Below are positions 1-64,000 of a stretch of 64,000 nucleotides of DNA, piece by piece. The position numbers were made by a program, and so were the translations under genes. The stretch comes from Dastarcus helophoroides (lineage: Eukaryota; Arthropoda; Insecta; Coleoptera; Bothrideridae). The stretch's first letter is position 1; each line of letters starts with the position of its first letter. The notes below the pieces were generated by a model that was given only the letters and a program-made list of their open reading frames with translations, had not been told where the DNA came from and searched no databases. The stretch covers positions 19,971,118-20,035,117 of the forward strand of contig CM053334.1 of NCBI GenBank assembly GCA_028583605.1, in the 5' to 3' direction.

Positions 1-403
1 CTCCTAACATAAATATTTGATTTTTTTCCTCAACACTTCAAAAAAAACAACACTGGATGGCGCTGCAAACAGTATATTTGAATCTCCCTCAAGACTAGAA
101 AGACTATAAATTAAACTTAAATTCGATAAAGTTTACTTTGAATATTCTAACCCAACTTTATTTTTACATTCGTCACATATATTTAATTTTTCATTACATG
201 TTACTTGTCAGGTAATAAGCGAGTTTTTTCTTTCTTAAAAAAAAATTCGTTCGAATTCTTTTCATAAATTTTGCCGGTGGCGATAGCGAAAAAGGTTGAG
301 AAACGCTGTTCTAGTGGACTTATTTAGAGTTAGTAGGTTCGTTTTTAGAAGTGATTTTTTTTTTGGGATTTGGCAACCCTGGCGTCGGTGTTCTAAATAC
401 ATA

Positions 404-484
404 CAATACAATGTTATGGTAGGTTAAATATCCCTGACAAATGTCACCTGTCAGGGATATTTAATCTACCATAACATTATATTG
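404..484. repeat. Long near-perfect hairpin
   Basis: Two 36-base arms (404-439 and 449-484) are inverted copies of each other with two mismatches, separated by a 9-base spacer. It sits about 60 bases before the zinc-finger start codon. A related fragment (gttatggtaggt) recurs near 2262. It could be a small palindromic transposon remnant or, if transcribed, a miRNA-type precursor stem. The fold is seen; the role is inference. Confidence 0.75.
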
Positions 485-545
485 TTGCTAAATATGACCT
501 TTTAATTAAATATTTTTATTCTACTTATGTAAAAAGGCGATAATC

Positions 546-2008
546 ATGTCCAGCGGTAAATTTAGAGTAATATTTTAGATTGTTATCGTGCATTTTTCTC
601 GTTTCAGAACATTACGAGAAAGCAAAGCATTTACATCCTTTTGAATATTCCCAACCGGATTTAGTAGAAAATTTCAGTAATGTAAAAACAGAAGAGCTAG
701 ATTTCGAAATTAAACAGGAGCCTAGTGATTACCTAGATAATATCCAATACGATATTCCGGAAAAATTTGAATTTGTTGAATTAAAAACTGAAGATGATGC
801 CTCGAGTGCAATAAAATTAAAGGTTGAAGAAAAAATGGAAAAATTTGCAGACTATACGAACTTACTTGAAACAGAAATTGCTAGGTAATTAAAGTGGCCA
901 AATAGTTTATAAAAACAGAATAAAACAAACTTTGGTCTCTAGTTCATAACAATTTTACGATTAATGTAACTAAACTACTTTTGTGACTTTCATTATTTGT
1001 TTATAATTTTTGTGAAAATGTAGCTTCAATGAACATACAACCGCTGTGGGACACGCTGTATAATGATAATTCGTTTCCAGAGCAAACAATCAGAAGTCAC
1101 CAGAAATTAAAACGAGGGATACCAGCAAATCACAATTATTCCATTGCGAGTACTGTGATCATACAACAAATAATAAGAGCAATCTCACGAGCCACATTAA
1201 CGGAGTTCACCTAAAAAATTTGCCCTATCAGTGCGACTTATGCAGCTATCGATCTGTAAAAAGAAACAACTTGAATCGTCACATTTTGACCCATTTCAGG
1301 TGCAGATACTGTTGTTATGCCGGGACAAATCATGAAGAGGTTTCAGCTCATGTAATAGCGCATCACAGCATACATAAATGTAGGTTTTGCGACTACTCGA
1401 CCAAACAAAAAACGCTCGTGAAAGTGCATGAGAATGCGATTCATCTTAAAAAAGAAATGTATTCTTGTTCAGAGTGCAATCGTACATTTCCATATAAAGC
1501 CAACATGATGAAACATAAAAAGAGGATACATACAAATGTTTATTTCAACTGTGATAAGTGCGACTACAAAGCGAAAAGCGAGGCACGTCTCAAAGGCCAC
1601 CTAAATGCGATTCATACAAGATCAGAACTAGTCTACTGCGCCCATTGCGAGTATACTGCTACTCTCAAGTCGATTTTGGCGATCCACATACGCAACAATC
1701 ACGCGCACACCGCGTCCTTTCAATGCAAAAAATGCGATTTTGCTTCTAAGGAGAGAAAGGAGCTGATCAGACATTTTAAGTTGGAGCATGAGAAGAATTA
1801 TCGTTTTGAGTGTAACAGTTGCGGTTTTTTGGCCAAAACTAAATATTTATTAAAAGAGCATATTTTATTCATACATCTTAAACAAAGACCGTTTCAGTGC
1901 AAGTTTTGCCCATATGCTGGGTTTAAGAAATATCTTTTACTTAAGCACACTAAAGTGAAACACAAGGAAGCTTTTGTAAAAAGTGAATCGGAGACTATTT
2001 TATTTTGA
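546..2008 (+). CDS. Ten-finger C2H2 zinc-finger protein, copy A (3 exons)
   Basis: A predicted nuclear DNA-binding protein of 404 residues. Coding exons are 546-555, 608-884 and 1081-2008; introns 556-607 and 885-1080 begin GT, end AG and keep one frame (1215 coding bases). The first exon encodes only MSS plus one base of the next codon. Residues 4-95 are acidic and carry several psi-K-x-E motifs (VKTE at 29-32, IKQE at 38-41, then LKTE and LKVE), the consensus for SUMO attachment. Residues from about 116 to 390 form ten C2H2 fingers, starting FHCEYC and ending FQCKFC. Most linkers are not TGEKP. The start is chosen because copy B at 5646 has the same three-exon structure, phases and motif order. 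An AATAAA overlaps the stop at 2008-2013. The third-exon acceptor at 1079-1080 was preferred to the AG at 1022-1023, which would give an early in-frame stop. The target and exact orthologue are not recognised. Confidence 0.88.
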
Positions 2009-2261
2009 ATAAAAATTCCAGCTTATAGAACAGTTTTATATTCTAATGTATGTAAGCATACATTTTTTTTATGGGGACAGCTTTTTTTTAATAATAAATG
2101 ACTTTTATCATTGCAATTTTATTATGTAACGGCGTCCTTTTTTCGAAGTTTGAGATTTTTCAGAATTTGGACATTTTTTCAAATTTGGAATTATCTTGAA
2201 AATTTTCCATCTTTTGCCAAAGAAATGTCGGCCTTTTGTTTAATAACAATAGAATATTAGG

Positions 2262-3310
2262 TTATGGTAGGTCCAATGCACGGATTATACATAGAATAAG
2301 GGATAGTGTACGCCCACAGATCATAGAATAGGGATAGCGCACGCTCTTATATTGGCCATGTATAGAAATTTGACCTAAATGCGTCTAGAAAGTGAAGTAG
2401 TTCCGACTATTTTTTTTATCTCTCCCTCAACAGCTGTTTGATAGCCATATTTATTTACTTGGTTCCCCATTGGTTCATTGGTAGTAGAAATCCATCACTT
2501 CTGATATCTCGAGAACGTACTACCTACTCTCTAGATGCTTTTTCGACACAGTTATCTACAATCGTGCACTATCTTCCTTCCGTAATCCGTGTGCGCGCCC
2601 TATATTAGCTAGCCATGTATAAAAATTTGACCAAATGGAGTAGCTCCGACTATTTCTTTTTTATCGCCCCTTTAGTGTTCCCAGAGGTAGCGGAATTTCG
2701 CTGTTGGTAGCGACTTCTGAAGCATTTAGCGGAGTAGCGGCGACGCTAAAGTAGCGGAATTTTGAGGCCGGTAAACGAAAGATTATTTTATATATTTGGC
2801 TTTAATTACACTTCGAGGGTAAAAAACAATGGATTTGTTCTTCAAAGTTCAAGTTTTTTTCTAAAATTCTCTGCCCTTTCTGTGTTAGGTAGCGGCCGGT
2901 AGCGACATTTGTCATTGAACCACTGGCAACACTGCTCCCGTTTAAAATCATTTGTCAACGGTCATGTATGAGCGCGGAAACGTTGATCAATCAACAGCGC
3001 AAGATATAATAGCAATTGCAGCTCAGTTATTCTGTTAAAAGCCTACAAAACACCCACCTGAAACATTTTTAGATTTCTCCTACATCATTTTTTTCGTAAA
3101 AAATATGAATGAACACACTAAAGAATGCCATTAAAATTAAAGGAAATCGGCAAATTTTGACATTTATCGACAGCTGTTTAGTAGCCATATTTATTTACTT
3201 CTACCCTTATTGGTAACAGAATTCCATCACACCTACTCTCTAGACGCTTTTTCAACACCGTTTTTTACGATCGTGCACTATCCGTACTCTATAATCTGTG
3301 GTCCAATGTC
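2262..3310. repeat. Duplicated repeat block
   Basis: This spacer contains diverged copies of the same segments. A stretch around 2335-2420 (ending ccgactatttttttt) recurs at 2605-2662. A stretch around 2430-2570 (cagctgtttgatagcc through the cgtgcactatc segment) recurs at 3170-3290. No gene is visible. It looks like old transposon-derived sequence, split by the MITE-like insertion at 2673-2934. Confidence 0.6.
2673..2934. mobile_element. Short hAT-like MITE
   Basis: The left end (AGTGTTCCCAG) and the inverted right end (CAGTGTTGCCAG) match at 10 of 11 positions after the first base. Both ends contain a GGTAGCG-type subterminal motif. CAGTG-starting termini fit hAT non-autonomous elements. 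The 8-base flanks agree at only about five positions, so the target duplication is eroded or absent. Confidence 0.45.
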
Positions 3311-5395
3311 ATTGACAGATACATAGAATAACATAATGAGATTTGGCGTCCAAGGTTGCCAACGTCTTAAATATAATTATCTAATATTTAAAAACAACTC
3401 TGCTGGTGCCAAAAAACTCTAAAAACAATGTTAATCCCCTTGAAACAGCGTTTCTGAATTTTTTTTTGGCTCAAGGGTCAGTTTTTACGATGGCGTAGAA
3501 GGGTTATCAATTCAAAAAATAAAATCAGTAATTTCAACTTTTTCCTCGATATTCCGAATGATCCAAAAATTTTACAAACTTAAAAAAAATCGACCCTTGG
3601 AATAGTTTTATAATATTATTCGGATTAAAGTTGCAACACTGAGTAGTAAAGCTTTGTACTTGCTTTATTACGAAGTTTAAAAATCTAAAGCTGCTGCTAC
3701 ATTTAAATATTCCTCGTATTTTCTTTGCGAAGTTGCGTTCGTAGCATTCATTGTTTATTGGCTTTCTGACAGCAGGTATAGAATAGAACTGCCCGAAACG
3801 TTAAGACTAAAATAATTTTGTTATTTAGTTTTATATTCTTAAATCATAAAATAGTTTTAAATGTTTTTCAATATTGAGTCTAAGGAGTTCTATAAGAAGG
3901 AGATGCATCATCGGTAACGTAATTTGTCGAATGAAAATGGGACTGATTTCCACTCACTGATAGCAGCGGCCTCTGTTGTGTATTACCAGTAAGTATTGTG
4001 CGAAAACTGTAAAATGAGAGCTTAATATTGTACCTACTGAGGCAGAGGATGGTAGTAGTTGTAGGTACAATGTACCCAATCGGTCACATCAGTGTCATGT
4101 TAAACTTTTCTTGGGCTTTTCCTAGAAAAGTGTGTCTAGAACATCCTTTATTCATCTTTTAGTCAGTGAGAAGGTTCCACCGTTGAACTTTAAACTGTTG
4201 CAATCTAATTAGGTGTACGTTTTAACTACTCGTTTCGCAATCTAGGATTAAATAGAATTCTGTGGTGCATTAATAGATGGCGCTGCGAACAGTGGAAGGT
4301 TTTCAATCCCATTTTAAAAGCACGGCGTAACGCAACCTTACCGTCTAGATAACCATAGTTTAATCACAAACAGCGATTGACAAATTAATATCAAACGCAA
4401 TTGCTTCATGGGGTAATCTATGAGATTGCCAATCCTTAACAGAAGGCATCTTAAATCTAGATTTGAGGAAGAAGCCACTGACCGAAGAAAAATCCAATAA
4501 ACAGTGAAAAAGATTTGTACATTTGCCAGGTGACATAAAATCTATCGCTTGTGGGAGCTTAAACGGGGCAGGTCGTAGCGAACGTAACACCAAGAGTTTA
4601 CAACAACTTTATTACTTTTTAATGTAAGAAAATACAAAAACGCGGGACTGGCGACTAACTTCAGCCAGCCCGAGCAACACACATCACAAAACATAACACA
4701 CATCTAATCTCCCAAAAACAACTAACTTTTTCATTTTCCGCCAGACCAAAGTTGCCAACCCGAAAATATCTATTTCTGTCACGCCGAACAAAAAATCCTG
4801 CTATTTGTGTGCAAAACCTGCTGCCCAATCTTGAATCTTTTATAAACAAAGTTGTTACACATATGGTACGCACGGGGGTCTTCTCCCTTACACACACAAT
4901 AGTTGTTTCATTAGCGAAAAGAAGTGTAACAAGGAAGGACATTTTTTGTCTGGATTGCAGGATGAACTAACTGCTTAACAAAATAAAATATATGTTGTGA
5001 AATGCCAATCATATTAGACTATTTACCTTCTTTAGGTTGGCATTACATTGTTCTATGTTGCTAACAATGTCAAATTCAATCAATAATAATTTTTAATAAA
5101 ACAGTCAGTCATGTAGTAAGAAGTTTCTCTATGCAATATATTAAAAGAATCCAGGCCATGGACGCGGTCGAGCCATCTATGCTTCGCGTCACCCCGAATT
5201 GACGTTGACATTGTACTGCCAACTTCAAATAGTGAACGATTGGCGGTCTATTCAAAATTTAAACCTACACTCTATGAATAAAATATGTCTTCTTTCTGAA
5301 AAAAAAAGCGCGAATTTACCGGTTTCAGGACCAAAAAGTTGAGAAACACTAGTTTAAGGGGTTAACAACTGCGCGAGGGCTCTTTGTTCAGGAAG
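3311..5395. other. Intergenic, no gene seen
   Basis: No supported coding sequence. Short open frames at 4360-4593, 4661-4942 and 4752-4970 overlap on opposite strands and show no recognisable domain or splice context. Motifs common in insect repeats (gatggcgctgcgaac near 4276, as also near 54) are present. Confidence 0.5.
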
Positions 5396-5442
5396 GCCCT
5401 CATGCGCTGCTCATTACTGCCCCCTTGATAGCTCCGCCACTG
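5396..5442. mobile_element. Solitary hAT-like terminus
   Basis: Read on the minus strand the segment starts CAGTGGCGGAGCTATC and continues GC-rich, resembling a hAT-type transposon end. No matching opposite terminus was found nearby, so this is probably a truncated remnant in the spacer before the second zinc-finger gene. Confidence 0.3.
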
Positions 5443-5645
5443 TGAAGGGGGTGATTTTGTTTACAGGTTGGCAACATTGGTGCAAGTGCTCATTGACACA
5501 GTACATCAATGACATTTAAATCACAATGATCTAATAATATTTTATTTTCGTTTTATTTTGTTTTAATTTATATTTAAGTTTATTTATGTTAAATATGGGA
5601 TTTTAATTATATTTTTTAATCTACATAACTAGTAAATTAACAATC

Positions 5646-7040
5646 ATGTTCAATGGTAAATTTAAATTATGTTACAGATCCTTATCAAGCTTGACTATTT
5701 TTCATTTTAGAATGTGATCAGAGAGCAAATTCGCCTTTGCCTTTTTTTGAATATTCCGAAGATGACATCGTAGAAAATTCCTGCAATGTAAAAACAGAAG
5801 AGCCGGTGGCCCAAATTAAACAGGAGCCCGTTGAAAATGCTCAAAACAACGTGCAAGGTCAATCTGAACTACCCCCACCTGTTGAATTAAAAACTGAACA
5901 GAGTGATACATCGAGTGCAATAGAATTAGAAACTACAGATAAAATAGAAATAGAAGAACCTGCCGACTATAAAAATTTACTGGAAACCACAAAAACGGAA
6001 ACTGATAGGTAAATTTTAAAAGAATGTTATCATCAGTAGTTTATTGGCAATATTAGCGATTTGTTTTTAGTGTGAACAATCGTAAGAAAAAGCGGCAGAA
6101 GGCGCCAGTAACCACAACGCAAGATGCTACCAAATCGCAAGTGCTCCAATGTGGTCACTGTGATTATACAGCGAAGGTAATGGGCAATCTCAGACGCCAC
6201 ATTAGTGGTGTTCATCTAAAACACCAGCCATATAAATGCGACATTTGCAACTTTCAATGTGTGCAAAAAATCCACTTGACACGTCACAAATCATCACATT
6301 ATAGAAAATGCAGATACTGCGATTATGTCGGGATAAATCAACAAGCGCTGTCGGCGCATAGAATTGCGAATCACAGCATGTACAAATGCCGGTATTGCGA
6401 CTATATGACCAAACGCAAAGAGCACTTGGAAACGCACGAGAACGCCATCCATCTTAAAAAAGACAAGTATTCGTGTTCTGAGTGCAGTTATACAGCGTTG
6501 TACAAATGCAGTATAAGAACGCATAAGAGACTGATGCATAAGCAAATTTATTACAACTGCGATAAGTGCGATTACAAAAGTAAGGTGGAGAAACGGCTTA
6601 AAAACCACATAAATACGATCCACACCAGAGAGGAATTGGTCTACTGCGCCCATTGCGATTACACATCGACCGTCAAGTCGAGTTTGGCGACACATTTACG
6701 CAACAATCACGCGCTTACCGCGGCTTTTAAATGCGAAAAATGCGACTTTGCTTCCAAGGAGAAGAAGGAGCTGGTTAGACATGTTAAAATGGAGCATGAA
6801 AATTGTTATAACTTCGAGTGCAACGACTGCGGTTTTCTGACCAAAACTAAAATAAACTTGGAGGTCCATATTATAGCCAAACATCTTAAACAGAGGCCGT
6901 TTCAGTGTAAATTGTGTCCATATGCTGCTATCACTAAAAGATCTCTTTTCGTACATGCTACAGCGAAACATAAAGAAGCTTTTGTTAAGAAAGAATCGAT
7001 TAAAGACGAATTTGTTTTCTGGAAAAAAATAAGTTTTTAA
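5646..7040 (+). CDS. Ten-finger C2H2 zinc-finger protein, copy B (3 exons)
   Basis: A tandem paralogue of the gene at 546, 425 residues long. Coding exons are 5646-5655, 5711-6008 and 6071-7040 (1278 bases, in frame), with introns of 55 and 62 bases in the same positions and phases as copy A. Exon 1 encodes MFN plus a base. The acidic part repeats the psi-K-x-E motifs (VKTE, IKQE, LKTE). A basic stretch NNRKKKRQK opens exon 3 and could be a nuclear signal; copy A has only NNQKSPEIK there. Ten C2H2 fingers run from about residue 128 (LQCGHC) to 410 (FQCKLC). Fingers 7-10 are the most similar to copy A. An AATAAA lies near 7154. Expected role is nuclear sequence-specific binding; the target is unknown. 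Confidence 0.9.
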
Positions 7041-7411
7041 CACAGTTTTATATTTTATTGTAAATTAGGCATGATTTTATTTTCTATTTTTATTATTAAA
7101 TGACATGTATCAAGTGCAATTTTATTAAGTTTTAATGGTAATTTTTGGGTATAAATAAAGATAGTTTTAATTATTACTTTTAACGGTTTATGTTTCTATT
7201 TTGCTTTTTTATTCTGAAAATTAGAAACCACGTTTTGGATTACATGATTTTTGGATGATGGTGAAAATTGTTTCTCTTTGTGTCAACTATTTGTTATATT
7301 GTTTGAAAATAAGTTACAAAATACAAATCGGATATCTCTTTAATAATTTGAAACTGGAGGAACATTTTTCTAAAACTTTGGTTAAAGTAATCCCACTTAT
7401 ATTATAATGGA

Positions 7412-7554
7412 CCCTCTCTGAAGATGATAGCTTGGCTATCGAAACACATTAGAGCAACCTCAGTTCTGTTTTTTAATATTTTTTGGTTTCAGGGGACAAG
7501 ATTTGTATTTCAATTTTTGAAGATAACCAAGGACCAGTCCGTTTCATCCAAAAT
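7412..7554 (+). mobile_element. Hairpin retroposon, 5'-truncated copy
   Basis: This is the 3' half of a dispersed family also seen at 14188, 32411, 34531, 38491, 42233 and 45344. It starts at the hairpin centre with CTGAAGA (7418), a 6-bp stem-loop and GAAA, runs through ggtttcaggggacaag, and ends in the tail accagtccgtttc followed by an A-rich end. Confidence 0.75.
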
Positions 7555-8843
7555 TATGGCTCTTTGGATTAAACCACCCACAGGACAAGACAATATACCT
7601 ATTTAGAATATTATGTACAAAATTTGTAGGTATTTGAAATTAACATTTAATTTCTTCGTCTACTTATGTGAACTATGTGATAAATTGTGAATTTCAATTG
7701 GGGGAATTGTAGTAATTAAAGAAACGCTTGCACATAGGAAATCTATTCTGTACAGGCGAAACTTTAAAAAAATTAACGATTACCAGGTAAATCTATAAAT
7801 CTTGAATCGGATTAGCTAAAATTTCCCAAGTTGACTATCATGGCAACCCCTCTTAACCACACCAATGATTGGGAGTCGTTATATTATTTAGGGAACCACT
7901 GACTTTAGATAAGGTTACTGAATTTTGTTTTGTTTTTAATGTTCTAATCAAGATTCATTACCAATCGTTATCTTAATTACAAAGTTATTTCAATTAACTG
8001 ATAAAATTAAATGAAGACGGATAAACTCACTCGTCTAAGGAAACTATATTTCAGTTAGTAGTAATGTATTTTAAATGTTAGCACGCGTGTTCCGAATGTA
8101 TAAACAAATTTTTATTTTAGAAATTTCAAAGTTTTCGAATTTTGAAATCGTGTTCGAAATTTCGACGTTTTCTCATAATTTCTAGTTTAAATATTGTGAA
8201 TATCTACCTAACGCTGTAAAACTTGCGACTTTAGTCAAAATATCAGCTTAGTGTCGAAACAGAACTAAAAATTTTAGAATTAAAGTCGAAATTTTCAGAA
8301 AAAACATTATTGAAATTCAATTAGAAATGTCAACTTATAACACAAAATGTAGTACTTGGTGGAAATTCAGAATCAAAATTTGGAGAAAAAGTCGTAATTT
8401 TGGGATTTCTAATTTTTTTTCCAAAATTTATTGTCGGACAGATTTTGAAGTAAAAGTGTATGATTGTGAAGTGAAAGTATATGCTTGAAATGAATAACTA
8501 TTTGAAATATAAAAATGATTCCAATTCGGACGTTATAAGCGATTAAATGGACACTGACCATGATCGACTAGTTCACTCGTATTAGAGCGGTCTTGTCTTT
8601 GGCGCTCTCGCGTTTCTGTTTCTTCAATACGTTCATTTAGTGCGCGTCATCACAGCCATTTTTTGGAATAGGTTTATAGAACTGGCTAACAAACTTTGGA
8701 TGCCATAAACTAATCGTACATGATCGAGAAATAGTTTTGTTAGACGTAAATGAGAAAGGTATGCAACACACGTGTAATGCAACTTTAGCTTGGCATCACG
8801 CTTGATTGTGTGAAATTCACTTTTTTAATCAGCTTTAACGCAT
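7555..8843. other. Intergenic, no gene seen
   Basis: AT-rich spacer with no supported gene. Part of it (about 8100-8470) has the degenerate cgaaatttt texture found inside the hAT-type elements further on. Confidence 0.5.
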
Positions 8844-8998
8844 TGTGACGGGCTTTATCGGTTCGAATTGATTCACACGTGAATTAAAAATAATCCCACT
8901 TTATTACTAAACTAAACTTGGATCACCACAATTGAACAATTAACTCACTTCTGTACTTCTAACTACGAACTCACTAATTACACCGACTGACTACTTAA

Positions 8999-9011
8999 CT
9001 ACACCGACTCT
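8999..9011. repeat. Target-site duplication of the LINE, left
   Basis: The 13 bases ctacaccgactct recur exactly at 13132-13144. They flank the LINE and mark its insertion point inside the LTR-like sequence. The T-run that follows is the LINE's poly(A) tail seen on the opposite strand. Confidence 0.9.
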
Positions 9012-9255
9012 TTTTTTTTTTTTGTTAAAGTAGGGGAAAATGCTTTACGCACATCTGGGAAGATAACCCAGATAGTGTCGGGCTTCCGCTCAAACTACGG
9101 GTACCGACTAAAAACCCCTTACTTCTTCGGGCCGGGCCCTTGGCCCCCAATCCCTCCGTCGGAACAGTACAATAGTGCTGAAGCACTGTTGTAAGCTGTT
9201 TTGCCTGAAACATAAGAACAAACAAAACAGAAAATTTTACGATAAAAGTCTTAGC

Positions 9256-11970
9256 CTAGAGGACCATCCTTGGTCTCCTAATCCTGGTTGGGATGTCTGG
9301 ATCGTAATCCACCGCCTGTCGAACTAGTTCGTTTGAATGCGTTTCCGCTCTCACCATCGCCCTGGAATTAATTTCCCTAAGAAAATCTCTTACCAAAGGT
9401 AGTTCAGCTTCTCTATGGAGCTGATTGTTTCTCGCAAACCATGGAGCATCCATGGCTTGTCTTAGGAAGACGTTCTGGAACACCTGGAGTTTCTTCATCT
9501 GATTATCCGTCGCTTGTGACCAGGCTACAGATGCGTAGGTCATTGCTGGTCTTATAATTGATTTATATAGTAACACTTTAAGTCCAATGGACAGGTTACT
9601 ATTTCTACCAATCATCGCTTGCAGCAGTCCCTTCAGCATTTTGGCTCTGGACACTGCATAATCGATGTGTGCTTGGAATGTTAGTCTTTTGTCTAGAATG
9701 ACACCTAGATACTTTGCCTGAAGTCTCCAGTCGACGTTTTGCCCATGAACATTTACATGTCCATCTGGTTGGAGTCTTTTTCGAGTGAAAAAGACTGCTT
9801 GGGTCTTGTCTGCGTTGACTTGGATTCTCCATTGGCCAAAGTAATCTAGTAGACTGTCTGTTGCCTCCTGAAGTCGTCTGGTGACCACCTCTGGGCTGAA
9901 AGAGTACGCCACTAAAGCTGTGTCATCTGCGTAAGTTGCCAATAAGGTGTTGTCGGTTGTTGGATTGGTTCTCGGAATGTCTTCTGTGAACAGAGAATAC
10001 AGCAGAGGTGACAAGGCAGAACCTTGAGGTACCCCATACTATAACCTAAACTGGTTTGATAGTTCCTGTCCCACCTTTGCTCTAAAGGAGCGCTGGTCCA
10101 GGAACGAGCTTACCATTTGAACCATTGTTAGAGGTATTCCAAACTGGTGCATCTTGTAGACTAATCCTTCATGCCAAACTGTGTCAAATGCCTTGGAGAT
10201 ATCGAAGAAGATAGCTCCAACTACCTGGTTCCAATTCATGCATTAAGTGATTGTTTCCACCACTCTCAACAGTTGGTCTGAGGTAGAGTGCATAGGTTGG
10301 AAACCAAATTGTTCCTTGGGAATGATGTCGCGATCGCTGATGATATTCTGCAGACGCTTCCTTAAAATCCTTTCGGCCACCTTACCCAAGTTGGATAAGA
10401 GGCTGATTGGCCTGTAATTTTGAGAAAATTTCCCATCCTTACCTGCCTTAGGAATAAAGATAACATTTGCAGACTTCCATCTGATTGGAAAATATCGGAA
10501 TTTAAACATAGAATTGACTATAGCTCCAAAGTATTTGACAGCTTGATCCGGAAGAGACTTCAAAGCTTGGTTTGAAATTCCGTCTGGACCTGGAGACTTT
10601 TTGACATTTAACTTGCGCAGAAGGCTTTGGATTTCCTCTTTGTTAGTCGACTGGATGATGTCGTCTTCCTCTGGCACTTCCTCCTGAAGAATTTGAACCT
10701 CTTCTTCCACCTCATCTACGAAGTCTAAGTTCACTTCTTCAAGTGTGGCCTGACAGTGTCTTTCAAAGGTCTCAGCAAAAGCTGCGGCCTTTTCCTGATC
10801 TGAGTAAGCCATTCCTTGAGGTCCGTGTATCGGAGGGAAAGGTTTCCTAACTCCTCTTAGAGCTTTGGCTGTGCGCCAGAGATCTGATGAAGTTTCGAGG
10901 TTGCAGCTCCTTAGGTGTTCCTGAAATTTAGAAGTTTTGTGCTCTCTGAGTTCATACCTGAGCTCGTGGATGACCCTGTTGACTTCCGCCTTATCTGCTT
11001 GCAGATTGGTCCGTCTTGCTCTCTTCCTGGCACGATTTTTCCTCTTAATCAGCTCCACCAAGTGATTTGGCAGTGGTTCCCTTCCTTCTATACGCCGGAA
11101 AGTTTTGGTCGCAGCCAGAATTGAATCTGTTATAGTGGTTTCCAGTCTCTCCACCCCTGTGTTGATGTCATCGTTTGTATTGATCTCTCCAGGCTCTTCC
11201 AGGTTTGCTGCCAGATACTCCCTGAACTGTGTCCAGTTTGTTTTCTGGCAGGTTTCTGGAGGCTTGGGTCCACGATCATCTCCGATGGTCATCATCACTG
11301 GGTTGTGGTCTGAGCTGAGCTCACTAACTGATGTTAACTCAACAGTGTATCGAACATCCTTCATCAGTGCAACGTCCAGGACATCTGGTATTCCTGTGGC
11401 GTTATGATGATGGGTTGGTTCTTCTGGAGCCATTACATCGATTCCGTTCTGTGCTGTGAACCTTTGAAGTGTCCTCCCGTTTTTGTTGTTGACTCTGCTG
11501 CCCCACTCGACGTTTTTGGCATTAAGGTCTCCGGCTACAATAACATTGTTATTGCTTATTTCGAAGATGCGTGTCAAATCTGTCTCTGTGAGGGCGTTGG
11601 TTATGGAATAACAAGAGACCAGCGTCAGAGGTCCCTGCGCCATTTGAATTGTTACTCCAATTCCTTCCAGCTTTTCCAACTCCGGGGTGCCTGCAGCAAA
11701 ATGCGTTAGCTTTCTATTTACGTAAATAGTTGTGCCTCCTCCTGGGCCAGTTGGTCTGTCTCTGCGGTGAAGAACATATCCTCGGATTTTGGGATCCTTA
11801 GATCTGAACGTCATCCTGGTTTCGCTCAGCATCAGTACGTCCAAGTCGTTTTCCTTTGCGAAAACTTCTAGTTCGTTCCTGTTGCCTTGGAGTCCGTTGC
11901 AGTTCCAGAAAACTGCCTTGAGATGCTGACGACGAGCAGGATTTCCTCCATTAACTCTCCTTTCCTGGCT
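9256..11970 (-). pseudogene. LINE ORF2: endonuclease and reverse transcriptase, two stops
   Basis: One reading frame runs from about 11970 to the stop at 9256. It holds an apurinic-type endonuclease: WNCNGLQGN near the start, then LMLSETR, VAGDLNAKN and SSDHNPV. The reverse transcriptase follows: YRPISLLSN, QFGFQPMHST, FDISKAFDTVWH, GVPQGSALSPLLY and the catalytic TYADDTAL. In-frame stops lie at 10243-10245 (TAA, just before the DISKAFD block) and 10039-10041 (TAG, just before GVPQG). Both fall inside the RT domain, so this copy should not make an active enzyme. The protein normally nicks target DNA and copies the element's RNA there. The first ATG (11844) is downstream of WNCNGL and is unlikely to be the native start. 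Confidence 0.92.
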
Positions 11971-12073
11971 CTATCCATTAGTGTTTTAGACTAAGGATCT
12001 TTGGATCTCATGATAGAGACGATGGCCTCTTGACTGTTTTGTGCTTCGGAGACTGCTCTCACCAAGTCCAGCA

Positions 12074-13131
12074 CTACTTGGTTCGTTTTTTCCGAAGTTT
12101 TCTTTGGGTAACAACTGAAGCGTAGGACTTAGTGTTTCCACTTACCTTGCTGAAGACCTTTGGATTCGATGGAACCTTTGGAGTAACAGCTGTCGCTTTG
12201 GTTGTTGTCGGTTTTGCCTTGGAAGTTGTCGGGCTTGTCATCTTGGTTTTGGGTTGACTTTCCTTCTCTGCCGCCTTCTGCTTTCTCGGTTTCGGGAAAG
12301 CGGGACATCCCCTGTAGCTGGCTACGTGATCTCCTTTGCAGTTGGCGCATTTAAAGGACTTGTTTTCTGGCTTCTTACAGTCTTTTGTGGAGTGCTTCCC
12401 AGCACACTTGACACAGACTGCTTCCGCGTGGCAATTTCTCTGAGAGTGATTGAATCTTTGACAATTGTGGCACTGGTTAACTGCTGCTGATGGTTTGAGG
12501 GATTCAACTTGGATTTCCAAGCCCATAATCTTCTCCAACTTGTATATTCTGTCCTCTCCGTGATGCAGTTCTAACATCATCATGTTGTAGGCCTTTTTGG
12601 TGAATCTGTTTTTCATCCTGGAGGCGCTCATTACCTTGAACCCCTCTTCTTCAACGGCCTTCCTGAAGTCCTCCTCAGGAATTTCTTTTGGAATTCTCCG
12701 GACGACCACCTTGACCGTCCTCTCCTCTGGGAGAGCGAAAGAATGGTACGGAATCTTTTCGCTATCCATCAGTCTGGTGAGCTTTCTGAAGTCATCGACC
12801 GTTGCTGGCTGGACTCTGACTCCATCGTTGACGCTCTTCGCCTTTGTGTATCCTATTTTCCTGGAATTTATCAGCAGGTTAATACTTCTCCACTTACCAG
12901 CATCTCTGATGATGACGGGAGGGATCCTTGGTTCTTTTTCGTCCTTTGGTTCCATATTTGCCTTCTCTGGGGCTTCTACGGGAACCTCGTTTCTCGCTGA
13001 AGCTTTATTTGCTTCTGGTTTGGTCGGGGTTGGGGTTTCTTCTCCTGAAGAAGCCTCTTCTTCGGTTGAGGTTTTCTTGACCGCCTTTTTCTTTAGGCTC
13101 TTCTTTTTCCTGACAATCTGAAAAGGTTCCT
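12074..13131 (-). pseudogene. LINE ORF1: gag-like nucleic-acid-binding protein, 5'-truncated
   Basis: The frame is open from the element's 5' edge (13131) to the stop at 12074. The first in-frame ATG is at 12955, but the open frame upstream is Lys/Glu-rich coding sequence, so the native N-terminus was probably lost at integration. The middle resembles the region that precedes the knuckles in arthropod gag proteins (MSASRMKNRFTKKAYNMMML). It is followed by three Cys-rich zinc knuckles (CHNCQRFNHSQRNC, CVKCAGKHSTKDC, CANCKGDHVASYRGC). A Lys/Thr/Pro-rich basic tail ends KLRKKRTK. Such proteins bind the element's RNA. The gap to ORF2 is about 100 bases. Confidence 0.88.
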
Positions 13132-13144
13132 CTACACCGACTCT
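13132..13144. repeat. Target-site duplication of the LINE, right
   Basis: Exact copy of 8999-9011. Removing the LINE and one copy restores a continuous LTR-like sequence comparable to 45596-45946. Confidence 0.9.
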
Positions 13145-13558
13145 AACTGACTTGTTACGAAGGAAAGCCGACCGCCTTATATAGTTTTGGCCTCCAGGTT
13201 CTAGAACAATCCGGCAGATAAGGCTTATCGTTTGCCGAAATTTCGGGAACGCTTATCTGCCGTTTGCTTCGTTATCGCGGCCGCTTTCCCCTTATCAGAT
13301 CTTTCTAGAAACTTTTCTTACGTACCAAATCCTACAATTCTATTCTAAATTCTATTCTATCTATTTACATTGCGTTACAGTATTTTAATATTATAAATTT
13401 ATTTTAGAAAACCGGATAAACAGTGGCGGCTCGTAGAAAATTTCGATATTTTCGAAACGTTCTTCGAAAATTTTATATTTCTTTGAAAACTTGGCAATAA
13501 AAACTTTTGATAATGTCGCGTTTTTTGAAAGGTTGAATTTTTTTCCAAATTTCGAATG

Positions 13559-13817
13559 TATTGCAAAATTTAGATTTTTTCTTGTAATCTCGACCTTATT
13601 TTATTTTTAGGTATTGACTTTTCTGAAAAACTGAATACTTTTTTAAAAATTTCCGTATTTTCGTTATAATTTAGACTTTTCTCAACTGTATTGCAAAATT
13701 TAGATTTTTTCTTGTAATCTTGACCTTATTTTATTTTTAAGTATGTATTGACTTTTCTGAAAAGCTGTAAATACTTTTTTCAAAATTTCGGTATTTTCGT
13801 CATAATTTAGACTTTTC
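13559..13817. repeat. 130-bp tandem duplication
   Basis: The segment starting tattgcaaaatttagat at 13559 is repeated from 13689, with the same order of words through catttagacttttc-like text. The two copies differ by a few substitutions and short indels. Confidence 0.8.
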
Positions 13818-14187
13818 GGTGTTATGTTTTTTTTTTGTAATTTTTTTTTTAAATTAATCATGACATTTGTTTTTTAATTTTTGCCTTTTGAAAATTCTTA
13901 CTTTTTCTGAAAATGTAAATTTGTTCAAAACTGAACTTTTGACTTTTTAAATTTTCGCCTTCATCTTTGTTTATAATTTTTTTTTGGAAAATTATAATTT
14001 TTTTATTGAAAATTTCGATTCTTAATAACTTCGACTGGTTTTTATTTAAATGTCAACTATTTTTCAAAATTTCGACTTTTTTTTTTAAAAACTTTCGATA
14101 ATGTTCTGATTTTTTGTTGTTGAAAATTTCGCTACTTCTTAATATTCGAAATTCTTTCAAAATTTCGATTTTTTTTTGAAATTTTGA

Positions 14188-14439
14188 AATGTGATATTTT
14201 TTGATGGAACGGACTGGTCCTTGGTTATCTTCAAAAATTGAAACACAGAACTTGTCCCCTGAAACCAAGAAAAATTAAAAAACACAACAAAGGTTGCTCT
14301 AACGCGCGTTAGAGCAACCTTTGCAGTTTCTCTCTGAAGATGACAGCTTGGCTGTCGAAACGCGTTAGAGCAACCTTTGTTGTGTTTTTTAATTTTTCTT
14401 AGTTTCAGGGGACAAGTTCTGTGTTTCAATGTGATATTT
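14188..14439 (-). mobile_element. Hairpin retroposon, full-length copy with target duplication
   Basis: The clearest copy of the family. The two arms are complementary over about 95 bases and meet near 14305-14333. The minus-strand 3' end is ggaccagtccgttcc, then an A-run. The flanks carry the 12-base direct repeat aatgtgatattt (14188-14199 and 14428-14439). On the plus strand CTGAAGA (14334-14340), the stem GACAGC/GCTGTC and GAAA form a hammerhead-like core. A-tail plus a 12-base duplication argue for retroposition rather than cut-and-paste. Confidence 0.82.
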
Positions 14440-15044
14440 GTTTCAAAATTTTAATTTTTTGACCTAAAATTTCAACTTCTTACTTTTTCACTTTGATTCA
14501 AAATCTTAGCTACCAAAAATTTGAACTTTTTCCAAAATTTTAACTTCTCAACTTTTGAAAACCTCGATCTATCTGATAATTTTCACTTGTTTTCAATATT
14601 TCGGTTTCGAAAATTTTGATTTTTATCGAAAAGTTGAGTGCAAATTTCCCAACTATTCAAAATTTGAACTTTTTTTAATTTCGAATTATTTCGTAAATTC
14701 GATAAAAATTCTCAAATCTCTTGCAAATTTTGATATTTTTTTAATTTCGATTATAAATTTCGACTTTTTCTTTTTGAAAATTACTTCTTTTGCAAATTTT
14801 TGATTTCGTTTGGAAACTTGAAAGATTTTAACAATTTTTGCCTCGTCAACAAATGTCGACTTTCTTTATTGAAAATGCTAACCTTTTCTTAAATCTGCAC
14901 TTTTTTGAAATTTTCGACTTTTTATTTTAATCCCCACTTTGTTGAAAATTCCGGCCTTTTTGAAATGTTCAAATTTTTCAAAATTTTAGTCATTTTCCAA
15001 AATTTAAAACTTTTGGAAAATGTAAAAATTTTGACTATTTTTTT

Positions 15045-16750
15045 CTCCAATATTCAAAATATTCAGCTTCTTCGAAAATTTTGACATTTCTTGCAAACTG
15101 TCGATCCTTTATTTAAAAATTGTGATTTTTTTTAAGTCAGAAATTTCTTAAAATTTTTTATTGAAATTTTCGACTAATATTTCGTAAAATTTCGACTAAT
15201 ATTTCGTAAAATTTCGACTAATATTTCGTAAAATTTCGACTAATATTTCGTACAATTTCGACTACATTTCAAAACTTCGACATTTTTATTTAAATTTCGA
15301 CTCTTTTTGAAAATTTAACTTTTTTTTTGAAAAGTTCGAACTTTTTTTAAAATTTTATTTATACAATTTTGTAAACATTTCCAGTTAAATCTTCGACTTA
15401 AAAAAAAAAGATTCTTTTTAAACTTGAACTATTAAAAATTTGGACTTTTTTCAAAATTTTGCCTTTTCAAAATTTGAACTTTTTTAATAATTACGAATTT
15501 TTCGATAATTTTGAGTTTTCTCCAATATTCAGAATATTCAGCTCCTTCGAAAATTTTACCATTTCTTGCAAACTGTCGATCCTTTATTTGAAAATTGTAA
15601 TTTTTTTTAAGCCAGACATTTCTTAAAACCTTTTATTAAAATTTTCGACCAATATTTCGTAAAATTTTGACTCAATTTCAAACCTTCGACGTTTGTATCA
15701 AAATTTCGACTCTTTTTGAAAACTTGACTTTTTTTTTTAAAATTCGAAGTTTTTTAAAATTTTATTTATGCTTTTTTTTAAACATTTCCAATTAAATCTT
15801 CGACTTCTTCGACTATTGAAAATTTCTACTTTTTTTCAAAATTTTACCTTTTCAAAATTTCTACTTTTTTGATAATTACGAATTTTTCGACAATTTTGAG
15901 TTTTCTCCAATATTCAGAATATTTAGCTTCTTCGAAAATTTTGACATTTCTTGCAAACAGTCGATCCTTTGTTTAAAAATTGCGATTTTTTTTAAGCCAG
16001 ACATTTCTTAAAATCTCTTATTGAAATTTTCGACCAATATTTCATAAAATTTCGACTCCATTTCAAAACTTCGACTCTTTCTGAAAACTTGACTTATTTT
16101 TCGAAAAATTCGAAGTTTTTTTAAAATTTTATTTATACATTTTTTTTAAACATTTCCAATTAAATCTTTAACTTCTTCGACTATTAAAAATTTCTACTTT
16201 TTTCAAAATTTTACCTTTTCAAAATTTCAACTTTTTTGATAGTTATGAATTTTTTGATAATTTTGAGTTTTCTCCAATATTGAAAATATTCAGCTTCTTC
16301 GACAATTTTGACATTTTTTGCAAACTGTCGATCCTTTATTTGAAAATTGTGATTTTTTTTAAGGCAGACTTTTCTTAAAACCTTTTATTGAAATTTTCGA
16401 ATTTTATTGAATATTTTTCGTAAAATTTCGACTCCATTTCAGAACTTCGACTTTTGTATCAAAATTTCGATTTTTGTATCAAAAGTTCGACTCTTTTTGA
16501 AAACCTGACTTTTTTTTTGAAAAATTCGAAGTTGTTTTAATATTTTATTTATACATTTTTTTAAACATTTTAAATTAAATCTTCGACTTAAAAGAAAAGG
16601 TCTTTTTAAACTTGAACTAATGAAAATTTCGACTTTTTTCCAAATTTTATCTTTTCAAAATTTCAACTTTTTTGATAATTACGAATTTTTCGATAATTCT
16701 GAGTTTTCTTCAATATTCAAAAATTTCAGCTTCTTTGAAAATTAATTAAA
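15045..16750. repeat. Degenerate ~365-475 bp tandem repeat
   Basis: A recognisable block (ctccaatattcagaatattc, then cttgcaaac(t/a)gtcgatcc, then ttttaagccagacatttc) recurs from about 15045, 15520, 15905 and 16272. A fifth partial copy starts near 16708. Unit length varies through homopolymer change. It is a higher-order array within the AT-rich element. Confidence 0.8.
15170..15258. repeat. 22-bp tandem repeat
   Basis: Four consecutive units of actaatatttcgtaaaatttcg, the last with one change (gtacaattt). Confidence 0.9.
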
Positions 16751-18793
16751 AGCTCTGCAATTTACTTTAAATGTCGATATTTTTCCAAAAATTCGGTTTT
16801 TATTCACATTCCTAAAATTGTTAAAAATGTCGGTCATTTTAAAAATTGAAATTTTTATTTCGAAATCCTTATTTTATTTTGAAAATTCGACTTCCTATGA
16901 AAATTTCGAAATTTTTTAAAACTTGAGTTTTTTTTTTAATTCTACTTTTCAGATAATTTTAGCTTTATTTTTTAAAAGTGGTAATGTTTTTCTCTTTAAA
17001 ATTACATTTCTTGAGAAAAATTTTGAAATAACAGTCGAATTAAAAAAAAATTAATGATAAAAATTTCTATTTTTAAAATTGTGCGACATTTTAAAACAAA
17101 ATTACCAAAAAAACTTGCATTATATGTACAAATAAATTGCCAAAATTTGAATTTTAATCACAAAAAATTGGCTCCAAGCTGGAATATTTGATTTTTGAAA
17201 TTTCTCTGGAACTTCAAAATTACTAGAAAAAAATTAAATTAGAACAGTAAATTGTTAATGAATTTTTTTCAACATTTTAATTTCGAAATTTTAAGACTTC
17301 TAGAAATGTTGACTCTTTTTCTCAAAAATTTAAATAATTCCCACTTTAAAAGTCGAAATTATAAGAATATTTTTTACAATCAATTTATTTCAAAAACATT
17401 TTTTTTCTTTAATTCCGAAAATGTTATTTTTTTTTAAATGTTAACAAATGAGAAATTTCAGCTTTTTCTAGAAATATTTTCTGCTTTCTCTTGAAATTTT
17501 GAGTTTAATCTTTAAATTTCAATCTTTTTTTTATCGAAATATGAATTTTAAATTCGAATCTGGAGAATAAATTTAACATCTCTAGAAAAATTGAAAATTC
17601 CGATTCAGAATTTTTTTTGGTCCTACAGTAATAGTAATTATTAAGAGAAATATCAAATTCTAGAAAATGTTGAAATTTTACAAGGTTCATTTTTTCTTGA
17701 AATTCTCAATATTTTTCTCAAAGTTTTATTATTTTTATGCAAATTTGAAGTTTATTTTTCCCTAAATTTATACTTCATAATTTTCAGTTTCTTATCAAAA
17801 TTACAAAATAAGAGAAACTTTAAAATATTAACATTTCGTTAAAAAAATTTCAAATTTCTAAAACAAATTATAGAGAAATCAAAATTTCTACAACAAAAAA
17901 TATTTTAAAGACAAAATCTCCAGAAAAAGTCGAAATTTCAAAAAAAAATCTTTGTATAAAATGTTTAGAGAAAAACACAAATTGCATAGGAAAAAAATCA
18001 TAGAGAAAAAATCAAAATTTGAAAAAAATTGAAACATCTTTACAAAAAAGTCGAAATTTTCCTGTTTTTCCCAAAATGTTGAAATTTTTATAGAGCTTTT
18101 AGGGTTTTTTCCAAACATTTTTTGTCAAAACTACAAAATAAAACGAACTTAAAATTGTCAAAGTGTCGTAAAAAAGACTTGACATTTTTAAAGCAAATTC
18201 GAGTAACATAAAGAAAAATCTGGAGAAGTTGGAATATTTAGAAGAAATTTTAATGAACAACACTTTCGGGAAAAAATGGAAATTTCGAGTAAATTTCTTT
18301 TTATAAAATTATTTAGAAAAAACGGAAACTTCGTAGAAAAAATCAAAATTTTCTAAAAAAAAAATCGAAATATCTGGGAAAAGCTTAAATTTTTTATACA
18401 AATGAGATTTGAGGTAAAAATTCGAAGATACCGTATTAACTTATTTTTTAGAGAAATAGTAAAATGCGAGATGAGTTGGATTTAGATTTTTTCTTAAAAT
18501 TGTAATTATTTTCTCAAAATGTTGACACTTTCAAAGAAATTTAGGTTTTTTAAAATCTTAATTCCTGCTCAAAATATTGATTTCTTTCTCAAAACTTTTA
18601 CAAAAATTAGTTTTTGAAAATGTGATTTTGATTAAAATTAAAAATAAAATAGGTTTTTAAATGCCGCAACTTCGTGAAAGAAACCTAAAATTTCTATAAA
18701 AAGAAATCAGGGGAAATTTAAAATGTCTACCAAAAATTGTGTAATGAAGGGTGTTCAGAAAATTTTGAGGAAAAAAACTCGTAAGCGAAGTTG

Positions 18794-18955
18794 AGGGTGC
18801 TGCAGTTCCACAGTGCCTATACGCCAGCCGCCACTGATCGGGAGATTATTCTATATCAAAAAACACATTAAGAAAGTTAACTCTAAAACTGCTCTAGAAC
18901 GTCTCTAATTTGGGGTGCTGCAGTTCCACAGTGCCTATACATCAGCCGCCACTGA
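18794..18955. repeat. Duplicated element terminus
   Basis: A ~43-base terminal sequence (gtgctgcagttccacagt, then gcctatac, then cagccgccactg) occurs at 18796-18838 and again at 18913-18955. Two related elements, or one element with a repeated end, finish here. Confidence 0.75.
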
Positions 18956-20650
18956 TGAGTTTAAATCTAGTGTTCATTATGCAGCATAATAATTAGAAGT
19001 AGTTCATAGCGTTAATTGTTAGTAAAAAGAGTTATTTTTAAAATAATTCGTATACTTCAAAGAGAGGCGTGTTTAAGATCGTTTATTGAGTAGAATACAG
19101 GGTCGTATTAACATCGAATGCTTTCTAAAATTATCTATTTCAATTAGGCTACTAGTAAAAAAATTGATGTGGATGGAAAAATGCTACATCTGACCAAAAA
19201 AGGGCCATCTTAGTCAGTAAGTTTTTTTTTATACAATGAGGTCCAAAATTAATGCATCAATTCATTATTTACGTAATTTAAAATTTATGAGCAGGTCTAT
19301 ACTGAATTATAAAATGAAACTTTTTGAGCATAGTTTTATTGTTTTCTCTTCAACATCCTTGACAATTACCCCTTTAAGATTTTTAAATTGAACGAGAGTG
19401 TGCTTGATAGGTCATTTGGAAGGGATTTTAATTATCTATTCAGCAAAGTTTGAATTTTATTAATATTCGTTGAGAAAATTAAATCTGACAATTTTAAAAT
19501 GTCTTTGAAATGTATCTCAATTATGCTCATGTATCAAATATCTGTGAAATCTGACTTTTCTAATTGATTTTGTGTCATACTTATTCAGTTTAAATGTATT
19601 CCTTTTTTCTGATACGCGGATGGCAAAATATCCAACACGAAGGAAGGAGTAAAAAGGATTTCCTTTTTACATATCAGAAAAAAATATACTTTTTTTCTTT
19701 ATCTGAAATTTATCAGTAAAATCCTGTATGACGTTAAATTTTTAATTTAACATGACGTTTTTTTCAAGCCTAATTTGATACCGCCTCTTTCAGCCCCCTT
19801 GAAGTGACAGCTACCATTTAAAAGTTTTAAATAGAACAAGGACGCTTACTATAGCACATCTGAAAGGATTTTTAATTCTCTATCCAGCAATATAAAATTT
19901 TCCTAATTTCTGTAATTTTTTTATTGAAAAATATTGAATTTTTCCTGATGTGTAAAAAAGAAACTCTCATTTACTTTTTTTCTTGTGGGTATTTTGCCAC
20001 TTAGACATCGGAAAAAAATTAAATTGACTGTTTGAATGATGGTCCTTATTTAAGTTATATGGCAATACAGATTAACAATGTTTGTGGAGAACAAATATAT
20101 TCACGTTTTTATACATAACATACAATTCTCTAAAAAACGGTTGTTAACACAACTAAACTATTATTTGTTTCATTTAACAAGGTGGAGGTATTTTGATTGT
20201 CTCGCTCTAACAATGACGACACAGATTCAATCAGAAAAGTCACCCAACGCTTCAAAATTGATTTATAAATCTTTGCCAAGTTGCTGAAAAGCAATAATTT
20301 AGATTTGCAACGAAAACGTTTGATTTATTTAAAAAAGTAATATGCTTCAGTATTAGATATTAGTTACATTAGGCAATATCAATTTAGAAATCTTTGATTT
20401 ATTAGAAAATCATTTATACGATGAGTATTAGGACAATAATTATGATTTCAATTTATCAAATTTAGTTTTGGAAACAATTTTTTATTTTAAGAATATTTCA
20501 TGATGTTAAGCAGATGAGTTTTTGCAAAAAAAATATAGTTAGCAAGTTAGGACTGATTAACAAAGTTCTGATTGATTTTAATAAGCTATTCTATTGGGCC
20601 AGTCAGGTACTATACAATGTTTTGATTGAGAGAGCGTACCCGCACGATAT
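18956..20650. repeat. Intergenic with diverged repeats
   Basis: No gene seen. A segment at about 19598-19690 is present in inverted, diverged form at about 19927-20015; both share a ggcaaaata core and ctgatac / atcagaaaa ends. The stretch at 19365-19450 resembles 19785-19875 in direct orientation. This looks like an old element. Confidence 0.45.
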
Positions 20651-21220
20651 TGATACCGGAGCCGCGTAAATTTGGTAAAAATAAAAATTAAAAAAAAAGC
20701 GAAATAGTTTTTTTTTGTCTGAAAGTCTATAGCACTGCTGTTCACCGTCGGTTCAAAAATCACTAGGCAAAACTGTTGGAAGGCTAGGCCTTTTGTGTCT
20801 GACAAGGGACTGCCTCTTATTTATTCACCGAGACCTTTTACTGGGAAGCGATTTACCACCCCAACGAATTCTATTCCTAGAAGGATTGCAATTATCGGCC
20901 TTTGTCTATCTCAATTGCAGTTCCATTAAAATGAAATGCAATTAGGACAGTTGATGGTAAACATCTACTAAACATCTGGGCTGTAATGGACCCAGGGACA
21001 AAAGCTTTTAGCAAATATCAGAGGCTCCACATTATTCACCCTTTGTCCATCCTAATTGCTGTTTTCATGATAAGGAAAAGCACTTAAGACTTAAGACGAC
21101 AAACATCTTGTTATTCATCGGGGTGTAATTATCTTATCACTTTGGTGAATACTTCAATTTCTGCCTAGCGCTTTTTTTTCTACCGTTGAGCGTCGTCAAA
21201 AAGATGAATATACGGTATAA
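20651..21220. mobile_element. ATACCG-ended repeat, copy 1
   Basis: A ~570-base non-coding unit beginning TGATACCGGAGCCGCG and ending ATATACGGTATAA. Two more copies in the same orientation lie at 24066-24646 and 48665-49238. The ends share an imperfect inverted ATACCG. It lies directly against the 355-bp satellite. Confidence 0.8.
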
Positions 21221-24065
21221 GTATCATAGACGAATTTAGTTAACACGCACGAATTCTAGATATAAACGTTAAGTAAATGAAATACAATTTGTGATTATTT
21301 AAACCAAATCCCTGCTGCTAAGAAAGGGAGAGATGCATTTAGAAAAATTGGAAACCTGTCTACCAAGCAGTTTGGAGCCCGGCAACTTTTAAATGAAACG
21401 TAACAGCCCTATTTCATTGACACCTACGTATTCGGCATCCTAAAGTTGCAGCAGATTGGATAATATTTGTGATTATTTAATCCAAATCCTGACTGCTATG
21501 GAAGCGAGAGACGATTTTCTCTAAAATTCAATAACTCGCATCTAAGCCATTTGAAGGCTTGTAACTTTCAAACGAGGTGTCATAGACGAATTTAGTTAAC
21601 ACGTGCGAATTCTAGATATAAACATTGAGTAAACGAGATACAATTTGTGATTATTTAAACCAAATCCCGGCAGCTAAGAAAGGGAGAGACGCTTTTAGAA
21701 AAAGTCAAAACCTGTCTACTAAGCAGTTTGGAGTCCTGCAACTTTTAAATGAAACGTAACAGCCCTATTTCATTGACACCTACGGATTCGGCATCCTAAA
21801 GTTGAGCAGATTGGATAAAATTTGTGATTATTTAATCCAAATCCTGACTGCTATGGAAGGGAGAGACGCTTCTTTGTAAAATGCGAAAACTCACTGCTAA
21901 GTCATTTGAAGACTTGTAACTTTCAAACGAGATGTCAAAGACGAATTTAGTTAACTCGTGCGAATTCTAGATATAAACATTGAGCAAATGAGATACAATT
22001 TGTGATTATTTAAACCAAATCCCGGCAGCTAAGAAAGGGAGAGACGCTTTTAGAAAAAGTCGAAACCTGTCTACTAAGCAGTTTGGAGTCCTGCAACTTT
22101 TAAATGAAACGTAACAGCCCTATTTCATTGACACCTACGGATTCGGCATCCTAAAGTTAAGCAGATTGGATAAAATTTGTGATTATTTAATCCAAATCCT
22201 GACTGCTATGGAAGGGAGAGACGCTTTTCTGTAAAATGCGATAACTCGCATCCAAGCCATTTGAAGGCTTGTAATTTTCACACGAGGTGTTATAGACGAA
22301 TTTAGTTAACACGTGCGAATTCTAGATATAAACATTAAGCAAATAAGATACAATTTGTGATTCTTTAAAATAAATCCCGGCCACTAAGAAAGGGAGAGAC
22401 GCTTTTAGAAAAATTTAAAACCTGTCTACTAAGCAGTTTGGAGCCCTGCAACTTTCAAATAAAACGTAACAGCTCTATTTCATTGACACCTGCGGCTTCG
22501 GCTTCCCAAAGTTGAGCAGATTGGACAAAATTTGTGATTATTTAATCCAAATCCTGACTGCTATGGAAGGGAGAGACGCTTTTCTGTAAAATGCGAAAAC
22601 TCGCATCTAAGCAAATTGTAGGCTTGTAACTTACAAACGAGGAGTCATAGATGAATTTGGTTAACACATGCGAATTCTAGATATAAACATTGAGTAAATG
22701 AGATACAATTTGTGATTATTTAAACGAAATCCCGGCCGCTAAGAAGGGGAGAGACGCTTTTAGAAAAATTCGAAACTTGTCTACTAAGCAGTTTGGAGTC
22801 CTTCAACTTTTAAATGAAACGTAACAGCCCTATTTCATTGACACCTATGGATTCGGCATCCTAAAGTTAAGCAGATTGGATAAAATTTGTGATTATTTAA
22901 TCCAAATCCTGACTGCTATGGAAGGGAGAGACGCTTTTCTGTAAAATGCGAAAACTCGCATCTAAGCAATTTGTAGGCTTGTAACTTACAAACAAGGAGT
23001 CATAGATGAATTTGGTTAACACGTGCGAATTCTAGATATAAACATTGAGTAAATGAGATACAATTTGTGATTATTTAAACCAAATCCCGGCCGCTAAGAA
23101 GGGGAGAGACGCTTTTAGAAAAATTCGAAACCTGTCTACTAAGCAGTTTGGAGTCCTGCAACTTTTAAATGAAACGTAACAGCCCTATTTCATTGACACC
23201 TACGGATTCGGCATCCTAAAGTTGAGCAGATTGGATAACATTTGTGATTATTTAATCCAAATCCTGACTGCTATGGAAGGGAGAGACGCTTTTCTGTAAA
23301 ATGCGAAAACTCGCATCTAAGCCATTTGTAGGCTTGTAACTTACAAACGAGGAGTCATAGATGAATTTGGTTAACACATGCGAATTCTAGATATAAACAT
23401 TGAGTAAATGAGATACAATTTGTGATTATTTAAACCAAATCCCGGCCGCTAAGAAGGGGAGAGACGCTTTTAGAAAAATTCGAAACCTGTCTACTAAGCA
23501 GTTTGGAGTCCTGCAACTTTTAAATGAAACGTAACAGCCCTATTTCATTGACACCTACGGATTCGGCATCCTAAAGTTGAGCAGATTGGATAACATTTGT
23601 GATTATTTAATCCAAATCCTGACTGCTATGGAAGGGAGAGACGCTTTTCTGTAAAATGCGAAAACTCGCATCCAAGCCATTTGAAGGCTTGTAATTTTCA
23701 CACGAGGTGTTATAGACGAATTTAGTTAACACGTGCGAATTCTAGATATAAACATTAAGCAAATGAGATACAATTTGTGATTATTTAAACCAAATCCCGG
23801 CAGCTAAGAAAGGGAGAGACGCTTTTAGAAAAATTCGAAACCCGTCTACTAAGCAGTTTGGAGCCCTGTAACTATAAAATAAAACGTAACAGCCCTATTT
23901 CATTGACACCTACGGATTCGGCATCCTAAGGTTGAGCAAATTCGACAAAATTTGTGATTATTTAATCCAAATCCTGACTGCTGTGGAAGGGAGAGACGCT
24001 TGTCTGTAAAATGCGAAAACTCACAACTAAGCCATTTGAAGGCTTGTAACTTTCAAACGAGGTGT
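21221..24065. repeat. 355-bp satellite, eight copies
   Basis: The landmark cgaattctagatataaac occurs at 21250, 21606, 21961, 22316, 22671, 23026, 23381 and 23736, a period of 355-356. Each monomer is itself a diverged dimer of ~178 bases. Both halves start tttgtgattatttaa, continue ccaaatcc, and contain gggagagacgcttt. The array holds a whole number of monomers (about 2845 = 8 x 355) and starts and stops at the edges of the two ATACCG-ended repeats. Confidence 0.95.
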
Positions 24066-24646
24066 TGATACCGGAGCCGCGTAAATTTGGTAAAAATAAA
24101 AATTAAAAAAAAATCGAAATAGTTTTTTTAGTCTGAAAGTCTATAGCACTGCTGTTCACCGTCGGTTCAAAAATCACTAGGCAAAACTGTCGGAAGGCTA
24201 GGCCTTTTGTATCTCACACTGGACTACCTCTTGTTTATCCACTGAGATCTTTTACTGGGAAGCGATTGTCATTAAGACTCAATTTACCACCTCAACGAAT
24301 TCTATGCTTAGAAGGATAGCAATTGTCGGCCTTTGTCTATCTCAATTGCAGTTCCATTAGAATGAAATGCGATTAGGATAGTTGATGGTAAACATCTACT
24401 AAACATCCGGGCTGTAATGGAACCAGGGACAAAAGCTTTTAGCAAATATCGGAGGTTCCACATTATTCACCCTTTGTTCATCCTAATTGCGTTTTCATGA
24501 TAAGGAAAATGCACTTAAGACGACAAACATCCTGTTATTCATTGAGGTGTAATTATCTTATCACTTTGGTAAAATACTTCAATTTCTGCCTAGCCATTTT
24601 TTTTTCTACCGTTAAGCGTCCTCAAAAAGATGAATATACGGTATAA
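24066..24646. mobile_element. ATACCG-ended repeat, copy 2
   Basis: Same orientation as copy 1, about 580 bases, highly similar. It carries a small insertion relative to copy 1 (gtcattaagactcaatt near 24268) that copy 3 also has. Confidence 0.8.
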
Positions 24647-26629
24647 TTATGTTGCCTACAATGTCGACTACTAAAAATATCCTGCGTGTCGTCTCAAGTT
24701 ATAAAACCTCTTTGTCTAAATGCGCGTATTGGCTGGTCACTCAAATAAATAACAAGGAAAAATACTTGCAGCGATGGTACGCGTAATTTGAAATAAACGA
24801 CTGAAAAACCAGGAAAATTTGACCGTTACGACCAAAAGAAGACTCGTTAAGGCTTGATTACTTCATACGAGAATGAAGTAATCTGCACAAGGCGCGTCTA
24901 TTTTTGTAATCTCATTTGATTTATCAAAAGAAGCCTATTTTATCAATCAGTGAAATATGTGATATATGAACAATGACGATAATAATTATGACAAAAACTA
25001 AAAAATAATATTTAGAAGACACAGGTTTCAATACTAAGTTTTTGAAAAGTCGTTTGGTTTGCCGCTGTGAACTTGGCACTGATTTTCGTGTCTTATTGCT
25101 TCTTTGGGCTCCATACTCCTTCCATAGTCGTAGACGGATCTGGTGTCACTTTTGGCTTATGAATGATCTTTGCAAACGTAAATGGTTCAGCAAAGTAATT
25201 TTGAATATGCAGGGGGAGCAAAACATATGTTATTATTAATATTTTATTTATGAAAAAGACGAATATGTCCATTAAGTCAATTAACTAAACAACGCTATCT
25301 AAATTGTTAAACTTAAAGATACCAAACACCAAAATAATAAAGTAAACGTTTATATATTACTATGTTTATGTTTAAATACAACTTACTATGTACACTAACG
25401 CGGTAACCTAAAATTTGCACCATAACAACTTATCGAAATAAACAAAAAAATTAAATATTTGCTTATTTTTTCATTAATAAAATTTGCATATGGAGATAAA
25501 CTAAAAAAAAGAGAACAAAATATAAGTTTAACATCACAAATGTTTAATATCACAGATGTAAAAATATGAACATATGCAAACATTATTTTCTATTTAAAGG
25601 GGCCAATTCAGTGCCAAGTGATAGAAAGCTTTGTTGACAATTATTAATTTTTAATGGTATTTGCCTTGGATTACAACTAGATATCCCTCTGTAAATCAAA
25701 TTCGATTTGCAAATAAAAAGGTACAACAAAATAAACATAAAAAATTCCAAAACATATTGTAAAAGTTGATTGCATTTACTGTTAAATAGTGTTTATGAAT
25801 TACCAAGATGGAACTAGTTCATTACAACTTTTGGCAACAATTTTATAAATATTTACTAGAACAAATACAAATATAATTATGAAAGTTGATAAAAGTGGCT
25901 TTATCTTCTTGGTACTAAATCGCATCACCTTACATTACATTAAATGTAATTGTCACAGAGTATTTCTGCGCGATTATCTATTTCAAAAGCATTAATGGTT
26001 AATTTATTTAAAAATATGTTACTCTACTAATAAGAGGATATTCAAGTGATAAATAAAATCAAAAAAGTTTAATACGTTGTCCAGAATTTTTTTCAATTAA
26101 TCGTTAATTATGAGGGGGTACATTACATGTAAGTTGTTGTGTAAGAAAATAATCGATTGCAAAAAAAATAAGGACGGATAATCAAAAATCTTAACAACTT
26201 ACTACATTAAAAAGTACATATCTGGAAATGATTATATTTTGTAGGATTTAAAAACCTGTAAACAACTTCAGTTATCGTAATTGCAATTTAATTAAACGTG
26301 ATAAGTAAATTCAAACAATAATAACCCGAAATGATTACCTTTTTAAAACCTGTTGACCATTAATGCTTCTTGCTTTTGATTAAAACTCGATAGAAACGCA
26401 ACAAATCAATTTTAATTCTATTTTATATACAATTTTCTAGAAAACGTAAGCTCTAATTGTAGAAGAAAATAACAAGGAACATTAAATTTTGTTATAATTG
26501 AGTTTCAAGAAATGGTCACCCAACATCTGTCAAAGCGAGCTAAACCAACTTACTTTTAACAAGATAAGTATTAAAAATTGAATTATTGGTAACATAAAAT
26601 CAGACTTTAAAAAACCCAATCGCGCTTAA
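24647..26629. other. Intergenic, no gene seen
   Basis: AT-rich DNA with only short, unconvincing open frames. No repeat array or recognised motif was identified. Confidence 0.5.
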
Positions 26630-27055
26630 TTTGGCGGCCTAAACGCGGGTCATTGCGAGCCTAATCGCCGGCAATTGGGGGGGCCCAATCGCGGGTAATT
26701 GGGGACCTAATCGCGAGTAATATGCGCCCCAGAGACTATGCGCCCGAATCGGGATTATTAGATGGCCCAATCGCAGATAGTTGGGAGTCCAATTGCAGAG
26801 TTGGGAATCCAATCGCAGGTAGCTGGGAGCCCAGTCAGGGGTAGCTGGAGACCGATCGCGGGTAGTTGGAGGCCCAATGACGGGTAGTTGGAGGCCCAAT
26901 GGCGGGTAGTTGAGGGCCTAATCGCAGGTAGTCGGGAGCCCAATCGCAGGTGGTTTTTGGGCCCAATTGCAGGTAGTTGGTCGACTCGCGACAGGTTCAA
27001 GAGCCAAAAGCGATTGATTTGTGGCCTACCCGCGATTATTAAGGCCCAATGGCGA
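26630..27055. repeat. GC-rich ~22-bp minisatellite
   Basis: About 19 degenerate units of the type ggtagttggaggcccaatcg. It lies just 3' of the PPP1R15 stop codon on the minus strand, so it should form part of the 3' untranslated region. It is much more GC-rich than the surroundings. Confidence 0.85.
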
Positions 27056-29597
27056 TTAGGCAGCGGCAAAACGTTCCTTGTATACTTTCTCTCTATGTTC
27101 CGGATCAAAAACACCGCCGATTTTGGCACCGATATCCCCAATTTTTTTCTTAAATCGAACCCTATCCCGCGCGTATTCCTCCCAAGGGCCCTTCCTGGCC
27201 GCCTGATAGGCGTAAGACCATTGTACCATGGGATGTACTTCGCAAAGTTCCTTGTCATTGGCGAATCGCACCTAAAAAAAAATAAAAGTGAACGTATTAA
27301 GTGTTTATTTGCTCGCAGCTTTGGGTATAATCCGTTAAGGGTATTTTTTTCATGATAGCGCGCTGTTAGATTTTCATTTAACTCAAATATTGCATCATCT
27401 AAATATACAAATAAATACAAGCAGACTTTCCCATTTATGTGGGAATGTAACCGCAATTGTTATTTTTATTTTAGAAGGTTCAAGTCTGATAAATCAAAGG
27501 TCGAAACAATCACGTACGTATATCGTAGTAGATTGATGTTAAAATACAAAACAATGGAAAATTCCATTCGTTATTAAAATGAACGCTCTAGATCTAGGAA
27601 ACTCTGGAACTATGTATAAAACATGGGCGTCTGCGATCTAAAATAATTATGTAGATAAGAGCTCGATTTTTTTAAATTGATGACAATTCTAGCGCCCAAT
27701 TTTATTTTAAATCTGACTTTTTTAAATCTTGCCAATAATTCTGATAACCAAATAAGTTGGTAATCTATCAACAATTAATTTCACTGAATACGCATTTGAA
27801 GTGGTACAGAAAAAATCAAGATTGTAAAAATAACAATTAAAATGATGCAAACTGATTAACTACGTTTTTAACCATCCAAACTTTTTAATCTGCAGCAGCG
27901 AAACCTTATATTTAAAAATGATTGATTAACTAATAGATATTAAAAATTATCCTACAGTTTATGCCCCAGAAATTGTTATACCCCAACTGAACCCAACCAA
28001 CATAAACCAACAATTTAAATTGCAAGGGCGTCGCAAACCGCCACGTTAGAGACAAATAGGCATAGTAATCCAATTTTGGAAACGTCATTCAGTAGCACTG
28101 CGATTTTTGAACTGTCTATTCGGTAGACATGCGATTTTTAAACTGTCAATTCAAAAGGCATGCGATTTTTGAAGTATCAATTCAGTAGGCATGCGATTTT
28201 TAAACTGTCAATTCAGTAGGCATGCGATTTTTCGAACTGTCAATTCAGTAGGCATGCGATTTTTGAACTGTCAATTCAAGTATGCATGCGATTTTTGAAC
28301 TGTCAATTCAATAGGCATAAATAAATTTTGAAACCATCAACTAGTGGCTGCCCTATCTTCTATAAATGGGAAAACAGATCGGAAAATGTGATTTTTTTTT
28401 CAGACTTTTAAGTTTAATAGACCTCTTCAGGTCGAACTGTCAATTGACCAACTTTTGAAACGTCAATGAGATAAACACGCGATTTTTGAACTACTCAATA
28501 AGTTGGCGTGCAATTTATTAAATGTCAAGTCAGTAGACCAGCGCTTTCAAATTATGAAACGAGTAGACCTTGAATGGTCAAGCGAATATACTCGATCATT
28601 TCTTCAGAAAAATGCCACAATATTCACAAAGCAACCTTCTTTGGATTTTTTCAAATAGTCAAACCAAACTGAAATTATGAACACAATGCCAAATTTTTTG
28701 AAATTATCAAAAAAAAAAACTATTTGATGTGGTGAAGAACCGAGAATACAGATCGAGGGAGATGCCCCTCGTGCGACGCCCCTGCCAACTCCGTTGCTTC
28801 CAACGTGCGATAATTACCTTTTTATTTGGTATAACGGATGATGAAGAATCCAAATCACTTTCATCGTCTGTCCGATCGCTTTCGCTTTCACTATCACTAT
28901 CACAAGATGAAATTGAATAATTGCACTCTTCGTCAGTCTCAGAACCAAAAACTATGAAGCTGTCTTCACTCTCGGAGGTAGATAAACGGGAGCACCTACT
29001 AGGAGGTGTAACGGATATAGACACAGGGGACCCAAAATTCGTGTTCTCTATGCATATATCGATCATAGGCACATCGACGGGACTAGAATTGAGGATTAGA
29101 TCCCCGAGTTTTATGGGTTGAATTTGATCCGAAGTATCAGAGCAGTTCGACATATCCATTTCCACATTCTCAATATCCATCAACTCGTTAATCGTCTGTC
29201 TATTCAAGTTATGCTTTTCAGGTGTTTTGGTTCTCTTCTTTCGTCTACCCTTGCGACTCTTCCGCCCCCTTTTCCTATTATTACACATGACTTTCGCGCT
29301 TTTGCTTTCTGTGTCAACTGTACTGGAATTTCTCTCAGGTTCGGTGGCTGTGGGGCCCGAGTTCTGACAATAACTTACATCGATTTGATTTGTGTTGGTC
29401 GAGGGTGACACATCTAATTTATTTGACCAACTGTGATTTATATAGTTCGGATTGGTGAATTTTTTGTTGGTCAAGGTACCTTGGAGCTGGATACCCACAT
29501 TGGGCAGGTAAATCGCCGCCGTGTGAAAATCATGTTTCAACCCTGGCTTCGGGTTCCCCACCGGGGAACTATTCAAATTATTCAAAATACTCCACAT
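27056..29597 (-). CDS. PPP1R15: PPP1R15 (GADD34/CReP-type) eIF2-alpha phosphatase regulator
   Basis: The regulatory subunit that brings protein phosphatase 1 to phosphorylated eIF2-alpha and ends the integrated stress response. Exons are 29597-28818 and 27271-27056 (331 residues), joined in phase 0 across a GT-AG intron of about 1.5 kb. The splice reconstitutes the PP1-docking motif K-VRF (residues 260-263). Downstream is the family signature: HPMVQWSYAYQAARKGPWEE, then ARDRVRFKKKI and DPEHREKVYKERF. In mammals this segment binds actin and substrate. The N-terminal 260 residues are poorly conserved, with a basic run (KRGRKSRKGRRKKRTK) and acidic Ser-rich tracts. The start is the first ATG after the in-frame stop upstream. 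A long upstream ORF precedes it, fitting the known translational control of this family. The intron holds a 31-bp minisatellite. Confidence 0.93.
28085..28320. repeat. ~31-bp minisatellite in the PPP1R15 intron
   Basis: About eight units of the type caattcagtaggcatgcgat followed by ttttgaactgt. Degenerate relatives continue to about 28560. Confidence 0.85.
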
Positions 29598-29605
29598 TTT
29601 GAGGC

Positions 29606-29839
29606 TCACATAAAACTCGATCTTCTAAATAAACTTTTTTGCCACCACAATCCGGTTTTACACAGTTTAGAGTTCAAAGAATGCGCGTTTGTGATAATCG
29701 AATGTCCTTTGAGTCGCATAAAACACGATCTACACGGATAATGGTTCTTTTTTCTCACAACACTGTTTTGGACGCTTTTGGGCACTGAACGGACACTGTT
29801 AATACGATTGAGAGCACTATTTTCGGATACAATCGCCAT
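29606..29839 (-). promoter_or_regulatory. Upstream ORF before PPP1R15
   Basis: A 77-codon minus-strand ORF starts at 29839 (ATGGCGATT) and stops with TGA at 29608-29606, eight bases before the PPP1R15 start at 29597. Its last codon is an ATG directly followed by the TGA, so ribosomes could also initiate there on a minimal start-stop unit. Upstream ORFs that permit translation under eIF2 phosphorylation are known in mammalian and Drosophila PPP1R15 mRNAs. It is assumed, not shown, that this segment is transcribed and unspliced. Confidence 0.6.
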
Positions 29840-31202
29840 TATTACGCACGAAACTGTATTTTTGTATTCGACAATCTTTATTCTTCCATGTTGGGACAGA
29901 AAATGACTGATATAAACATAACCGCAATACGCATGACAGACGCAATCGACGTTGCCGTTTTGTTAAAATTATCGTACTAGAGAAGGAAGTTTAAATTTTA
30001 CGGGTTTGGCGAAGGACGGAGCCGAGCGTTTGTAACAGCAACTGATTAATTTGTTTACTTTTTCGAATCACCAATCATTTTGTTCAGTGCTATAGTAATC
30101 ATTATGTGATAAGAATGTTTGGAATGAATTCGATTTCGATTTCCCGCCATCATATTACAACCTTACGCTTGGTATCGGCAACATTGTGTCCACCAACGCC
30201 AAAGAAATGACTAGAAGTTCCTGGAAAATTTAGATCATAATTTGTTAATATATCATCAATGACGATTGCAGCATTTCATGCAATTCAACTAGCGATGATG
30301 AATGATATTTGGGTGATTAATTGACTTAAAATACATCGCTTTGTTCACAAGAAATTCGTATAAATAGATATTTAAAAGTATTGACATGCGGCGACATCTA
30401 ACGGCTACAATTTAAACTATAAACGAAACTTATTTTAAAGCGGAAATTAAACCAATGCGCCTTATTATTAAAATTCACAATTTAGTACTGTTTAAGTATT
30501 GTCAACTTTAATATTAAATTATTATTTTGCCATTTATAATTAAATCAAATAGTACAAATAATTTAATATAGAAAGCATACACGACTTGTCTACCTGAGTC
30601 ATTAATTGGTTACTAGATGGCACAATCTGTAACAATTTATATATTTATTATTATTTCCATTACGAAAACTTAGAGGTTAACTAAAATATATTCAATCAAT
30701 GTTTGGGTTCTTAAAGCAACTAATATATTCTGCTTTACATGCGAGAATTTCGGGAAGTTAAAAATACAGGTACAATAACAGGCTGCGGCATCTGTTGACC
30801 ATTTGTTTAATTAATTAGCGAGAATAATTATTATAGTTCACAGATGGCACTAGTGGAATAATATTAGAAAAAGTCCTACAATTCTTATAATTTTCTCCAA
30901 AATAAAATTTTTTTTTTGGTACGAAGGTATACTAGAATGAGACGCAAATTTTAAAATTATTTTTTATTATAGAGCAAGGGAGAGCAAGGGTTGCAAACAC
31001 TTCGACCGTTTTGAAAGTAGTCCGCGAAGCTAAAATTGAAAAATTTGCTTTCACTTAAATTTAAAATTGTTGCACTATGAAAAATTTGAAAAATCCTAAA
31101 ATTAACCATATTTTACAAAAAAAGTAGCCCTTAAGATATAAAAGTTTCGCCACAGCTATTAAAGAAGATGAACACAAAGAGGTGGACTAACGTTGCCTTT
31201 TT
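29840..31202. other. Intergenic, promoter side of PPP1R15
   Basis: No coding sequence seen. The part next to 29840 should hold the PPP1R15 promoter, but no TATA box is obvious. agatggca-type words common in insect repeats occur near 30614 and 30842. Confidence 0.5.
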
Positions 31203-31450
31203 TTAACCCTTTCGCGCCGAAGACCGTATATTCCCGTGTTAAAAAAATGTGACAAATAGTCGAAGATTGTATTTATCCGAATTATATTTTTAATTTAGTA
31301 CAATATTTTTGTAGTGACGCCGATTATCTTACTTTTCCGGTAAATGTATGCTATAACGATGAAGACCATACGATTCCGTAAACTTCGAAAACTGCTCGCC
31401 TTATGAGCATACTTAAAAATAGGAAAATAGCACATCACGAAAGGGTTAAA
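31203..31450. mobile_element. TTAA-flanked piggyBac-like MITE
   Basis: A 240-base unit (31207-31446) is flanked on both sides by TTAA and has inverted ends CCCTTTCGCG / CCCTTTCGTG. TTAA duplications with CCC-starting ends fit piggyBac-type elements. Internal words GAAGACCGTATATTCCCG and GAAGACCATACGATTCCG are related subterminal repeats. No ORF. Confidence 0.8.
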
Positions 31451-32410
31451 GGAAGCATCTTGTGTATTTTTACCATACTTGAATCTGTTACAAAATGCGG
31501 ATAAAATGTTATAAATAATTCATAATTTGTATAAAAACTTTCTCGAAAATTCTAATAAATAAACAACATTTACAGATTAAAGTCGAAATTTTAGAAATTA
31601 AATCGAAAGAGTGAATTTTGAGAAAAACAGCGAAGCGAAAACAAAATTGATATTTCGAGCTAGAGAAAGTTTTATTAAAAAATTTAAAGAGTTTAAATGT
31701 TCAGAAAAAAATTCTTATGTTAACGAGTTTGTACTCGAAATTAGCATAGAAATTCGAAATTTCGAGACTAATTAATATCAAAATGTCAAGAACAAATTCA
31801 AAATCTTTACATAAAAAACTACAAACATAAAAAGCATGATAACGAAGGCTTCCACGGTCAGAGTTAGTACAGGATATACTTCTTTCTGGATTGGACCGTG
31901 CCAAAGAACTAGTGAAAGTGTTCTTTATTTGTTAAAATTGTCCAAGGTTTCCTTATTGATAAAGCAGCTTGTGATCGAACTTGCCAGGAAATTACTTAAA
32001 AAAATAAGACGCCAACAGTCCGAATATTACACGGATTGTTAATATATGGCAATTTAGTCAAATTCCAAAGCTGTGACGTAACTTATGTAAGAAAAACAAA
32101 GGACTATATATTCTACTCGCTTATTTTTTAACCTCCTGTTCTGAAGAAAGTAAAGCTATTTAACAAAAACCATTCAAAAGTACGTGATACCATAATTAAT
32201 TCCAAATGCAACTTTTGGCGTGCCTACACTGAATAATGATGATTACATAATAGACCGCCAAGTTATAAAAGAATCAACACATCAATAACTTATTGACCCG
32301 AAAATCTCAATTGCAAATATTTTAATTGGATAGTATTTACAATTGCTAAAATAAAAGTGTCAGCAAATGAGTCTAGCGGATATTTAGTTCAAAACATAAA
32401 CTTATTTTTT
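31451..32410. other. Intergenic, no gene seen
   Basis: AT-rich; the short open frames at 31701-31904 and 31836-32042 overlap on opposite strands and have no recognisable content. Confidence 0.45.
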
Positions 32411-32524
32411 GGTGGAATGGACTTGGATCATTGGTCTTGATAGTCTCTTGATCTTCAAAAACTGATATGCAAATCTTGTCCCCTGGAATCAAGAGAAATT
32501 AAAAACACAACACTTGCTCTAACG
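32411..32524 (-). mobile_element. Hairpin retroposon fragment
   Basis: Diverged partial copy: ggtggaatggac (tail end), then cttgtcccctggaatcaaga and aacacaacacttgctctaacg. It stops at the hairpin centre, 150 bases before the BCAT start codon. Confidence 0.7.
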
Positions 32525-32527
32525 TCT

Positions 32528-32559
32528 TTGGTCTACAGTTTTGAAAAACTGTAGACCAA
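32528..32559. repeat. Perfect 15-bp hairpin
   Basis: Arms ttggtctacagtttt and aaaactgtagaccaa with a 2-base loop, about 115 bases upstream of the BCAT ATG. It may be a cis element in the 5' region or chance debris. Confidence 0.6.
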
Positions 32560-32673
32560 AATTTTGTCATTTCAGGCAAAGATAACTTGAGTTAAACGAA
32601 CTAATATTGACGTTTTTCGCCGCCGCGACACCTTTCAAAACCTAATATTCGGTCCAAATTTAAAATTCCCGCA

Positions 32674-33840
32674 ATGGACTTTCCTCTCGTGACGAAAAAA
32701 TTGGTGGGCAGAGGCCAGCGTTTCTGCGCTTCAGAGGCCACTTTCTTATACAAAAATTTACAGTTAAAAATGGCCGATGCCAGCCAGCTGAGGATGAAAC
32801 CGCAGAATCACGAGAACAGATTCGGCCAGGTCTTTACAGATCACATGTTGAAGATATCTTACAGTAAAACTAAGGGTGGATGGGAGTATCCTCGGATTAT
32901 TCCGCTGGAGAACATCGTGTTGCATCCGGGGGCCAAAGTGCTCCATAACGCCATCGAATTATTCGAGGGTATGCAAGCTTTTAGAGGTGTGGATGATAAA
33001 GTTAGGATATTCAGACCTGAATTCAATATGAGGCGGATGAATATATCAGCGGAAAATGCCGAGTTGCCCACTTTTAAAGGGAAAGAGTTGGTTAAGTGTT
33101 TGAAAAAGTTGATTCAAATCGAGAAAGACTGGATTCCCGCCACTAAAGCGAACGCTTTGTATATTAGACCAACTCTAATAGGGGTCGATGGAACTTTAGG
33201 TTTGGAAAAATCGAATTACGCGTTACTCTTCGTATTCGTGTGTCCGATAGTACGTGGATTCTTTAAAGATGGCGTCAAATTGTTAGCAGACCCAGCTTAC
33301 GTTAGAACTTGTCCCGGGGGTGTTGGTCATGTAAAAATGGGTGCCAAATACGTTCCAACGATTAAAATTCAGCAGGAGGTGCTCAGGCGGGGACTGCAGC
33401 AAATTCTATGGCTTTACGGACCTGACCATCAAATCACGGAAATAGGCAGTATGAACGTCATGGTTGTTTACAAGGATAAAGCCGGTTTTAAAGTTGTGGC
33501 TACCCCTCCGCTGGAGGGATTGGTTTTAGAAGGAGTTGCTAGAAGTTCGATTTTGGAACTGGTAAACGAGTGGAAAGATTACAAAGTTGAAGAACGTGTA
33601 ATCACCATGAAAGAAATCATTGAATTGAACAAAAATAGTTGTTTGTTGGAAATGTTTGGTTGTGGTATTGCTTGTGCAGTGAGTCCTGTCAGCGAAATTG
33701 AATATTTGGGGCAGAGATTGGTCATACCTACTACGAAGCACCCGGAACCACTCTATGAAAGAATACGGTTGAAAATAAATGATATACTGTATGGTCATAT
33801 CAAACACCCTTGGGCACAAGGCATAGATGATATTGTATGA
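32674..33840 (+). CDS. Branched-chain amino acid aminotransferase, intronless, altered active site
   Basis: A fold-type IV PLP aminotransferase of the BCAT family, which normally interconverts Leu/Ile/Val and their 2-oxo acids. The 388 residues fill one exon. An N-terminal ~32-residue extension rich in K/R and S (VTKKLVGRGQRF) could target mitochondria. Family blocks are clear: FTDHMLK (54-60), ELFEGMQAFRG (95-105), LYIRPTLIG (162-170), LLADPAYVRTCPGG (203-216), LWLYGPDHQITEIGSMN (246-261). The PLP lysine is K221 in GHVKMGAKY. Unusually, the usual GVTR reads GVAR (A289) and FG-x-GTA reads FGCGIA (I332). Both threonines hold the PLP phosphate in characterised BCATs. GTGD around the lysine is also changed (GVGH), so activity is doubtful or altered. 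An AATAAA at 33974-33979 follows. The intact frame suggests selection, or recent retroposition from a spliced parent. Confidence 0.93.
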   Translation: MDFPLVTKKLVGRGQRFCASEATFLYKNLQLKMADASQLRMKPQNHENRFGQVFTDHMLKISYSKTKGGWEYPRIIPLENIVLHPGAKVLHNAIELFEGMQAFRGVDDKVRIFRPEFNMRRMNISAENAELPTFKGKELVKCLKKLIQIEKDWIPATKANALYIRPTLIGVDGTLGLEKSNYALLFVFVCPIVRGFFKDGVKLLADPAYVRTCPGGVGHVKMGAKYVPTIKIQQEVLRRGLQQILWLYGPDHQITEIGSMNVMVVYKDKAGFKVVATPPLEGLVLEGVARSSILELVNEWKDYKVEERVITMKEIIELNKNSCLLEMFGCGIACAVSPVSEIEYLGQRLVIPTTKHPEPLYERIRLKINDILYGHIKHPWAQGIDDIV

Positions 33841-33973
33841 CATTTGATTCGTTCCAAGGAAGCAGATTGTGACGTTTCTGCTTTACGATTCTGGACAGGG
33901 AAATTGAGTAGGAATCCTAGAAGAAATAAGAACTTAATACTGGGCTAAATCTTAAATCAGATGTTAAACGAGA

Positions 33974-33979
33974 AATAAA
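33974..33979 (+). terminator. Poly(A) signal of BCAT
   Basis: AATAAA, 134 bases after the BCAT stop codon, in otherwise non-coding sequence. Confidence 0.6.
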
Positions 33980-34530
33980 ATCTAGATTTTTCATACAAGA
34001 GAAAAATTAATGATAATATAATTAATATTACAATTTTTAGGAAACTAAACTTTTTTATATAGTATTCTAATTCATTAATAAATAATTAATTAATTACTTG
34101 GTTAATAATTAATAATGCCATTTCTTATTCATGTACCACACTCATTTGGGGTGAATTAACTGTCAGTTTTGTTCTTTGTTAAAGACCTTGAAATCATGAC
34201 AAGTTTAGAAGTGGAGTCTCAAGATGTGAAAGAATGAAAAAAAAATATTCACATACTCAACGTATAAATAAGATTGTAGTTCGATTATTAAAAATAATAA
34301 ATCCGTCGACCATTCACTAATCCTAGATTTTAAACATAGTGATGGCGGTTTAATCCCAGTTGGCTCGTGCGGTAAACATATTTGGACAAATTAGGAATAG
34401 ATCTCATTCAGATGGGATGTTAAAACCTCAAAATTCGTCAGTGATTACAAATCGTTTAGTTTTTTTTTCAGAACTATTCCTCCTCTTCAAAGGCAGTTCC
34501 TTTTATTTTTTTTCATTTTATACTCTTTTT
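33980..34530. other. Intergenic, no gene seen
   Basis: AT-rich sequence between the BCAT 3' end and the nested transposon block. No supported feature. Confidence 0.45.
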
Positions 34531-37500
34531 GCTGGAACGGACTGGTCCTTGGTTATCTTCAAAAATTGAAATTGAATTGTTCCCTGAAAACAAGAAAGAT
34601 TAAAAAATATAACAAAGGTTGCTCTAACCAGGGCTTCGAACCGGAACGGAACCGAAAACCAGAAACCGAAAAAAACCGTTATTTGTATCGGAACGAAAAC
34701 TGGAACCGAACCGAAAAGAAAATATCGGTTTATTTCGGTTCAGGGCAGATTCAAAAGTCCAAAGTTAATAAACCCTCCCCCCTTCAATGTCAATTTTACA
34801 TTAATAGTCTCAAATTTCAACCCAATATTTTGCTTGACTATTATTATTGTGTTGTTGGCGAGTTTTTTTAAAACTTCGACTTTTTTTTAGTAAAATTTCG
34901 AATTTGAACTTATTTTTATTTTGTCCCATAAATGTCGGCTTTAAAATGTTGAACTTTTCTAGAAATATTGATGTTTATTTTTCAATATTCCGACGTTTAT
35001 CTCCAGAATTTAAATCAAAAATATGTAGAATTTTTGCTAAATAAATTTGAAATATTTTCTTCAATTTCATCTTTTTTCTCAAAATCCTGTGTTCACATTT
35101 TCAATTTTTTCCTATTATTTCAATTTTTATAAAACATTGGTGCCTGATCCATAGTTCCTGAGTCATATGTGGTTTGCAGTAACTTTTGATGTGATTCGCG
35201 TTGACTATGAAGGAAAAAGTTATCTTATTTTGTTTAATAAATTCATGTCTTCAAAATAAAGTCAAACATTCTGTAAAAAAATCGAAATTTCAATTTTAAA
35301 ATCGAAAAAAAAAAACTTTAAAATCTAACCCAAACGTAAAAAGTTTAAAGCAAAAGTCAAAAATTTTAGAAATCATTCGAAAATTTAGTTTTCAAGCTTT
35401 AAGTTTAAGACTCGAAATTATCAAAAAAGAGTTTAGAAAATCTGTAAAATATGTAGGATTTTAAAAAGTATAATTTTCAACTTTCAATTAAAAATTTGGA
35501 AAGATAACAAAACTCTTCTCGAATTTTCAATTCTAAAATTTAAACACAAAATTTTGAGAAAACTCGAAATTTTGAAATAAAAAACTAAAAGTTATTCACA
35601 AGAATTTAGTTCTAACACGAAATTTCGTAAAAATGGTCTGAACTTTGACTTTAAAATCGAAATTTTGAGAAATAGATGAGAACTTTGGGATTAAGATAAC
35701 ATTTTGAGATTAAAATTCAAAATCTCTAAAAAAAAGAGTCTAGGTTTCGAATTTTACATCGAAAATTTTGAAAAATAATAACAAGGTTCAAGTTTGAACA
35801 ATTTTCAGAAGCAACTCGCCTAAGAAAGTCTTAAAATTTCGGCCAACAATTTTCAGAAGTAACTCGCCTAAGAAAGTCTTAAAATTTCGGCCTTATTTTC
35901 GCATTTTCGGATGAAAGTGAAAAATTCGTTGAAATAGCTAAAACTTCAAATTAAAATTTTTGAGAAACGTTTTTCTTTAATGAATGGAATTTTTTTGGAA
36001 ATTGTGACTTTTTTCCCTGAAACTTCAGTTTTAACCTTAAAATTTTAAACCTAACAACTTTGTGAAAAAAGTTTAAATGTTCAGAGAAGCTTAAAATTGA
36101 TAAAAATTTATTTCAGTTAATAAGAAATTATGAGAAAAATTCGAATATTTTAAGAAAAACTAGAAATTCATAATTTTTTTACTATTAACTTTCGAGTTTG
36201 TAAATGTCGAGTTTAAAGTCGGAATTTTGATTTTTTTTTAATAAATAATGTTTTTATTTTGATACAAAATTTCTTAAGAAACTTTAGTTTTTTTCGAAGT
36301 TTTGAGGTAAAACGACTTTTTTTATAAATTTGCATTTTACCCACGGCGTTAATAACTTCAAATTTTCACAATCGAAAATACCAGAACTTTCTTAAAATCC
36401 GTGGTTTTTGTTCAAAATTTGAGTTTTCTGTCAAAATGTTCAACTTCAAATTTAAATTTTTACATTTTTCCAAAAATTTCAACTTTATAATCAAAATATT
36501 GACTTTATTTCGAATTTTATTTTAAACACTTGGGTTTTCATGAAATTTCGAGTTAGAATCCAAAATTATTTGAAGTTGAAATTTTTTGATTTGATTTTCT
36601 GAGGTCAAAGCTTCCAAATTCTTTTTTTTTACATTTTTCTCCTTGATCAAAAAATTTCAACTTAATAGGTAAATTTCGGTCTTCATTATTTACGTAATTT
36701 GACTTTAATCAGGAAATTTGGAATATAAACTCACTATTTTAACTTGTATATCGAATTTCTGACTTTAGTCGTCATGTTTATTAATTTTATTTTAACATTT
36801 CTGCGACCCAGTTTGGAAATATTTAAATTTTTAATTGCCACATTTCGAGAAAAAAGTTTTTGTAAAAAACCTAAAAGTTTATTAAATTTTTTTATCAATT
36901 AAAAGTGCTAACTCGGATTTTCGATGAAATTTGGAATTCTCAACATTTTCTTAAAAAATCGAAGTTTCTAAAAAAATGGAAATCTCATTGATTATTAAAG
37001 TTTAAATTTTGACAAACGTTTTTCAATCAAAATATAGACTATTTCAAAAAAATGTTGATATTTTTCCCGTCAAATTTAGGGCACCTTTACCTTAAAAAAT
37101 TAGAATTTCCAATTTAAACTTTTGATCTTCAGAATATAATAAAATTTCGAAAAGAACCTGAAAATGTCTTCTTCAAATTTCCTGAAAACTTCAAAATGCT
37201 TAAAAGAAATTCAGAATTTGGATACAGTTTTTTTAATATATTTGATCTTTTTTTAAAATTTTTACATCTGTCTTAAAATTTTAAATAAAAATTGCAATTT
37301 TTGTTTTTTTTTTCTAAAATTTCGATTTAACACCCGAAATTTAGTCGTTTTCCAAATATTATGACTTTTTTATGTTTACACGTAAATCTCAAATTCGAAC
37401 GATGAAAAGTTAAAATCTTGAGATATTTCTATTTTTGAATTTAGTTTGTTTTTCCGAACTTTGATCTTTGATTGAATTGAAATTTAGATTTCTTTCTAGA

Positions 37501-38450
37501 ACTGTGAAATTGTTTCTCTTAAATTTGAATGTTTTCCTCGGAAAGTCGAAACACGAAATTAAAAAGATATCAAAATTTAACTTCAATATCAAGGCTTAAC
37601 TTATACTTTTAAGAAAGTAGTCAAAATTTGAAAAAAACCCTCGTAATTAATGTAATTTTTTTTTCATTTTAATCATAATATTTTGACTTTCAACTGGATT
37701 GTTCGAGTATTTTCTTTAATCTTAAAATCTCTAGTATAAGTCGAAATTTTGCAAATTAATACTTTTTTTTTAATTTTGAATTTTTTGCAAAATTCTGCAA
37801 TTGCTAGTTTTTTTCTGAAAATTTTACTTCAAATTCAATTTCCTAGCAATACTAACTCTGTTTTATTCATTATTTTCTAAACATAACTTAAACTTAATAA
37901 GTTTTAAGATTTCTAAATAGTTTAAACTCAATATTTTTAATACATAATGGTCATAGGTTTTATATTAAAAGATGTTTGCTGTGATTCGTCCTTTTTTTGT
38001 CATCACTTCAATCATGATAATGTTTTTTTATTCTAAACGTTAGATTACAATCTTAAAATTTCTGCATTTTCTAAAAAAAATGACTTTATACTCAAAATTT
38101 CAACTTAAATTATTCTCTAAATTTCAGGGTTTATTTTTTTAAAATTCGAACTTTTGTTTCGAGATTACTTGAAATATTTTCTTTATTTTAGATAAAAAAT
38201 TAAAAATTAATCACTCGGAGCTGAACCGAAAACGGAAACCGCAAAAAAAGCGTTATTTTTGTCAGAACGAAAATCGTAACTAAACCGATATAAATTTTTT
38301 TTCGGAACGAAAACCGAAAACCGGAACGAAAATAATAACTGTTCGAAACCCTGGCTCTAACGCGTTTCGATAGCCAAGAGAAAGTTAGGGCAACCTTTGT
38401 CGTGTTTGTTAATCTTTCTTGGTTTCAGGGGACAAGATTTGTATTCCAAC
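34531..38450 (-). mobile_element. Hairpin retroposon interrupted by a hAT-type element
   Basis: The tail and first arm occupy 34531-34628 and the second arm 38362-38450 (gcgtttcgatagccaag through ggtttcaggggacaag). The hAT-type element at 34629-38353 sits between them. Removing it and one 8-base duplication rejoins ttgctctaac with gcgtttcgatag, as in intact copies. Confidence 0.85.
34629..38353. mobile_element. hAT-type non-autonomous element, CAGGGCTTCGAACCGG ends
   Basis: A 3.7-kb insertion with ends CAGGGCTTCGAACCGG and (inverted) CAGGGTTTCGAACAG, flanked by a perfect 8-base duplication gctctaac (34621-34628 and 38354-38361). The 8-base duplication and CAGGG ends are typical of hAT elements. 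Subterminal sequence is rich in accgaaaaccg words. The interior is degenerate AT-rich sequence: A-rich words around 35.2-36.0 kb and T-rich after 36.2 kb. No transposase is visible. A 47-base direct repeat (caattttcagaagcaactcg...) occurs near 35808 and 35856. Confidence 0.88.
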
Positions 38451-38522
38451 TTTATGCTCACTCTCTGTTTTAATCCAAAGAGAAGATTTAAAAATTGAAA
38501 TACAAATCTTGTCCCCTGAAAC

Positions 38523-41500
38523 CAGGGCTTCGGACCGGAACTGAACCGAAACCGAAAACCGAAAAAAACCTTTATTTTCGCCGGAACGAAAACCGGAACG
38601 AAACCGAAAAAAAATATCTGTTTATTTCGGTTCGTCGAATTTATATACTTCAAATATTTTTTATTTTATACTTAAGATTGGATTTTTTTGGAAATTTCAA
38701 TTTTTATTTGAAAATTGTACACAATTCCATGCAACTTTCATCTCATCTTCATCTCTCATTTCTGATTAGATTAGATTAGAAACACACAATTTTCACATTT
38801 TCAACTGAAATTAATATTTTAAGTTTTAACTTGAATCTTTTATCAACATTTCCAACTTTTCCTTGAAATTGGGATTTTTATTTGGAAATTACTCGAAATA
38901 TTTCTTTTCTTCTTCTAAAATTTCGAGTTTAAAATGAAAAAAATTCCTCTGTTGCATCTTTGGAACAAATCTTTGGAACTCGGTTTTTCTTAGAATTTTT
39001 TTGCAAATTCGAGTTCTTCTAAATTTTTTTCTGGAATCTTTTTTTAAAAAATTCTTTCTTTGACTTTCAATTTTCTTTTCTTAATTTGATACCTCTATTT
39101 TTTTAAGTCATTAATCACATTTTCGATTTTTCGTAAATTTTTTTCCTTCAAATTCCACTTTGATTTTAGTATTTCAATTTTTTTTCGAAATCTCAAATTT
39201 AAATTCCTGCTGCCGACTTCCTAAATCTTCCAAAAATTCCAAAATATGATTTTTTTTCAAAATTTTCGCTAAAATCTCGCAGTTTCAAATTTAACCTAAA
39301 AATTTAAAGATCAAGTCAAAATTTTAGCAAAATATCCAACATGATATTCCAATTTAATACCGGGATCTTGGCATTGGGGTCGAAATTTTTACAGTAAACT
39401 TGAAATGGTGACATGTTAGAAAATGTATAACTTAAAGTTGCAACAATTTTGCTTACGTTAAAATGGTAATTTTTATTCTAAAAGCTCTGATTTTTTCCTC
39501 AAGCCACAAAACTGTGATTTGTTTAGAATTTAGAAGTCAAAATTGTGTGTTCTGTTAAATATTATGTAATTGCTTTCGCTAAATCTCTGATATAAATTCG
39601 AAAATTTAGTTCTTTGCTACTTGAACTTTTGTGTCAAAAATCTATTCTAAAAATGTTAAATTTTCAATTTCACAAAATTTCGTCTTTAAAATTGAAATTT
39701 TGTTATTGATCTTAAAATTTTAATTTTTTCATAGAAAACTGAACTTTAGAAATAATCCAAATTACACTTTTTGTAGAATTTTTTACTTTTATTCTTAGGA
39801 TTTACATTTCCATTAAAAATTTCAAATTTTTGCTCAAAATGTTAGCAGAAAATAGATTTTGAACGCAAAAGTGCTAACTTGAATTTAAAAATTTTATGTT
39901 AATTTTCATTTTGAATATTTATATTCAGAATCTCGAAAGAGTATTCAAATTTCAAGAAAAAAGACAACATTTTTGAAAAAGTCTAAATTTTGAGGTAAAA
40001 CAAACTTAATTTTCGACAAACGATTTTTCAAAATTAATCCCAAAATTTCGAGTCCTGAAAATTCCTCTCTTTTAAAATTTGACCTTTTTTCAAGATTTTA
40101 GCTTTTTTTAAATATTTCGTCGTTTTTTTTTTTGAAGAATTCGACTCTTTCAAACTACCTATTTTCAAAATATGATTTTTTCTTAATTTCAAATTTTTTA
40201 AAGACTTCTAATTTTTGAAAATTTGGATTTTTTTTAGAAAATTTGGCACTTTTTAAAAAAAATTTGGCACTTTTTTGAAAAATTCAGCTTTTCTTCGAAC
40301 ATTTTAACTTTTTTGGAAAATTGATGATTTTTTTGAAAGTTTCGTTTTCCATCACAATTTTAGTTTCCTTCAAAATTTCGGCTATTTTGAAATTTTCATC
40401 TATTCAAAATTTCGATTTTCTTGAAGTTTTGTTTTTTTTTGAGAATTTCGACGTTCGTTAAAAATCTCGACTTCGTTGAAAAATTTGAATTTATTTTAAA
40501 AATTTAGGACATTTGAAAATTTCGATTTTTTGAAAATATTGTTTTTTTTTCAAAACGGCGACCTTAGAAATGATGAATATTTAAAAATTTTTATATTTTT
40601 TGGAAATTTGACCCTTTTTTGATATTTCGACCTTTTGAACGTTTAGTTTTTTGAAAATGTAGCTTTAAAAAATTCTTTATATTAAAATTTGGACTTTTAT
40701 TGAAAATTTAAACATTTTTTAAAATCCCCGACTTTTTTCAAAATTTCTCCATTTTCTAAAAATTACCACCTTTTCATAATTTCGATTTTCATTAACAATC
40801 CTAATCGTTTAAGTTTTAAATTTCGAAATGTTGGTTCTGGACCTTTTTAGAATCTAAAAATTGAAACCTTTTTAAAAATTTCGGAGCTCTTTAAAAATGT
40901 CTAGTTTTGACTTTTAAATTTGGAATTTTTTTTGATAGGTTTAAATTTTCTTTTGTAAATCTGAACCTATTTTAGAAATTAAAAATTTGGATTTTTGTGT
41001 AAATTTGGTTTTTTAACTTTCGACTTTTGAAAATTTCAACTTTTATTCAAAATTTCCCCTTTTTTAAAAATTTGACTTTTTTCAAAATTTTGATTTTTTT
41101 TGATGAATTCGACCGTTTTCAAATTATCTATTTTCGAATTCCACTTTTCCTTAATTTCGAATTTTTTGAAAACTTCGACTTTTTGAAAATTTGGAGAATT
41201 TTTAGAACATTTGACACTTTTTTGAAAAATTTCGATTTTTACGACAATTTCAACATCTTTCAAAATTTCAGCTTTTTTGAAAATTCCATGTATTCAAAAT
41301 TGTGATTTTCTTGAAATTCTGATTTTTTACAAGTTTAGACTTTTGTAAAGAATCTCGATTTTATTAAAAAATTATGAATTCATTTTGAAATATTTGACTT
41401 TCAAATTTTCGATTTTTTTTGAAAATATGGACTTTTCTTTCAAAACGTCGACTTTCAAAATATGAATGAATATTTGAAAATTTCTATATTTTTTCAAAAT

Positions 41501-43351
41501 TTCACTCTTTCTTGATATTTTAACTTCGTGAACATTTTGTCTTTTCAAAAATTAGTTTTAAAATATTCTTTATTTGAAAATTTGGATATTTGTCGAAAAT
41601 TATTACTTTTTTAAATCTCTGACTTTTTCAAAATTTCTCCATTTTCTGAAAATTAGGACCTTTTGATAATTTAAAAAAAAATCGGCTCCTTTTCGGAAAT
41701 TTACAATTTTTTGGAAAAATCGTCGAGTTTTTTTTTTTTAAAACTTTATTTCTATGACAATTTCAGCTTCCTTCAACATTTTGGCTATTCCATCTATTCA
41801 AAATTCTGATTTTTTTGAAAGCTTCAACTTTCGCTAAAAATCTCGACTTTATTGAAACATTACGAATTAATTTTAAAATATTTGACTTCAACCTCAAAGC
41901 CTCGATTTTTTTGAAAATATGCAGATTTTTTAAAAACGGCACCTTTCGAAAAGTAAAATATTTGAAAAGTGCTATATTTTTTCAAACTTCGACTCGCTCT
42001 TTATATTTCGATTTGTTGAAAATTTTGTCTTTTGAAAATGTAGCTTTAAAAAATTTTCTATTTGAACATCTGAACCTTTGTTGGACCTTCTTTTAACATC
42101 TCCGAGTTTTGTTAAAATCTCTTGAAAATTTCGATTTTCATGACAATTTCAACTTCCTTCAAAAGCTGGGCTTTTTTGAAAATCGTTTTCAAATTATCGA
42201 CCTTCGTTAAAAATATCTCTTTTTTAAAATTTTTTTGGTGGAACGGACTGGTCCTTGGTTATCTTAAAAAATTGAAATACAAATCTTGTCCGCGAAACCA
42301 AAAAAAGATTCCAAATTTAAATTTATATTTGTCAATTTCTTATAGTTCAAGTCTCAACTCATAATTTCGAGAAAAATGTCTATAATTAAAGAATAAAAGT
42401 CAACATGTCGATAAAAAGGGTTAAGAGGTTGTTAGAGAAAGAGAGAGAAAGACTAAATTTTGTTTAAAGTTAAAATTTTAGAAAAATTAATAATGAAAAG
42501 TACCTACAAGTTTAAATTTAAAACTTCAAAAGAAAAAAGTTAAAATAACGAAAAAACCAAATACATTAAACAAAAGTTTCGAAAAATTTTACTTTTTCTA
42601 CAAATTTTGAAGTTTTCAGCAACATTTCCAGGAACAAAATCGAATATTTGGGTTAAAAGTCAAGACTGAATTAGGGTAGAAAATTAGAACTCTTTTTTTT
42701 TAAATAAATTTAAAGTTCTTTTTTTGAAATTGTGACTGGTCTTTTTTATTTTCGTTTATTTTTTTATTTGATCTTTTTAATCGACAGTTCTAGAAAACAT
42801 AGTCGAAGCAGTAAAAATCAATGTTATTAGAAAAAGCGAATCAAAGTTAAAACTTCGATAGAGAACCAAAATTATGAAAGAAAAAGGTCTCTCAAATTTT
42901 CGATTTTAATAGCCAAAGTTCGCATATTTTAGAAGTTTTCAACTCTAGGGTATATAATTTAGGAATTTTATGAAAATTCCGAGTTTAAATTTGAAATATC
43001 TAAACCCGAAATTCCGATTTCGTTTTTTATAAACTTTAGTTGAAATTTGAACTCAAATTGAACTAAAAACTCAGAGTTTCACCATGAAAATTTTAAACTT
43101 GAAAAATATAAAATATTTTCCTTCAATCTTAGGCAAGGTTGTAATACTAAAGTAAAAAAGACACCACATTTTCTAAATTATGTCCACAAATCAATTTTTA
43201 AAGACTTTTAAACATCAAAAAATGAGTCACCTGGAACTGAAATGAAAACCGCAAAAAACCATTATTTTTGTCGGAACGAAAACCGATGTAATTTTTTTGC
43301 AGGAAAGAAAACCGAAAACCGGAACGAAAAACATAGCAGTTCGAAGCTTTG
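38523..43351. mobile_element. hAT-type non-autonomous element, second copy
   Basis: A 4.8-kb relative of the element at 34629. Ends are CAGGGCTTCGGACCGG and (inverted) CAAAGCTTCGAAC, flanked by a perfect 8-base duplication cctgaaac (38515-38522 and 43352-43359). The interior is T-rich low-complexity sequence to about 42.2 kb and A-rich from 42.3 kb. A hairpin retroposon fragment is embedded at 42233-42306. No transposase frame is visible. Confidence 0.87.
42233..42306 (-). mobile_element. Hairpin retroposon fragment
   Basis: Reads ggtggaacggactggtcctt and continues through caaatcttgtccgcgaaac. It is a tail and part of an arm, inside the larger hAT-type element. Confidence 0.75.
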
Positions 43352-43752
43352 CCTGAAACCAAGAAAGAATATAAAACACAACAGAGTTGCTATCGAAACG
43401 CGTTAGAGCAACCTCTGTTGTGTTTTTTAATCTTTCTTGGTTCCAGGGGACGAGATTTGTATTTCAATTTTTAAAGATAACCAAGGACCAGTTAGTTCCA
43501 CAAAAAAAAAGAGAAGATTTAAGTTTTAATGTCATAAAATGAGTAGGGGATACTGAGGTATTGTGAACCGCCTTTTTATGTTGGCTAAAAACTGGCAAAA
43601 AAAAATTTTTTTTTCCAAAAATTTCAAAGCTTGAGTTTGTAGTACAACTAATAATCTCTCTTTGGATCGCATCAGTTTGGTCAAATTGTTTAAATTAAAC
43701 ATTTTATATCAGTTGGCGCAAAAATTGCATTTTTGCGATTTAGAAAAATGTT

Positions 43753-44069
43753 GGGGAATTACGGACCACTTTGTAAATCTATTAAAAATGGAAAAATGTG
43801 GTAGAAAAATTTTATTATTTTTTATTCAGAATGGCAGAAGATTTATTATGAAAGAGAAACAAAGTGAAGTGGAGTGAGAAATTGCAATAAAAATTAGTTC
43901 GAAACGAAATTATTATTGTGTCCCAAAAAACTATTAGAAATTTCCGAAAAATAATGCTCTGCTGAAAATTTGCACAAATAATCGCTTATATGCATCAAAT
44001 ATATGAAATTAGCTTGTGAAATGTAAAGAATTTGAATAATTCCACGACCAAAGTGGTCCGTAATTCCCC
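43753..44069. repeat. Perfect 21-bp inverted repeat
   Basis: ggggaattacggaccacttt plus g at 43753-43773 is exactly complementary to 44049-44069, 275 bases away. Similar ggtcc / ccccttcccc words occur around 43550 and 44400, hinting at an element of about 0.9 kb. No coding content is recognised. Confidence 0.7.
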
Positions 44070-44471
44070 GAAGGTCATTTTTTACAATATGGCAGCATAT
44101 GAGTCACACAAGACAAACTTCATGTTCCTGTCGAAGACTTAAGGTTTCGCGAATATTATGAAGATATTTATCTAAGTTGGTTCTCAAAATATGTGGTCAA
44201 ATTAGAGTAAACTCAAAAGTGAAAAAAAAATTTCGAAGTATTCCGTTTCTATTTGGCATCGAAGCGAGGTAACGGTTCGTGTACACAAGTCGAGTACTGA
44301 AGGGAAAATGAGCCTAACATGAGGTGAGCTGACGACAGTTATTTGTAGCTATCAACGACAATTAGAGAAAAAAATATGAAACTGGTGCGCAATTCCTCTT
44401 GGTCCAGAATACCCCTTCCCCTAATAAAAACAACGCTGGTGGACAAAACGCATTTATTAAACAGTCAACAT

Positions 44472-47400
44472 TTAGGTAGCCTCAGTCGTTGCCGTCGTCG
44501 ATGGTCTTAGATGGTTCAGCTGGGCGGCGGCCCCGTACGCCAGGCCTAGAAAAGTCCCCAAAAGCTCCGAGAAAAACACCCCCAAACCCGTCATATTCTT
44601 AATGGGTGCTGATGCCTGCTGTTCGACCCCGACTCGATTCTCAACGATTTTCAGAGGTCGCGGTCTTTTGTACAGATAACCCTGCTGAGCGCTTGCCTCA
44701 TTCGCGTGATCGCTCGCCTCATCCTCGTGATCGCTCGCCTCATTCGCGAGATCGCTCAATTCCGTTTTATTGGTGACTTCGCCGACGATTTCGCTCGATG
44801 TCTTGCTGACGATTTGGCTCGTCCTAGTAGTAATTACGTTCGCTTTGCTGGTAATGTCGCTCGCTGTCTTATTGGCCGCATCCTCCTCGAATTCCTTATC
44901 GAATTCCGCCTGTTCTCTATCGAAGTCGTCATCGGTTTTATCGCGGTCGCCGCCGTTGGCGAACATCGTCAAAAATTGTATCTTTCTGAGGATTTTACCG
45001 ATCTTCTTCTGCAACAAACTCGGCGAAGCTTCGTTCGCCTCATCGTCGTCCGAGATGTCCACGTTGACGAACGTTTCGTCCTCATCGGATGGCTTTTTGG
45101 CGTCTTCCAGTTTCTCTAATTTACGCGCCGATCGAAGATCGGCGATATTCTCCGATGGTAAAGAGGAACTGGAAGAGCTAGCTGAAGATAGAACGCTCGC
45201 TACGTTGTAGAGAAATGGAGTGCCGAGACTGACATGGAATACCTGCAAGAATATCGAAGGCATGATTATTCATAGACGTTTTGAAAGAATAACTAAGTAA
45301 ATATTGGGAATTGATGGTTTCACTTTTATATTGAAAAATAAATCTTGTCCCCTGAATCCAAGAAAGCTTAAAAAAACAACAAAAGTTGCTCTAACGCGAT
45401 TCGATTGCCAAGCTATCATCTTCAGAGAGATAGATAGATAGTATTTCTCTGAGGATGATAGTTTGGCTATCGAAATGCGTTAGAGCAACCTTTGTTGTTT
45501 TTTTTAATCATTCTTGGTTTCAGCGGACAAAATTTGTTTTTCAATTTTTAAAGATAATCAAGGAGCAGTCCGTTTCACCAAAATCACTTTTACATTGTAA
45601 TGAAATGTAAATTGTAGAATTAAGTACGTAAGAAAAGTTTCTAGAAAGATCTGATAAGGGGAAAACGGCTGCGATAATGAAGCAAACGGCACATAAGCGT
45701 CCCAGAAATTTCGGCAAAAGATACGCCTTATCTGCGAGATTTTTCTAGAATCTGGAAGCCAAAACTATATAAGGCGGTCGTCTTTCCCTCGAATCAGTTG
45801 AGGCAATCAGTCAGTGTAGTTAGTGAATTAGTAGAAGTCAATAAGTGAGTTCATTATTCAGTTGTAGTGTTCCGAGTTTAGTTTAAAAATAAAGTGGGTA
45901 TTAATCAATTCACGTGTTAATCAATTCGAACCAATAGCCCGCAACAATATGTAATGTTATACATACAAAAAAATGTTAGTACAACTGAGTTTTTAGTAAT
46001 AACATGTTGAGTTTTACTGGAATAAAAATAGCCTAAAATGTATCTTTAATAAAATCCTACGTTTTAAGACTCGTAACCGTGGGAAGCTAGGGGGCTTCAG
46101 CTCCCCTTGAAATTGTTTGGCTTCACACTAGATAGAAATGAACTTTCCAGGGGTGCGACACTTTTAAAAATCATTTTTAATGGATCATTTTTTTTCGTAC
46201 TGAAAGGCAACGATGTTTTTTTTTCAAATTTGGCGCCATTACTTATTATTAGAGACCGAATTTTAAGCACAATCAAGCAAGGCAAAAAGGTGAGTAAAGT
46301 GTTAAATTAGACAAAAACGAAAAGTTAAAGAAGGCACCAAAAAGGTAAAATACCCTAAAAAAAGTATTAACCCATTCACTGCTGATTCAAAAATGTATGA
46401 AAACCACTGGTGCTCAATATATCTACTATTAAATGAGTTGAATTTATTTGCATGTATATACTATATACATTTTTTGGTAAAACGACTAACGGTTTTAATA
46501 AAATCGTTAACTAGGGATTTTTTGAGCCGAAAAAATGATCCAGATAGATGTCTTGGTAAAATTTTGGAATCAACAGTTATTGAGAAGATTTTAATTCTTC
46601 AGGAACAATTTTTTTATCTCCTAAACAGCTCTACCGATTTCGATGTAACTTGGTAATTAAGGTTTTTTTTGATTAAAAAATTTGATATCACCCTTTTTAA
46701 CGATATATTGCTCCTTGAGGAAGAAATTTTTATCTCAGAAACGGTTGTATCGATTTCGATACAATTCGTTAAATAAGGGTTTTTTGGATTAAGAAAACGA
46801 TAAGTATATAAATTTGGGATCGCATTTTGTCAGGGACATCATTGGCCTGGCCAGGAACAATTTTTATTTCCGAAAGGGTTTTATCGATTCCGATAAAATG
46901 TAGTAAATGGAGGATTTTTGTGTCAACAAAATGATCTAGACCAGGAATGAGCAACCTTTTTTTACAGAATGAGAAAAATATGCGCTTGCACTCCCTGTTC
47001 ATGCAGCAAGCTGAAAATTTGTATGTATTCAATTGGAGGACTTCCCAATTCTTCAAAATTCATCCTAACCTTGAAACATTTTTAACGAAATTTCTACATT
47101 TTTCTCAAATTTTGTATATTTTTTTACAAAATTTGACTTTTTCTTTTAAAATTTTGCATTTATTCATAAATTTGCCTTCTTTTATTAAACATGACTGTCA
47201 AAATTTTGAATTTTAAAGTTCCTCGTTTTTTTCTGAAATTTCGTCATTCCTCGAAATTCGACTTTTCCTGACAATTTCGCCTTTTTCTGATTCTGAAAAT
47301 TTCCGCTTGTTTATTAATATTTGTCTTTTTTCGAAATTTGGTCGATCTTTTAGACAGAAAGGTATATTTTTTAGAAATTTAAAATTTTTGTGAAAAAACA

Positions 47401-50400
47401 AAAACGTCTTTGTAAACTTCAACCCTTTTTTAATCCAAATTTCTGGTAGTTTCAACTTGTTTGTCAAAATTTAGATGTGGTATCACAATATTTGTCATTT
47501 TCTGACACGTCTTTTGAGGCAAGGCAGGAAGGCTGTCTTTCTCTGACTCGTCCAGAGAGTTCAGAGAAAATAAATATTCGATTTTTCTTTTAAAATTTAC
47601 TCTTTTCCTGAATTACGAAGTGTCACTAAGATTAAATGCTTTTTCTCAAAATTTAGATCTTTTTTGCAAAATTTCTCTTACAATATCGTCTTTTTACTCG
47701 GGGTTTTGACTATTTTTTTTTACTTTATTTTAATTTGACTTTCTTTAGACAATTTTTTGCCCATTTCAAAGTTTTCTCGAATTTTTTTTCAAATTCCGTT
47801 ATTTTTCTGAACATTTACTAAAAATTTCGATCTTTAAAATTTTGCCTTTTTTAGAAATTCTGACTGGTTTCCTGAAATTTGTCCTTTTCAGGAAATCTTG
47901 ATTTTTATCTCAATATCCGATATTTAATATTTCAATAATTTTTTTCTTTTTTTGGTAAATTCGTCTTTTTTTCTCAAAATTTCGAATTTTTCTAAGATAG
48001 TCTTTTACCTGAAATTCGCCTGTTCCAAATTTGTCTTTTTCGAAATTTTGATTTTGTTTTCAAAATTCTACCTTTTGGACATTTTCAAAATAATTTTCTG
48101 AAAATGTTCACTTTTCCGTTGTTGCGAAAATATTTGGGGATTTCGAGAAAAAGATTTTTTTGTAAATTCAACATCTTTACTGAATTTTAAATTTTGAGAA
48201 CAATGTTTTTGAATTTTGCGATTTTTCTTTCTCAGGATTGGACTTTTTTTTTGAAAATTGCGTCTTTTCACAAAATCAGATCTTTGAAAATTTTGATTTT
48301 TTTTTGAATTTTGCACATTTCTTGAGTTTTTGAGAAAAGTTAGGTTTTTATTTTCAATATAATTTATTAAAAATTTCAATTTTTCAAATTTTCCTCCTAA
48401 AATTGGACCTTCTTCTGAAAATTTGGAATGATTCCTAGAAAATTCAATATTTTTTTGTAGTTTGTAACGTAATTTTGAAAAATCCTGAATTTTTTTCGAA
48501 GTCTTTGTTTTTTCTGATTTTTTAAAAATTTTATTCCCGATAATTTCAACTTGACTTTTAACTCAAAATTCAATTTTATCTGTTTCTGGACATTTCCATT
48601 TAAAATGAATTTTTTCAAAGATTTAGATTTTTTCACAAAATTCGTTTATTTTTTTTATAAATTGTGATACCGGAACCGCGTAAATTTGGTAAAAAAAATC
48701 GTAATAGTTTTTATAGTCTGAAAGTCTATAGCACTACTGTTCACCGTCGGTTCAAAAAAAAAAAAAATCACTAGGCAAAACTGTCGGGAAAGGCTAGGCC
48801 TTTTGTGTCTGACACAGGACTGCCTCTGGTTTGTCCACCGAGGCCTTTTATTGGGAAGCGATTGTCATTAAGATTCAATTTACCACCCCAACGAATTCTA
48901 GAAGGAATGCAACTATCGGCTTTTGTCTATCTCAATTGCAGTTCCATTAAAATGAAACGCAATTAGGACAGTTGATGGTAAACGTCTACCAAACATCCGG
49001 GCTGTAATGGACCCAGGGACAAAAGCTTTGATCAATTATCCCAGGCTCGACATTACTCACCCTTTGACCATCCTAATTGCATTTTTCATGATAAGGAAAA
49101 GCACTTAAGACGACAAACATCCTGTTATTCATTGGGGTGTAATTATCTTATCACTTTAGTGAATACTTCAATTTCTGCCTAGCGATTTTTTTTTTTTTTA
49201 CCGTTAAGCGTCGTCAAAAAGATGAATATACGGTATAAATTGGATCGAAATTTTAATAGAAATCTAAACAATTTGAGAAGAATATTTTTAGAAAATCTTG
49301 AAAAAAAATTCCTTGAAAAATTTCAAAAATATGACACAATTGTAATAAAATAAAAATTCGGAAATCATTGTTTTTAAAAGTTGCATTTTTTTACCTGAAT
49401 TCGACTTGTTCTAGAAATTACAACTCTTTTTACAAAAATTTCTTTTTGCCAATTTCGTCTCTTTTACATTTCCACTTTTTCAAAATTTCGACATTTCTTA
49501 AAGTTATCCAAAAAGTTTTTTTTTAAGATTGGACTTTTTTCAAAATTTTGACTTGAATTTGAAAACGCGATGTTCCCAATTCTGTAGTTTTTAAGTAAAG
49601 ATACACAGAAGGTTTTTTTTTATCCCTGAGTTTTTTAGAATAGTTGTTATTGCTCCCCCCCTTTAAGAAAATCTTGTCTAAGCTTATGTCCAAGATATTT
49701 CATGAATCGTGGAAATTTATTTATTTTTTTCATCAATTGTTTGAAATTTTCTTTTCTAAAATTTTTACGTAAAATAGTAGAACTTAGGCGGCTGCAGAAA
49801 AATGTTAAGCGGGCCGCATGTGGCCGGCGGGCCACGTCTCGCTCATCCTTGATCTAGACGGATTCGATTTTAGTAAAATTTAGCTATCGCCATTTTTTAG
49901 GAATTTATTTTTTTGGAGAACAAATATTATTTATATCTGAAACGATTCTACGTATGCTCTATCACTTTTCACCAAAGTCGGTAACCAAGTCCTAATGCAC
50001 AGACCAATAACTGTTCAAGCCTATTGATCCGTGCATTTATATGATAGTTTTCCGGGGCTTCCCTATAGAGCAACCGCTTTGCTAAGTGTTTGTGGCTCAA
50101 CTGTTGATAGGTCATTTATTTATGATCTATTATATACTGTTAGGGGGCTGCATACTGTAGTCTAGGTTGCATTCTATTTGCATCGCTAACCAAAATTTTT
50201 TTGAATTGGAAAAATTATTTGTAAAAATTTAAGATGACAATTTTTTTAGGGACTTTTCTTCCTTCAGGAACAATTTTTGTCTCCGCAACGACTCTTATCA
50301 GTTTCGATGAAACTTGGTGACCATGAAATATTTGGGTCAAGATGACCTAGGTAGATGCAATTTAGCAATTTTAATAAAAATTCGGGGTCACCATTATTAG

Positions 50401-52038
50401 GGACATCTTCCTGATTGAGAAACAAACTTTTACCCCCAAAAAGTTTCTATCGATTTCCATGAAACTCTTGTAACTAAGGGTTTTTTGGTTTAAGGAAACG
50501 ATCTATATAAATTTAGGATCACCATTTTTTAGGGGCATGTTCCTCCTGCAGGAATAATTTTTATGTCCGAAACGACTCTATCAACGTCGATGAACTAGGT
50601 AACTAGGATATCTTTAGGTCAGAAAAATGATCTAGATATCGAAGCAATTTTAGTAAAAATTCGGATCTTTACTTATTGGGAGCATCTTCCTTCTTGAGAA
50701 ACAATTTCTTCTCTCTGAAACGGTTCTGTCGATTTCCAGAGAGAGGATCACTATTTTTAGGGATGTTTTTCTCCTTCAGGAAAAATTCAAACTCAAACTT
50801 TAATGAAACTTGATAACTAGAAGATTTTTGGGTGATAAGTGCTATTTTAGTAAAATTTTGATGTCACCATCTTTTAGGGACATCTTACTCGTTGAGGACA
50901 GGATAAAGATAAGAAATCTTTAGCGTAAGAAAAATACATCTATTGAGATTTTTGGAACAAAATGACACTTCGAGAAAAATTACATTTATAAAATGAAGAG
51001 AAAGAAATACATATCAGTTAGGCGAGCCAATCACAGCAAATCCAGTTTGCTACTCTCTCCCTTGAGGCAAGATTCCAAAAAAATTTTAATTTATTGTTAT
51101 TTTATCTTACCTGCGCTATAGTGACTATAATATATTTTTAAAATGCATTTCACTTTATTCACAATCCAGTTTGTTATCTTTTCGAACATAAAAATAACAA
51201 AGCAAAGATAAACAAAGTATATCTGGCAATAAATGCTCCCCTTAGCCTAATTCTTTTAAAAACTGCACTAGAAATATTCTAAAAGTAATAAATAGCATAA
51301 GAATTAGGGTTCCTAGGTTTCTAACAGCAAAGCGAGATATTGATCAAAGGGAGGGAGATAAGGGGCTGTGCCGATAACAATAAAAAATGCCCCAAAATAA
51401 TTTTTAACGACCAAAAATGAAAAACGGGCATAACTTTAGTATTTGCCAATAATTTTTTTACGATTAAAAAACAGTTATTCCCCAAAAAAAATCGTCGACT
51501 AAAAAAATATATCATGCCCTTGAATTCTCAATAATTGGTATTTTTTGCATCCTCCTGGGCATAAGGCTAGGGAAATATTGTAAAATTGTGAAATTTGACA
51601 GAACATACTATAATTATATGATAACAAATTAAACAAAATTTTAAAATAATATGGGTTATTATTGTACGTGTAAATTTAACTTTATAATGCGATACAACGT
51701 TAATATGAAAAAAAGTGAACAAAAACAAGTGCTGATGTTAATATGAACCATTTTGTAACATTATTTATATTAAGCCCAATTTTTGAGGCCTAGACACGCT
51801 GCGCGTGTTTTGAGCATGAAGCGATTGTTCCTATGGACAAGCTAGGCGTGTTCTTAGCATGGAATGTGCTAATGAAAGTCTCATTAAAATCGGTTTAGCA
51901 GTTTTCGAGATTAGCCCTGACAAAAGATCAGTTGATAGACAGACAGACAGGCAAGACAGATAGACAGACAGGCAGACAGATAGATAGACAGACAGATAGA
52001 TAGACAGACAGATAGATAGACAGACAGGCAAACAGACG

Positions 52039-52069
<31 letters not shown>

Positions 52070-52181
52070 AGGCAGACACACAGATAGGCAGACAGGCAGA
52101 CGGTTAGATGGACAGACAGATAGATAGACAGACAGGCAAACAGACAGACAGACAGACAGACAGATAGACAGACAGATAGAC

Positions 52182-52212
<31 letters not shown>

Positions 52213-52264
52213 TAGGCAGACAGGCAGACAGTTAGATAGACAGACAGATAGATAGACAGACAGG

Positions 52265-52301
<37 letters not shown>

Positions 52302-52306
52302 CGACC

Positions 52307-52350
<44 letters not shown>

Positions 52351-53535
52351 GGCAGACAGGCAGACAGGCAGACAGGCAGACAGGCAGACAGGCAGACAGG
52401 CAGACAGGCAGACAGGCAGACAGGCAGACAGGCAGACAGGCAGACAGGCAGACAGGCAGACAGGCAGACAGGCAGACAGACAGACAGGCAGACAGGCAGA
52501 CAAACAAACAAACAGACAGACAGACAGACAGACAGGCAGACAGACAGACAGACAGACAGACAGACAGGCAGGCAGACCGACAGGCAGACAGACAAACAAA
52601 CAAACAGATAGACACTTAGAGGCTTCAATTTTATAACTCGTAATATAGATGAATGACATAACGACACAATGACTGAGACACACTGTATGGCTACTCTTTT
52701 TTAAAATATCCTCTTTCGTTAGCCATTTTTTGAAGCTTGTTTGTGTATCAGTCTTATTATTTTTTTTTGATTCACAATCACTGCTTTAGTGTCTAATTTA
52801 ATTTGTATCCAATCGCTTTAAACTGTAATAATATTTTTATTGAATTCGTTGATATTCATCAATTTTCCTGTAAACAACGGAAGTAATGTCAACCGAAAAA
52901 TATAAACAAATTTGGGTTAACTGACATTTTTATTTTTATTGTACGTGTAACTTGAAATCAACGACAGAATATTTGCATTATTCAAACACGAATGGCAAAT
53001 GCGTTGAATAGTCTATGAACGTTACAAAGTTTTGGATATTAATTAATTATAATTTGTAATCGTTTAATTTGAATTTTCTAAGTTGTTTTCCTTAATAGAA
53101 AACATGTAATTCAGGTTCTGACTTTTCAAAACAAGAAAATCGAAAAATCAAACCAATTGAACAACATAAATTTTTTAAAATATTTTTTAACATTCAGGAT
53201 TTGCTTAAATGTTTTCAAATATTTAAAATCGCTTCTTTAGGCTGCATTTTGAATTACTTTTTCGTTGCTTTTGGGTCGTCCCCCATTTCTTTTTTCAAGC
53301 CTTTAGACTCTGAGCTGTTACCACAACATAACAAAGAAAACAGTCTCTTTCCATTGCTCCAATTTTTATCTGTCTCATGTTATTTTTTCAAACATACCTG
53401 TTCACGAAAAATGGAACCAAGAAAGGTAATTTTCGAAAATTTTTGAACCACCAAAGAAAATTTAAAAATAAATTGAAAAAGAATACTTACAACAGATAGT
53501 ACAAGGAATCCACCTAGAAGCTTGAAGTGGCTCAT
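44472..53535 (-). CDS. Predicted secreted acidic Ser/Thr-rich protein, 2 exons
   Basis: Function not recognised. Exon 1 (53535-53491) encodes MSHFKLLGGFLVLSV, ending at a GTAAGT donor. Exon 2 (45242-44472) follows a TTCTTGCAG acceptor and starts VFHVSLGTPF. The phase-0 join makes a plausible signal peptide of about 20 residues and a 271-residue protein. The mature part has a poly-Ser tract, long acidic runs (DISDDDEANEAS, DDDFDREQAEFDKEFEEDAA), three N-glycosylation sequons (NKT twice, NMT), and a short repeat (ANEASDH, EDEASDH, ANEASAQ). A hydrophobic C-terminal stretch (LGVFFSELLGTFLGLAYGAA) may contact or cross a membrane. The alternative start inside the acceptor region (ATG at 45263) lacks a signal peptide. 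The 8.2-kb intron contains most repeats of 45.3-53 kb. The gene is divergent from the acid phosphatase (826 bases between ATGs) and may share its promoter region. Confidence 0.7.
45344..45578 (+). mobile_element. Hairpin retroposon, near-complete copy
   Basis: Both arms are present, joined through a short gata microsatellite, followed by the tail ggagcagtccgtttcacc and an A-run. The 14-base flanks tcacttttatattg and tcacttttacattg differ at one position. The core here is CTGAGGA, stem GATAGT/GCTATC, GAAA. Confidence 0.8.
45596..45946 (+). mobile_element. LTR-like promoter element
   Basis: A 350-base copy of the sequence split by the LINE at 8844-13379. It starts TGTAATG and ends GCAACA, with a TATA box tatataa at 45766-45772 and AATAAA at 45888-45893 followed by gtgggtatt. 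This order (TATA, start region, poly(A) signal) is that of a retroviral-type LTR. No gag-pol sequence lies next to either copy, so both look like solo LTRs. It abuts the hairpin retroposon. Confidence 0.55.
45947..46489. other. Intronic spacer, nothing recognised
   Basis: Part of the large intron of the secreted-protein gene. The open frames at 46097-46310 overlap on both strands without recognisable motifs. Confidence 0.4.
46942..49851. mobile_element. hAT-type element, CAGGAATGAGC ends
   Basis: A 2.9-kb insertion starting CAGGAATGAGCAACC and ending GCTCATCCTTG, flanked by a perfect 8-base duplication atctagac (46934-46941 and 49852-49859). The right end contains the gcgggccgcatgtggcc motif that I recall from widespread hAT elements. 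The interior is the same degenerate AT-rich cgaaatttt-type sequence as in the other hAT-type elements, and a copy of the ATACCG-ended repeat is nested at 48665-49238. No transposase is visible. Confidence 0.88.
48665..49238. mobile_element. ATACCG-ended repeat, copy 3
   Basis: Begins TGATACCGGAACCGCG, ends ATACGGTATAA, about 574 bases, without any satellite monomers attached. The flanks share ataaattg, which may be the target duplication, although it overlaps the right terminus. Confidence 0.8.
50891..51932. other. Intronic spacer
   Basis: No gene seen. The last ~65 bases (ctcattaaaatcggtttagc, agttttcgagattagcc) resemble the conserved 3' tails of insect non-LTR elements that precede simple repeats. 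This is from memory of such tails. Confidence 0.35.
51933..52613. repeat. CAGA/CAGG tetranucleotide microsatellite
   Basis: About 680 bases of (CAGA)n with blocks of alternating CAGG-CAGA (for example 52350-52490) and CAGATAGA segments. It is open in several frames only because the repeat lacks stops. Confidence 0.97.
52614..53490. other. Intronic spacer
   Basis: No supported feature apart from the donor side of the secreted-protein intron at its right edge. The open frame 53201-53446 has no domain or clear splice support. Confidence 0.4.
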
Positions 53536-54360
53536 TTTTTATGCAATCAACGAGCACTTTCCTTTTTACTTCAAAATTACGTTTACGGTTAAAGATTTAG
53601 ATGATACTGACTAGAATAAAAATAAAATGCGACGATCGTGTATCTCTGTTCCCTCCCCATTGTTAACGTTTAATCAGACCCGTTGCAAAATAAAAAAATA
53701 AATTATTAGGAACACGTGCTGAGGCCATCTTCAGATTGTCGCCTATATGAATAATGCATGAAGGTTGGAATAATGATTTGTTTTCCCAAAGTGTTACAAC
53801 TATTCAACCGGCATATTTTCGATGATAAAACGCATCGTCCTTACGATTAAAGGACGAAAACTTATGAGGGCGATACAATGTTGATGCAAGTCTATAAAAC
53901 AAAGTGGAAATTTCGAATTAAAACTCGAGAATGTTTTAAATTAAACTTGAATAATCTGCAGAGGGAATGTTAAAGTTTCTAGAAAATAACTGGATTTTTA
54001 GAACCTTCAAATAAAAAAAATCGAACAAAATAGTCGAAACTTTTCAAAAATCCCAACTGTATTTATAAAACAACGATGAATTCAGCTCTAAATATTTGAT
54101 TTTTTCTCGAAATTTACTTTTAAATCTCGATTTTTTTCGAAAAAAGACTACAGAAATTCAAAATAGGGATACAACTCCAAATATAAAATGGAGAATAATT
54201 CCTATGTATTATTTCGTCAAGCTGTTTATGGTCTGAATTATGGAAATAGATGAACGGAACGCCCCTATATTGAATTCGCTGGACTCATTAAAAAGTTCAC
54301 TGATTACAATTATTTGCTGATAAACAAATTGGACAATCATTAATTTGCTACACAGCGATA
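53536..54360. promoter_or_regulatory. Divergent promoter region
   Basis: The 825 bases between the start codons of the secreted-protein gene (minus) and the acid phosphatase (plus) must hold both promoters if the gene models are right. The middle (about 53900-54150) is cgaaattt-type AT-rich sequence. No firm TATA box or initiator was identified. Confidence 0.4.
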
Positions 54361-57300
54361 ATGAATTTAGTGCACACCACAATTATTTTATGTTCTGTTT
54401 CACTTGTCACGTCGATACCAATAAAATCAAAACAAGAATTACTTTCTGTCGTTACTGTAAGTTTCATTTTTTTTTCACCTTAATCAGTTCGCCATTTTCT
54501 TTTTCTGACTTCGTATTTTTTGTGTTTTCTTATGTTCTGTTTCATTTGTCACATTAATACCAATAAAATCAAACGAAGAATGACTTTCTGTCGCTATTGT
54601 AAGTTTCATTTTTTTTCATGTTAATTAATTTGCCATTTTCTTTTTCTGATTTCGTATTTTTTGTGTGTTTTTTATGTTCTGTTTTATTTGCCACATTAAA
54701 ACCAATAAAATCACACCAAGAATGATTTTCTGTCGTTATTTTGAGTTTCACTTTTTTCACGTTAATCAGTTTGCCATTTTCTTTTTCTGACTTCGTATTT
54801 GTTGTCTTTTTTTATGTTTTGTTTCATAATAATAAAATCCAATCAAATCAAAACAAGAATTACTTTCAGTCGTTACTGTAAGTTTCATTTTTTTTTTCAC
54901 GTTAATCAGTTTGCCATTTTCTTTCTCTGATTTCGTATTTGTTGTGTTTTTTTATGTTCTGTTTTATTTGTCACATTGATACCAATAAAATCACACCAAG
55001 AATGACTTTCTATCTTATTGTAAGTTTCATTTTTTTCATGCTAATCAGTTTCCTATTTTTTTTTGCTGACTTCGTATTTTTTGTGTTTTCTTATGTTCTG
55101 TTTCATTTGTCACATTAATACCAATAAAATCAAACGAAGAATGACTTTCTGTCGCTATTGTAAGTTTCATTTTTTTTCATGTTAATCAGTTTGCCATTTT
55201 CTTTTTCTGATTTCGTATTTTTTGTGTTTTTTTATGTTCTGTTTTATTTGTCACATTAAAACCAATAAAATCACACCAAGAATGATTTTCTATCGTCATT
55301 GTAAATTTCATTTTTTTTCACGTTAATCAGTTTGCCATTTTCTTTTTCTGACTTCGTAGTTTTTGTGTTTTTTTATGTTTTATTTTCATTAATAATAAAA
55401 TCCAATCAAATCAAAACAAGAATTACTTTCTGTCGTTACTGTAAGATTCATTTTATTTACGTTAATCAGTTTGCCATTTTCTTTCTCTGATTTCGCATTT
55501 GTTATGTTTTTTTATGTTCTGTTTTATTTGTCACATTGATACCAATAAAATCACACCAAGAATGACTTTCTATCGTTATTGTAAGTTTCATTTTTTTGTA
55601 ATGTTAATCAGTTTGCCATTTTCTTTTTCTGACTTCGTATTTTTTGAGTTTTTTATGTTCTGTTTCATTTGTGACGTCGATACCAATAAAATCACAACAA
55701 AAATTATTTTCTGTTGCTATTGCAAGATTCATTTTTTTCACGTTAATCAGTTTGCCATTTTCTTGTTCTGACTTCGTATTTTTTATGTTTTTTTATGTTC
55801 TGTTTTATTTGTCACATTGATATCAGTAAAATCACACCAAGAATGACGTTCTATCGTTATTGGTAAGTTTCAGTTTTTTGGTCATGTTAATTAGGTTGCC
55901 ATTTTCTTTTTCTGAATTCGTATTTTTTGTGTTTTGTTTCATTAATAATAAAATCCAATAAAATCACAACAAAAATTACTTTCAGTCGTTATTGTAAGTT
56001 TTATTTTTTTACGTTAATCAGTTTGCCATTTTCTTTCTCTGATTTCGTATTTTTTGTGTTTTTTTATGTTCTGTTTTATTTGTCACATTGATATCAATAA
56101 AATCAGACCAAGAATGACATTCTGTCGTTATTGTAAGCATCTTTTTTTCTCCTGCTAATCAGTTTCCTATATTTTTGCTGACTTCGTTTTTTTTGTGTTT
56201 TTTTTTATGTTCTGTTTCATTTGTCACATTAATATCAATAAAATCACACGAAGAATGACTTTCTGTCGCTATTGTAAGTTTCACTTTCTTTTCATGTTAA
56301 TCAGTTTGCCATTTTCTTTTTTTGATCTCGTATTTTTTGTATTTTTTTTATGTTCTATTTGATTTGTCACATTAATACCAATAAAATCACACAAAGAATG
56401 ATTTTCTGGCGCTATTGTAAGTTTCATTTTTTTTGTAATGTAAATCAGTTTGCCATTTTCTTTTTCTGACTTTGTATTTTTTAAGTTTTTTATGTTCTGT
56501 TTCATTTGTAACGTCGATACCAATAAAATCACACGAAGAATGATTTTCTGTCGCTATTGTAAACTACATTTTTTCTCATATTAATCAGTTTGCCATTTTC
56601 TTTCTCTGATTTCGTATTTTTTGTGTTTTTTTATGTCCTCTTTTATTTGTCACATTGAGACCAATAAAATCACATCAAGAATGACTTTCTGTCGATATTG
56701 TAAGCTTCATTTTTTTCAGGCTAATCAGTTTCCTATTTTTTTTGCTGACTTCGTATTTTTTGTGTTTCTTATGCTCTGTTTTATTTGTCACATTGATATC
56801 AATAAAATCACAACAAGAATGACTTTCTGTCGTTATTGTCATTTTCATTTTTTTTCATGTTAATCAGTTTGCTATTTTTTTCTCTGATTTCGTATTTTTT
56901 GTGTTTTTTTATGTTCTGTTTTATTTGTCACATTGATACCAATAAAATCACACTAAGAATGATTTTCTGTTGTTATTGTAACCTTCTTTTTTTTCATGCT
57001 AATCAGTTTCCTATTTTTTTTTGCTGACTTCGTATTTTTTGTGTTTTTTATGTTCTGTTTTAATTATCACATAAAATCACACCAAGAATGATTTTCTGTT
57101 GTCATTGTAAGTTTCATATTTTTTTACGTTAACAACTTTGACATTTTTTTTCTGACTTCGTATTTTTTGTGTTTTTTTTATGTTCTGTTTCACTTGTCAC
57201 ATTGATACCAATAAAATAACTAAAAGATTTACTTTCTGTCGTTACCGTAATTTTCATTTTTCTTCACGTTAATCAGCTTGTCATTTTTTTTCTGACTTCG

Positions 57301-60300
57301 TATTTTTTGTGTTTTTGATGTTTTGTTTCATTAATAATAAAATCCAATCAAATCACAACAAGAATTACTTTCTGTCGTTACTATAAGTTTCATTTTTTTT
57401 CACGTTAATCAGTTTGCCATTTTCTTTTTCAGAGTTCGTATTTTTTGTGTTTTTTCATGCTCTGTTTCATTTGTTACATTGATACCAATAAAATCACACT
57501 GTCTGTCGTTATTGTAAGCTTCATTTTTTTATGCTAATCAATTTCTTAGTATCTTGCTGACTTCGTATTTTTTCTGTTTTTTTTATGTTTTGTTTCATTT
57601 GTGTCATTAATACCAATAAAATCACACCAAGAATGACTTTCTGTCGCTATTGTAAGTTTCATTTTTTTTCACGTTAATCAGTTTGTCATTTTCTTTTTCT
57701 AATTTCGTATTTTTTGTTTTTTTTTTATGTTCTGTTTCACTTGTCATATTGATACCAATAAAATCACAAAAAAATTTACTCTCTGTCGTTACTGTAAGTT
57801 TCATTTTTCTTCACGTTAATCAGTCTGCCATTTTCTTTTTCTGATTTCGTATTTTTTTGTGTTTTTTTTATGTTTTGTTTCATTAATAATAAAATCTAAT
57901 AAAATCGCAACAAGAATTACTTTCTGTCGTTACTGTAAGTTTCATTTTTTTTTCACGTTAATCAGTTTGCCATTTTCTTTCTCTGATTTCGTATCTTTTA
58001 AGTTTTTTTATTTCCTGTTTTATTTGTCATATTGAGACCAATAAAATCACACCAAAAATGACTTTCTATCGTTATTGTAAGCTTCATTTTTTGATGCTAA
58101 TCAGTTTCCTATTTTTTTTTTGCTGACTTCGTATCTTTTGTGTTTTTTTATGTTGTTTTTCATTTGTCACATTAATACCAATAAAATCATATGAAGAATC
58201 GAAGAACGACTTTCTGTCGTTATTGTAAGTTTCATTTTTTTCATGTTAATCAGTTTGCCATTTTCTTTCTCTGATTTCGAATTTTTTGTGTTTTTTTATG
58301 TTCTGTTTTATTTGTCACATTGATACCAATAAAACCACACCAAGAATGATTTTCTGTCGTTATTGTAAGTTTCATTTTTTTTCATGTTAATCAGTTTTGC
58401 CATTTTCTTTTTCTGATTTTGTATTTTCTTATTTAAGAAGGTAGAAGAGTTAGAAATTTTCAATTGCAGATTTTTAGACATGGAGACCGAACACCATTGC
58501 ATACGTATCCCAATGATCCTTATAAAAACGCATCGTACTGGCCGGTCGACTTTGGACAACTTACGAACGTAAGTCGTTATACTGTAGCCTCTAGTATCCC
58601 CATTTTGGAGAGTTCCGATTTTCGAGCCCCAAAATCGAGTTGAAATTTCCTACACTTGTATACTCCTGAGAAAAAAAAAAGCGAAATTTCGAAAAAAATC
58701 AAATTTAATAAAAAAATACGTCTTTAAAGTGCAAAATTTCCAAAAAAGTGGAAATTTCATAATTCGGTTGAAATTTAGAGTTTGCTATCGTTTCGAGTAA
58801 AAAATAAGTTTCACCAAAAAAATTGAATTTGTATGAACAAATCATCAAACTTTCGACTTTAAATTCGAATTATCCAGAATGTCTTAAATGAAAAAGAGTA
58901 GAAATAAATTTAAAAAAATAATTAAAAAGTGTTTAACAGTGTAACATTTTTGTAGATTGGCAAAAGGCAGCATTACGCCCTAGGAAGGTGGTTCCGCAAG
59001 CGCTACAACGGATTTTTGCCGGAATTCTACTCCGATAAAGACATCTATGTCCAAACCACAGACAAAGACAGAACTCATATGTCAGCGGCGGCGAATCTCG
59101 CTGGACTTTACCCGCCCAAAGGGAGACAAATCTGGAACGCCAACATACCCTGGCAACCGATCCCAATTCACACCGTTCCAGAATCTGATGACGCAGTTTT
59201 AGCCGGCAAGAAACTGTGTCCGTTACACTTGGAGTTGTTAGAGAGATTGTTGAAGAAAAAAATCTTTGTAAAAATCGATGAGGAACACAAAAATTGTATG
59301 AGTATATTAGTAATCACACGGGGAACAACTACACGTCGTTTAGGCAGCTCAAATCGTTATACGACACGCTCGCAATCGAACAATTGTATAATATGACGCT
59401 CCCGGAATGGACCCATGGGGTATTCCCACACGCGCTATTTAGTTTCGTTGTGCTAGACTACATATTACCGACGTATAACTCACAACTGGCGCGGCTGCAA
59501 ATGGGGCCGTTCTTTTATCAGTTAATCGACCATTTTAACGCCTTCGCAGAAAGAACATCCGACGGAAGAGAAACCAAGGGAAAATTGTACCAAAAAAGCA
59601 GTGGTGGAGAATTTCATCAAAAAACTAGCGCCGAGTCTCTTGAAAAAACTAGGAGCGAGTTCCTTGGGAAAACTAGGGACGAGTTCCTTGGGAAAACTAG
59701 GGGCGAGTTTCTCGGGGAAACTTCGGACGAGTTCCTTGGGGAAACTAGGGGCGAGTTTCTCGGGGAAACTTCGGACGAGTTCCTTGGGGAAACTAGGGGC
59801 GAGTTGCTGGGGAAAATTAGGGGCGAGTTTCTGGGGAAAACTAGGGGCGAATTTCTTGGGAAAACTAGGAATGAGTTTCGTGAAAAAACCAGCGCACAGT
59901 CCCATCAGAAATCGAGCGGAGGATCTCGTTTTAAAATCAAGAATTATCAAAGAATTGGCGGAGATTTCTATCAAAAAATCGAAGGAACATCGGGTGAAAA
60001 TGCAACTAGCGAAAAACCGGGGGCAGCCAGCCGACGGACAACCAGTGGTGGAAATGGGGGCAAAAGTTTATTATGCTGTCGGCCCACGATGGGACAATCG
60101 TCAATATATTGAACAGTTTGGGGCTTTACGAACCACATAAGCCGCCTTACGCTGGTGCCCTCATTTTTGAAATGTACAGGGGCGGACGAGGGGAATATGT
60201 GAAAATATTTTATAAGAATTCCACGGTGCCTATTCAGTTGACTTTGAGCGGTTGCACTAGCGCTTGTAGTTACGACAGCTTCGTGGAGCTGCTTGAAAGA

Positions 60301-60339
60301 GGTGACGCTCAATTTGGACGACTGGGAAAAAGAATGTAA
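54361..60339 (+). CDS. Histidine acid phosphatase, 3 exons, two frame breaks
   Basis: A secreted or lysosomal phosphomonoesterase of the histidine phosphatase superfamily, acid phosphatase branch. Exon 1 (54361-54456) encodes a signal peptide (MNLVHTTIILCSVSLVTSIP). Exon 2 (58470-58568) opens with the catalytic IFRHGDRTP. Exon 3 (58956-60339) starts IGKRQHYALGRWFRKRY. All joins are phase 0. The T-x-x-x-R-x-x-x-S block (TTDKDRTHMSA) and the proton-donor SAHDGTI are present. The frame shifts in an A5 run near 59289-59293, and again between about 60010 and 60112, perhaps in the G5 run at 60056-60060. Each fits one missing base, so homopolymer assembly errors or real decay are both possible. Between LIDHF and the SAHD block about 150 residues of repeats replace the usual short linker. 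Intron 1 is filled by an exon-1-derived satellite. Confidence 0.88.
54388..58440 (+). repeat. ~140-bp satellite made of exon 1 and its donor site
   Basis: Twenty-nine tandem units counting the real exon. Each carries the last 69 bases of acid phosphatase exon 1 (from ttatgttctg to the donor) and the first ~73 bases of intron 1. Donor positions step at about 140 bases: 54457, 54599, 54741, 54878, 55020, 55160 and so on to 58364 (mean 139.5). Twenty of the 28 extra copies keep GTAAG exactly. A variant with cattaataataaaatccaa recurs near 54830, 55390, 55930, 57330 and 57880, at multiples of about four units, so a higher-order pattern exists. The derived copies mostly carry a TGA in the exon-1 frame (gaatgac in place of gaattac). 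Confidence 0.92.
58569..58955. other. Acid phosphatase intron 2
   Basis: GT...TTTTTGTAG intron, AT-rich with gaaatttcgaaaaaa words like the hAT interiors. No other feature seen. Confidence 0.7.
59632..59890 (+). repeat. 24-bp coding minisatellite in acid phosphatase exon 3
   Basis: About ten units of the type ttccttggggaaactagggg followed by cgag, with a 48-base double unit. Translated in the gene's second frame they read GEFLGKTR / DEFLGETS. The unit is a multiple of three, so several frames on both strands stay open here. Confidence 0.9.
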
Positions 60340-60535
60340 CTCGAAGTACGCCAAATCCATCTAAATGTTTTTGTTACATGCTGAATTTGTTACAGAATTC
60401 GTCTTTATGTTTATTTTAGTCTGCCACATTAGTCTATATTCTTTAAAGTTCAAATTCTTTTAAATGTTTGTTACTTAGAGGTAAATAGTTCCAAATTATT
60501 GAGGTGGCGAGAATCTGATAATGTTAATAAATGGT

Positions 60536-60610
60536 GACGTGAGGTAGCTGAGTGGTTAGAGAGTTTGCCTACCACGTGGAAGGTTCTGGGTTCGATCCCC
60601 AGTCGTGCAG
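60536..60610 (+). ncRNA. tRNA-like sequence, probably a SINE head or pseudogene
   Basis: It has an A-box-like ggtagctgagtggttagag, a T-arm ctgggttcgatccccag with a perfect 5-bp stem, and an anticodon loop ctaccac resembling the Val-type loop. The acceptor stem (gacgtga with tcgtgca) pairs only partly and the anticodon stem relies on G-T pairs. It is therefore unlikely to be a working tRNA. A tRNA-derived SINE head is the better reading. Confidence 0.55.
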
Positions 60611-61090
60611 ATCAACATTTTTAACTTTAAATGATTCCATAACTATTAACAATTTCAGTTCTATATAATTCTATACCCGAATAGTTCTAAATCTGTCAGT
60701 AGCAACCAAATCTTTCTGAAATATGTCCCGTAAATCCAAATTTCTTTAAATCCATCGATATGTCACTTAAAATCAAATTGCTTCAAATTAGCTTCACTTA
60801 AATCTACTACAGTAGTAGTAGTTGATTTTAAGGAACTTTTAAGTCAAATTTGTTCAAATCTAACTATGATTTGAAGACAAATATAGCCACATTCACCTAA
60901 ATTAAAACCATATTCCTCTAAATCCATCATATAGCAATCAAAGATAATCTTTGTCCCATTTATTTTATAAAGTTAGTGATGTCATAACTTGGTTATTTTC
61001 GTCGTTAGGGATTAGGACTAGAGATGAGCACCATGGTTCAGGCCACCAAGTGTAAGTCCAGTTGGTGGAGGAAGGTAATCTTTGGTTCCC

Positions 61091-61501
61091 TTAAGACGGA
61101 TCCACATCAATGAAAATTGGTGTTGTGCGTTATATTTGACATAAATAACGAGTGCACTAAATTCATTTTATTTTTTTAAACTGGGCTCAGTTAAGATAAC
61201 ATGAATTTAGAACATTTTCAAACAAGTTAATAAAAAAAAATTAAAAACAAATAGTCTGGTTATTGTCCACACATTTTGTCTAATAGTCAAAGGATTTTGC
61301 CTTACAGTCAAAGGTCTTTGCCTTACAGTCAAAGGTCTTTGTATTGCCTTTGAAGAGTTTATGAAGCACACCAAGAAATTCGGTGGTACAGTACACAAAG
61401 TAACTATTTACGCCACAAAAGAATTACATTGCTTGAAAAGTACATACATTTGAAAATACAACGCACAACACAATTTTTTATTAATGTGGATCTGTGCTTA
61501 A
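61091..61501. mobile_element. Palindromic MITE with TTAA edges
   Basis: Inverted ends of about 38 bases: gatccacatcaatgaaaatt then ggtgttgtgcgt on the left, its diverged complement at 61461-61493 on the right. Both edges have TTAA (61091-61094 and 61498-61501), which may be a target duplication. It contains three 21-base direct repeats. Confidence 0.65.
61285..61346. repeat. 21-bp direct repeat, three copies
   Basis: Units of agtcaaaggtctttgcctta, starting at 61285, 61306 and 61327, inside the MITE. Confidence 0.85.
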
Positions 61502-61859
61502 TTACCTTGTTTCAAATAATAAAAGATCTTGACATATTTTACGTTATCAGAGGAGCCTTAGAAGAAATCAGCTAAAAAATAATTCAAAGCGTCGCAATTT
61601 AATTTGGGCTCAATAAGCTAGAAAACTATTTTTATTCTAGAATTCTACATCCTCCATGATAAGGCAGACTGACAATAAATTACTTGATATTTGCTTAGTT
61701 TAATTCGAGCGTGAATATTTCCTAATAAAATTTAATTCTTGTTTAATCAGAACCAACTCAAGAGGAATATTTTACTTCAAATATATTTGAAAAATAAAAA
61801 CGTGGGAAATATTTAAAAAATCCATATTTTTTTTTTGGTAATTCAGTTAATATTCACTT

Positions 61860-64000
<2,141 letters not shown>

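What the first reader, a model, noticed from the sequence alone, without database searches (positions are those of the whole stretch)
54388..58440. A satellite built from a gene's own first exon and splice donor
The array filling intron 1 of the acid phosphatase gene is 28 tandem copies of the last 69 bases of exon 1 plus the first ~73 bases of the intron. The first unit is the real, in-frame signal-peptide exon, which identifies the origin. Twenty copies still have GTAAG. Satellites usually arise from non-coding DNA. Here the seed is a coding exon boundary, and the copies stay in place next to their source, offering the spliceosome many competing 5' sites.
Basis: seen in the sequence. Interest (0 to 1): 0.92.

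Follow-up and report, generated by a model that had tools for sequence, protein, structure and literature searches.

The report
Intron array copied from exon-1 boundary
In one acid phosphatase gene, probably of an insect, the end of the first exon and the start of its intron were copied in tandem until they filled the intron, leaving many spare splice start sites beside a gene whose later coding sequence now looks broken.

Summary
Window 54388-58434 is 29 head-to-tail units: unit 1 is the last 69 nt of exon 1 plus 73 nt of intron, followed by 28 diverged copies that fill intron 1. GTAAG survives in 20 of 28 copies. The functional suggestion is not supported: donor columns are no better kept than the rest (0.897 vs 0.896), 2 of 28 copies keep the exon's frame, none has an in-frame ATG. 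"Satellite" is too strong: this is a single-locus intronic array. Exon 3 of this gene lies in three frames, while 6 of 6 comparable paralogous genes keep one, so the gene looks recently disabled. Best reading: a junction-seeded array grown by unequal exchange and spliced out as drifting cargo. Closest precedent found: the ABCA7 intron-18 VNTR, whose unit begins with the real donor (PMC5954066, passages). No RNA data were available.

The parts
54361..54456 (+). Exon 1 of a histidine acid phosphatase-like gene (signal peptide and first mature residues; phase-0 donor at 54457)
   Evidence: Translation; two-exon peptide matches prostatic acid phosphatase; same exon-1 end and donor phase in six paralogous genes
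54388..54529 (+). Unit 1 of the array, the seed: 69 nt of exon 1 + 73 nt of intron 1
   Evidence: Segmentation and alignment
54530..58434 (+). 28 diverged tandem copies of unit 1 (128-148 nt each); 20 keep GTAAG; 23 of 28 keep the aligned AATAAA
   Evidence: tree and higher-order period of 4 units
54457..58469 (+). Intron 1, 4,013 nt; 108 nt remain if the 28 extra units are not counted
   Evidence: Length; unit ends; the rest is subtraction
58470..58568 (+). Exon 2, with the RHGDR catalytic motif
   Evidence: no Pfam match on its own (33 aa)
58956..59282 (+). Exon 3, first piece (His_Phos_2)
   Evidence: Pfam PF00328 E 1e-16; PDB 1cvi E 2.1e-28
59285..59560 (+). Exon 3, middle piece, in a different frame from the first
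   Evidence: No PDB hit and no Pfam hit for the frame 59285-60109, but tblastn to six paralogous genes
59561..60045 (+). Stretch absent from six paralogous genes, with 24-bp tandem repeats at 59619-59889
   Evidence: TRF; gap of 12-27 nt in six paralogous genes against 485 nt here (from the coordinates)
60046..60336 (+). Exon 3, last piece, in a third frame
   Evidence: Pfam PF00328 E 1.2e-7; PDB 1rpa E 3.1e-15

Best explanation
A tandem duplication across the exon-1/intron-1 junction of one member of an expanded acid phosphatase family produced a 142-bp unit, which unequal exchange (sometimes in blocks of four units) amplified in place to 29 copies, lengthening an intron of about 108 nt to 4,013 nt. 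Shown: the junction seed, single-locus restriction (one query), exon-first polarity, block structure, decay of coding frame in the copies. Inferred: unequal exchange as the mechanism; the transcript is (or was) spliced from the cap-proximal exon-1 donor to exon 2 with the array removed as drifting cargo; any leak to a copy donor would be non-productive, because reading on past exon 1 meets a stop after 8 codons. The array probably grew while the gene was still under coding constraint; the exon-3 damage looks younger.
For: 29 units beginning with exon 1. All 29 genome matches are this array, one candidate region. Six paralogous genes with the same exon-1 end, donor phase and a 50-3,365-nt intron 1, none among the matches of unit 1; no TRF array overlaps the exons that I listed for the nine fetched loci. 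Lag-4 identity 0.846 vs 0.816, 5,000 permutations, p 0.0002; lag 14 p 0.0024; 14 lags tested. Donor columns at array mean; 2 of 28 copies open in frame. Array divergence 0.161 (JC); a neutral depth of 0.08 gave about 4.5 stops in the exon-3 pieces, P(0) 0.012, and none is seen. Long-period arrays are common in the fetched loci of this genome (7 of 9), so array birth is ordinary here.
Against: No RNA data. Exon 1 has no private exonic change, but neither have 12 of 28 copies, so constraint on exon 1 is not shown separately. AATAAA columns are kept somewhat better than the rest (0.971 vs 0.892, p 0.02, uncorrected for four motifs), not predicted by pure drift. The stop-count dating assumes equal rates, ignores homogenisation, and rests on pieces chosen because they are open. 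Exon 1 was not found convincingly by my pattern in three of nine paralogue loci (L030, L032, L036) and is doubtful in a fourth (L037). A second genome query with a divergent unit did not complete.
Confidence: 0.77

Rival explanations
1. Splice-decoy array: the copy donors compete with exon 1's donor, mis-spliced messages carry stops and are destroyed, and more copies mean less product, as longer arrays go with lower expression in ABCA7; this may have led to loss of the gene.
For: 15 of 28 copies have GTAAGT identical to exon 1; 14 copies score at or above the exon-1 donor; any copy donor gives a stop 8 codons past exon 1. In ABCA7 a one-unit donor shift is used, and array length tracks exon-19 skipping and lower expression (PMC5954066, passages). 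Exon 3 is in three frames.
Against: No sign of selection on donors. Exon 1's donor is the cap-proximal one. Array acceptors at or above the family median are at chance (1 vs 1.4 expected; 6 reach the weakest family acceptor, no control run for that), so few copies could form cassette exons. In ABCA7 unit retention itself did not change with array length.
Confidence: 0.15
2. Array-first: an existing satellite entered the intron or supplied exon 1, so the exon came from the satellite.
For: Exon 1 lies inside the monomer tree; the genome has many tandem arrays.
Against: Six array-free paralogous genes have the same exon-1 end and phase, and the last residues of exon 1 fall in the match to mammalian prostatic acid phosphatase. 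Unit 1 was found nowhere else.
Confidence: 0.02
3. Poly(A)-signal and U1-site pairs: each unit carries AATAAA upstream of a U1 site, so the array works as a chain of guarded cleavage sites, ending transcription early when U1 is limiting.
For: 28 AATAAA in intron 1 vs 1.8 in shuffles; AATAAA columns better kept than average. U1 protects intronic poly(A) signals in human, mouse and Drosophila (PMC5499120, abstract start in listing).
Against: AATAAA and GTAAG are not kept together (both 16, AATAAA only 7, GTAAG only 4, neither 1, of 28 copies; Fisher p 1.0). AATAAA is part of the inherited coding seed, so its number follows from copying. The better conservation is weak and uncorrected.
Confidence: 0.04
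4. Assembly artefact or collapsed reads.
For: Tandem arrays are hard to assemble (general knowledge).
Against: Units differ by 14.5% on average with ordered block structure; contig C10 is 33.7 Mb.
Confidence: 0.02

Closest known systems
ABCA7 intron-18 VNTR (human; PMC5954066, passages read)
   Same: Tandem array starts at an exon's 5' splice site; the first unit holds the real donor and later units offer copies of it
   Different: 25-bp unit starting at the GT, no coding sequence in it, units that vary only slightly (23.7 in the reference), polymorphic with measured splicing effects; here a 142-bp unit with 69 coding nt, 29 diverged units, no RNA data
Potato RdRp boundary duplication with intron gain (PMC4974935, abstract); Gao and Lynch 2009 internal gene duplication (title seen in a reference list only)
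   Same: Tandem duplication across an exon-intron boundary copies splice signals
   Different: In potato one duplication across the intron-1/exon-2 boundary made a new intron; here 28 extra copies of a donor junction lengthen an existing intron
Satellite DNA with higher-order repeats (review PMC5615363, passages)
   Same: Head-to-tail units, joint amplification of neighbouring monomers; the review says repeats could in theory arise from any sequence and names rDNA spacers and transposons as seeds
   Different: One locus of about 4 kb inside a gene, seeded by a coding exon boundary
Satellite-bearing gigantic introns of Drosophila kl-3 and kl-5 (PMC6508621, abstract start in listing)
   Same: Tandem repeats in an intron that must be transcribed and removed
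   Different: Megabase introns; nothing that I saw says their repeats came from the gene's own exon

Membership tests
Intronic VNTR bearing the splice donor (ABCA7 type) | Array abuts the exon and its first unit contains the functional donor | tested here: met
   Unit 1 spans 54388-54529 and includes the predicted donor at 54457; use of the donor is inferred, not shown
Intronic VNTR bearing the splice donor (ABCA7 type) | Unit number varies between individuals | not testable with these tools
   One assembly only
Intronic VNTR bearing the splice donor (ABCA7 type) | Array changes splicing or expression | not testable with these tools
   No RNA; only donor scores
Satellite DNA | Long head-to-tail arrays of one unit | tested here: met
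   29 units, about 4 kb, short for a satellite
Satellite DNA | Large or multi-locus genomic family | tested here: not met
   All 29 matches in 539 Mb lie in this array (one query; the search skips very common words and scores only the best candidates)
Tandem alternative exons | Copies keep an open frame and both splice sites | tested here: not met
   2 of 28 copies open in frame; acceptors not above chance at the family median
Histidine acid phosphatase (PF00328) | Profile match above the curated cut-off and RHGxR motif | tested here: met
   61.8 and 31.9 bits vs cut-off 23.6 in two exon-3 pieces; RHGDR in exon 2
Histidine acid phosphatase (PF00328) | Intact reading frame | tested here: not met
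   Three exon-3 pieces in three frames here, one frame in 6 of 6 paralogous genes for which all three pieces were found

The most novel reading that the evidence does not exclude
A gene's own exon-donor junction acted as a self-amplifying seed: the extra U1 sites (15 of 28 copies still identical at GTAAGT) turned intron 1 into a copy-number-dependent splicing brake that lowered output until the coding sequence was no longer maintained, a route by which tandem-repeat growth retires a gene.
Probability: 0.08. Interest if true: 0.72.

Novelty: new variant of a known kind. Interest (0 to 1): 0.42.

Why it matters
It is a clean case in which the seed of a tandem array can be named almost to the base and polarised by paralogues: coding exon first, array second. 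It offers a natural test of how a spliceosome picks the true donor among about 14 downstream copies of similar predicted strength, and shows how one small intron may have grown almost forty-fold. If decoy donors do lower output, it links array growth to gene loss; if not, it shows that donor copies downstream of a first exon are harmless.

Tried and rejected
Selection for donors: not above array mean. Cassette exons: a CAG at the conserved TTAATCAG looked like an acceptor, but on a matrix from 16 family acceptors the one copy of it among the best 30 sites scores 2.2, below the weakest family acceptor (4.2), and array acceptors at or above the family median are at chance. Recursive splice sites: no AGGTAAG in intron 1. 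Coupling of AATAAA and donor: none. Constraint on exon 1 from private changes: 0, but 12 of 28 copies also have 0, inconclusive. Excess divergence of this gene at residues invariant in the six other genes: 2 of 33, 3 of 15 and 0 of 10, within the range of the paralogues, so no sign of long decay. Homologues of the middle exon-3 piece in the protein database: 8 candidates, none at E 0.001. tRNA scan: none. A second genome search with a divergent unit did not complete, so 'nowhere else' rests on one query. Literature: the listings (titles and abstract starts; some searches showed only 15 of 25, 12 of 1,337 and 12 of 14 papers) held no array of tens of copies seeded by a coding exon boundary that I recognised; this is absence from those listings only. 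Passages of PMC7605655 (dmrt1 duplication) and PMC6692358 (miR-137 VNTR) were read and are less close.

I call it an insect only from general features (non-LTR retrotransposon with a PRE_C2HC frame; a large acid phosphatase family) and recall; no test was made.
Full report
What is there. Intron 1 of a histidine acid phosphatase-like gene on the + strand is filled by 29 tandem units, 54388-58434. Unit 1 is the last 69 nt of exon 1 and the first 73 nt of the intron. Exon 1 is 54361-54456 and exon 2 58470-58568, both phase 0. The peptide of exons 1 and 2 matches rat prostatic acid phosphatase at E 1.3e-9, the match running back into exon 1 (residues 26-64 of 65). Exon 3 pieces match PF00328 at 61.8 and 31.9 bits against a cut-off of 23.6 and prostatic acid phosphatase structures at E 2.1e-28 and 3.1e-15; the middle piece has no PDB match. 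Intron 1 is 4,013 nt; the 28 extra units account for 3,905, leaving 108.

The copies. GTAAG stands at the aligned donor in 21 of 29 units, 20 of 28 copies, and GTAAGT in 15 of 28 copies. In the whole intron GTAAGT occurs 16 times (15 in the copies, plus exon 1's own donor, which forms the first six bases of the intron) against 0.84 in shuffles, as copying implies. This is not special retention: 40 of 137 five-base windows of the unit are kept in at least as many units, and mean conservation of the GTAAGT columns is 0.897 against 0.896 elsewhere. The exonic part is kept slightly less well than the intronic part (0.884 vs 0.907). Only 3 of 29 units, exon 1 included, keep length and frame without a stop; the two copies are at 55653 and 57725, and the first has GCAAG for a donor. 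No copy shows an in-frame methionine in its exonic part (read by eye). The copies therefore cannot serve as first coding exons.

Array history. Mean identity between units is 0.816. Units four apart are more alike (0.846; 5,000 permutations, p 0.0002) and units 14 apart also (p 0.0024), of 14 lags tested; the units at 54530 and 55091 are 97% identical. In the unrooted tree unit 1 pairs with the unit at 55653 (support 73) and these two with the units at 57178 and 57725 (support 67).

Which came first. The window lies at G000:C10:19971118-20035117 of a 539-Mb genome in 50 contigs. A search with unit 1 gave 29 matches, all in this array. A search with the exon 1-2 peptide gave, besides the window's own exons, 17 places at E 0.001 or better, 11 of them on the same contig. 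I fetched nine regions of about 10 kb on that contig, which cover 10 of the 11; the six places on other contigs were not examined further. A pattern scan found an exon 1 ending in the same motif with a GT at the same phase-0 place, followed by its exon 2, in six genes: L029, L031, L033, L034 (two genes) and L035, with introns of 3,365, 175, 756, 50, 66 and 62 nt (lengths by subtraction, exon-2 starts). The L029 intron holds a small 17-bp array (searches's input), not this unit. In L037 a similar exon 1 lies 7 kb from the exon 2 and may belong to another gene; in L030, L032 and L036 the pattern found none that convinces. No TRF array overlaps the exons that I listed for these loci. The exon is thus ancestral and the array derived.

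State of the gene. Three exon-3 pieces homologous to the paralogues lie in three different frames here, but in one frame in 6 of 6 paralogous genes for which all three were found (L029, L030, L033, L034 twice, L037). The other four loci (L031, L032, L035, L036) gave no exon-3 match in the roughly 2 kb held beyond exon 2. Between the second and third piece this gene has 485 nt, with 24-bp repeats, where the six genes have 12-27 nt. Six clean paralogues make a general indel error of the assembly unlikely, but a local one is not excluded. The damage looks young: the pieces hold no stop and depart from residues invariant in the six others at 2 of 33, 3 of 15 and 0 of 10. Array divergence is 0.161 between units (JC), a depth of about 0.08; neutral evolution of the pieces for that depth gave a mean of 4.5 stops, with none in 1.2% of 1,000 runs. 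Hence, by inference, the array arose while the gene was constrained. The calculation assumes equal rates, ignores homogenisation, and uses pieces that were picked as open.

Could it affect splicing? On a matrix from 16 donors of the family, 14 copy donors score at or above exon 1's own donor. Reading on past exon 1 meets a stop after 8 codons, so use of any copy donor would be non-productive. Acceptor-like sites in the array are at chance (1 at or above the family median against 1.4 expected; 6 reach the weakest family acceptor, without a control). AATAAA, inherited from the coding seed, stands in 23 of 28 copies; its columns are better kept than the rest (p 0.02, uncorrected for four motifs) but not coupled to donor retention (Fisher p 1.0). 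No RNA was available, so competition is possible and untested.

Comparison. The nearest published case found is the ABCA7 intron-18 VNTR, whose 25-bp unit begins with the exon-18 donor; one-unit retention occurs, does not change with array length, while exon-19 skipping rises with it (PMC5954066, passages). Boundary-crossing tandem duplication is described in a potato RdRp gene (PMC4974935, abstract). A satellite review names rDNA spacers and transposons as seeds, and says that repeats could in theory arise from any sequence (PMC5615363, passages). What is added here is a seed that includes coding sequence, tens of diverged copies, and polarity shown by paralogues. I therefore rate it a new variant of a known kind. 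The setting is deflating too: arrays of period 100 or more with at least 2.5 copies lie in 7 of the 9 fetched loci and number three in the window, this one included, so one landing on an exon boundary is not very unlikely.

Noticed in passing
59619-59889: 24-bp tandem repeats inside exon 3 of the same gene, in a 485-nt stretch absent from six paralogous genes; a second, independent tandem expansion in one gene.
   Followed up: partly
21224-24065; L032:4-5903; L035 (reverse strand): A period-355 array (two half-units of about 178) in the window, and arrays of the same period beside two acid phosphatase paralogues; the printed consensus of the window and of L035 share a long stretch, so probably one satellite family, not aligned here.
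   Followed up: no
9256-13252: Non-LTR retrotransposon on the minus strand: a PRE_C2HC gag-like frame and an endonuclease/reverse transcriptase frame, with further reverse transcriptase-like sequence in a separate open frame.
   Followed up: no
32611-33840: Uninterrupted 409-aa class IV aminotransferase frame, by recall like a branched-chain aminotransferase, with no intron in it; a possible retrocopy.
   Followed up: no
1070-2008 and 6057-7040: Two similar C2H2 zinc-finger frames in tandem (Pfam for the first only).
   Followed up: no
51937-52614 and 63106-63774: Long simple-repeat tracts: AGAC-type with period 8, and AG with period 2.
   Followed up: no
G000:C10 18.25-20.16 Mb: Cluster of acid phosphatase paralogues on one contig: 11 places besides the window gene at E 0.001 or better, and six more on C1, C2 and C3.
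   Followed up: partly
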